NCBI GenBank assembly: GCA_950295325.1
Contig: OX485803.1
Location: 36,781,554 to 36,845,553 of the forward strand
Length of the DNA stretch: 64,000 nucleotides
Reading direction: 5' to 3'
From: Polytrichum commune
Lineage: Eukaryota; Streptophyta; Polytrichopsida; Polytrichales; Polytrichaceae
Shown here: in pieces, positions 1 to 64,000 of the stretch
How positions within the stretch are numbered: the first letter of the stretch is position 1
Layout of the letters: each line of letters begins with the position of its first letter
Notes under the pieces: model-generated
Database searches by the model: none
What the model was told of the DNA's origin: nothing
The model's input: the letters and a program-made list of their open reading frames with translations, nothing else
Translations under genes and position numbers: made by a program

Positions 1-69
1 TTCGACCAATGAGAGCTCTTACATTGCCATGGTCAAGGGCCTTCAGCCTTGTGTGTGAAGTGGCCCTAA
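1..69 (+). repeat. Right part of a dispersed repeat (paired with 35164-35233)
   Basis: The first 69 bases match 35164-35233 almost base for base, with a few substitutions. The similarity stops just after a shared GTGAAGTGGCCCTAA. The 35-kb copy extends further left, so the window opens inside a repeat unit. The element type is unknown; no inverted termini are visible. Confidence 0.7.
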
Positions 70-1194
70 AGGAGAGAGCCTCGCGGTTCTACCGTTTCCT
101 TGTTGTACCTAACTTTGGTATTGTGCTATGAATAAGTAGACTTGGTTCCATGTGGGGTCATTAGTTTGAGGATTTTCATATGTAATTATGAATTATATAG
201 CAACGAGGATATGTGAGATGGGATAGTCCCAAAGGGCTACAACTACAAGAATAAGAATGGGGACTGTGTGCAGACTTCGGACAATCAAGATTGTCAATGA
301 TGTTATTTTTATGTTAGCTAGGAATGGCATGTCTTTCATATTCCATTATTTATTCATTGTTTGTTCCATGCTTCTACTTTCTTCTAGACCTCACAATTAT
401 AACCTTGGAGCCTATGAGAGAGAGAGAGAGATTTCAATAATGTGGCACCTATGATTAATTGTCTAAATATATAATAGGATACTGTTAAGAGGAGTCCACT
501 GATTAGAAGTAGAACAACAATAAGGCTAATAATATTGAGATATTGTATTTATAGGCTCACATTTTAGAGAGCATCTACGATAACATATGTATATATATGT
601 GTGTGTGTTGATATTGATATAGAGCCACTTTCTGGCTTGACAATGGTTGACAACCAATGATGTGATTGGTTTTCTTCTATAACTCAATGCAAAGGATACA
701 AATATTTTCTCCCAAATACAAAAATGTTTCTTAGGCAATGCCCCTCTGGCTTGTGTCTTGCGTAGTGTTCCACAACATTGATTTAAAACGTTGCATTCTT
801 ATGACCTAAACTCTTGTATTGCATGCGCTTGTGTATGTAAAATTCTTACAACATTGCTCCTCTTTTATGCATTAAAAAACTGCCCTTCTTGATCCTACCA
901 CATGTGGTGAGGTTCACCTTTCCTCTATTTTTCATTGCCCCCCCCCCTCAAAATAAATCAAAATCAAAATCAAAATCAAAACATGTCAATGGTGTTGGGT
1001 GCACAATTACCGAGGCATAATTGCCCAGTTGAAGTCATGCATTGTGTTGGCATTGCCCCACCTTATGGTAATGACGGATGTTGGTGGGAACTCACAACTC
1101 TACATATAACTTTGGCAGTCATATCAAATTTGAAAACCTCATACTCAGCTGGAGTTGAGATGCAAAAGCTATAGGAGGTCAAATCGTAGATTCT

Positions 1195-1630
1195 TTGTCT
1201 CTTTAGGCGATCACGTAGAGCCTCCCAATTGTGTCAACAAATGAACCTAACATAATGATGTTTGTGTTTTGAGCACATGACCCAATCCCATTGCAACGCA
1301 TATTGTTGTGGTGTCCAATACCAAATACAATTGATGCATGCAATTCAGTTGCCCCGTGCTAATTTATCGACATTCCACATTATTTTGAATGTAAATCATA
1401 TGAAGTAACAAATACATGAACTATTTTTTAATATATGGTTGCTATGTGGATGAACAAACAAGATCATACTTTTTGTGATATGATTTTGACCCAAGTTAAT
1501 TTGCACAAGTATAGAGGCAACCTATTCGTGAAGACAACCTAATTGCACATATCGGTGTACAAGTCTTGCCATGTGCCACTCGAATATAGAGTGTTCAATC
1601 AAGAAGAGTGGCCACATCATCCAAGGCCCC
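1195..1630 (+). repeat. Partial copy of MITE family A, interrupted by a family D element
   Basis: 1195-1335 matches the central part of the family A elements at 6590 and 59477 (shared TTTTGAGCACA followed by a variant of AGTCCAATCTC, then GGTGTCCA). The expected downstream part (CCACTCGAATA, then a stretch resembling 33600-33645) resumes near 1570. A family D element fills the gap, so D inserted into A. Confidence 0.6.
1337..1550. mobile_element. MITE family D, copy 1
   Basis: This is about 214 bp and matches the copies at 3985-4205 and 17029-17235, in reverse orientation over the block containing the complement of CATATAGCAACCA. The right end CAACCTAATTGCACAT is the inverted form of the left end of the 17-kb copy. 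The left end is diverged. It contains no coding capacity. Confidence 0.55.
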
Positions 1631-2390
1631 ACATACCCCTAGTATCATTCCTTGATTTCTTCGCACACCTAGAAGTTATCCAAAATTCGAGAACGCCTTG
1701 CATCCCCCACCTCAAATGAAAGCAAAGATCCATGAGATGGTGGACCTAAAGGATGAAAGATCAAAGTCCATGTAGCTTAGAATCCTTGGGCGAACCAATA
1801 CTTGCCTACAACTAAGCCACCTCCCCCCCCCAAAAAAAAAAAAAACACACACCACCACTAGAAAATGTGGTTTTAGAACACACTTCCCATTTGATACAGG
1901 CAATCATTACAACATTACCCATTTACATGTGTCATGTCTAATCTATAATTGTCATACATTGGAATAGACACACATAAATGGGGGTCATGAGAAGTGTATT
2001 CTAGGCCCACAATCCTAGTACTGCCCCCGCTCCCCTCAAAACAACCCATGAAGTTACAACTCATGAAAACCCACATTCAAAGTGAACATTTCTCGATTGT
2101 ATTTCTCCCAAAATGTCATAAAATATAGAATATTTTTATTAGCTTTCAATACTTTAACGTGAAGCATTATAGAGCATAAACATAACATTAATTGGTAGCG
2201 TTGCCTTGTACCATATAAATTGTTCTTCCATGGCTCCTCCAATATACTCTTTATATTGAAGTTGAGTTTGATCAATATGCGAGAAGGCCTAACGATAGTT
2301 TGATGGCTCCCTCAAGTGTACAAAAGTTGCCATGCAACCCTCCCCATATGCTCCCACCTCACAAACTAGATCTTAATCCGAGATAAAAAA

Positions 2391-2620
2391 GGGTGTAGCT
2401 TGTTGCCATTGGTTAATGTTATGAGCGTTCCTCTCATCCATCCAACATTAAGACTTGACCCCATGTAGGTTTAAGTGACCGATTCATTTCACATGACTTG
2501 GATTAGACTAATTCATGATTTTGGAAGTTAATTTTAGTGTCAATTAAACTAAAAAAAGGAACAATTGGGTTGCATACTATTTAAGGCTTTTGTGTTGGAT
2601 GACTAAGAGGTATGCGATGA
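2391..2620 (+). repeat. Dispersed repeat, copy 1 (paired with 27612-27790)
   Basis: It shares ordered blocks with 27612-27790: TAGGTTT, then TGATTCATCTCA-like, then TAGACTAAT, then GCATACTATTT and a following CTTT(T/C)(A/G)TGTT block. The copies are strongly diverged. The element class is unknown. Confidence 0.5.
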
Positions 2621-3984
2621 TTCCCTTTGTCTAGTAGAAACTATGTGCGTTTGGTGCTAGCTTTTAAAAGGTGCCTCGACAAATCTTCATTACACCTTGA
2701 AAGCGTGTTAGATATTGTGATGCACGTATTTATGAACAACCACAAGTGACTTTCTTAAGAAAAAGGAGGAACATTTCATCCATTTTTTAGATTCTAACAA
2801 AATGCGATGAAGGGGTCAATTATGTTACAAAATTGTGACCATGTGATGTGTCATGCTTGCAATGGGCTATATGAGGAACATTTCTAATGTACTAGGCTTC
2901 TACGTCACAAGAACATGATCAACATGAATGTAGGGTATTGTTGATTGGTGTCTTGAGAGCTTTGAATTATCAGGGGTTGCTAGAGTTGGGATGTGCACTA
3001 ATAGTGGGGAATTGGCATAGAGTCATGTGGAATGTTAAATCGCATGTCAACGAAGGTGTGTATTGTGGCAAGGTTGTGAACAAGACACGGGTGACATTTT
3101 GTGCTTGATGTGCACATGCTAATTTTGTCGATTCACCTGACAAACATGTTGTGTGGGAGCTCATGGTCATTTGTCATTTAGGTTGTGACCTTTGGTTCAT
3201 TGGTAGCTCGTAGTGGTGTGGTGTTGACCACTTGATTATGAGTTTGTATTTTAGTGTTTTTTTGTTGGCTTTGTCCCATATCATTGGATAGAGGCATTAT
3301 GGAGATTGCCTTTGAGTGGTAATATGGCACATATAATGCATGTGAAAACTTAAAGAATAAGGTTTGGTGATGCTTAGTGAAAGCTCGGCGGAAGCTCAAT
3401 GAAAACTCAATAGAAGCTTTATGAAATTTCCAATTTAAAGTGCTACTAATCAAAGTTACTAATCAAAGTTTAGATACTTTTAAAATGTCATTTTAGGACA
3501 TAGCTCTCATGGCAAAGCTACATTCCCTTGTTCTCGTGGTCTCCTCCTAAACTCGATTTTAAGGGGATTGGAACATGTGTAGTGTATTATAACTTCATCA
3601 CTATTTGAATATTTCTCCTAGATAATAAATAAATAAATATACATATGATTCCATTATGCAATGGGAAGGGGGGGGGGGGGGGGCTAGTATGTTTCAAGAA
3701 GATTAACATGCCCAAAACGACAATTTTAAAGCAATTGAGTTGGGAATCGACATGTCCAATGTAGACTCCTCCTTGATTGTTGAGCTTGTTTTACGAGCAC
3801 GGGGTTTAGAAACCTTGTTGTTTGGGATTAATTTTTTCTACTTGTGATGGCTCTCCTTCGTAAGACTACTTTAAAGTGGAAAACATGGTCTTAAAAAATA
3901 GGTTCCCAACAACTATGTAAAGTTGGTATGGCCAATCTAAACCCCCTCATGAAATCGTTGGGCCAATTTTACAAACACATTAAC

Positions 3985-4205
3985 ATGTGCAACTAAGTTG
4001 TCTTCACGAAACATGTTTCCTCTTTATCTATGCAGATTACCCTGGATCAAAACCATATCACAAAAACTCATAACTTTGTTCATTCATCCATATAGCAACC
4101 ACAATAAAATAGGATACAATACTAGAATTTAATAATATGGTAGTACATATTTTTATGATATTGTGGATTGACAATAGATTAGCTTAGGGAAACTTAGTTG
4201 CACAT
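3985..4205. mobile_element. MITE family D, copy 2
   Basis: This is a 221-bp element with a perfect 15-bp terminal inverted repeat: ATGTGCAACTAAGTT on the left and AACTTAGTTGCACAT on the right. The interior is AT-rich and non-coding and shares a CATATAGCAACCACA block with the other copies. It resembles the small TA-target (mariner-type) or Harbinger-type MITEs, but the flanks do not give a clear target duplication. Confidence 0.8.
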
Positions 4206-4319
4206 AATATGAGGACGTAAATGTGATTCGTGACCCATTTCATTTGTGTGCGATCCGTTAGTTGTTCAGACAAAATCACATGAACGGTGGAATGAAAATA
4301 ACACAACAATTTCAACTCT

Positions 4320-5521
4320 TCTTACCACTGAAGGGGGTCTGTCTGTCCACGTGTTCCCGGGAGGGTTCCCGGAGTTCCCTCCGACCGGGGGACCAGAAAG
4401 GCCTGTTCCCCATGTTCCCAGCAGCGCTACCGGCCACACTCAGTGCCCCCGGATCGGGAACCTGCGCCAACCGGTGGTCGTCGTCGCCTCCGTCCGTCGT
4501 GTCGAACACATGGATCCCCCACCACCCACGTCCACTTTTGATGCGCCGGGCGCGCTCCCTTACTCCCTCCCTCGTGCCCGAACACACACCCCCCTCATGG
4601 ATCGCGCACCGTGCACCTCTCATCGCCTTCAAACTCGAGTCGCGACTTCGGGTGGTCGTTTGGCTCTTGCCGGGCGGCTGCGATTCCTCCCGCACCAGCA
4701 CCAACAACATCGACAACAACGACTCGAATCATCATCCTGTTTTTGCGTCTCATCACTGCCAGGCGCGTATCTTCTGGTGCCGGCAGGCCTACTTGTTGGT
4801 CCCCGCAACAATAAGGTTTGGCGTCGACTCCGGCCGCTGCTCTCTCTCGTAGTCATCAAGGCGCGCCAGGGATTTGTCGAGTCCGCTGCTTCTTTGTGTT
4901 AAATCATTCTGTAGCAGATCTTTCTCTTTGTCTCCCCACCTCCCCGACTTGTGCCGGAGTATTTCTCTAAAGAATTTTTTCTGAGTCACAAAGAAGAAAT
5001 CCCTCCTGTGCGATGGAGGTTTCTTTTCTAGGGGCTGGCGTGCACTGGGTTGGTTGGTTTCTGGGAGGTTGAAGATGGGTTGAGTGGTTCAGCGTGCCAG
5101 GCTGGTTGGTTTTGTGGTAAAATCGTTTACTTTGGATCTTAAGACGCTGCCGGAACCGATCTTTGTAAGTAGTCGAGTTTGGGTTAAGGGAGCCAGCAGG
5201 ATTGTGGTGCAGGTTTGTGTGGTGATCTTATAAGGTGAGAATTGCGTGTTGAAGGAGTTTCTGTGCGAGTGAGACGGGATCCGGCGTCGAATGGTGATGA
5301 TGATTTGATCTCTTGGTTGGTTGCCACCAATCTTTCTACAACCGTGGCGGTGGTGGCCACTAGTTTCTGGGCGCCATTTTTCCTTGTGGTGGAGTGGTGA
5401 CATTGTGCGGTGCCAAGCGTTATATCTCGATCTCTGAAGGAAAATTTATAGTTTTGGGTTGCACAACGGCACCAATCTTAAGTGTTTTCGGATTGTGTTT
5501 CTCCGGTTCTTATTGGGCAGA

Positions 5522-5562
<41 letters not shown>

Positions 5563-6183
5563 ACGGTCTTGGAAGTGGAATTCGGGTGTGTCCGAGGTGT
5601 TGGCTTAGTTGGTTATCCTGGGGATCAGATCTGCGAGCTGGTGGAGAGAGGAGATTTCGCTCGAACAGACCGTTTATTAGAGAGTGAGGAGTCTCGGAGT
5701 TTCGGATGCCGGGATTTATTTTCCTCCCACAAGATTAGTAGTGGTGGGATTTTCAGAGTTGGGTAAGAAGTATTTGGGGTAACATGATCAAGAGTTTCCT
5801 TGTTGGCGTGATGGTGAGGTGATTTGAGTTTCACCATGTCCACCACTGCCCATCTGAAACTACGCAAAGCGGAGCGTGCGTACGGGTTTGGGAGCACTAG
5901 AGTCCACGACGCATGGTGTTGCTTGAAAATGTCCGAAAACGATGATGGCTCCGCTGCCGCCACCACCCTCAGATTCTTCTTCGGAAAAGGCAACCAAAAG
6001 CTCGTCGAACCAAAGTTTATCCTCCCGCAGAAACTCAAGTGAAGCAGCAGCCTATTAGTAACTTGTCTTTTCTTCTCGATTTCCCACGAGCCACCATCAT
6101 CTGTCCTTGGATCCAACTTGTTGCAAATATATTCAAGCAACTTGGTTGGATCATCAGCTTGAGAGCCAATAGGAACCATCACC
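4320..6183 (+). promoter_or_regulatory. GC-rich promoter and 5' leader region of the SnRK1 gene
   Basis: Base composition changes sharply near 4330 to GC- and CpG-rich sequence up to about 4880, unlike the AT-rich flanks, as in a plant promoter and first-exon region. A 36-bp (AG)18 tract lies at 5525-5560, a common 5'-leader feature in plants. Several short ATG-initiated frames lie between it and the kinase start, for example 5824-6042 and the frame beginning near 5944, so upstream ORFs are possible. The transcription start and any leader intron cannot be fixed by eye. Long frames on both strands here (up to 250 codons) show no recognisable family and overlap one another. Confidence 0.5.
5525..5560 (+). 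repeat. (AG)18 microsatellite in the SnRK1 leader
   Basis: This is an uninterrupted run of 18 AG dinucleotides about 620 bases upstream of the kinase start codon. GA tracts in plant leaders can bind BBR/BPC-type GAGA factors and are often polymorphic in length. Confidence 0.85.
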
Positions 6184-13513
<7,330 letters not shown>

Positions 13514-13754
13514 TTGACATCAGAGCTGATCAAAGCACATAACAAGTGGTTTCCTGGACATCAGGCCAATCAGCACTGATTTGACCATCTTTCCGCATCA
13601 GCACTTCACCAATTTCATAATACATCTGCACACCCCTTGGAGTATGTCTTTCTAAACCAGAATCAACTCCGATATTAACAAATTTATCAATTACGCATCC
13701 AACCACTAATTTTTTTTGTTAAGTTTTCTATGACCTCTAAAATTTACTTACTAG

Positions 13755-13890
13755 GTAATGGATGCGAGGAGCCCTGCCATGGGATGCAATATGGGCCCAA
13801 CCAAGCTAGGCATTGGGTGCCTACCACCACCAATGGCAGGGTGATACATGTTCACTAACAGACGTAGTGACCATCAATTACAAATTATAA
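13755..13890 (+). repeat. Dispersed repeat G, copy 4 (intergenic)
   Basis: It opens with TAATGGATGCGAGGAGCCCT and retains ATTGGGTGCC, CTACCACCACCAATGGCAG and ATACATGTTCACTAAC blocks in the same order as copy 3. It lies about 240 bases downstream of the SnRK1 stop codon. Confidence 0.6.
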
Positions 13891-16800
13891 TTTGCCTCCT
13901 CCTACCCAAACATGAATGAATGCATCAGCCTAACCACCATGTGCATTTTTGTATTGCACATGAGAGAGAGGAAGACAAAGACTAATGGTCATCCCTAGCA
14001 CATTCCAAGTGGAGCGGTTGCCATGGACAAAGAGATAGAAAATTTTAAATTACATCAATGAAAGGCTGTAGTTACCGAGATTTGATTTTTGGCTTGTACA
14101 GTAGAGTTATCCTTAAATGTCAGTCGTCTTTTGGCCAAAGTCAAATGTCTCCCCCTCATTGCTCGAGAATTGGGGTTCCGACACCACTTGAACACTCCCT
14201 AAACTTCATCAAATGTCAAAAATGGGCCAAAACTCCTTACCCGACCATGAGTTTTGAGAGACTTTAAGGATAACTCCATTAGTCCAAACCTAGTCCAGCA
14301 TCTGCTTCTGCAGACTAAATTGCTGGATATCAAGCTCACTTGGTTTTCAACGTAGTTACATTAACTGTTTTTCTCTTGGTTTAAAATACTTATCCCAGAG
14401 TGCCATATGTTATAATGTGGTGCAGGACCAGAGGGGGAAAGTCGCAGAATCCAAAGCAACTCGAGGTGCTTCCTATTTAGAGTCCTGGATTACACCCCTG
14501 CAAAATGAACCTGTACAGATTTGAAGAACATAATTTGCACTATAATTGACCATTCACCCTGATTACTTGCGTACTAAAAGTGGGGTCCCTAAGGCTACCT
14601 TTTTACGCACATACATAGGATTTTTCAGATAGTTTTTATACCTGCACATGTTTGTACAATCTACAAAATTGATGAAGGAAGTCATAACTCCTGTGCTGTG
14701 CCAATTGCTTTCTCATAGTAACTACTCAGAATTTACATTGATATGTAGGATAATAGTGTGCCTTTACCTATGGCAGCAGAAGCAGGGACATCATCAGGTC
14801 TGTGGGTTGCATTTAATTAGGCTATTCCAAGGGCCTCTATGTACATCCTCCAGCAAGTCCTCCCTGAGGATTGAATTGTATCCAGTGCAATTTTAAAATA
14901 TTCAGTTTTTGGGTACAAGGTACGTGGACCTTATATGGTCACTTGTCTTAATTGGACGCCTATGTTTAAAATGGTGTATAGTACAAGGTTATAGTTAAGA
15001 GTGGACGCAAAACTGCCATTTCATATGACGTTAGTGGACTACCTATGTGATCAATATATAAGGTAGAAGGTGCTTGAACCAACACTTTAAGCTATTGTAC
15101 ATACATATGGCTATGTGTTGATATGAAAAAACATATAGTCATTCTAGCCTCAATTGAATAGTTGATGAATATTCAAAGTCAAAGCTATCAGCTTCCTTAA
15201 ACCAATTCATAGGCCTTGTGTGTGATGACCTCGCATATGGTGAGAACCCTTACCTTCATTGTCTAGAACCAACACAACATATTTGGGTATTATTAGCACC
15301 AAGCTAGATCAGAGGCCAACTAGTAGTGGTGTGCACAGCCACATGGCCATCTCCACGATCCAACTTGGTTTGCTTGCAAAACCATCACTTTGCATCATGG
15401 CTATCGACCCTCTTTATGCTTTGTGCGCCTTTTTCCTTGGCTTTGTGAATAGAGTGGCTACCACCGTTTCCCCTTTTGTATAGAATGGCTAGAATAGGCA
15501 TTGAAAAGCCACCCTAAACCCACCTTGAACCAACTTGACATAGAATGGGGCCGTTACCTACCCTACATGAAGATAGTGGAGGCAGCTATAAGATGACATC
15601 ACAAATGGCATCTAAAATTGTCACTCTGTGGGCTTGGACACTCCTACATCATGGGAAACGGCTCAAGATAATACAATGTTGGCAATTGGGAGGCGTTCAT
15701 AGGTGTTGGTTTTGAGTGGGGTGTTGGTTTTAGCACCCTCTACCTTAGACAACATTTCTAAACTCAATAGTGAACACAATTGGTGATCATGTAAACAAAA
15801 ACTTTTGCATCTTTACTCTTTGTGATTCGCAATTGCTGGTCCAACAGAGAAATGTCTGGGGTTGGAGTTGGAGTTGCCGACATTAAGGCCATATTACCTT
15901 AGATTCTCAAGTTTGGAAGGTAGAGAGATCCACAATCAAAAGTTATAATATTTGGCATTACTTCAGCTGTTGCAACAGCATTATGAGTGCCTGCTCTTTA
16001 TTCAATAAGAAAAACATTTGCCCCTTCGCACTTTGACCATGTAGTCATCACAAATCTTTAGATCCAGATATCAGCATTGAACTTGCATCACACTACATTA
16101 AATGAGTGCCTATCAAACTGAGTATAGGGTTGTAATTATATGCGTTTCTTTCCATATTTTGCACTTCAAGGGTGTATATACAGACACATTCACCACCAAT
16201 CCAGCCTTCATTTTCCTTAAATTGTACATTTAGGATTCACACAAGCCATGCCATCGTCAAAGCTCTCAAATTTTCCTTCCTTTTCCTTTGAGCTTCTTGG
16301 CCAAGTAGTGCCCAAGGGTTAAATCTGATGGCTAAGTAAAAAGGGAGGACCCTCGGATATCACTTGATGGAAGAAGAAAATTCACTTCCAATTGCCTAAT
16401 ACTCGAAGGAGAACCCATCACAAATTTTGCAAACGAGCCGCTAGGGGCCAAAGGCCCACCGCTAGTGGGAGAAGAAGTCCGCAGGGAAGTTGGCAAAGCA
16501 GAGAGTTTGTTTGGGAAATAGGTAGTGATGCTTACACCAAAAGAATCATCAAAACAACTACGAAACAATATGGAATGGTTTGATTTTTGATCTTGGCCTT
16601 GAAATCTGGCCCACACCTAACATAGAGATGATTGATATAATGTAAGCCATTATAAGATGGCCTGCAATAATCTCAATTAAGCTGTGTTTGGAAGTGTGCA
16701 TATGGGTATTGCAGTTCCGAGGGCCTTGTAACATAGTTATTGCCAATGAAGATGCCTCACCACATCCTTTATGACATTTTGTGGCACATACTATTTGGAA

Positions 16801-17028
16801 CTACACAAGGCTATTACTATTTTGTATATATATCATTATTTGCCACCATACTAGGTCAAATAGGTTGTTTAGGGTTATAGAACATAATCAACTTTACTTG
16901 GTGAAATCTTACATCACAAGTAAAAAAGTAAAAGCATGGTGTAACTCCAAGGTAAGTGACACTAATTACGATGAACAGTGTAGCACCATCACCGCATGTG
17001 GAAGTATGCTTACTTTCACTAAACTGGT

Positions 17029-17235
17029 ATGTGCAATTAGGCTACATTCATAAATATGTTGACTCTTTACCCATGCAAATAAACTTGGGCCAAAACCAGA
17101 TCAAAAAATCTTAAAAGTTTGTTTACACACCATATAGCAACCACATAAATTCATTTGTTTTGTTACTAAATGGTAATGAATATTCATAACTATGTGAGTG
17201 TCAACGAATTAGCAAGGATCAACCTAATTGCACAT
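17029..17235. mobile_element. MITE family D, copy 3
   Basis: This is a 207-bp element. The left end ATGTGCAATTAGGCT and right end CAACCTAATTGCACAT form an inverted repeat with a few mismatches. The interior contains the family block ACCATATAGCAACCACA. T at the left edge and A at the right edge fit a TA insertion site. Confidence 0.75.
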
Positions 17236-18106
17236 ATCAGTGTGTATGTCATATAAGCATTTAGTTCCCATCTTAATTTGGTCCACATCTAATTTTCACA
17301 TCACAAAATCTTGGATGCCTAGGTGGATAACCAGCCCATGCTTTAAAATTCCATGGATCATTTTGAAGAGGCAGTAATATGCAAGTAGGATGGTTCAGCA
17401 TCTGCGAGACCTGTTATATCTAATTGGTGAGAAAATGGATGGTATACATGACTTCCCACCGGTTGAAGCAAAAAGGCCAATTGAAAGGAGTACATATCCC
17501 AGGCTTCAAGGTTTGAAGGTCTTCGTATTGTATATCAAGAATTTGCTACATTTTGACATGACTGCCAACCCCCACTCACTGTTGTGACAGTTACACAAGC
17601 ACCTCTAAAGGTCATTTGCCCAGCTGGGGAATAGGAATCTGATATGTTGCATATTTTGAAAACAATGACATGAATGCCAAATTATTAGGAACCTAGTGCA
17701 AGTAATTACGTGATCTGCTTGCTAGTACACTTAGGTGAGTATCTTTAATCTTCCAATTGGAACTCAACTAAATCATATTAGGACAGGTCGTAACAAAATT
17801 CCTTCACATTGGAGCAGGATACCTGTATCACTGGAAACTCCTTTAACCACTACTGTACTTGTACGTGAATGAATATTTCAGGATAAAATGACTCGAGTTA
17901 ATGATCTCTAACAAAAGCACGAGTCTCAGCAGAATTCCTGAGCTAAACCAGTCAATAAGTGAGGTCTGCTCTGTATCTGACTAGCTTCTCTCAATTCCTC
18001 AGTCCCCACTGCCCGTTGTTGAACAGTCAGGACAGTCTCAATCCCTGAAAAGAATGTTTCTTTGCTTGGAAAAAAACTACAACCGTTTTAGTGCGGGAAA
18101 CTGTTT

Positions 18107-19413
18107 CTAAACTTCAATAGTTGATTTCAACATAGCCCTGTCTGATTCAGGCCAGAATACTTTGTGCAATTCCTGCACACACCTTGGAGCATCTTCATCA
18201 TCCACCACCATGAAGATATTCACCTGTTTCATGCAGAAGTATAAATCAAAACCTTGTCTCCATATCATGTCCAAGCATATTTAAGACCACATGGTTCCAC
18301 AAAAACTTTGTTCATTACTATTGACTCACAAGCCAGTGCATATTTATCCCGTGACCATTACTGTAAATAAAGCAACTTGGACTACAAATCTAAGATGAAC
18401 TTTACAACTTTCCACAAAAACGAGTAGAAGACTTCATAACATCTTTGTTGCACTACATAATGAATATGGAGAGTACTGATTGACCACACTTCTTCATGCA
18501 CCTATCCACACATCAAGTATTCACATCTCTAAAAAGGTACTCATTCTAGGTCTGCAAGAAATATCAAGGCGTCATATATATGCTTGTTGTTCAAAAACTT
18601 GCAATCAAATATTTCCACACCTTAGAGTCTCCTTGTGATATCATTTGGACATTGATTTTGTTCTTCTTAAAGACCCTGAAAACCTGCAACAATGAAGAAC
18701 ACATTACAAAATCAGCGATTTGATAAAGAACATCATTTGATCAAATGCACGCACATGTCCTCCTAGTGTGGCCTACATTTAGTTCCCAGATACCAATCCA
18801 ATCCCTCATTTTTCCCAATTCTGAGCACACTACCATACCAATACGGCATTTATATGTAACCAAGTGAACAGGGTTTGAAGTTAGTCATACTTTCTCCAAA
18901 ACGGCCGACGATTGCTGGACATTGCTAATAAGTGAGATAATCGCTTTGCTTTTCAGCAGCTCCACTGTAGCAATCCTTTCCAACTCTGACTTCATTTTTT
19001 CCAATTCCTGTTAACATCAGCTCCCTCATTACTTAGCTACTTGTCAAACAAAACCCTTGAAACAAGAACCTTCAGAAAGATGCAAAGAGTGATATAAAAA
19101 CACATTAAGGAATGTGTGAGCACAACAAACAAATTGTCTTTGCATGGGAGAAATTCATGGAGACCTAAAACCTCTTATCACCTGCCACTCAGGTGTTTTC
19201 GTATCATCTATTGTTGTTTACCTTCTAGTATACGATTATTCACTTTGTGCAGCCTGCTAGGTAGTGCTTTAGAATTTTAGAAACACTCAAATCACACAGG
19301 GAGTGTAGGTTTTTCACAAGTGTGTTCAGGTGGAAACTTGCCTGCTCAACAAGAGCTCGTTCATGCAGCATCCCATTAGGAACTCTATGGTGATGGAAGA
19401 TTAGTGGGACCTC
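18107..19413 (-). pseudogene. Aspartokinase C-terminal (ACT domain) gene fragment, frameshifted
   Basis: Four exon-like blocks on the minus strand, in order: 19413-19342, 19007-18892, 18683-18621, 18223-18107, ending at a TAG. They match the regulatory end of plant monofunctional aspartate kinase, the first enzyme of Lys/Thr/Met synthesis: IISLISNVQQSS, then VFRVFKKNKINVQMISQG, then VNIFMVVDDEDA. The catalytic domain is absent; upstream lies a PRPP-synthetase fragment instead. The second block has lost one base near 18898, where the family expects a V-L-E-K-type ending, and the shift runs into stops in the next block. The first block is also scrambled where the family has EVSISLTLDP, though its end HERALVEQ still fits. 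Its donor is AG|GCAAGT, a GC-type site. The splice sites survive, so the fragment was copied from genomic DNA rather than a processed mRNA. Confidence 0.75.
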
Positions 19414-19760
19414 CTGAAATTCTTCGCTACCTGAAATTCTAGAAGCTCTGCACCAGACCAGAAAACAACGTTGGAGTATAATTACAGAGTCATGTTGGAG
19501 TTGCTTTCCACACAGTATTGAGCTAGCTCTGCTCACAAAATGTTCACAAAGTACCTTAATGAATCATCTTCAAAATAAGCACAACACCTAAATAGCCCAA
19601 CAGAGCATCATTCCCAGTCAAGAATTATGTGCAACCTAAACAATGCCAAACATAAAAACGGACGACACGAGTAATTGATGGAAACTTCCTCTGCCTTGCA
19701 AGAACAACTCTTCAAACCACAGATAAGTCCCTGATTTTTATTCTCAGAGTGCAGAGCACA

Positions 19761-19833
19761 AACCATTTATTTCAGAATATATATTTCAGAGTATATATTT
19801 CAGAATATTTATTTATTTCAGAGGATATATTTC
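19761..19833. repeat. Short AT-rich tandem repeat between the two gene fragments
   Basis: There are four degenerate units of about 16-20 bp containing ATATATTTCAGA between the aspartokinase and PRPP-synthetase fragments. It is simple sequence with no coding content. Confidence 0.55.
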
Positions 19834-20200
19834 ATTTGCACCAAATCATTACCTAAAGCATGATATTAGCCTTTTAAGACCAGCGATAGCAATGATAAAA
19901 CATATGAATCCACCTCTTCCAGCTACTTCGCCAACTCACTATAATAATTTTGAGGGACTCTCACAATAACTGAGTCCTATCATAGTATACACTGTCCCAT
20001 AAACCAGGATGTAGGTAATCCTCAAGTTTTCCGAAAGGATTACATATATGAGACAACCTAACACTGCCATTGCTTTCGATTCAAGTAATTGAGGGAAAAA
20101 TGTGGCTTAGTCCCAAGGCTTTAGACCAGCTCCCTTTGTAGACAATCAAAAGGACAACTTTCTAATGCAAATTGCTTCCGAAAATGAAGAGAGCACTCAC

Positions 20201-20929
20201 ATTGTTGGAATCTGGAAGCTGGTGGAGGCGATGCTTCAGCAATGGAATGCCACTCTCAAAGCAAGGCAGCACATTATCTCCAAAGTAGAACCTTTCCTGA
20301 AACCCATTGATCACTCAAACTGGTAAACGGAGACACATATATAAGTGTACAATAAAGACAATGAAATAAGTGGCAGTAAGTGCATGGGGTCCTTCCAAAA
20401 ACTAAACTAAAACTGCATAGTGAGAAATTTAGAAACAGATACATGCAATTAGCAACCTGAACAATGCTTCTTTTGACAAAGAAGTATTCGATTAGATGAT
20501 AATCATGCCTCACAAAGCAAACAGTCCTTCATCAACTATGCCATAGAATACAGAACAAGAGGCAAGAATTAGAGGATGAAGAAATACAAAAGACAAGCCA
20601 AAGCCTGTCATGGATGGAGGGCATGGATGTCAAAAATAACAAGGCTTGTGGGCCCACCCCTTGAGATGGGGATATTTGAAAGTATCCGGGCTAAAGTGAA
20701 GGCTGTTGCAATGTCTCCTTCATCTTCCATGCGCTCTAATGTCCCCGTAGGAAAAAATGGCAACACAAGAGTGAAGGACGAAACAAACATACGGGGTAAG
20801 GCGTAGATGATTGACAGCTGCTCAAAAATTACTGTTGGTGAGCTGAATGACGCCAAAAAGGCTACATGCTGACCACGAATGCCATGTGCATTAGGCACAA
20901 ACACGTTTGGAAATCCATCTGCAAATGTC
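20201..20929 (-). pseudogene. Ribose-phosphate pyrophosphokinase (PRPP synthetase, PRS3/4 type) gene fragment
   Basis: Two exon-like blocks on the minus strand: 20929-20614 and 20296-20201. The first reads from TFADGFPN through [39 protein letters not shown] and [22 protein letters not shown]. The second reads [11 protein letters not shown] to LPDSNN, with a GTGAGT donor. This is the N-terminal half of plant class II PRPP synthetase, which makes the precursor of nucleotides, His and Trp. The N-terminal ~45 residues and everything after LPDSNN, including the PRPP-binding VVIVDDLVQSGGT loop, are missing. Family alignment puts the first exon end at HALH, but the sequence there is CAT|CCATGA with no GT or GC donor and an in-frame stop two codons on. 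A working enzyme cannot come from this locus. Confidence 0.78.
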
Positions 20930-22480
20930 CTGCTCCACAGCATTACAGAAACTCATCATCAGAAGATGGCAGCCAGAAATTCACAAGTAGAACATGAGAC
21001 GAAGTCCATTTGATGTGATAGTTGAATAGAGTTTCGCACACTTGTGTTGCACTTCTCCCTCTGCTGCCAATCGTCAACAAATTGGCAGAAGAAAGGCCGA
21101 GCTGGACGCTGGATTCCAACAATGCGCGCCCCAGCAGCGACGACGGCCCAAGGTGTCCGAAACTTGGTGAGGCTTGAAAGAACGATGTAAATTGTTGGAG
21201 CTGGCGTTCAAAATTGTGGAGCAGCAGCAGCAGCGGCACAGCTCCATGGCTTCGATGGGGTTTTGGTTTGCCCAGAAATTGGAGTTTATACTCGCAATTA
21301 CTGCATCCCCAACTTCTTGGATTAGCCTCCTGTGAATGTGGGAATTGGGGGAAACTCTCAAATCATGTGATTTCTAAGCCGCCGAGCGAGACACAAACCC
21401 ACTACTGCTCAAGAAACTTTCCGGGCGATAGGTCAGGGAAGAAGAAGACGCAGCTGGGTGGTTTGATTTCGACTCTCCGAATCACAATTGTGTGAAAATT
21501 CGTTACTGTCGATTCTCCAACTTCAGCTGCCACCACAACTCTCGAGCGTCGCCGACTCGTAGGGTAATGAAGAAGATGGCGTAATTTTTTCAATGTAATT
21601 TCGGAACAGCATTTTAGAGGGAATACTGGACCAAATTCGTTAAGAAGACTATGGCTGGAACCGGAAGAAAATTTTCGATCGAAGCGTATGTGGCACGGGG
21701 AGTATTGCGGAAAGGGAAGAGAGAAGGAGGGTGTCGGAGGCAGTGGCTATGGCGAAACTGGAGAGACGAAAAGCAGCTTCAAGGAAACACGATGGTCAAA
21801 ATGACAGAACTACGTAGATTTTACGTAGATTGGTAGATTAACGGCGTTTTCGAGGTCTGAGTGGCGACGTGGCCTCACGAGAGGCCAGAACCCTGTTTTG
21901 GGTGCCATAGACTTCTTCTCGACAAGAAGGTATACACTCCAAAGATACAACAAGAGCGTCTCTCATTTAAAAAAAGATGCCACTGCATGGGCATCTAAAC
22001 CCAAAGAGGATGGCCAAGCATATACTTTTTCATGATCAGAAAACGCAGCATGGAAAGCCTACACTTAAAATTGTCCAATTTGGAAGAAAATGAGCACAAG
22101 AACACTCTCCAAGGATTCTTACAATACACGATGGGGGCACTTCATGTATCTTAGAAGCTGAGGGTCATAAAATTCAATCTAGCTACACCCTGCCCCATTA
22201 TTTTCAAATGCCCCAATTGGGAAACAAAATCAATCTACCTAAGACATCATAAGAAACTTGCAGGTACACAAACCAGACTTGATGAAGATAGAGCACTGAC
22301 TCAACAAAAAATATTTGTTGAAAAATGGGAAAAGATGAAAGAGCTTTGGAAGTCAAGGAAAATTATAGCCAAGATCGTACGTGGAGAAACTGTAGTACTT
22401 GAAGATGGGTCCAAAACCTAGTCATACAACATGATCAGAAGTCAGGTTATTTGAAGCAACATCAAGGGACACAACTCAAC
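20930..22480. other. Relatively GC-rich stretch upstream of the PRS fragment, then LINE-like sequence
   Basis: From 20930 to about 21900 the sequence is richer in GC than its surroundings and has overlapping frames on both strands, none matching the missing PRS N-terminus (VHLFYC-type). It could be promoter-like DNA carried with the fragments. A 6-bp-stem hairpin GGCCTC-ACGA-GAGGCC sits at 21871-21886. From about 21980 the sequence may belong to the 5' part of the downstream LINE, but no domain is recognisable. Confidence 0.4.
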
Positions 22481-22489
22481 CTCACAAGT

Positions 22490-25400
22490 CATGCCCCATT
22501 TTATGTGTTCGTTGGAATTGTAAAGGTTATTCTATGCATGACTATATTATAGTAGCAAGTATTTCCCCAACTATAGATCTATTATTCTTAGTAGAAACAT
22601 GGGGAAAAACATGGAATAGGACCTGCCTAAAGTCATTTTTCCACCGCATGAGATGGATTTTGCATCATACAATCCAACACTACTACTCAAGGACATGGCG
22701 GTATCGTTGTATTTATTAGGACATCTAGCTGCACATGGGTCTCACATTTCCCTCTTCTCACACGGACACACATTTGGATTAGGATCCACATGGATATAGG
22801 TCTCTCCACGGATATATATAGACACATGTTATTTTTCACCCTCTAGCACTGAAAGCTACAAATCTACAAATACAAACCCCTACACTTTTCTTTTCATCGA
22901 GTTTGTTTGATATCAATCTTTAGGGATTTTTTTTCTAGTAGGAGATTTTAATGCTCGAACAAGTTCTCACCAAGGACAAGACCTCCATCTTGACGACAAT
23001 GGCACCAACCTCCTAGAGGTTACTAGACCCCATTGGTTCAAAGAGTTTGGCAATATTGGCCATTACAATGCATTCGGTTGATTTTTTTTCTTTTTTAAAT
23101 TGTCCTTCTCCGGCTTTGTAATTCTTAATGAGGTACATAAGTGATGTCAAAATTTCACTTCTTTCTTTAGTAGGTGGGGCTAGTGTAGTTGACTACGTCA
23201 TAGGTGATCCCAACTCCCTTCATAATTATGTCTCCAATTTCTCCATAGATGGCCTTATCAACTAAAATGAGCCAATTGGTCCACTCAATTTAATGTAGGG
23301 AATGTGATGGGAATGTAATGATTGCTAGTTGGTACAAGAGAATACCCGTTGAGGGTTCTTAAAATACAACTCAACCATTCCAATACACCCACACATGTTT
23401 ATAAAACCATACAAATAATCAATTGTAATATGGAAGATCTCATCAATTATGACGGTACGGATTGTCTCATAATGGCCCAATTGGCTCATTTTAGTTGATA
23501 AGGCCATATAGGTAAAAAAAACAACTTGATTCAGACCACTACCCTCTCTTCTTCAATTTAGGTCATAGTATCAAGGCTTACATCTCACTCTAGTCAAGGT
23601 CAAGACCTCTAATCTAATCCTAAGAAAGCAAATTGATATGTTCTCAATGTCAAACATGAACTCATTTTTGTGCAAAGCCAAATATACACTTTATTAGATA
23701 ACCACACTCAAGCATGGCTACACTTCATATTGCGCACAACCCGACCTATCTTCTCCAAAAAGGTAGATAGTAAACAATGAGGCAGAGTGTCCAACACATG
23801 GTTTGATAGCGACAATCAAGAGGCCCGGAAAAATAATGCCTCCAAAGTGGCTTTTACAAAATACCATATGATGATTTGGTATAAGAAATGTTCCTACATG
23901 GAGCACAAACAAAATGAACTACATGCTCTACTCAAAAGTGACCCAAAATTGATTTGGAAAAGCTTTGGAGAAAAAGTTGATTCGACCCTCCCATTTATGC
24001 CACAAGGAGTAGATTATTGCACAAAACTATACACCTCAGGACAAAGTACCATTGCTCACTTTGTTTTGAGCATTCAGCTTCCTAATGTTTTAACAATAGG
24101 GAAAATTTGGGCCCATATGAAAGATTTAGCAAATCATAAAGCAGGAGATATCCATGGGTTAAAACTAAAGTTTCTAATATAGGTTGGAAATGATATGTGT
24201 CAACCAATCACATTGCTATTTAATTCGGTGGCTAAACAAGGTTACCCGGCTTCATGGATTATCAACATCATTCAAATGATCTTCAAATTTGGTGAAAGAC
24301 AGTCCTTGGTGAATTATAGGACCATAATGCTTGGAACAATCTTTGGCAAACTTTATGGCTTTGTTGTCCATAAAATGATTAGTCAATGGGCGAAATTGAA
24401 GTCTGGAGGGAAGGTAGATCCACTTTAGATCACACCCTCACATTACGTACTTTAATCGCACAAGAAATATTTGAGGTCGATGTCTCTATTCTTGTTTTGT
24501 TGATTTCAAAAAAACTTTTGACACAATTCCACATGACAAGCTTTGGGAATGCCTCCCATGATTAGGTGTACTACCTCAGTTACAAAAACATTGTACACCA
24601 CAATCTATTCAAAAGTTCGAATAAATGGCAACACACATGGTGAAGTAAAGTTTGACATTGGTGTTAAACAAAGATGTCCCCTCTCGCCCACACTATTTAG
24701 CTTGTACATTGATGAACTTGAAACATATTTGTATGGGATCAACATGGATTCTCCGTGTTTATTTAACACAATGGTTGCCATTATTCTTTATGCCAATAAT
24801 GTTGTTCTACTTTCTAAATCAAGAGTAGGCCTACAAAGGCTTTTGAACACGCTATGTAAGTTTTGCACTACTTGGAGCCTTGGAGCCTTGGAGACTAAAA
24901 TCATGATACTTGACCTCAACAAAAGCAAATTAAACCAAGAGGCATTTTACCTAGACAAAAACCAAATTGAGATCACTCATGAATACAAATACCTTGGATG
25001 GTTACTTTGAGCCATCTAGTAAAAGGCAAAGAATCATAGGTATGAAGCCTTGATGGGCACTTTAAGGAAAGAAGCAATAGTCAAAGTCACATGTCAGGAA
25101 CTTAAATCCCATCTATTCAGGGCTTTGGTGCTTTATACTTCCACATATGGCACTGAAATTTGGAGAGCTGCCTTGAAAAATACTCATTCAAACGTTTTCA
25201 AGAAGGGCATGAAGATGCATATGATGTCTCACAACAAAGTCCGTTCTTTGACTACCTATCATATTTTGTTGGACAAATTTGGAGAAATGCCCATAGAATT
25301 ATACACTCTCAACCTTACTATGGGTTTTCGACAATGGCTTGCCCACCGGTCCCCTCTTGGTAAGTCAGTAAACCAGCTTCACTCTCCTAACACCTGGCCA

Positions 25401-25775
25401 AACAATGATTTCACACCTAACACAAATCGACAACCATGTGGAAAACATCATAAATCTATCTCACTAGGACACCCATGACAACCCAACCACATCTAAAATA
25501 ACATATGATGATATCGAGGAAGCCTTTCTTGTTGAAGAGTTGAACTCTATCCATCTCTCAGGGAAGAAACTAGATTACCCCCACCTTGCGGATTTTCTCC
25601 AAATACAAATGTGAACTGTACTTGAAGCAACCAATGACACCACCACAACTCAAGATCGTTGCTACCCTCAAACCATAGATTAGCCATTGAAACTAGACGA
25701 TGGTTAACTATCCCTATCTCTAGAGATACTAGACTATGCCACTTTTGCAATGATCGCACTCCGTCACTCTAGAGA
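22490..25775 (+). pseudogene. Dead LINE retrotransposon A (endonuclease and reverse transcriptase)
   Basis: Non-LTR retrotransposon remnants lie in all three forward frames. The endonuclease start is near 22505-22620 (WNCKGYS, then LLFLVETW). The reverse transcriptase spans 24190-25010: NYRTIMLGTIFGKL, then DHTLTLRTLIAQE, then after a frame change CFVDFKKTFDTIPHDKLWECL, then GVKQRCPLSPTLFSLYIDEL, and the catalytic box as YANN where YADD is expected. Downstream near 25050-25330 is the typical LRALVLYTSTYGTEIW segment. A Cys-containing end RRWLTIPISRDTRLCHFC lies near 25690-25740, as in C-terminal zinc motifs of LINE ORF2. Many stops, frameshifts and the lost Asp residues show it is inactive. 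The ends and poly-A are not defined. Confidence 0.85.
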
Positions 25776-28700
25776 ATTAGTTGGTTTTAAACCATCGTGA
25801 TGTACTTTTAATCCCATTAACCCTTTCAACTTCATAAACTTGAAATCAATTTCATTTAATTGAGACACACGATCAAGTGCTTTGTCATTCAAATTCTTAC
25901 TTATAACAAATTGGACAAAGGTGGGTGAAACTCACTACCAAATGTCATGGTTATCAAAGATGCCAATCAAGGTTAATTCTATCATTGCTCATTTGATATA
26001 AGTGTAGATCACCATTCACTTGGACCTGTACATTGAATATCAAAGAGAAACAAAGTGCTCGCATAACATGTGCAGACACCCTTTTTTTAAGGGAAACAAT
26101 ATGTTTATTAGAGGAAAAGCATATTGCATAAATGAACTTAAAAATTAAATGAGAATTTCCACCAAATTGAAGTCGATGTTACTTTTGGTGCCTCCCCCTT
26201 TCTTTTCATAAATCTCGATTTTTTTTTTTTAATTATGTGAAGTTACCTTCATGATACGCCAAGCACGCTTTTGCAGTAGTGTCATCTTAAATAATCATTT
26301 TGCAATTCAAGCTTCAACTTTATGCAACAAATCATCAATCAAGAAAATAATTGTATATATGCTTACGAGGATAATACAAAAATATAAATTTCATGATAGA
26401 TATTGGAAGAGAAGCAAGATGATCTCCGATTACAGTTTAAAGATTGAGAATGCAAAGGCACAAAGTCGGCAAGGGGAAGGATGGGAAAGTGGAAGTGCAA
26501 TGAACACCAAATGTATGGGAAGACTCACTTTGAAGGCACACTAATTTTCACTTTAACAAAGGTTTGCAAATTACAAACCTTCACACACATCTCTCACTCC
26601 ATTCTCAAGGTTGTTAAAGACTCTTTTACCTTACGCTGTCACCTTCATGCCTCCCATGGAAGCATGATTTTCCATCAGTCCAGAGCAATACTTCTTGAGC
26701 CTATTTGTCAAGCCAATTACAAACTCCCTCTACCTTATTCCTATGTGTATATCTGATACACTACACTTTTTCATGTAAATAAACAAAAGCAAGTTTGAAA
26801 ATAAAGTCAATCAAAAAGATACATTAGTGCACAACACCTGAGCACGGGAGACCAATTCCCAATGTTCATGTGGATCATGGAGAATCTTGGCACTTGAACT
26901 TGTCCACTTCAACTGTTCATATTGCCTGTCCTATAACAAGATTTCACCAACAGACATTATTCACAACCAAAGACACTGCAAACAACACCGATTTCACCAC
27001 ACCAAGTAGATTAGTGTAACTTTCTATTCTTGGTTCAAACTTCTTTGGTGTGGGTCTGCATTGGATGGGGCTTGAGAAATAGGAATGCATTATGTACAGA
27101 ATGTTCATAATGGTTTGTAGTGCAACATTTAGAAGGGGACATTCTGCAAGGGAATTATCACATACAAAAGTACCTCTCCATCCATCCAACTTAAAAACTT
27201 GAAACCCTAAGGAGCTGACGCATTCCCAACCAGTTATGTAATTTAGCATATATGCAGTTTAGGGTTGATCAGAGAAAAAAATCCCTCATGTTGAGAAATA
27301 GAAATTAGAAATAATTCACATTTTTGTAGAATATTTTCACAATAATTATATTATACTGAATTTTCTAAATGGATATTTCCTTTGATCTATATGTATGATT
27401 TAGGCCACCCCCTTTCCAATCATTGATCAGGTATAGCACCAAGAACGCTTGATTCCCATAGTTGATAATTGCAGCACGTAAATATGCTTGCAAACTAAAC
27501 CTCACTGTCAACTTAACCACTAATGTTTGTCTAAGTTTACTTTTGATCATAACATATCAGCAATGATCATAGATTGATATTGTACTGTGGAAATAAGTTG
27601 CAAAAATAAGGTGGTCAGGAATGGGTCAGCTACCTTATAGGTTTGTGGCTGATTCATCTCAAATGACCTGGTCTAGACTAATGCAGTGTCTTCAAAACTA
27701 ATTCCGGTATCAGATGAACTTTAAAAAGCAACCTCCGGACTGCATACTATTTCAGGGCTTTCATGTTAGACGAATGAAATATGCTCAAATGTGACGATTG
27801 CAACATATTCTACCACATCCAATTTATATTAGGATTGAGTGTCAAGACATGAGAAGATTGAATGTCATGTCTCGGATGTGAAACTCCCATGACCTGCATC
27901 TTGGAAGGAAGATTGCTAGAACGTCTATCAAATCCATCTGTGAAATGCCTGAAGGAAGGGTATCCAGTTCTGGGCAACTGAGCTTATGTACACTGATAGT
28001 AATACTATGCAAATTCAAGAAGCAGCACCACCACTTACTTTGAGGCAGGATACATTGAACCCAGGATGGAAGAACTACCTAAATAGTGCTTCTAAAGGAA
28101 GGCTTATCCATTGCAGCTCGGGCAAGACTTGTACCATTCTGCTATATTTCACAAATAATAACCCAAGAATCTTGGTTTCTAAATCACTACTGCTGTAGTA
28201 AGCAGCAGAAGAGTTTCCAACAGGATGTAGAGACCATCCTTTTATTTGGAATAACCACCTCTTAAAAGAGAAATAGAGCAACCTCATCTGCTACTACACA
28301 AGCTGTGAACACCAATCACTGTCTGCTTGTCAGTGCATATGAACAATCATCATTCACCACCTGGTGTGAAGATAGGAAGCTGAGAATATGAAGGCCGTCT
28401 TCATAAATGTAAAATTGTTAATAAGTTGTATTGGTTTAAGAATCTGGCGATCTATGTTTACAAAGATAACTCAAATGTCAAAAATCATTCTGGGTCACAC
28501 AATCCAAGTGGCTCCCCAGTCAAAGAATTCCTAGGTATGTGTTTTATACCAGACCATTTGATTTTCAGTTCTCCTTTTAGGTCACGCCCCTAGACAAGAT
28601 TCTCAATCTCCAGAATCTTGGAATACCCTACATACTGTATACAGAGAAACATGGTTGATGTTCTGAGAGGACATTGAGTTTGGTCATGATGAAATTGAAG

Positions 28701-28978
28701 AGAAACTGGGATCAATTACACTTCCTTTTAACACCTTCCAGATCAATCAGCACCCACAGATGCAAGCCCGTTGTGAGGGCTGTTTGTTTAGTCAGTATAT
28801 GTGAAAACTCGAAAGGGAAATGCAGGAGAAAGGCAAACACAGGCCCACGATCCCTTGATCAACTATGAGATTGGTTTCCACAGCTAAACTAACCCTAAGA
28901 ATTGAGGAGAAGAAAAGTGCAGAAACAGACTCTACTGTTGATTGAGAAAAACTAATACTTTTGGTACCTGGCAATATA
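25776..28978. other. Intergenic, no gene recognised
   Basis: Only short unconserved frames are seen. A diverged repeat at 27612-27790 pairs with 2391-2620. A poly-T run lies near 26220. The last ~300 bases probably include the NMT 3' untranslated region, because the gene reads leftward and ends at 28979. Confidence 0.5.
27612..27790 (+). repeat. Dispersed repeat, copy 2 (paired with 2391-2620)
   Basis: It contains TAGGTTTGTGGCTGATTCAT, TCTAGACTAATGCAG and GCATACTATTTCAGGGC in the same order as 2391-2620. The class is unknown. Confidence 0.5.
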
Positions 28979-30286
28979 CTATAGGAGCACGAGACCCAGC
29001 TGGGAGGGTTTGAGTGGCGCTCGGAGGCGGTAGTTATAGAGGTAGTAGTGGAGTTGTCCATCACCCGGCCCAAATTTCAGCTCCTTGAGGAAGCTTTCGT
29101 TGTGCATGATGTCGAGGGCATTGAACACATCGTAGTCCTTCTGCTTGGCAACGATGAGCACGTCGTTCATGAGCTGCAGGAGCGGTGTCGACGTTGCAAC
29201 ATTGTAGTAGGAGTACGCTGCCTTGAGCAGCGAGTAGGTCTCATTGCCAATGATGGTGGATGGGAGCGTGTAGAAGCTCGAAAAATCGGTGATTTCATGC
29301 GATTCGGGATTCTCCACCACAAAGCTGTTGATCACATTCTCAATAGGGAGGAGCAGATACTCCACATCGTGCTCAGTGAAATGCGGCGCCACCTCAAACT
29401 GCCCTAGGTACTTTTGCAAGAGGCGGGTGACAGCAGGCACGTCTCTTCTCTCCATGGCCCTGAATCCTGGTGTCACTGGCTCCTCGGGCAGCCGATAGAG
29501 CTTAATTGTCCTGCTCATCGTCATCCTTGCAGCGAGCCTTGAGAATCCCACGTCGATCAATTTCTTCGGATTCAATGACCTGTGCCAGTACTGGCACGTC
29601 GCAATAGGAGTAGGCAGCACCACACCTGCGGTATAAGCCGCCTGCCATATATTCTCCAAGTGCACTCGTCTGGTCACCTCCTTAATCAACACCGGTGCGA
29701 GGCGCTTTGACCTCAACTTCTTGTGCACACATAAGAAATTGATCTCAGCCATCAAGACGATGGTATCATGTGCACGAATTTTAGCTGGAATCCCCGTGAT
29801 AAACGCCACGAGCTTCTTAGAGATCTTCGCCCTAACCCCAATATGCCAGCTCGGGAAGTATCCGGGGGGATTGAGAGCCCACCGCAGAAACTCGACTGAG
29901 TAATCAAACCTAAACATATTGTCATCATCCTCCACGTAGTTGTTCGTCAACAGCGTATAAACCTCCTTCATCGTCTTGTCGTCGGCCACATCACACGTGC
30001 ACCATTCATAGTTGCTCGGCAGGTTGTAAGGCTCCTGGCGAACTTCGGACAGCGGCTGTGGTGCCTCAATGGGGCCAGCAGTATCACTCCCTTCCTTGTA
30101 TTGCCCCACCGGTTGCGTGTCCCAGAACACATGCCGCCTCTCCAGCGCCATCGCCTTCTGCTTCTTACTTAAACCTTCAACGCTTCCCCCTCTTCCCATA
30201 GACATCAGACTCCCCTCCCCTGAGACACTCTCCTCTGATCCTCCCCCCATAGCCCCCTTGCTGTTGTTGCCTCCTGATCCCACCAT
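28979..30286 (-). CDS. NMT1: Glycylpeptide N-tetradecanoyltransferase (N-myristoyltransferase)
   Basis: An uninterrupted reading frame of 435 codons closely matches plant NMT1. The enzyme transfers myristate from myristoyl-CoA to the N-terminal glycine of proteins in the cytosol. A Ser/Gly-rich N-terminus of about 45 residues is followed by FWDTQPVGQ (54-62), the myristoyl-CoA binding region with [10 protein letters not shown] (181-190) and [20 protein letters not shown], and the second acyltransferase-fold half with [23 protein letters not shown]. It ends in LGLVLL, whose C-terminal carboxylate is the catalytic base in this family. I chose the ATG at 30284-30286. The frame stays open to 30358, but that extension contains CTTGTGCAG|GTG, a good acceptor, so the upstream part is probably the end of a leader intron. 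Full family length, with no damage seen. Confidence 0.95.
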
Positions 30287-31140
30287 CGCTGGCCTCACAG
30301 AAGCAGCCCCGCCCGCATCACAACACAGCACCACACCTGCACAAGAAACGTCACACATAAGCCTCAGAATCTCTTCGACATGTGATGAGATGATGATGGT
30401 TCAGGAATGCGAATAACCTAGAGTTCCTCTCCCATACACTGCGTAACGTATTTTCCCTAAGCACATTACAAAACAGAGTTGGAGCCCCAATCGGCACTGC
30501 AAAAGAGGGATTGAAAATCCGGAAATGAGAGAGCAACCTAGGGGTGTTGCACCATCCCAAAGAGGAGATCCGAACAAAACAGAGCCCCGGACCACATCCA
30601 CAAGGAGGAAACCGAAAAGGATGCAAAAGACTCGCACAGAAGATAATTTGAAATGCAACATAACCTAAGGATACGGCACCATCTCCTAAGCCAAACACAG
30701 CCTAACTTAACTTCAACCGAATCTACAAGAATTGCTTAAAAAATACGCAGGAGAAGCGGACAGAAACGCAGAAAAGACTATGTATTCGCCAAGTAAGGGC
30801 GATCTAAGTTAGAAGTGTGGCAAAGGAAGCAATACGCACAACACAAAACAAGGTACGAGAAGTGCTGTTAATGAACAAAGCACCTGAGCATCCTCTGGCG
30901 GGAGGAAAATGGTGAAGAAGAGAGAGAGAGAGAGATAATGCGCAAGGAAGGGCAGATGGTCGCAAGGGGTGTGAGTGTGAGGAGACGACGAGAAGGTCAA
31001 AGGGTGTGTGAGTGAAGTCTCTTGGTCTCTCTGTCTCTCTCTCTCGCACTTGGCTTTGCTTCCCACTTCCTAGGGTTAGGGTTTGGAGACTAGTAGTGTC
31101 CACATGGCTACAATCGTTCATCTCTTTATTGTGGGGTACT
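30287..31140 (-). promoter_or_regulatory. NMT 5' leader (with probable intron) and promoter
   Basis: A probable leader-intron acceptor (minus-strand CTTGTGCAG) lies just upstream of the start codon. The first leader exon is likely in 30840-31060, where GA/CT microsatellites occur (30917-30935 and 31027-31045). A telo-box, AAACCCTAACCCTA on the gene strand, lies at 31071-31084. Telo-boxes are typical of plant housekeeping promoters. The exact transcription start and donor were not fixed. Confidence 0.55.
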
Positions 31141-31369
31141 TAAATGATGTCGATGGGACACCTACGTGTCATTCAAGCATTGGGATTGAAATTGGTTGTC
31201 AAAAAATGGTTAGCTTCTAAATATGTGGATAGAACATGATTGGTTTAAGGAAAAATTAATTTGAAATAATGTGGCATGCATTAAAGAGAAGAAAGAGTGT
31301 ACTTATCAACTCTATCTACACTCTTTATGATGTTTAAGGTGAGTGTGCCCCCCAATATGTGAAGGTTTC

Positions 31370-32240
31370 ATGGTCATGTTCCATGAAGGGCCAAGGCATT
31401 TGAACAACATAAGTGGCAACATCCATGTATCAGTGTTTTGACAACAAGTTGATGAATGTCGATATGTAAGGAACCCTTGAGTTTTGGGGATGACACATAT
31501 GGAGTGTTTCCACCTCCATTCAATAGGTTTAGCTCGTTCAATTAAAACAATATCATGTGGCAATTTTAACTTTTAACATTCCTTGTCATATGTCGATCCC
31601 TCATGGAACATATCATGTTCCATGTAGACATCCAAACAACATGGCGACATCATTGGGTGTTGACTTATGATAAGGATTTAGGTAGCGAGAGTTGATGAAT
31701 TGTCAATTTGCAAGGAAACCCCTAGATTTAAAGGTTTGCATCCATGTCCACTAGGGTTAACTCATCCATTTCTAAACAATCATTTGACAATTTCAACCCT
31801 AAAGATTTTGCCAATATCTTTCAATTTTAATGGACGTCATCATCCAAGGTTTCAACATTCCATGAAGATATTTGTGCAACATGGTGACATTACCCAAGTG
31901 CATGTTTTTTATGTGTTGGTAACAAGAGTTAATGAAGTGTCATTTTGCAAGGAAGCATCCCACTTCGAATTACGGAATTGACACATATGGAGGGTTTGTA
32001 GAAAAGGTTAGCTCGTCGAACTATAGAACGTCACATGGCAACTTACTTTCTCAATAACTCTTTGTCAATTTGCCCCATTTACGAGTGATTATATCATGGC
32101 TTTGTCATTTGGGGTTCTAGCATCCCCGTGAAACATGGCCCTTAGACACCTCCCTTGCATTGGACACTTGGCGCATTGTCATATCTAGGATTTGAGAACA
32201 AAACTAATACTACATGGGCACATCCAATAAGGTACACAAG
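31370..32240 (+). repeat. Degenerate tandem repeat, ~240-bp period, three to four units
   Basis: The anchor TTCCATG(A/T)AG recurs at 31379, 31618 and 31858, spacings of 239 and 240. Within units the same order of motifs returns: AACAACATGG-like, TTGATGAAT-like with a TGTC(A/G)AT block, CAAGGAA, GACACATATGGAG in two units, GGTT(A/T)AGCTC(G/A)TC, then CA(T)GTGGCAA-like. A fourth, weaker unit starts near 32120. Identity between units is modest, so the array is old. No conserved protein is seen. Confidence 0.7.
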
Positions 32241-33424
32241 AGTTGAGCTTGACATTTATGGGTTGAATTGAATACATTTTGAATTCTTGAAGTGAGATTG
32301 AATAATAACATGTAATGGTTTTCCTTCCATATTTGTTACCTTTTGGACTTGGTTATGATTCCATGCATTACAAATCATGATTGGTTGATGCCCACATCAT
32401 ATCTAGTACCCACCCTAGTGTCATCCACACTAATGATAATGTGCAAAATTTCAATTCATGTTGAAGTTAATGATTGTTGCATTGAGTATTCCTTTTTTCT
32501 TTTTCTTTTTTTAATGCCAAAGTGGCACTCACCGTCATAATAAGATTTTTATGCCATAGCATTAAATGGACAGAAATTCATATCCATCTACAAGATTACT
32601 AATAGGTAAGAAGTCGGTTTTGGAAATTTCATCAATTGAAAATTTTGAATGAAGAAATTTGGTAAAGAATTTATTTTGTATGGATTTGAGATGGCAACAT
32701 AGTGAAATTTATCAAATTAACGTACAATGTTCCTTTTAAGAATTGTGGTGTGAGATGGATTTTTTCTTGGGAGATGCACAAGGATCAAGGGTAGTTGCCA
32801 CGAGGTAGATTCTAAGTATCCAAATCTATCATATTCTACCTCACAACAACAAGGAACTAGTGGCAAGGGAGTGGCAATGCCACATGATCCTTGTAGTGAG
32901 AGGTGAAACCCATATTCCCCACTACTGTAGCTCCTTTGCATTTTCAAAGATTTTTATACGTATCGACCAATGGTTACGGCAAAATGATGATAAATTATTC
33001 AATATAGCATATTATCATACTCCAATGAAATTGCCGTGAGAGTGAAGAATGTATTGCTATTGAAGTTGCATTGTTCAACCAATGGATGATTACCCACATG
33101 GCAATCTCATCTCTAGAAATGTGGGGCTCCGTTTCTATAATATGAGCTTCATGTCAATGCACTCCACCTTGACACCCACTATTGTAACATCTTCATCTAA
33201 TGGAGTTGACCTAGTTGTTGGCAACGCAGCTCCACCTCTGAGGGTTAAGAGTATAATTAAGTATTTGGGTACCAAGGCATGTGGAACTATATAAATTATG
33301 AAGATTCTCAATTCTCAATTTGAAATCATTTATAAACCGGTCAATAGTTGTGAATCTTGAAGACTATCAATTATTTTTTATTTGTTTATTTATAAAAAAA
33401 CGGAGTGGACATGCAAATTTAATA

Positions 33425-33645
33425 ATTAGAGGTCAAAGTGAACACCTCCTTCTCCTTCAATGCCCCTTAAATGATCACATAATAGGCCCTCCCCAACGGT
33501 GTTAATGTTGACCCCAACACGATTAACATACATATTTTAAGCCTATAGTCCAATCTCATTGTAAAACATGTCTTGTTGTGCTCAATTCATAACTATAACT
33601 TGCCATATAACACTCAAACACAAGTGTCCGATTAAGAAGCGACCA
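33425..33645 (+). repeat. Partial MITE family A copy
   Basis: The central and right-hand parts of the family are recognisable: TAGG(C/T)CCTCCCCAA, then TAGTCCAATCTC, AAACATGTCTTGTTG and CACTCAAACACAAGTGTCC. The terminal repeats are lost or too diverged to place. Confidence 0.6.
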
Positions 33646-34364
33646 CATGAGGCCCACAACACACAAACCTACCCTATGCCCCCTCCCTACCTGACTTTAC
33701 CAAATAACCAAAGTCTTTCCTAAAAACCGGTAAAGCTCCCTCGGTTACAACGGAGGCATCTGGCTATCCCAATGCACCTACAAGAACTTGCTCCGGAGAT
33801 TTTCAAGTAGGTTTTAGTTAAGTAGCTTTCACACATGTTCATGGGTTTTATCTACCAAGCAATGAATGTTGGATAGTTTTTGTCCCATCCCCAAATCCCT
33901 TACTCCTCATCTATCTTACCATCGGTTTTTGGTAATGGAGCTCCTCGTACCCTAATAGCTAAGACTAATAAGCAATCAAACACAAGGGCAGGAGGTGACA
34001 TTTTAAAAAGTCCTATATTCTTGCCTCATGTTTAGGTACCGATGGGAGGGTGGGTCAGTGCTTGAGACTTAGAACCTCCACTTTTCCGCCATGCCACATC
34101 ATTTGCCAACTAGGCTCGGCACTAGATAATAATGTTGATGGTATGAAGGCCGGGTTGTTAGAACCAACTTTTAGTCTTAGCTAAAGTCATGTGGGAAGGG
34201 GGCAAAATAGTAGTATCCTACCTCACAAATAAACACGCTCCTTGTATTGTCTCACATGCCTCAAACAACTAATGCCGGTTGTTGTGCAGTACAAACTAAA
34301 TGCATCACATTGAGATCGTGCAACCACGGAGTTGTGACTTCACCATTTATGGGAAGGGTGTAAG

Positions 34365-34520
34365 GACCATTCAAAGCAATGAATGGGCTATGGGGATAAG
34401 TGACCACTAGTTACAGATGCATTGGTTGAGTTTGAGAAATAACAAGTTGAAGTTCAAGGCTTCAGGAAAAATTTACTGAACGTGTTAGAGGAATCCATGG
34501 AATATTCCCCATATTGATCG
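34365..34520 (+). repeat. Repeat shared with SnRK1 intron 8
   Basis: It matches 11667-11815 in order: CTAGTTACAGATG, AAGTTGAAGTTCAAGGCTT, then GTGTTAGAGGAATCCATGGA-like. The class is unknown. Confidence 0.5.
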
Positions 34521-35163
34521 GGAAAACCCTAAAGATCACATTCAAGCGAATTGTAGAGGTCCTTCAGTTTCGGTTGACGATAACAAACTTGAAAGGTCAT
34601 GTTGCCCACCATATAAGGTCACTAAAGGCCCCTTCACACTTGAGCCAAGAGCTGTGACCTTGTAATGGTGAGGACCCTTAACTCTCATCCAGAGGCCGTA
34701 CCATGGGTGTTGGGAAAGCCATTTTATGTAGTCTTGGGCCCTCAAGCATAGTGTGAAGTGAGAATGAATCATGTTGCGGGACCATTGCATATTTTGTTGG
34801 CGGAAAAAGAGGGGAGGATTTCGTTTAATATTATATGTCTCAAACTTTATCAATTTAAGAGAATTACTTGATGAAGTTTGGTTGTCCTGGAATATGTCCC
34901 GAAATATGTTCTAGATTCTGCCCAACAGTCTATCATGAAATTTATCTTGCTGAAAAAAATTAAATAAAAAAGTCACGGTCTCCCGGAATTTTCGTCAGGC
35001 TCACCTCTTGGAGGTGGGTTTGATGCAAATTCCGGTAGACCATGCACCCTTATCCACAACCTGCCATGTAGGACTCCATGTAGACTTTTCATCCACGAAC
35101 TTTTCTTTGGACCTTTAGGCCTTCACCTCCTAGTGTGAAGTGAACTTGGACGGTCTCCACCTT

Positions 35164-35233
35164 TTCGACCAATGAGAGCTCTTACATTGCCATGGTCAGG
35201 TGCCTTCAACCTTGTGTGTGAAGTGGCCCTAAG
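35164..35233 (+). repeat. Second copy of the repeat at the window start
   Basis: It is nearly identical to bases 1-69. The repeat unit probably begins well to the left of 35164, where nothing comparable can be seen because the other copy is cut by the window edge. Confidence 0.7.
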
Positions 35234-36329
35234 AACATTGGGTCAGTAGGGCAATAGAAAGTAAGCCTAGAAGCATGTATTACACTTTGATATTCAGAAG
35301 GTGCGCTAGGGCTGCCACACATATCCCCTCTATGGATAGCATTGAAACAACATTTAAAACCCCTAAGTAGAGCATCAAGAACACATTTGAGGCAATTAAT
35401 GTCATCACTATACAATATGCTATGTCCATAATTCTGCACAAAAGAAGGATAGAAAATAACGAGCCAATACCACTTAACACACAACTACCATAAGAACTCC
35501 CAAAACACTAGCCAACCAATAAATGAAAGATATCACAATAAACTAATGGAAGGTCCATGACTCAACATCCACCCCACAAAGTTATAACCTTTGCCCCTAC
35601 AAGCCCTACAACCGCACCAACACATGGCCAACTTGGTCACCCCAGTTTCTATAGTGCCCACCCTGAGAGGGGTTAGTAGTCTTGCACCACTTATATTATG
35701 TCCAGTGGACATAATATCAAGGATGGGTCAAACGGGCATTTCAATCATGCTGATCCCATCAGGGGTCAACGTTTCTTCTCTACCGCCTTTATAGCTCGGT
35801 GATAGAGCAGGGAGAGTGAAGTGTTTTGGCTGCACAATTTGGGCTCTCTATATAGAGGCTCCCCCAAACACTTAGTTTTTACATCAGGAAGGTCCACCGG
35901 TCGTACATAGTCATTTATGATTCCTAAAACACCATAGCTTTTGTGCACTTCTGCAGTGAACTTCACTCTTGTCTTTAGGAGGCATCGTCCGCCCATGGCT
36001 TTGTCTCAACTTTGAAAGTTTGTCGTTCACGAAAATTCCATTAGTTACTGCGACCCAAGTCATTGGCCATGAATAGATACCGTTGTATTTGCAACACACA
36101 TCTTCTTTAAAGACTGAGACTTTTTTTCCAAAATCTTTCCAAAGGTCGACCATGTTGTCCCTGGACATTCCTTCTAGCCGTTTAGGCCCAGAAGAAAATT
36201 GTGTCACTGTCCTAGACGACATTATCGGCAAAATTAGAGGATATTATCCGCGAAATCTTATGGGGAAGATGACATGTCACACTCCTCCGCTTAATGACTT
36301 GTTGTGTTGGAGGAAAGTTTCTTAACATG

Positions 36330-39158
36330 CCCCTTCTCCAAGCTTGTCATGTGCGAGAATGATTTCTTTGGGGTCCATTTCTTAGAAGCAGGGGTAGAAC
36401 TTGTACCTTTGCTGCATGCGATTATTGGTCTAACAACCAGGTGGTGTGGTTCCAACCTTGGCGCTCTTATATCCAAAACCTCCAAGACTGGGCCCCACCA
36501 TCTCAAGTTCCTATCAAGACACATGTTGGCCTTAATACTGACCAAATTTGTAGCCCGATGGTCCTTCGAGTTATCAGTAGTAGTTTGGGGGAAATCCTCA
36601 AAGTGCACATGTCCGGTCTTTATGCCTCAAGTATATGGGGTCCTAAAATTCAACTTTTGGTCAAAGACTACAAGACCCTCCCTTGTTGCATCCACCTTCC
36701 CCGTATTGATGGCGAGGGAAAGGTTTCACATCAAACCATGGAGAACTAGCCTCAACATACAATGCCCCCCCCCCCAAAAAAAAAAACAAAAAAATTGTTG
36801 GGTTTTTCACCATCGTCATTGACTTCGACTGCTATCTGCTCCAATTGTTGCTTCAATTGGGGTCTCCCATTCCTCTTCAACAAATGAACCCAGTCATGTT
36901 GACGAGGTGGCACTTTGTCATCTTCCAACCCGAAGAGCCTCTTTCACTTGGAGTTTTCAAATGCCAACTTCAGTGTTGTTGGTTCATTCTCACCTGGTTC
37001 TCGCAAAACAATCCCATAGATCCAAAGATTTGTCTAGATTCTTTTGGATTTCCTTGGCAATAAAAAACATTATGCTAGCTGAAATCCATTGCGTTGTGTC
37101 CATCCCAATCACAATCAAATGCTTAGAGGTTACAAACACAATGCAAATCCTCGTGATGATTCCACCAAACCCAAGAGGCCCTCTTGGATGTATGTGCCTC
37201 TCGATCCCTCTCATTGTCACCAATTATAAAAAAATCGTGCTAATCCTACACATCAGTGCAACTAGGACCTACTTCCTAGTTTTTAGGAAAAAATTATACA
37301 AAATTGTCCTATTGGCATAATGGTAGAGATTGTTGGTGATATACACGATTGGGTGTGGCTTTTGGACCCCCCAACCAACCAAAAAGCCCCTTCTCCACCA
37401 AACAAACCACCTTGCACCCCTCCCACATATTTGATGTTTTTCCATCTCCTCTTGATGGAGGTTTCCATCATTTCTTACCCGTGACTAACCAAATTTGTTT
37501 ATCTTCCTAGAACCTCAAAAGTGTAGGCCAAGGAGAAGATGACGTCTACAAGCGACGATCCTTATTTGTTTTCTTTCAAAGGACCTACCCTAGCCATAAT
37601 CATGTTGTTTCATAAGCTCCACATATCCAAGAAAGATCTCGTGAAGTTGGGACCCTTTCAGTCTCAACATGGAGCAACCTTTTGGAATGAAGGTACATGC
37701 CAACCTCAAATGGATCGATTTTGGGCTGCACCGACATAGTTTTGGGTGCAAGATTGGCTCCCTGGTAGTTACTCATGGAATCATTAGCAATGATAGGGCT
37801 CAATATGTTGTCCTTGAATTTACCACTCACTATTGTCTCAACATTTACAATATAAATGCACCAATTTTTCCTAGTTCTCAACCAACTTTTTGGGCCCTTT
37901 TGGCTCGTGATGAACCTCCATATGCATAATGGTTTGTTGGTGGTGATTTCAACAATGTTGAATCTACTGATTATCATATTGGTGAGTATCTAGCACCTCC
38001 AATAATCGATCACAAATTTTCTTCGTGGAATGATTTCCTATTATGGTTCCATCATTGTGACTCCTTCCATCTTCCCTAGTTTGCCAAGCATAATGATAAT
38101 CATTTCACATGGGATAATCAACAACACATGCCACGTCATTGTCTTCTTTGCTTGACAAATATTTCACACAATTTGGTAAATAAAGGAGGGATCATGCAAG
38201 GGATTTGGGTTACCTTGTGAGAAATCCTAGATCATGCACCCATATTTCTCAAGATTCACCTCACTCATGTTTGGCTGTAGAGGTGCCAATTTTTCAACAC
38301 AACCCTCCTTCACCAACCGGACTCCAAGCAAGCAATGATCATTGCTTGGAGGATGTCAATGTCTACCACTTACACTCAAGCATGGCAATTTGTGCTTATC
38401 TGTAACATCCACCTCTCACATTAACAACTATTGCAATGGAGTCCTCAACACAAAAGCCAATTTTCTACTTTGGAGCAAGTCGAGTTGACTCTTTAACATG
38501 ATTGGACAAATTTACAAGCCCGTGACGCCTTAGGTAAAGCTCAATTTCTACTACAACAAGTTAGGTAGCAAAAATTGGATACCAAGGATCACCATTAAGC
38601 AACAATTGAACCCAAGTGGCAAATATATGAAATAAATAAATCTTTGAAATGATTTCACACAACGAAACATCAATTGTCATTCTTGAATTGTACTATGATG
38701 GTTGTGTTCTCACCAAATTGGAGGACATGCTGGCACATGCAATGTCTATCTATCAAACCTTGTACTCAACACCAAAGGACATGAGACAATGTGTTCGTAG
38801 TGAGACTAATTTGTTTTGCCTCAGTCCCACATAAAGTCATTGGTGCTCAAAATCAATGCCTTACAATTCCCTCACAATGCAGGATCTTCAAGAAGTTGTG
38901 AACAATGTTCCCATTGACAAGGCATCGGGTTTGGATTTTCTTCCTTCCAAATATCTAAAAGAACTTTGCGAGGATATTTGTCTTGATCGTTTGGCCTTCT
39001 TTCAAAGTGTCTTATATCAAGGTCTTCCTACCAAAACTTTCAATAGGTACATGGTTGTCCTCATTGGTGAACTAGGTGTTCGCAAGTTTTGGAAGAACCC
39101 CCCCCCCCCCTTCATTACACTCCTATCATCCACATATAAGGGTGTGGCTAATTTGTTA
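36330..39158 (+). pseudogene. Dead LINE retrotransposon B, 5' part (ORF1-like, endonuclease, start of RT)
   Basis: The ORF1-like region at 36430-36750 carries a WFQPW, then WAPPSQVPIKTHVGL, then RVISSSLGEIL pattern resembling the DUF4283 domain of plant L1 ORF1 proteins. The endonuclease region is at 37670-38150, with WFVGGDFNNVES at 37930-37970. A TLYSTP segment lies near 38755. The RT start at 38856-39158 reads LQEVVNNVPIDKASGLDFLPSKYLKELC and then ITLLSSTYKGVANLLVN, where it is cut by the copia element. Several stops and frame changes show it is inactive. The true 5' end is not defined and may lie nearer 35240. Confidence 0.8.
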
Positions 39159-39163
39159 GTCAA
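39159..39163 (+). repeat. Copia target site duplication, left (GTCAA)
   Basis: Five bases immediately before the left LTR match GCCAA after the right LTR in four of five positions, as expected for a 5-bp copia duplication with one later mutation. Removing the element restores the LINE reading frame. Confidence 0.7.
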
Positions 39164-39605
39164 TATTGAAAGACTTCTACAACAAGATGCATATTACTCA
39201 CATTAAAAGACTTTAACACATTCTAAGACTTGAACTTAGGTTAGAAACAAATCAAGAAGCTTAACCAGGCATCAAACAACATTGTGAAGTAAGTTCCCTC
39301 TCTACTACACTGTGTACCGCAAGGCTACGGTATCACACACAACCAAAACCTACATAGGCAACACCTTGTCATACACTCCTAGGCAAGTCAAGACACACAC
39401 CAAAACCTAACTACTCACATCTTGTGCGTACTTAAAGGGTACCAAAGAGAGATGAAATCATTACTTGAAGAGGGAAGGCAACTACCACAATCCTTTCAAA
39501 CGAGAGCGGGAAGACTAAGAGTGAGATGGCGAACTGATTACATGGACATCCTAATTGACAAATTCTAGTCAACAAAGTGATGACCTGGACAAACCCTAAA
39601 CAATA
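39164..39605 (-). repeat. Copia 3' LTR (left)
   Basis: 442 bp, TATTG...CAATA. It aligns over its whole length with 45160-45607, differing by scattered substitutions and a few small indels. Confidence 0.9.
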
Positions 39606-40256
39606 CTCCCACTCTAGGTGCAGTGTGCTGACTAGAACTTAGAACAACTGCTCTCACTAGGTCTTCAAGACAGTGTAAATGGGGAGGGGGTGTCGTCATG
39701 AAGTCCGATAAGGTTGCGAAGGCATTCAAAGCGATCGCGAGGAAGCGCCTTGGTCATAAAATCAGCAAGTTGGTCGTCTGTAGAGACATAGGTGATGGAT
39801 ATGTGACCATCCGTCTCAGCGTCTCCAATCTTGTGATGCTTAGGGGCGGTTTACACTATGGACCGTGAAGTCGTCCCACGTAAGAGGCCTATTTTGCGTG
39901 GGACGGCTTCATGGGACGACTTCCATGGTCCGAGTTACTAAAATATTTGTTTTCATGGTTCATGGGCCCTTCACTAGGTGTAAACCGAATGTGGACCATG
40001 AAGAATGACCATGCACCAGAAAGTGGAGGTGCTGATTTTTTTAATACATGCCCAAAAAGGGCAATTTTGAAAAAAAAATTAAGTTTGATCATTCCTTGTC
40101 TTCTCTTGGGCTTCACTTGTCTTCACTTCTTGTTAAATGTGTCGAAGATGTGGCTTGCAAATCTTCTCACAACAATTTTTTTTAAATAAAATAAAATGAG
40201 CAATTTAATTTGTACATGCTCAATGTAATTTACATGTGACATGTACCTTGTGTTGT

Positions 40257-40352
40257 CACTACACTAAATAGGATATTTAGTGTTTGATTATATTTAATGT
40301 TGTTACCACCCTAACTTGCTCAACACTAATTTTCAATTCTTTGATAATTAAT
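40257..40352 (+). repeat. Half copy of MITE family E inside B1
   Basis: It begins CACTACACTAAATAGGATAT and follows the reverse complement of the right end of the 58086-58426 element through TGCTCAACACTAATTTTCAA, then stops. The other half is deleted. Confidence 0.7.
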
Positions 40353-40458
40353 GTTAGAAGATTTCCCATTGCACTTCTTTTGACTACCCTGATCTACAAT
40401 CACTAAACCACTACAGATTTTTGTTTTTTGTTTTGCAACTGCATTTTGTAATAATATT

Positions 40459-40523
40459 GGGGTGTGTAATATACCGTTGGAAAGGTATTTTCAAGACCTT
40501 TCCAACGGTATATTACAAGCCCC
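40459..40523. repeat. Strong hairpin (28-bp stem) inside B1
   Basis: Arms 40459-40486 and 40496-40523 pair in 26 of 28 positions around a 9-base loop. The core arm ACCGTTGGAAAGGT is opposed by its inverse. The same hairpin, with a few changes, lies at 55110-55174 in copy B2. Confidence 0.85.
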
Positions 40524-41329
40524 AAAAATCCAAACATTACATTTGGTAGACCAAAAAAACAAATCTGCACTTGAATTCTTGAGTTCTAGATGTCCCACGT
40601 TGTTTGGTGAAACACGTGTGAGCCGGTTTAAGGGGTAGGGCAAGGTAGTGCTGGTATGTCTCATGGACTATGGTATAATTAAGGCGCTTAAAAGGTAGAT
40701 TCATTAAAAATTTATTGAAATGGTATTTCTCTGACATGGGCCCTTGCCTTTTCCTACCAGACCACCTCTCTTGCCTCTCTCAACGCAAAACCCGTTGGAC
40801 CATGTCAGTGCATTTATTAGGCCTTAAAAATTATATTTTGGGGACCTCGACCTCCATGGTCCCTATGCCATTTTTTCCTTAGTGTAAACCGAAGTTGTCC
40901 CGGGTGAACTTCAACAGCCAATCAGCTGCCTTGCAGAGCCCTGGTCCAACTTCATGGTCCATAGTGTAAACCGCCCCTTAGTATAATGTGTTTGGTCTTT
41001 TGGTGAAATATGGATTTTTCACCAAGCGCACTGCATACTAATTGTAACAATATAAGGTAGTAGGTGAGAGTTGAGGCAAGCGAACGCTGTGAAGAAGGCA
41101 CCGAAGCCATAAAAGTTCTTGGGTTGCCAAGCAAGCAGCTACATACTCAGATTTTGTGGTGCTAACTGCTGTGCATGTTTGTTTATGGCTCCCCCAAGCT
41201 ACATGTCTGTTGTTTAACATAAGAATGAATCCGGAGCAAGACTTTCTATCATTCACATCTGATGCGTAGTCTGCATTGCAATATGCGGTTAGTCGATGTG
41301 GATGTGAGGTAGGGTTGTAAGTAATCCGG

Positions 41330-42343
41330 TGATTCAGGGTCCCTTTGATGTAGCGGAGGATGCGCTTTGCAACTGAGATGTGAGCTGCATTAGGGTGACT
41401 GTTGAACCTCGAGGCATTATTGGTGGCGTAATTACTGTCGAAGCGGGTTACAACATATGCAAATTGAAGACTACCAATACATTCTCGGTATGGGAAGAGA
41501 GGGATTGGTTCATCCGTTTTGGCAATAGTGAGATGACCTACATTGTTAGGGTCGGCAGGAACAGTGACTGGATGGCAGTTGTCGTGGGAGGATTTCTTGA
41601 GGAGTTTCTCAAGATATCGGCGCTGATCAAGGTGAATAAGCTTGCGGTCTTGATCGCGAGTGATGTGAATCCCAACATAAACCTCAGCCAATCCTGTAGT
41701 GATTTTGAAAGCTCCTTGCATGTTGTTCAGAATATTGACAATATTGTTGTGGAGAGTGCTACATACGATGCCGTCATCTACCCATATGCAGAGTATGAGC
41801 TTTGGATATGCTTTGTTGACGTAAACACAACATTCAGCATTTGACACAATGAGATCGTATGCTTGGAGGAAATAATCAAATTTCCAATTCCAAACTCGTG
41901 CTGACTGTTTCAAGCCATACAATGTTTTTCGTAGCAAACATGCCATCTTCTGGTGAGCTTGATTGAACATTGTATGATAAAAGGGGGTTTGGAATCCAAG
42001 GGGCTCTTCCATATAAATCTTTGCATCAACGTCCCCGTTCAAGAATGTTGTTCATACATCAAATTGAGTGATGTTGAGATCTTCGGCCGCAACTATGGAG
42101 AGTATACATGTAGTTCAAATAGAATCGAACTTTTGCAACAGGACTGAAAGTCTCTTGGTAGTCAATGCCTTGTCTTTGGGTAAAGCCCTTCGCAATAATG
42201 CGTACTTTGAACTGACTAACTGAGCCATCAACTGCGAGCTTTAATTTGTAAACCCATCTCTTCTTGATGGTTTTACGGCCACGGGGGAGTTCAACTATAC
42301 TCCATGTGTCATTGATAAGAAGACTTTGGTATTCTTTGTGCAT
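41330..42343 (-). pseudogene. Copia reverse transcriptase
   Basis: The start, EYQSLLINDTWSIVELPRGRK, then KWVYKLK-like and GFTQRQGIDYQETFSPVAKV, ends near 42095. A frame change follows and the continuation from 42042 shows CLLRKTLYGLKQSARVWNWKFD. The catalytic box is LILCIWVDDG, with Trp for the usual Tyr. RT here would copy the element's RNA. The break near 42050 disables it. Confidence 0.88.
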
Positions 42344-42999
42344 GGCTGCTATCCATTTTTTTTCTCTGGTGAAGCCATGGCCTCCTCATAGGTCTCAGTT
42401 TCAACAGGGAGATCATCAAACATGGCGGTGCAGGCATAAGAGTTGCGGTTAGGTGGATAAATCCACTCACCATATCACATGGTGGGATTCCGTATTCGAG
42501 GAGGCAATGAAATGTTTGAAGAAGCAAGTGTAGGTGCAAGTGAAGGAGCAAGTGCTCCCACTGGTTCCGCTTGTCTTTTGTCAGCTTGCCTCCACAAAGC
42601 AACTGCTTTTGGGGCTTCAACAAGAGCTTGAGTGGCGGTGTGCTCGTCTGTAGATTGTTGATATCCAGGGTCAGAACCGCTAGTGGCAAGGATGCGAGCA
42701 ATGGGACTGTTATCAATTTCATGTTGAGGGAGAGTTTCCGACGGTCTTGGGATGTTGATTGCTCCCACTGGTCCTGGATGCACTACTAGAGGTGGAGGAA
42801 CATGAAGAAGGGAAGCAGTGGAGCCAACATGAACTGTGTCTCCATCAACAGAAAGCCATGATGGAGGTTCTTGAGACGCTGCAACATTTTGGTATGAAGG
42901 GAGCTCGTGGAAGATTACATCTCTGCTTTCCACAATGCATTTAGAGGCAAAGATCCATACTCGCTAGGCCTTGCTGGTAACGGCATAACCCATTAACAT

Positions 43000-43640
43000 A
43001 CCCTTCTAGCTTTTAGTTGAAAGCTTGGTGCAAAGCTCTTTCGGAATGTGCACATAAGCATCAGATATGAAAATGCGAAGACGGGAGACAGAAGGTTTGG
43101 ATTTATACCAAACTTCATAAGGAGTACTCCCATGAAAAGTTCTTGTGCCTGTGCGATTTAAGGTGTAAACCGCAGTAGGGGTTGCCTCGGCCCAAAAATG
43201 CAGATGGACATTTGCTGAGTATATCATACTCCTAACCGCTGCCATGATGGTCATGCTCTCCCTCTCAGCATAACCATTATGCTCATGATAGTAAACAGTG
43301 GCGAGTTCTTGTTTAATGTTCTGATCATGTAGAAATTGGACGAACTCATGATTCGTGAACTCCTTGCCCTCATCGCTGCGAAGAATCTGGATGGAAAAAC
43401 CGGTTTCCCTCTTTAGACGAGCATGACATCATTTGAATGTTGCTAGGGTTTTTGTCTTAGCCTTGAGACACTCAGTGACTCTGAAACCCGAGCAATCATC
43501 TTTAAAGAGTGTCACTCCCACCGATGGGGTACTGAGAGGACCACATAAATCGGTGTGGACTAGATCTCCTGGTTGAGTAGATTGCTTACGTTGTGTTGAC
43601 AGGAAAAGGAGTGCGATGTTGTTTTCCAAAAGCATATCAT
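43000..43640 (-). pseudogene. Copia integrase core
   Basis: The DDE residues are recognisable across frame changes: Asp in VHTDLCGP (near 43555), Asp in LRSDEGKEF (near 43370), Glu in HNGYAERES (near 43260). Then come WAEATPTAVYTLNRTGT and STPYEVWY, typical of copia. Frameshifts between 43260 and 43430 break it. Confidence 0.85.
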
Positions 43641-44383
43641 GGGCATAATGTTTTGTCTTGGTTGGTGATCGAGAGTCCATCAATAAGTCCTTGAGTAGCC
43701 ATCATTTGTATGGTTCCATGGTTAGCATGGGATAACCTCCGGTGCCAAGTTTCAAGTGATTGTTGTCCTTCTATTATGGAAGGATTATGAATGGAATGGG
43801 CAGCCAATGCCCTACTAGCTTCAAGTAACGGGGCAATGGCTTCAAAAAGAAGCTTGTACATGCGGTTATGCACAACTCCTCGTATTACGATCTCCCCGTT
43901 GTCAAGAAGATGACACCCATTCGCCATGTGAAGCGCAACTACATAGGATGAGAACAAGTTCCTCCCAAGATTATGGACATGTATAACGTTTTGCAAAATG
44001 CCGAAGGTGTGACCACACTCAATCTTGATCTTGATGTTGATATTGCCACTCCCAACAGCAAGCAACATAGAACCTCCAATACCTTCCACAAAGCGACGTT
44101 CGTGAGAGATATCTTTGTAGGTAGAAAAGAATGACTGATTATCAGTCATGTGATCAGTACATCCACTGTCAATGTACCAATATGTTGTGTCCGAAACTCC
44201 ATGTGGATCATTTTGCCATGAATGCCCGGAGTCCTCCAGGACGAGGTGGGCGGGGTGAGTCTCTGTCTGGATGTTGTTCAGACTCAAGATGCTTGCGTTG
44301 ATCTTCTTCTGAGGCGTCACACTCCCATCCCCAATGTCCAAGGCGACTGCATCTCCAACACACAGTTCGCTTCTTTTGATCAT
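43637..44383 (-). pseudogene. Copia protease and GAG-pre-integrase region
   Basis: The aspartic protease active site appears as YWYIDSGCTDHM near 44180-44150. Downstream is the pre-integrase zinc-binding segment LETWHRRLSHANHG near 43740. The length and order fit copia pol. The reading frame closes at 43637 while the integrase continues in another frame. Confidence 0.85.
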
Positions 44384-44517
44384 TAATCTCCTTCATGCGT
44401 GTAGATCGGTGCTCCGAAGTGTACTCATAAGAGTTGTTGGGTTTCTTGCCTTTAGCATAGGCAAGATAAGTTGATGAGGTGGGAATGCTCGAATCGGCAC
44501 AAACCTTGTGTAAAGAT

Positions 44518-45090
44518 TCAGTGTAAAGAAGCTAGATGGTGGAGGTTCTCAAGAGCTTTGGAAACACTGGGTTGCATTCTCCACGCAGGGAGAAGGCTAT
44601 CAAAGTTGTCAGGAAGTGAACACAAAATTTTGGAGATGACTACATCATCGTTGAAATTAGTGTCTCCACAGGCAGTTAGCTGAGAAATGACGACTTCGAT
44701 TTTTCCCAAGAAATCACCGATTGCCTCTTTGGAGGTCATGCAACACTTGTAGAATTCTGCCTGAAGAGAATGGACATTCTCAAAAGCGCTTTGCTTGTAG
44801 ACGAGCTTTAGCTTATCCCATATTTGTTTAGACGTTACACAACTCATAACATGGTTGGGCATACTTTCGTCAATGGTCTGACATAACAAGCTAATGGCTT
44901 GATTGTTGCGCCTTCGCCAGTCAACTTTAACTACAACATCAGCATTGTCAGGGGGTTTGGGTCTAAACCCATTTGCAATGCCCATCAAATCTTTTCCAAG
45001 AAAGATGACATGCATTTGAAATTTCCATAGGTAGAAATTTGACCCCTTCATTCTTGTGATGATGTTGAGATCGCGATTGGTATCGGCCAT
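44518..45090 (-). pseudogene. Copia gag (capsid region)
   Basis: 190 open codons begin with MADTNRDLNIITRMKGSNFY and show a UBN2/retrotran-gag pattern: WKFQMHVIF, then IWDKLKLVYKQ, then FYKCCMTSKEAIGDFLGK, then ILCSLPDNFDSLLPAW. It forms the retroelement capsid. The frame stops at 44518; the zinc knuckle that should follow lies in another frame at about 44360-44318 as CWRCSRLGHWGWEC (CX2CX4HX4C), so a frame change separates them. Confidence 0.85.
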
Positions 45091-45159
45091 AATGATGGAG
45101 TAGATGTGGACAATGGATAAAAATTCGCAGCTTAAAGGGAGGTAGAAGGGCCCATAACC

Positions 45160-45607
45160 TATTGAAAGACTTCTACAACAAGATGCATATTACTCACATA
45201 AAAGGACTTTAACACATTCTAAGATTCGAACTTAGGTTAGAAACAAATCAAGAAGCTTAACCAAGCATCAAACAACATTGTGAAGTAAGTTCCCTCTTTA
45301 TTACACTGTGTACCGCAAGGCTACGGTATCATACACAACCAAAACCTACATATGCAACACCTTGTCATACACTCCTAGGCAAGAGCTCAAGATACACACC
45401 AAAACCTAACTACTCACATTCCAATGCGTACTTAAAGGGTACCAAGGAGAGAGATGAAATCATTACTTGAAGAGGGAAGGCAACTACCACAGTCCTTTCA
45501 AACGAGAGCGGGAAGACTAAGAGTGAGATGGCGAACTGATTACATGAACATCCTAATTGGCAAGTTCTAGTAAGCATAATGATGACTTGGACAAACTCTA
45601 CACAATA
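45160..45607 (-). repeat. Copia 5' LTR (right)
   Basis: 448 bp, TATTG...CAATA. The gag start codon lies 70 bases inside it on the minus strand. It is followed at 45608-45612 by the second target copy GCCAA. Confidence 0.9.
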
Positions 45608-47160
45608 GCCAACATAATGAAAGATGATATCCAAGACTGGATATTACCTTTGCAAATGAGCCTTGTCCCAAGATGTTGCATATTTGATAATATCTTCATG
45701 GCAAAAGAAGCAATGTCCTATGCATCAAACTCTCAAACAACAATTAGTTCTCATTCTCTTAGATTTTGATAAAGCTTACGATAGGGTGTCTTGGCCTTTC
45801 CTAAATGCCACGATATGCAAATTGGGATTTTTTTCTCTCTAGCTCCGATGGATTGAAGCATCGTACACTTTGATGGTACCGATTAATGACTGCCATAATG
45901 AACCCTTGGATCTCCAACATTTGGTCTGACAAGGATGTCCCATTGCGTCATACATATTTTTATTGATTGCCGACATCTTGGCATATACACTTCAAAATAA
46001 GATCTACCATATGCAAAGGCTTATATTTCTGGATGGGCAACAATCCTCTTCCCACATGTTTGTAGATGACACCGTGTTGTTCTTACATGGAGATTTGTTC
46101 AACCTCCAGCGAGCAAAGGTGGTCCTCGACAAATATTGCAAAGGGGTAGGTGTCTTTCTCAATATGGATAAGTTCCATGCATTATAGATTGCGACGGAGG
46201 ACATGGTATTGGACGTGGGGGGAATTGGAAAATCCCAAGTCAATTCATGGAGTATACGTTGTTCATTTGAATTTTGCCTCCCCCAATCAATAAAAAACAA
46301 CAAGGTAATCTCCCAAGGGCAAAACCATCATATGGAGTGGAGTCCTCGTTGCATGTCACTAGCAAGCAAAATTCTCATATGCAACCAAGTTTTGTTGGCT
46401 TCTATATGGAATCTAGGCTCTTGTATGGGGATATTTGCAGTTGTTCTCAAAAAATGATAGTTATTGTGAAAGATTTGCTATGATTGGGTACCCTTCCAAC
46501 CCATATTCGGGCTAAAATATGTTGGACCATTGTACCTTACCCACAACTTTAGGGGGCGTCAAATTGATAGACCCCATTCTACAACTTCAACCTTTCCAAC
46601 AAAAATAATCATGAGGGGTATTCTTCCTTGTACGCGTCATGGAAGTGTTTCCTTCAATTTCAAGTCTCATCACTACAATACTTAGAAGAAAGCAATGGTC
46701 CCCATCCCGAATGTTTTTGTTTGTTGAAGGTTCGTTGCCCATTCATGTTCGGTTCTTTGGCAATTCATTCCTAGGTCATGGTATGTTACTCCTAAAGGCA
46801 TCTGTCCCCAAGACCTTACATGACATTCATCAATGACAAAACAAGTTTTCTTCTACAATCCTCATTTGGTGGATTGAGAGGGTCGTACTTGGGATATGGC
46901 ATATCCAAAAATCTTCCATGTTTGGACGGCATTTGGCCTTACTACATTGGATGATGTATGGGATTCATATCCAAATTCATAGTTTTCAATCAATGATATA
47001 GATGTTGATCATGTGTATAAGCCTCTGCAACTTTATCAACAAGTTCAAGCTAGTGTACCCCTGCGTTGCACCCTCTACGTCTTATACGTGTTGGAAACTA
47101 GAAAATTCTTCACATGTTTGCATATAGCTTGCTAATAATTTATGTCATTTTTGTACATTC
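45608..47160 (+). pseudogene. Dead LINE retrotransposon B, 3' part (RT core and C-terminus)
   Basis: It continues the RT interrupted at 39158: ANIMKDDIQDW, then DNIFMAKEAMSYA, then after a frame change LDFDKAYDRVSWPFL near 45765, QGCPIASYIFLLIADIL near 45925-45985, and the catalytic box MFVDDTVLFLH near 46055-46090. Further on, SLASKILICNQVLLASIWNL near 46355-46415 is the typical post-RT segment of plant LINEs. Stops and frame changes occur throughout. Joined with the 5' part it makes a single LINE disrupted by the copia insertion. Confidence 0.85.
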
Positions 47161-47245
47161 AAATGTCTATCAAGTGCATTGGTTCCAAATCTTATCATTA
47201 CACCTCCTAGTTTTCATGGATAAATTTACCATTCCATGACCTGAA

Positions 47246-47433
47246 CTACACTAAACATGATATTTAGTGTCACTTACTATTTGGCATTACATTTTTTTGT
47301 TATTAATGTAATTTTTACCAAGTAAAGATGGAATTTTTCTATAATGTCCAAACAAATAATTCAACTTGTGTTGGTAGAAAATGAGATATAAAATAAATAG
47401 ATATAGTATTGCATAATATCATATTTAATGTAG
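47246..47433. mobile_element. MITE family E, short copy, in LINE B tail
   Basis: About 188 bp. The left end CTACACTAAACATGATATTT and right end ATATCATATTTAATGTAG are inverse of one another and match the family E termini at 58086 and 58426. The interior is AT-rich and shortened. Confidence 0.65.
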
Positions 47434-47439
47434 TTGCGG

Positions 47440-47700
47440 CCAATGATACAAGAGTTATTCAAACAAAGGTAGTCAAAAACTTTGTCACAACTTATAGCCA
47501 TCTTATTCGATTTTGCAAGGGTCTCATCTTTGGTATTACCTCATTGTCCTAGTAGTAGATCTTCCCTTTGATCTCACTGATTGGACATGGAGGAAATGCG
47601 CAAATCCCCCTAAAACTCATTTCTTTGGGTATACCACACAAAGAGGACATTGCATGGCCAACTATAAAATCTTCCCATTGCAAAAGCCACTGTAATTCTT
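47440..47700 (+). pseudogene. Possible LINE B C-terminal remnant
   Basis: A 60-codon frame (47513-47695) reads LTDWTWRKCANPPKTHFFGY and resembles the zf-RVT segment of plant LINE ORF2 (a W-K-pattern followed by P-K-x-x-x-F). It follows the family E insertion. The assignment is tentative. Confidence 0.4.
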
Positions 47701-50230
47701 TGTGCCAAGGGTCTTTCCTTTAGCCAACGCTAAATTCCGGCACCCTAGCTACCCCAGGTAGTCTCTTCCTTTTGTGGTAGTGTCGGGAGGAAGGCCTTCC
47801 GGTTGGCAAATAGTGGATTGAAGTTAATATGTCGGAATCATGTTCATTGTGTTTGGTTTATGCACTTGAAACACAATCGCATGATTTCTATGAACGCCCT
47901 CTTGTAAATTATTTGTGGATCCTCCTTGGAAACTTGCGAGAAGTTTCTGACCTCTGAAATGAATACCACACCTAGGATTCCATCCTTTTGGGAGCACCTG
48001 GTGATCACCCATCCTTTACACAAGTAGAAGAGTGTCATTGGGATATGACTACAAGTTACTTAGTCTCCAACTGTACCCCATGGAATATTCTTTGGTACCT
48101 CATTTCCTAGAATATGTGGTGCATGAGGAGTGCCATGGATATGCGAGGGAAAATTTTCCATCCTGGAGTTGCCTTGCATAGAGCTTGATAATCCACAATA
48201 CATGTGGGAATGGGCACCTGGGATGTTTTGCACTATTTGAATTTGGGTGTGGAGAAGAAAAACCTATGTTTGGCCACTTTTCTTGATGTTTGGACGTGCA
48301 TGAATGTATTTGCTTTCAAGGACAATACTCCAAAATGGAAACTTACTTTACCACACAAACTCTTGCCACAAGACATGACAATATTCCATATTCTATCACT
48401 CCAAGTTCTCGGCCCTACACCGTCCTCAAACTCCATTCCACCACCCTTGGCTTCACCGGACTTGCCTTGTCGATATGAGGAAAATGCTAGGTTTTCTTAG
48501 GCAATATTGCTCCATCCCTTCCTTGTTAGGCGCCTCCTCCCCTTTCCCCACAACCTTTTGCTCCACATGAAGGTCCTTGTGCAATACAACATGTCACCCC
48601 CTTCCCATTTTCTCTTGGTCCACATCAACAAGTGCAACCATCATCACCGATTCATCCTTATGATAGTAATCCTCACCCTCCCCTCACCATTTTTCTTGCT
48701 TTTTAAACCACCTATTCAACCACTCCTTTCCAAACTTTTGTCTCTTTCATGGGCGAGGAATGGCAACCGCTTTTGGATCAAGATACTTTCTTTGCCCACC
48801 GGACTTGCCGCCAATACTCGCCCATAGTTTTTCTGCATGGGCCCAACCCAATGACTACTTACATTTTCATACTTGATTTTTCACCTTTGATCATCCTCCT
48901 CCTCATCCTTGCATGAGAAAATTCACCTCCATACTCAATTGTTGTCGCAACAACTCATGATATTTTGCTTTGCTCCTAAGCTTAAATTGGTCTTTTATGC
49001 TCTTCCATCCTATGGCATTCCTTGGCCTCCGACTTACAACCTCTTTCATTTTTACCCCTTAAGCTTGGAAAATACAAGTGAAAAAAAATTCCCATGTGGG
49101 AACGAAAATTTCCTTTGTTTTAAGAACACTCTGACTCGATCCTTTTAGGCAATTACATGGAACTCTACAAACAAAAATACTTTTTGCAACCTCTGTTGCA
49201 TGACACTAGTTGCCTTCGTGATTGTAAATGTCTTCTTGAAGAAAATGATCTTGGAACGCCATTGCCTATTCCATATTCCAACCAAGATTACATTGGTCAT
49301 TGTCGTGACTTTGACATGACATGCTTGTCTACAATGGCCTCCTAGGCCATGTTCTTTGGCACTTGGTATCACGCTATCATTATGCTTTAATTTTTTCATG
49401 CCCGTACACATTGCATGTTAGCTCCGGCAGCTCCTAGGCATTTCTCTCATTTTCTAGGCTCAGATCAATTTCTCCTTCGTATATGGTTGTATTATTGTCA
49501 CGGCCTTGTGCCTTATGTTGACATTTCATACTAACCCTAGTGCGGCGTCTCAAACTCTTTATGTTAGTCTTGTGAACCAGAGGTCCAAAGTTCCATCCTT
49601 TGCGGAGGCACCTCTTTTTCAAGATATTCATATTAGAAAAGATTAAATTCTTCAAACTCACTGAAAGGAAAGTGAATGGGAGAGCTAAAAACAATTATTT
49701 GAATTTTATGCCAATGGCTACCCCCCCCCCACGCACACACACACTGCACTCCATAATGGATACGTAGAAAAACTATATTCCATGTTGATAGTATCTCATA
49801 TAATCACCACCTACTTTTACTCTCTCAATATTCTAAAAATAAAAAACAACCCATCATCTTCTTAATCAACTGCCAACTACCAACCCAATACCATATATCA
49901 AATCAATGCGATATCTAATTCGGCTCCCTTAGATCGACATTTTCAATTCAATGGATAGGAAACAGATGCACACCAATCCTCACAAAATCTAACACCTTGT
50001 CGCCTTAAACAAGGTGAGTATCTTCTCAACATTAGATTGTGTAAAATACCATCACATATAATGGCGTCTTTTATCTAGTCAGTACATGTAAAATAGCATG
50101 GAAACAATTATTAGGGGTAGCGGGTTTAGGATAGGGTATGTGCTAGTGGATGAAAAGAGGTAATTTTCGTTGGAAAAGCTTGGATGGATGACTTCGCATG
50201 CTAATTGGCTTCACCATTATTGAACCAAGG
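47700..50230. other. Intergenic, decayed sequence, no gene recognised
   Basis: There are several proline-rich short frames near 48400-49000 but no conserved domain. A C10 run lies near 49723. This may be further retroelement remnant, given the position after the LINE. Confidence 0.45.
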
Positions 50231-50233
50231 TAT

Positions 50234-50323
50234 CCAAAACTAGGAGGGAAAACTTGAACACGTTGGGTAGTGGACGTTCCAAAGCTGGGAGGGAAAATTT
50301 CAACATGTTGGGTGATGGACGTT
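50234..50323 (+). repeat. 45-bp tandem duplication upstream of the small gene
   Basis: The two units 50234-50278 and 50279-50323 both start CCAAA(A/G)CT(A/G)GGAGGGAAAA and end GTTGGGT(A/G)(G/A)TGGACGTT. They abut directly and lie just upstream of a telo-box. Confidence 0.85.
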
Positions 50324-51420
50324 AGGATTTCTTAGGGTTTAGCGTTTTTGTGAAGTTCCTTCTTTGTTGCCGATGGTCTCTGGGTGTTGAGGAGGTACGT
50401 TTACGCTGCTGGAATGAGTTTACGCTGCCATGAATGAGGTCTGGAGGTCAAGATTCCCCTAAAACGATGGGTAAATCTCCTAAGTCTTGAATCTCAACTG
50501 GTTATTTATGAAACTCAACCACTTCATCTGTAACCAGCGGCCGGTTTCCATGGTTTTCTATATCGCTTCTAATGTTTGTAATGAATGGATGTTTTGTTAT
50601 TTGACGGAGAATTAGAGCACTGTGCTTGGAAAGAGGGCACTGAGAGGTGGAGTCTATTCATACCATTCGTGTCTACATTAGGAAAAGGTTTGCATTTTCA
50701 AATGTAGTTCCTAGAAGAATTTTTTTGCTCCTAAATGAGCAAGGGTTTGATTATGAACATTTGCATTGGTGACACACATGCATCTCGATATTAGAGTTTC
50801 AGAAATACACGAGACTCAGGAATATTTGTAGCAATAATCTTCGACATCCATACACTACTTACACATGTGGACTTTCCTGGGCTTGTGCAGATCGAATCTA
50901 AGGTTTAGGTTTCGAAGCAACTGCCGATAAAAGGAGAGGTAGTGAGCGATGTTCAAGGGAGGCAGATGATCCAGGGAGTTTATGTACCCGGTTGGTGAAT
51001 GGACATTCTGAGGTATGAAATTCTTCAGAAGGAATAACTTCTATCGTGTTACAATTCTCAAATGACGCTTGGAAACAAGCTTTTAGACACATCTTAGAAT
51101 GCGCATTACCCTCCTCGTACTTTGAGGGTAAATGCCCTGGTTGTTCCAGTTACAAAGACATTGAGGTTGAGGTTGAGGTGATTCCTTCCATTGATGACAT
51201 AGACTGCTCCATCTTAAAAAGAAATGGCATTTTATTCCTAGATCTTCTCCTGGTGGAGAGCATGAAGTAGAGGATTTCATGTTTACACCCGAATTTTAAC
51301 AAGCCATGATAAAGGAAAGGAATGTTACACTGGAGTTCACTATGTCAGATAAGCTTTGGGTTTTATATGAGACCTTGTTGCATGGAAACTAGTCTTTGAT
51401 GTAAGTTTGTGTAAATTGTG
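50324..51420 (+). promoter_or_regulatory. Likely promoter and leader of the small gene
   Basis: A telo-box TTAGGGTTTAG lies at 50332-50342. Sequence such as GAGGAG|GTACGT near 50390 could be a leader donor. Short frames at 51046-51270 are not conserved. The transcription start is not fixed. Confidence 0.4.
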
Positions 51421-52507
51421 ATGGCCGAAACAGCGGGTCCAAAGGACTGGTTGAAGGCGCAGAAGCGGAAAACAGTCCAGTTTCTCTTAAATCCCATTGA
51501 AGCCTCACGCAACCACCTCAATTCAGCTGTGCTCCTTCTTTGTAAGTATTGCCTATCTGGACCTCTAAAATGCTATGAGGTGGGATGGATTACTGCATGT
51601 GTTATATTTGAGCTTATTGTAGAATGGTAAAATAACATATCAATAGATTTGGCAGTGGTTAGGGTTGAAGGTGTCTTTCCATCCATACATTGTTCCAGTT
51701 GTCAGAAGCCAGGGTGCTTCTGGGAAAACCTATGTGTTCATGTCAAGCACAGAACAAATGTTTGCCTCGGGTAGTTTTGGTGGATGTTTTGGTAGGTAAG
51801 GTAGATGAGCCTTGTTCGGTTACAATTTGTTGTATGCCTTACTACTTGGATTTGCGAGGTTGAAGTTTCTGTGCGTCTGCAAATGTATGTGAAGAAGCCT
51901 GGATCAATCCCATAATTTTTTGGAGCTAATCTCGAATGGTTATGAATTATCAAAGTCCATTGACATAGAATTATGAACTATGTTAGCCATAAGAAAGCCA
52001 CATAGGTCCCCTCCTCCGAGTTTTGTTGGCTATTGAGCCTAGAATGGTTAACAAACACATAGTCCAATCTCTTAAAAAACACAAGTTTTTTTGGTGTCCG
52101 TTCCTAGATGTGCACCAAACCACCCATACTCCAATGTAGGCAGCTCTATTCGACTCACTGGATAAATTCTATCTCTTGAACCCAAAACTGGATGTATGAT
52201 TACGGTAGACACAATTTAAAATCTTGAACTCCTTGATAGCCTGTTTTTCGATCGTTGATCCTTGCAGATCTGGGATTTCCTGAGTTCTGAATTGTGGGTT
52301 CTCTTCTCAATGGCAGCTTCCGCAGATGGTTCATCTTTTGAAAATTATGAGGAGGCTGGAAAATTGGTGAAAGTTGCTGCTCGTGATTGTATGCCCGCAG
52401 AGTCAGGTTCCATCATTGAATTTCAATCTCGGACCGGTGTAGAGGTTTGTTTCACTGGTCTCTTGTTCAACAAAGTTCCATACATGAAGAGTATGAAATC
52501 AGGTTAA
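51421..52507 (+). CDS. Small two-exon protein of unknown function
   Basis: Exon 1 is 51421-51541 (MAETAGPKDWLKAQKRKTVQ onward, ending SAVLLL with a GTAAGT donor). Exon 2 starts at 52317 after CTCTTCTCAATGGCAG, giving SSADGSSFENYEEAGKLVKV and RDCMPAESGSIIEFQSRTGVEV. The phase is kept (1/2). Read through, the frame ends at TAA 52505-52507, about 104 residues; alternatively a GTTTGT donor at 52445 could lead to further exons that I could not find. The N-terminal part is basic and amphipathic, the rest acidic; no signal peptide or membrane segment. I do not recognise the family. Codon-level coherence across the splice and the telo-box upstream support a real gene. The intron holds a MITE family A remnant. 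Confidence 0.6.
51985..52145 (+). repeat. Partial MITE family A copy in the small gene's intron
   Basis: The central family block is recognisable: CACATAGGTCCC, TTGGCTATTGAGCCTAGAA, ACACATAGTCCAATCTC and TTTTTTTGGTGTCC. A TAAGGTAGAT at 51797-51806 may be its left terminus, with foreign or diverged sequence between. The right terminus is not found. Confidence 0.6.
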
Positions 52508-53986
52508 AGGAAAAGTCTTAATTAGGTTTGGGCTTTGGGACTATTTGCGTGGACATCATAGAGTGTGGCTATAGTGTGTACGCACATGATCAAATTCGAA
52601 TGTCCCTCGTACACCAAGTGCATCATTGGTAAGTCTTTTCTTTGCTTATTTTGCATTGTTGTGGAGTTATGTGGTGCTTATGGAGTCCATGTGTTCCAAC
52701 CCTAAACTGTACACGCCTTTATTTGTTACTAAATTCTAATTTCAAATGTGCAAGTCCAAATTGCCTTGTGCTTTAGGTTTTCCTTTGTTGCTTGGAGTGC
52801 TTGTGAAATTATGGGATGTGCTTCGTTTATTTTAAGTTCTCATCCTAGTTTCAATTTTGCATTGGCTGCAGATTTCAAGACTGAAGTTTGGCTACAAGGT
52901 CTGTGGACATGGCATGTAGTTGTTGTAGAGTTTTGTATGATATTTGCACATTAACACTATTTTTCTGTGATTAGCTTCAGTTTTTGTGGTTACCCTTGTA
53001 AATTGCATTCTCAATTTTCTGGGATGTCAGCAAGCTGCATGTATATATTTGAGATTATACACTTTCCGGAAGTATAGGACTTATAGACCTTGTGAAATTG
53101 TAAATTCTGCAAACATAAACTACATTGTGTTGAGAAACACAAACTGACTTCTATATCATACTTGAATTTCATTTCAGAGTTTACAACAATGTTTAAATTC
53201 CATACCTTTGCCTTAGGTTTATTGTTTTGATTCATTTCATGTAAGTTTAGCATTGTAGTTGAGCTTTACAATTTATGGTTGTAAGAAGAGAAATGTCCTT
53301 TATGAAAAAGAATGTTGTGTATAGAACCCAAAAAAATGAAGTGTATTGGAGTATAGTCAAAAGAATTGGATACTTGGAGTATAAGAAAGAAAATTTAGTA
53401 TAAGTAAATTAGGGTGTTTTTTAATGATTCCTCAAAAAATTATAAGTACTGATAGGGTGTACTAAAATACAAGCATTTACCTTTATTTTGAAAAACACCA
53501 TACCTTATAATCTTTTTTGCAAGGTAAATAGCCCCCCAAAAAATAGGTCCCGAACGCACGTGTATGCAAAATATAAGAGGGAGTGATCTCCCCGGGATCC
53601 CCCCCCCCCCATTTAATGCCATTAAATACCTCACAAGCATGATCCTCAATAAAATAAAACTTGAAAGACACCAAACTCGAACACCATTAGATTAGCTATA
53701 CTTATGCTACCATCATGATTTTTGGGTGCACCTATTGAAGAATAAGCATTGCACCATCCCTCTCTTCCACTTCCTTACAAAAATGGCATGAAGGTGGCTA
53801 ATAGACCATCATCATGTCAGCCTCACAACCTCACATGCCTTCCTTTTTCTATTTTATCTTTTAGTATTTTTGTGTTACTAGCAAGTTGCATGTTTTTTTA
53901 AAACAAGTTTTGGTTTATTTTATTGCTCCCATCTTGCCTTACCTAAGTTTACATTGAAATTCTAAGGACAATAAGAATAAGAAAAT
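52508..53986. other. AT-rich intergenic, no gene recognised
   Basis: No conserved frame. A C10 run lies near 53600. The 3' untranslated region of the small gene presumably lies in the first few hundred bases. Confidence 0.5.
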
Positions 53987-54396
53987 CACGGGGAGGTCAC
54001 TCCATTGTCAAGTTGAAAACCATGTGTGAACAAAGTTTGCTACCCCTATATTATATGCCATAGATAATTTTAAAATTTATGATATTTTTCTATATATACA
54101 TATCCATTGATAATATCTTTTGTATATATTTTTTGAAATTTCTAGTCATCTCCATTTTTTCTAGTAATTGTTTTAGTTCAATTTGCATCATTCTAGCTAG
54201 AAACGGTATGTTTTCTAGAAAAAACAAATTATCAATTTTGGTTATCAATTTTTACTATGTAATAGATACCACGTATATGTACTCATAATTTTTTTTTGAT
54301 AAAATTTTGACCCATTTTGTTGATGCAACTTAGAAAAAGTAGATTTTTTTTGTTCGCACGTCGTTTTCAACTTGACAATGGAGTGACCTCCCCGTG
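53987..54396. mobile_element. MITE family F (hAT-like), perfect 8-bp target duplication
   Basis: 410 bp. The left end CACGGGGAGGTCACTCCATT (34 bases in all) is the exact inverse of the right end at 54363-54396. It is flanked by AAGAAAAT at 53979-53986 and 54397-54404, an identical 8-bp duplication as in the hAT superfamily. The interior is AT-rich and non-coding. The intact inverted repeats and duplication point to a recent insertion. Confidence 0.92.
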
Positions 54397-55109
54397 AAGA
54401 AAATGTGTACACTCTTAGGTCATAATAACCATTATCTTGGATAGTCATTTTTCTAGAACTTACTAGAGTTTTATTGAACACCGTGTGCAAGAGGACAAAG
54501 TAAAACCCAATGAATGCATGAAGGAAGTAAATACCTTTCCAATGATGTCACGACACCTCTATAGAAATTTCATTCTCTAAGGGGCAGTTTCACTATGGAC
54601 CATGAAGTCGGACCAAGGCATTGTAAGAGCCTTGATTGGTTGTTGAACTCATCCCGGGACCACTTCGGTTTACACTAAGGAAAAAATGGCATAGGGACCA
54701 TGAAGGTCGAATTCCCCAAAATACAATTTTCAAGGCCTAATAAATGCACTGACATGGTCATATGGGTTTTGCAATGAGAGAGGCAAGAAAGGTGGATTGG
54801 TAGGAAAACAAAGGGGCCCATGGCAGGGAGATGCCATTATAACAATTTTTAATGATTTTTTTCTAGGGGCTTTATATAGAACTCTTCCCACTAGTCAAGG
54901 ATCACTTTTCAACATCTAAGTTATATGATGTTATGAATCTTGAGAAGCAAGTTTGCTCTCCATGTGCCTAGATCATATCATAGCCCATGAGACATACCAT
55001 TTTCTCCATGTCCTACCCCTTAAACTTGCTCCCAATGTGGGACATCTAGAACTCAAGAATTTGAGTGCAGTTTTTTTTTTTGTCTACCAACTAAAATGTT
55101 TGGAAATTG

Positions 55110-55174
55110 GGGGCTTGTAACATACCTTTGGAAAGGTCTTGAAAATACCTTTCCAACGGTATATTACACGCCCC
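55110..55174. repeat. Hairpin inside B2 (matches 40459-40523)
   Basis: Arms 55110-55137 and 55147-55174 pair in 25 of 28 positions around a 9-base loop. Sequence and geometry match the B1 hairpin. Confidence 0.85.
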
Positions 55175-55302
55175 AAAAAAATTAAAATTGTAGTTGCAAA
55201 TTGAAATAAAAAAAACATTTGTAGTCGTGTATTGACTGTATATCATGGTGGTCAAAAGAACCGCAATGGGAAAAGGATTGCGGTTCTTTTTCGCATAGTT
55301 TT

Positions 55303-55608
55303 CTACTACAATAAATAGGATATTTAATGTTTGATACACTAAATATCAATAACCTTATGAAAGCAAGTAACATTAAATGTAAACTCAAACACTAAATATC
55401 AACTATGGTAATATGTGGAAGTTACATGTTTTAATTTAGTGTTGGTAAGGATATGAAAAAAAACCAATGATAGAAGGAGAATTCCAACATATCTTCTAGC
55501 AAATCTTCTAACACTAATCATCAAAGAATTGAAAATTAGTGTTGACCAAGGTACGGTGGTAATAACATTAAATTAAAACAAACATTAAATATCCTATTTA
55601 GTGTAGTG
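55303..55608 (-). mobile_element. MITE family E copy nested in B2
   Basis: About 306 bp from TACTACAATAAATAGGATAT to ATCCTATTTAGTGTAGTG. It aligns along its length with 58086-58426 (shared CTATGGTAATATGTGGAAG, TTTAGTGTTGGTAAGG-like and AAGAATTGAAAATTAGTGTT blocks). Confidence 0.8.
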
Positions 55609-56882
55609 ACAACACAAGGTACATGTCACATGTAAATTACATTGAACATGTACAAATTAAATCGCTCATTTTTTGTAAAAATTGTTGTGAGAAGATTTGC
55701 AACCCACGTCTTCCACACATTTAACAAGAAGTGAAGACAAGCGAAACCCAAGAGAAGACAAGAGAATGGTCAAACTTGAATTTCTTTCAAAACTACCCTT
55801 TTTGGACATGTTTAAAAAAAATATCAACACATCCTCTTTTTGGTGCATGGTCATTCTTCTTGATCCACATTCGATTTATACCTAGTGAGGGCCCCACGGC
55901 TTTAGAAACTAAACTTTTAAGAAGTTGGACCATGAAAGTTGGACCATGAACTTGGACCATTGAAAAAGGCCCTCTTCCATGGTCCGACTTCATGGTCCAT
56001 AATGTAAACCGCCCCTAAATATTTAGGGACATTGTTCATGTGGGTACCTATAAAATATTTATTGGGAGTGAATCCTATTTTAATGATTAAAGATCAACTG
56101 AAATTCTTGATGATTGGTGGGCACCGTGGATTACATACATGCAAGGTCCCTTAAATAAGGAGTGTGGGCCTTATTTGGTTACTATTCTTATTTGGATGCC
56201 TATATTTGAGTGGTAGGTACTCATATGCCAAGTCATGTTGTTATGACTAGATTCACTACCAACATATGGGTCCTCAACAATCGTCATGCACCAATGGAAG
56301 AGATATACAAATCTACCATTGGAATAGATTTTTAGATTTTTGGAGACACGTGTCAACTACCCATGGTTCATATACTTGTAGTGATCGGACTATGTGTTCA
56401 AAATATAGACATAACTCTCAATAGTTGACAAAATTGAGTGACCCCATAAGTGAAAAATAATCATCACTTTAACCTCTTGTAGCTTTTGCATCTCAAGGTT
56501 GATTCTAAAACTTTGTGATTTACAATTGCTAACCAAATGAGACAAATTCTCAAGCAAATCTGACAACTAAAATTGTCCATGGAGTTGGAACCTAGAAGTG
56601 TTTACAATAGGACCACATAACTTACTCATGCATGTTTTACACCCGCGAGTACTTTTTCTTAACATTACGGTTTTTTTATTTACATTCACACCTGCCCATT
56701 GTTAACTTACCTCATACAGTAAGTTACCATGCCTAGCTTAAGTTACCGCACATATAATCTAACAACATGTTTAGCACCTAACCTCAATGGAAACTTACCA
56801 CATGCGTACTGAGATGGTTAGCTAAATTTAAAGACCTTGGTAGTGAGTGGATGACATGTTGGAGTGATGGCGCACAACAAAC

Positions 56883-57076
56883 AAGGCAAGTCTAATGATG
56901 GCCATGTGTCAATAGAAGTATCAATACACTCTAAATAGATGGCGTCTTTGGTAAAGTTGCCTATCAATGTGCTTGCAATGATATTTAGGTAATTTTAGAG
57001 TTATGTTAATTTACCATTTGGATTGGTAAGCTTAGCAATCACGAGTGGGACTCACCCATAGGTGTGAATCATCCCT
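56883..57076 (+). repeat. Direct repeat, left copy
   Basis: It shares with 57780-57972, in order: ATGATGGCCATGTGT, CACTCTA(A/G)ATAG, TCTTTGGTAA(A/T)GTTGCCTAT, GATTGG(T/G)AAG and CCCATAGGTGTGAA(T/C)CATCCC. Confidence 0.7.
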
Positions 57077-57779
57077 TAGGCAAGGTTTCCACATGGAAGT
57101 AACTCCAACCATGGTGGTAATGTTACCTACGTTGTAGGTAAGCTACCTGCCCCGCTAATCTACATGTCTTCACACATGGGTAATTTACCACATCCCATTC
57201 CCATAATATGACGCTTCAATTACCCCACTTCACACTTATCCTCAATCCCACTCAATCTATTTTACACAACTCCTGCAACTATAGTTGGTTTAGGCATGGT
57301 TCACACATGTGGGTATCTTTTCTCAACATCGTATTTATTTGAAACTACACTATTTTGTCTAATTAGTGTGGGTTATCATTTGGAGTTACGCATTGCTATG
57401 ACATTTGTTAGGAATATCATTATTTTACAAATATATTTGTTGGTATAGTGTCACCAACACTTAATGTTAACCCAACATTATTTGTCATTCCTTGTAAATT
57501 TTTTGGGAGATTATAGATATATAATGTTGCAATTACTGTCACTTACCAAGTGATTTTTTCATCCAAGTTTCAATCACCCATGACAATATTTCATCACAAG
57601 TTGCTGACAAGAGAAGGTAGGGTTTTGGCCAATGGATGGACTCGTCTATCATCCATGACAATATATGTTCACTTATTTATAAAAAGTGTTATCCAAAATG
57701 TTACCATAGTGACACTACATTTCATATTTAGGGTAGTGACAAGTGACTTACTAGTGATCACATGATATGTTGACATGTG

Positions 57780-57972
57780 GCAAGCAAGGTGAGATTCATG
57801 ATGGCCATGTGTGAATATAAGTACTAGTAACCCACTCTAGATAGGGGACATCTTTGGTAATGTTGCCTATAGATGCGAATAAAATGACATTTAGGTTAAC
57901 TTAAAGTGAGGTTATTTTACCATTAAGATTGGGAAGTATAGGACTTGCCCATAGGTGTGAACCATCCCCTAA
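57780..57972 (+). repeat. Direct repeat, right copy
   Basis: It is the partner of 56883-57076 at a spacing of about 897 bases, same orientation, diverged by substitutions and small indels. Confidence 0.7.
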
Positions 57973-58085
57973 TCATGGCCTTAACCTTTATTGGTGAGCA
58001 TGTGGTAACTAAACCAACCATGAAAATTTGCCTATTTGTAACTAACTTATTCCTCATATTGTACGTTACTTTAATTTCAAGTTGA

Positions 58086-58426
58086 CACTACACTAAATAT
58101 GATATTTAGTGTTTGATACACTAAATATGAACGCATAGACTAAATATCACTAACCCTATGAAAGTAAGTAACATCAAATGTAAACTTAGACATTAAATAT
58201 CAACTATGGTAATATGTGGAAGGTACATGCACGAATTTAGTGTTAGTAAGGATATGAAACTTATTTATAACAATGATAAAAGGAGAAGGGAGGTGGCGCT
58301 AGGGAAGGTGGCGGCGCATTTATGTCTAACAATAATTATCAAAGAATTGAAAATTAGTGTTGAGCAAGATAGGGTGGTGACAACACTAAATATAATCAAG
58401 CACTAAATATCATATTTAGTGTAGTG
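58086..58426. mobile_element. MITE family E, full copy
   Basis: 341 bp with terminal inverted repeats starting CACTACACTAAATATGATAT; each terminus is itself near-palindromic (CACTAAATA-TGA-TATTTAGTG). The flanks CAAGTTGA and CAAGTGTG may be a decayed 8-bp duplication. The interior repeats CACTAAATAT several times and is non-coding. Confidence 0.85.
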
Positions 58427-58599
58427 CAAGTGTGAAGAGAGTTGGTTTTACCTACAGAGTTAGGCTTATTTTTTATGAACTTACCTTCATGTGTGAACGC
58501 TTGCTTGATGTCCGAAACATTCAGGTTTTAAACATACTTTTACAAACAACTCCAAAAACACCGCAAGGCATCAAATTCTAAGAGGTAAGTGCCGGAATC

Positions 58600-59231
58600 A
58601 TCACAGCAACCCGTCATCTGTACTTAGTACTAATCTAATCTACGGCAAGGAAGCTGAAAGGATTGTCACGCAAAGTGAGGGGCATGCCAGGGTTTAGGGT
58701 TTAAGGAGATTCTCGTGTTCACAGACAGATAACTGTAACTCCCCAACCCAAGCACAGTTGGCAAAGTTTGCAGTAAGCTTCAGATACATATCATTGCTCA
58801 CGCCCACTGTGGCAATAAAGACAAACACCCATGTCGCTGTTTGTGGAGTTTTAGTAGTCGATTCCGGTTGTTGTGTATCTCGTGAGCTCCGTAGCAGAGA
58901 AAGGTGAGTTAAGTTATGGCTTGTTTTGGTTTGGTGATGGCAATGGCAATAGCTTCCAATTGAACAAACCTCTTGTACTTAAACAAGCAGGAGCGAGAGA
59001 TTGAGAGATTTCCCCAAAAAACCATCGTAAGTCAGTAGTGGTTGTTGTTGCCTTTTTTGTTTTGTGGGTCATTCCTATGAGCTTTGTAGCAAACAGGGAG
59101 AGGAAGGGGGTTTTGACTTGTTGTTTTATTGATTGACAGTGCATTTTGGTTTTGACGGTTGTGATGCATTGTCTGATGATGTGTTGGTGGATTCATTTTA
59201 TGTGTTTCAGAGTGGTTTCATTTCTGCGGGC
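58600..59231 (+). promoter_or_regulatory. Promoter and leader of the P5CR gene
   Basis: A double telo-box AGGGTTTAGGGTTT lies at 58689-58702. A leader intron probably ends at GTGTTTCAG just before 59211. The frame upstream of the chosen ATG is open, but the conserved protein starts only at [11 protein letters not shown], so the shorter start is preferred. Confidence 0.5.
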
Positions 59232-62200
59232 ATGGGCACAATGGGATTGCAAGTGGCTGCCAACACGCGGCTCGGGTTTATTGGCGCCGGCCAGATGGCA
59301 GAGGCCATAGCCAGGGGGCTCAAGAATGCGGGTGTTGTGTCGGCGGACCGAATGTTTGCAGCCGACATTTCTGTCAACCGATGCCAAGTCTTCGAATCCT
59401 TTGGCACCTGCATTTGCCCCAGCAATGCCAAGGTTTGTTTGGGCCCAATTGTGTTTGTTTGTTTCATGCCTTCTTGTAAGGTAGACGTGTGTTATTCGGA
59501 TACTTCTCTCTCTCCATTCGCTTCTCCTAGAATATGAAACATACAATTAGTGCGAGATGATAATCAAATTCAAATCACGCCCGAAGCTATTTTCCTCATG
59601 ATTTTTGGAGCTTGTATGAATATCTTATTCATTATCAAAGTGAAGATTTTCGTGCTCATTAAGTGGGCATAATAGGTCCTCCCAATTATGTTGACTACCG
59701 AGTCTAGACTGGTTAGCATTTTTTAAGCATGTAGTCCAATTTCTTCTAAACACATGGCTTTTTGGTGTCTGTTTCTAAATTCACACCTAACCACATACCT
59801 CTCAAAATACAGGTGTCCAGATGATTCCTATGGTGGTTGTACACCGTTCTACCTTATCTCATAGGTTGTCATTCAAATACTGGGTGTCAGCATTCTCCTC
59901 ACATATTTTGACTGCAGACTTTTATAATTATTTTGTGCAGGTTGCTGAGAAGAGCGATGTGCTTATTCTTGCAGTGAAGCCTCAAGTAGGTATGATTGTT
60001 AACTCCTCATTCCAACTTTGTTAGTTTTTTTATTTCGACTAAGGCAGACAGGTCTTAAATGGTTGCTTTTACTGATAAGCCTACTTCTCAATGGATATCA
60101 AATATGCGATGTGTACGAGATGCTTACCAGATTCAAATTGAGGTTGGAGCCATTTTCCCCATGATTCTTGGAGCTCATATGAATTGATCTTATTCATCAT
60201 CAACTTGAAGATTCTCTTGCTTCTTAAATGGTCATTCAGGTCTCCTCAGTTATGTTGACTATTGAAACTCGCATAGGTGACAGATTTTGAGAATGTAGTT
60301 CAATATTGATCAACACATAATGCCTTTTTGATGTTTGTTCCTAGATCCACATGTAACCATCCTCCACTCAAATTTAGATGTTCGATCAAGATAAGTAACC
60401 GGAATGGGTCTCTTACCATAGTGCCCTGTGGCGTTGAGGGCATCTTACAATTTCCGCTTCACAAAATAATACAACCTGTCATCATGATATAATGCTTTCT
60501 TGGAGGAAAAACAACCTTTAATTTGCTGCAGACCTCAAATTGTCTTGAGATCCCAGACCCCAAATTCTTAGAAGACCTCATTTTTTTGAGTAATATACAA
60601 GGATGAAATTTACTTGAAATTGTATGTCTCCCTCCTGTTTGAGAGTTCAATCAGAATTATAGGACAATTAGACAAATATGAATACACACAGGAACGTACT
60701 TCTGGACCCAGAAATTTAGATAGAGGGTCATTCCCTGGGTTGCCTTTGGTTTCTGAAAGTTATGGTTGGGAACTTCATAACTTGGGCAACTTGATAACTA
60801 ATCTCAAATTCGATTCTTGAACTTGGAAGGTGTTTAGAGAACCTTGTTTTTTTTTATCAGAAATAGTACATGTTTGTAATGGGCAGTAAGATGTATACAA
60901 GATACTCGTTTCCATAACTTGAGCGTGAGTACATATTTGGGTTATTTTTATCCAAGCTGATAGTATGCATGTTCTTGTCCAGCTGAGATAGTGGTTACAG
61001 ATCTGAAGTCAACCTTGTCAAAGGAGCATCTCCTGGTCTCTATTGCTGCTGGTATTTCCATCAAGGATTTGCAGGTGGGTTTCTGCTTGGATTCACCATG
61101 TGACCTTATGACTAATAGTTCTGTTGCGGCTGGTCAGGTTTGGACAAATTGTCAGACAAATATGGGTGATTGGTTTTTGTACCTGGATAAAAGTTATAGT
61201 AGGTACTTTGCTTTGGAATCAAGTCCTCATGTGCATACATCCTCACCCAGGTGTTTCAGGTTATCTATCTGAGTCCTTGTACCAAATCAGGCACTTGGGC
61301 CTCTAGATTTTTCTGTAGCTCATGGGCTCAAAACATCATGTATCTTGTTTCTTTCTATGCCAGAAATAAGTGAGCACACGAAAAATTGCAGTTGTGTCAA
61401 AGTTGGGCTATTCTTGGTTTTTTGGCCTAAGCTTTGGTTTTGCAATACCTCTAGGCTTGGGCTGGAGAAGCTCGAATTGTGAGGGTGATGCCGAATCTAC
61501 CTTGCCTCGTGGGCGAGACAGCTGCAGGTGCACTTTCCATCCATAGGTCAATCCTAGACAATTTTGGGTAATTGATGTAATTTTAGATTTGAATGGATCC
61601 ATAGAGGTGGTTACGTGGTTGCTGCTGTTGGAAAATGTCCTTGTTCGGATGGATGAGACTCTCAAGGACTCTTTGATATTTTCTTGCATTGCAGAACTAT
61701 AACGATGTCAACTTTTGGGTGTGGTGAATGACAGGGCTGAGTTTAGGAAAAACTGCAACTCAAGCAGATGCAGAGCTTGTGACAACAATGTTTGAGGCAT
61801 TAGGCAAGATTCATGTTGTCGACGAGAAGCTTTTGAATGCAGTGACAGGTCTCAGGTATTTTAAACTGTTCATGCAGCTTCAGTCTGCCCTTCACAAAAT
61901 TCCTGTGTTGTGTGGATGAGTACCTTCACATGTAATTTGCAGTTGCTCAAGGTAGATGGGTCTTCAATGGTTGCATTTTCCAACTTTTCCACTTCTCCTA
62001 GGACATGAAACATGCAAGTAGTCTGATTTGGTTAGTTAAATCCAAATTGAGGTCATAGCCACTTTCCGCATGATTTTTGGAGCTGAGATGGATATTTTAT
62101 TCATTATTGAAGTCAATAAGCTTGTTGTGCTCATTAAATGGTCCTGTAGGCCCCCCAATTCTGTTGACTACTGAGCCTAGAATGGTTATCATTTTTGAGC

Positions 62201-63292
62201 ACACAGTCTGATCTCTTTTGAACACATGTGTTTTTTGTATTCATTCTTTGAAGACACACCAAGCTACATACCACTCAAATATAGGTGTAACAAAAACAAG
62301 TAACCAAATTAGGCATGCCTACCTTAAACAAGGCATTAAATGATCAGGTAAGATCATCACCAGCAAAAGGGCTTCTTCTCTTTCTTCTGAGGAACATGAC
62401 ATCAATCACGAATTGGAAAAGCATCAAGCCAATAGCATGAGTTGTTGGGACTCATCTCCACCTTGCAAGTGGTGAAAGTTCTATTCTCCATTGAGCAATG
62501 CTAGTGTTCCTTGCTATGGTCCACTCAATCATTGTGGGGGTCATTCTCGGGGGTTGCGCTCTTCATTAGGATAAAACATGACGTGCTAGGGCCACCTTCA
62601 GATTTATACTCCTACGTACAAATTTTTTGCAAGAAAATCAAGAATATACATACAATGTAGAGATTACTCATAGCCTCAAATATGTGTACTAGCCCAAAAT
62701 AAATTTACCCACTCATGGCTAGAATCCCATTCGGATGATGGGCCTATTGTATTATTACACATTAGATACATCACATAAAAACCCAGAAATACATACAAAC
62801 CTCACCTTCAACAATATCTCTACTATGTGTACAATGCACGGGACCTGTTCAATTGGTACCTCTTTTGTGCATCCATGTGGGTAGGTGGTGCAACAGAGAG
62901 TGCACCTCCCTGGGGGTCACTGGGTGAACTGGTCATCTTAAAAGTTGTGGATGCTGAGGGGCTCAACGAGCCTTGTAGGGAAGGAGCAATGGGCGATCAA
63001 GTTACCCTGGTTACAGCCGTTAGAAAGCCGATGGAAATAAGCCACCTCTTAATTGAGGCAATAGCTTGTGGGCAAAGAGACTCGATAATTCATGCTTCTG
63101 TTGGCAAACTTAGGTGCTGTCCCTTGGATATGATGCAGCATTTTTGTATATCTAGTCTTACTTGGACATGTTGATCTTTATTGCAGTGGGAGTGGTCCTG
63201 CTTACGTGTTTATGGCCATTGAAGCTCTTGCTGATGGGGGTGTTGCTGCCGGCCTTCCTCGTCACGTTGCGCTTTCTCTTGCTGCCCAAACT
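59232..63292 (+). CDS. P5CR: Pyrroline-5-carboxylate reductase, first six coding exons (gene runs off the window)
   Basis: Exons: 59232-59432, 59941-59989, 60983-61074, 61455-61527, 61735-61855, 63187-63292; all GT-AG and in phase, 214 codons so far of the usual ~275. P5CR reduces P5C to proline with NADPH, the last step of proline synthesis. The N-terminal Rossmann fold shows [20 protein letters not shown] (dinucleotide loop GxGxMA), then [31 protein letters not shown] (family: RVMPNTPA), [20 protein letters not shown] and [22 protein letters not shown], the conserved C-terminal signature start. The remaining part (VLGAA... to SPGGTT) is not in the last 700 bases and must lie beyond the window. 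Three introns carry MITE family A elements in the sense direction. Confidence 0.93.
59477..59856 (+). mobile_element. MITE family A copy, P5CR intron 1
   Basis: 380 bp, from TAAGGTAGACGTGTG to TTCTACCTTA. It aligns with the SnRK1 intronic copies over its length (TCTTATTCATTATCAAAGTG, CAGGTGTCCAGAT). It fills most of the 508-bp intron; its right end lies 84 bases from the next exon. Confidence 0.88.
60040..60420 (+). mobile_element. MITE family A copy, P5CR intron 2
   Basis: It begins TAAGGCAGACAGGTCTTAAA and ends near GTCTCTTACCATA, more diverged than its neighbours but alignable through ATGATTCTTGGAGCTCATAT and GTTGACTATTGA. Confidence 0.75.
61947..62326 (+). mobile_element. MITE family A copy, P5CR intron 5
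   Basis: 380 bp, from TCAAGGTAGATGGGTCTTCA to GCCTACCTTA. The shared blocks ATGATTTTTGGAGCTGA, GTTGACTACTGAGCCTAGAA and CATACCACTCAAATATAGG are in the same order and orientation. Confidence 0.85.
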
Positions 63293-64000
63293 GTAATCTC
63301 ATCCACTTTTTTTGTTGCTATTTTAGTGCAACTATACAAGTATCTGATACTTTTTCTGTTTTGTTGATGTAAGATAGAGGTTATAAATTAACACTGCAAT
63401 GTTCTGTTATTTAGTCCTTGCATCACCGACCCAAGGTTATTAGGATTTACTTGCTGCTGTGAAGGATATCCTTTAATTCAATGGGACTTTTTGTCAGGAG
63501 TTAATCCCCTATGATTATCCACTGGTTGTTTTTTGTTTCCACTTGTGGTGCATGCTTGGAGGTAGTGTTTGAAGTGAATGAGATTGAGGTCCAAGCTCAT
63601 TTTAGCACCCTTGGCATGCCAGATTGAGTTTGACCCTCAATATTGAACTGGTATAGAATGTTCTTTGTTCAAACCTCCCACATTACCTCCAAGCATGCAC
63701 TGGAAACTTGCTGAGCATGGAAGCTGTTGTATGCAAATCAACCAACTCCTAACCAAAAGTTATGTTGAGTTAGAGCATGACTATATTAAGGTTCTACTGT
63801 AGCTGAATGCTAATCAGGTGGTCTTGGGTTATACTGGCAATTGGGTACATCTAGGCATCATACCTACCTAAGAGGACTCTGCTAGCAATCATCAAGTTGC
63901 CCAAAGCAACAATGAATTTGGATACGACTTTGGTACTTAATTCTGGTACATAAAATAGATGGAGAGTGTACCAATCCACAGTTTAAATTCAATCCCCAGT
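63293..64000 (+). other. P5CR intron 6 (incomplete)
   Basis: It starts with the donor GTAATC after the AAQT codons. No further P5CR exon is seen before the window ends. It contains a MITE family C element. Confidence 0.7.
63535..63707. mobile_element. MITE family C copy, P5CR intron 6
   Basis: 173 bp; the left end GTTTCCACTTGTGGTGCATG and right end AAGCATGCACTGGAAAC form an inverted repeat of about 30 bases with a small gap, continuing inward through GGAGGTAGTG / CATTACCTCC. The related copy is at 7346-7531. Confidence 0.75.

Follow-up and report, generated by a model that had tools for sequence, protein, structure and literature searches.

Fragments of two unrelated genes as probable cargo of a Helitron2/Helentron-type element in the moss Polytrichum commune

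The PRPP synthetase (PRS) and aspartokinase (AK) fragments found at positions 18107-20929 of the window (i.e., the whole 64,000-nucleotide stretch of Polytrichum commune DNA analysed here) are very probably, at a probability of about 0.88, cargo carried by a non-autonomous Helitron2/Helentron-type rolling-circle transposon whose family members have recombined with one another. The element, of about 5.49 kb, encloses both pieces and ends beyond that segment. Its termini, the empty sites of two sister insertions, the donor genes, the mosaic build, the letters at the junctions and the RepHel sequences upstream of family 3' ends were read directly from the assembly. The first-pass annotation had proposed a product of capture or exon shuffling, and this was borne out: the pieces lie inside a transposable element and their parents elsewhere in the genome. 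The copies show how rolling-circle elements stitch pieces of unrelated genes together, here with a Helitron2-type family of a moss capturing several genes, along with their introns, on repeated occasions.

Boundaries and termini of the element

The genome assembly comprises 407.8 Mb in 64 contigs, seven of which (77.9 to 42.1 Mb) hold nearly everything; its contigs are labelled C1 to C6 where named here, and matched genomic copies or loci are labelled L001 and so on. A DNA search with 18107-20929 returned 25 matches, i.e., the window itself and 24 partial matches with varying breakpoints. In searches with the flanks, most copies began at window positions 16430-16434 and several ended near 21922-21926. 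The best 40 of 1,874 and the best 40 of 342 candidates were scored in these searches, and the copy numbers are therefore lower bounds. The first-pass annotation had seen no carrier termini; the ends were located outside the segment that it described, at 16434 and 21922, by means of the genomic copies (Table 1). It had suggested that other copies of the segment be sought; the AK half and the 5' part recur elsewhere, and the edges of the copies gave common termini. The boundary itself was set from the empty sites of two sister copies (L003 and L009), not from the window copy.

Among aligned end rows that were picked for matching the ends, 8/8 read TCGAGAAGAAGTCT at the 5' end and 11/11 read CTCGTT at the 3' end, in each case beside unrelated flanks. 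The family has no fewer than 78 such 3' ends in the genome. The matches to the 3' tail were obtained with a 31-base pattern (at most two mismatches), the reversed pattern serving as the control. TT stands at the end of 73 of the 78 matches and another dinucleotide at five, the pattern itself containing TT.

Empty sites were sought with the joined flanks of seven copies, the best 40 of 1,241 candidates being scored. They were obtained for two of the seven queries, L003 and L009, and none was present among the candidates scored for the other five, the window's own query included. All six fetched repeats for L003 read AATAG^TTATTG, with further repeats listed, and the one repeat listed for L009 reads GGTTA^TTGTTTG, as judged by eye, the aligner having misplaced the gap. 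The TT is therefore host DNA, the element is TCGAG...CTCG, and the target bases are not duplicated; a target-site duplication was sought at the empty sites of both sister insertions and was absent. The target is N^TT, from which a one-base shift (T^T) is indistinguishable, and the base before the TT is G at L003 and A at L009.

Folding of the ends was compared with that of shuffled sequences. Three variants of the 5' end gave z scores of -1.95, -1.91 and 0.49, i.e., two folded weakly better than their shuffles and the third did not, and the 3' end folded no better (z -0.72, with 46 of 200 shuffles as good). Past the 5' end of the element, and outside it, three endonuclease-looking reading frames lie at window 22435-24180, for which a Pfam scan returned no match. 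The flank at 21971-22296 has many genomic matches, at 68-74% identity.

Table 1. Features of the element in the window (positions are those of the window; labels as in the text)
Feature	Position	Strand	Remarks
Whole element	16434..21922	(-)	5489 bp; 5' TCGAGAAGAAGTCT ... 3' ...GGCTCG; common start and stop of genomic copies
Host TT (target dinucleotide)	16432..16433	.	Aligned 3' ends and empty sites, N^TT
5' asymmetric terminal inverted repeat, GAGAAGAAGTC (11 bp)	21910..21920	(-)	2 bp from 5' end, after TC
5' palindrome, GGCCTC-TCGT-GAGGCC	21871..21886	(-)	60-nt end fold z -1.95
3' copy of inverted repeat, GACTTCTTCTC	16469..16479	(-)	35 nt from 3' end, directly before palindrome
3' hairpin-like tail ending GGGCCTTTGGCCCCTAGCGGCTCG	16434..16470	(-)	78 genomic matches, control 0
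Constant 3' terminal segment of family, about 285 bp	16434..16716	(-)	Common to members with other cargo, e.g. L015, L016
5' part common to L003 and L004	21036..21922	(-)	21033-21584 also 87% to C5 locus
PRS-derived DNA	20143..21035	(-)	Donor within C6:21769300-21777000
PRS exon 2	20614..20937	(-)	Splice donor lost
PRS exon 3	20198..20296	(-)	
Segment Y	19824..20142	(-)	In PRS-bearing element on C2; unmatched at sequenced PRS donor
46-bp filler, PRS/AK junction	19778..19823	(-)	Near-repeats of both flanks; repeat family D1
AK-derived DNA	16717..19777	(-)	Two internal deletions; about 50 bp gone at 3' edge
AK exon 9 tail	about 19342..19356	(-)	By alignment
AK exon 10	18891..19007	(-)	
AK exon 11	18621..18683	(-)	
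AK exon 12 (C terminus, ACT domain)	18110..18223	(-)	Stop codon just after

Captured gene pieces and their donors

Exons are numbered after those located in the donor genes. A PRS piece followed by an AK piece on one strand, as first described, was confirmed: PRS exons 2-3 precede AK exons 10-12 on the minus strand, and both genes are in sense orientation relative to the element. The AK piece had been described as the C-terminal ACT exons only, which holds for exons 10-12, to which the tail of exon 9 must be added. The distance from PRS exon 3 to that tail is about 840 bp, which corrects the earlier figure of less than 800 bases. Introns are kept in both pieces, as had been claimed, and retain the donors' splice sites, with the exception of the splice donor after PRS exon 2, which has been destroyed. 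No further part of either gene was found in the element, again as described: PRS exons 1 and 4 and AK exons 1-8 gave no alignment when compared with the element, and no PRS exons outside 2-3 were found when the PRS paralogue was used to search window 15001-23000. The AK piece matches Pfam ACT_9 (E 1.8e-15). The window PRS piece matches Pribosyltran_N at E 9.4e-5 and 22.7 bits, under the 25-bit cut-off, whereas the donor PRS, which is longer, exceeds that cut-off. At the edge of the PRS capture, 69 bp (window 20133-20201) recur at five other places with 99-100% identity.

The first-pass annotation had called for a search for the complete genes, and fuller parents of both are present, AK on C3 and PRS on C6; the missing exons lie at these parent loci, on other contigs, and not in order near the fragments. 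The AK donor (C3:15199500-15213600) has 12 located exons, which begin with a start codon, encode an N terminus resembling a transit peptide and reach the stop; it matches 2cdq (E 8.5e-205). Its exon edges were placed by eye, with a gap of about 14 unplaced residues between exons 2 and 3. The seven located exons of the PRS donor correspond to residues 27-342 of the 352-aa paralogue frame, and an acceptor-like AG precedes the first of them; the start codon may therefore lie in one more exon farther 5'. Divergence between donors and elements is 2-3% in introns, and the sequenced donors are therefore not exactly the captured sequences.

Two genes on C2 were considered as parents and rejected. An AK-like gene (L026), which may be a bifunctional AK-HSDH, is only 41-45% identical to those AK exons of L001 and the C3 locus to which it aligned, and gave way to the C3 gene. 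A PRS paralogue (L019, C2:21025996-21026400), intronless and with a 352-aa open frame, is 69% identical to the captured exons, and was replaced as parent by the C6 gene.

A locus on C5 resembles the 5' part of the sister elements (91% over 3.1 kb) and the window element (87% over 572 bp, 21033-21584). It is possibly a third donor, its gene unnamed, or else a paralogue; when the gene carried in the 5' part was scanned with Pfam in its L004 version, no named family was returned. A cluster of 14 light-harvesting protein genes, of equal family score and on both strands, lies at C5:1751760-1846160. A light-harvesting protein of the genome matches plant chains, with the highest score for 9vfj_2 (620 aa), followed by 8htu and 7xqp, two structures from the moss Physcomitrium.

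Mosaic build and junctions

The window element is a mosaic of sequence from different family members. Window 19777-16432 is 99% identical to L001 and L002, which have the same two AK deletions; 21035-19824 matches, at 99.4%, the PRS-bearing element L012, which has PRS exons 1-3 and a 5' end of its own; and 21033-21923 is 96% identical to L003 and 95% to L004. L004 retains AK exons 4, 5, 8 and 10-12, most of exon 9 and part of exon 3, and therefore stands between the donor and the window element in its loss of AK sequence; its AK exon 4 contains a stop. AK-derived DNA occurs at no fewer than 12 places besides the window and the donor, a tally that includes C3:1311494, whose sequence was not fetched, and at 10 of the 12 it extends to the family 3' end. 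The PRS-AK junction was found in the window only, i.e., in one copy among the assembly matches.

One PRS-bearing element on C3 is apparently split by about 107 kb into L014 (C3:8653041-8653396) and L015 (C3:8760639-8760984). The PRS pieces of the two share 4 bp (window 20574-20577), the pattern that would be expected of a nested insertion that duplicated a short target. On C2, the PRS-bearing L012 may span about 24 kb (C2:28484877-28508756, with L040 and L020); its possible 3' end is 98% like that of L015 over 213 bp, and repeats occupy part of the intervening stretch.

The filler at the PRS/AK junction is built from near-repeats of TTCTGAAATAAAT and GAAATATAT, taken from the two flanks. The junction at 21033-21035 is a GAA microhomology common to both sources. 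One AK deletion carries a 6-bp filler that duplicates nearby GAATTTCAGG, and the second a 3-bp microhomology, both as judged by eye. Such scars are what templated end joining by polymerase theta leaves. The microhomology and the two templated fillers therefore favour break repair inside the element over a simple bypass of the 3' end. A second family 3' end was sought inside the window element and none was found, so the cargo lies within constant ends, a placement that simple end bypass does not predict and that composite transposition could produce.

RepHel sequences upstream of family 3' ends

Helitron_like_N was found at 34 places in the genome, and four of these (C3:5.80 Mb, C6:32.89 Mb, C3:53.03 Mb and C1:7.76 Mb) are followed downstream, on their own strand, by a family 3' end; the four distances are 3.3, 4.6, 6.7 and 11.2 kb. 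Four such pairs within 12 kb compare with 0.039 expected by chance (P 9e-8); the count leaves aside pairs 17.7 and 24.7 kb apart and one with the 3' end 14.3 kb away on the upstream side. In three of the four loci the similarity to sister copies of the window element is confined to some 75-150 bp at the 3' end (89-96%), and the fourth shares the whole 285-bp 3' segment with the window, at 98%. At one locus the Rep part matches Helraiser (7lcc; E 7.6e-10), and the same locus carries Helitron_like_N and PIF1 by Pfam.

The fetched stretches of the four loci contained no family 5' end, and their reading frames are interrupted. The loci are therefore relatives of the element's partner rather than the demonstrated partner, and no intact autonomous partner was found among them. 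Six RepHel-locus ORFs, from these broken loci, were scanned for an endonuclease domain, which in Helentrons is fused to RepHel, and none had one.

Drift of the captured exons

Fixed differences between donors and elements were counted at PRS sites covered by two or three copies and at AK sites covered by all four copies used. Exons showed 3/512 for PRS and 1/318 for AK, and introns with flanks 22/1069 and 33/1618, respectively. Combined, fixed differences are rarer in exons (4/830 versus 55/2687; Fisher P 0.0010). Between copies, none of the comparisons was significant: for PRS, 3/422 in exons versus 1/471 in introns (window and L012) and 6/413 versus 3/742 (L012 and L014), and for AK, 2/318 versus 11/1624 (window and L001). 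As the contrast between exons and introns is lost between copies, most of the divergence seems to have arisen in the constrained source gene, and the cargo to have drifted freely thereafter. Two readings fit: the alleles may have differed by about 2% from the sequenced donors when they were captured, or most of the change may have occurred in the donors. Exons in the elements drift in the way that introns do, which suggests that the fragments are passengers.

Proposed origin and alternative explanations

We infer the rolling-circle movement, the repair pathway and the order of the steps as follows. Earlier members of the family would have acquired most of the resident aspartokinase gene, in a stretch beginning within exon 1 and running beyond the stop, and separately a family member would have taken exons 1-3, as located here, of the resident PRS gene together with DNA upstream of them. 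The copies may then have spread, shed internal exons and recombined with each other. The window element would have formed when PRS DNA of a PRS-bearing member was used to close a break in an AK-bearing one, probably by microhomology and templated end joining of a polymerase-theta-like kind. The element presumably moves, or moved, with a borrowed RepHel protein made elsewhere, and would insert next to TT without duplicating the target. That this Helitron2-type family is a serial gene shuffler, working by templated microhomology repair of breaks and exchange between members, not by bypass of the 3' end, and drawing some of its cargo from lost alleles or paralogues, is put forward tentatively, with odds a little short of even.

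Pack-MULEs and similar TIR elements likewise capture gene pieces with introns, and the first-pass annotation had named a Pack-MULE as a possible carrier. Such an element, or another TIR transposon, is extremely improbable here and was rejected on termini and target: a search of the window element for long terminal inverted repeats found only the 11-bp asymmetric pair, and the empty sites of the two sister insertions show no duplication, of 9 bp or of any other length. Canonical Helitrons, to which the gene-capturing Helitrons of maize belong, have TC...CTRR termini and an A^T target, and the annotation had offered these termini as its other suggestion. The 5' TC is indeed present in 8/8 aligned 5' ends, but the 3' end is CTCG, not CTRR, and the target is N^TT, not between A and T, and a canonical Helitron (Helitron1) was rejected as well. 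The terminal anatomy is that of the Helitron2/Helentron group. A mis-join in the assembly, or a decayed tandem array of real genes, would fit the finding of the PRS-AK junction only once, but is extremely improbable: each half is found in other copies, where the internal breakpoints are identical, the 3' end of the element is that of 77 other places, and the filler mixes sequence from both flanks, which is not expected from a mis-join. Recurrence of the AK half and the 5' part in other copies makes the assembly error that had earlier been raised unlikely for those parts; the PRS-AK junction is represented by one copy.

The route of uptake allows a rather unlikely alternative, in which a family 5' end lay upstream of a gene and the 3' end of another copy downstream, and everything between was copied (composite or read-through uptake). 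The AK DNA directly adjoins the constant 285-bp 3' segment, as it would if a truncated 3' fragment lay downstream of the gene, L007, L008 and L018 showed only a 3' end in the short stretch fetched, and one-ended Helitron2 copies are described for Chlamydomonas in the part of PMC3627910 drawn on here. Against this, no internal 3' end is left in the window element (the sister elements lie outside that check), the fetched locus of the sequenced AK donor contains no family 3' end, none of the 78 pattern matches is near the AK or the PRS donor locus, and the templated filler at the PRS/AK junction indicates break repair for that step. A working new gene under selection is very improbable. The sense orientation of both captured genes would suit one, as would the few differences of window PRS exons 2-3 from the donor (2/422, versus 14/466 in introns). 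Between element copies, however, exons differ as much as introns or more (none significantly), three of the four changes in window AK exons 10-12 alter the protein, and the PRS exon-2 splice donor is missing in all three copies that span it.

Comparison with known systems

A Helitron2-like placement of the family is suggested by its termini and its target. Helitron2 elements (Bao and Jurka) are known from a green alga, from a lycophyte and from insects (PMC3627910, in part) and also from fungi (PMC5148889, in part). As given in the same portion of PMC3627910, Helitron2 inverted repeats are asymmetric and 8-15 bp long, with the 5' copy 0-2 bp from the 5' end, and typical members have a 5' T, a T-rich target and no target duplication. 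The family described here is alike in these respects, its repeats being asymmetric, with the 5' copy 2 bp from the end and the 3' copy just before the terminal palindrome. It differs in target, N^TT in the window element versus TTTT^T/C in Helitron2 (PMC3627910, in part). The 3' repeat lies 35 nt from the end, which exceeds the 20-30 bp of PMC3627910 and falls inside the 20-40 bp of PMC5148889, in the excerpts used. Helitron2 hairpins occur at both ends, the 5' one involving the repeat; in the present family each end has a palindrome, the 5' one being mostly apart from the repeat. Pieces of host genes are carried.

Helentrons and HINEs, as portrayed in the sections of PMC4067079 cited here, likewise have a TT target, sub-terminal inverted repeats and a 3' stem-loop, and their non-autonomous copies outnumber the partners. 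In contrast to Helentrons in that account, the window element begins TCGAG, the aligned ends show no variable T tracts, and the few RepHel-locus ORFs scanned here had no endonuclease domain. The same sections describe Helentron gene capture as infrequent, in Culex and Phytophthora.

Gene capture by Helitrons is well known in maize, where stepwise gain of unrelated gene fragments and internal loss are described (PMC3288121, in part), as in the present family; the differences from that description are the termini and the joining, in the window element, of sequence from different family members. The bat element Helraiser (PDB 7lcc) shares the Rep domain homology noted above. The route by which Helitrons take up genes is debated, and end bypass is the experimentally supported one (PMC5148889, in part); it takes DNA from beyond the 3' end, whereas the cargo here lies inside constant ends.

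No Helitron2-type multi-gene capture in a bryophyte is named in the open-licence titles and abstract openings surveyed, among which two liverwort papers mention Helitrons (PMC13182070 and PMC12885004). For a Helitron2-type family, recurrent capture of several genes with their introns is unusual, and what sets the present case apart is the combination of features and the readability of each step. As a single genome preserves the donors, the intermediates and the junctions in readable form, rival capture routes can be tested copy by copy.
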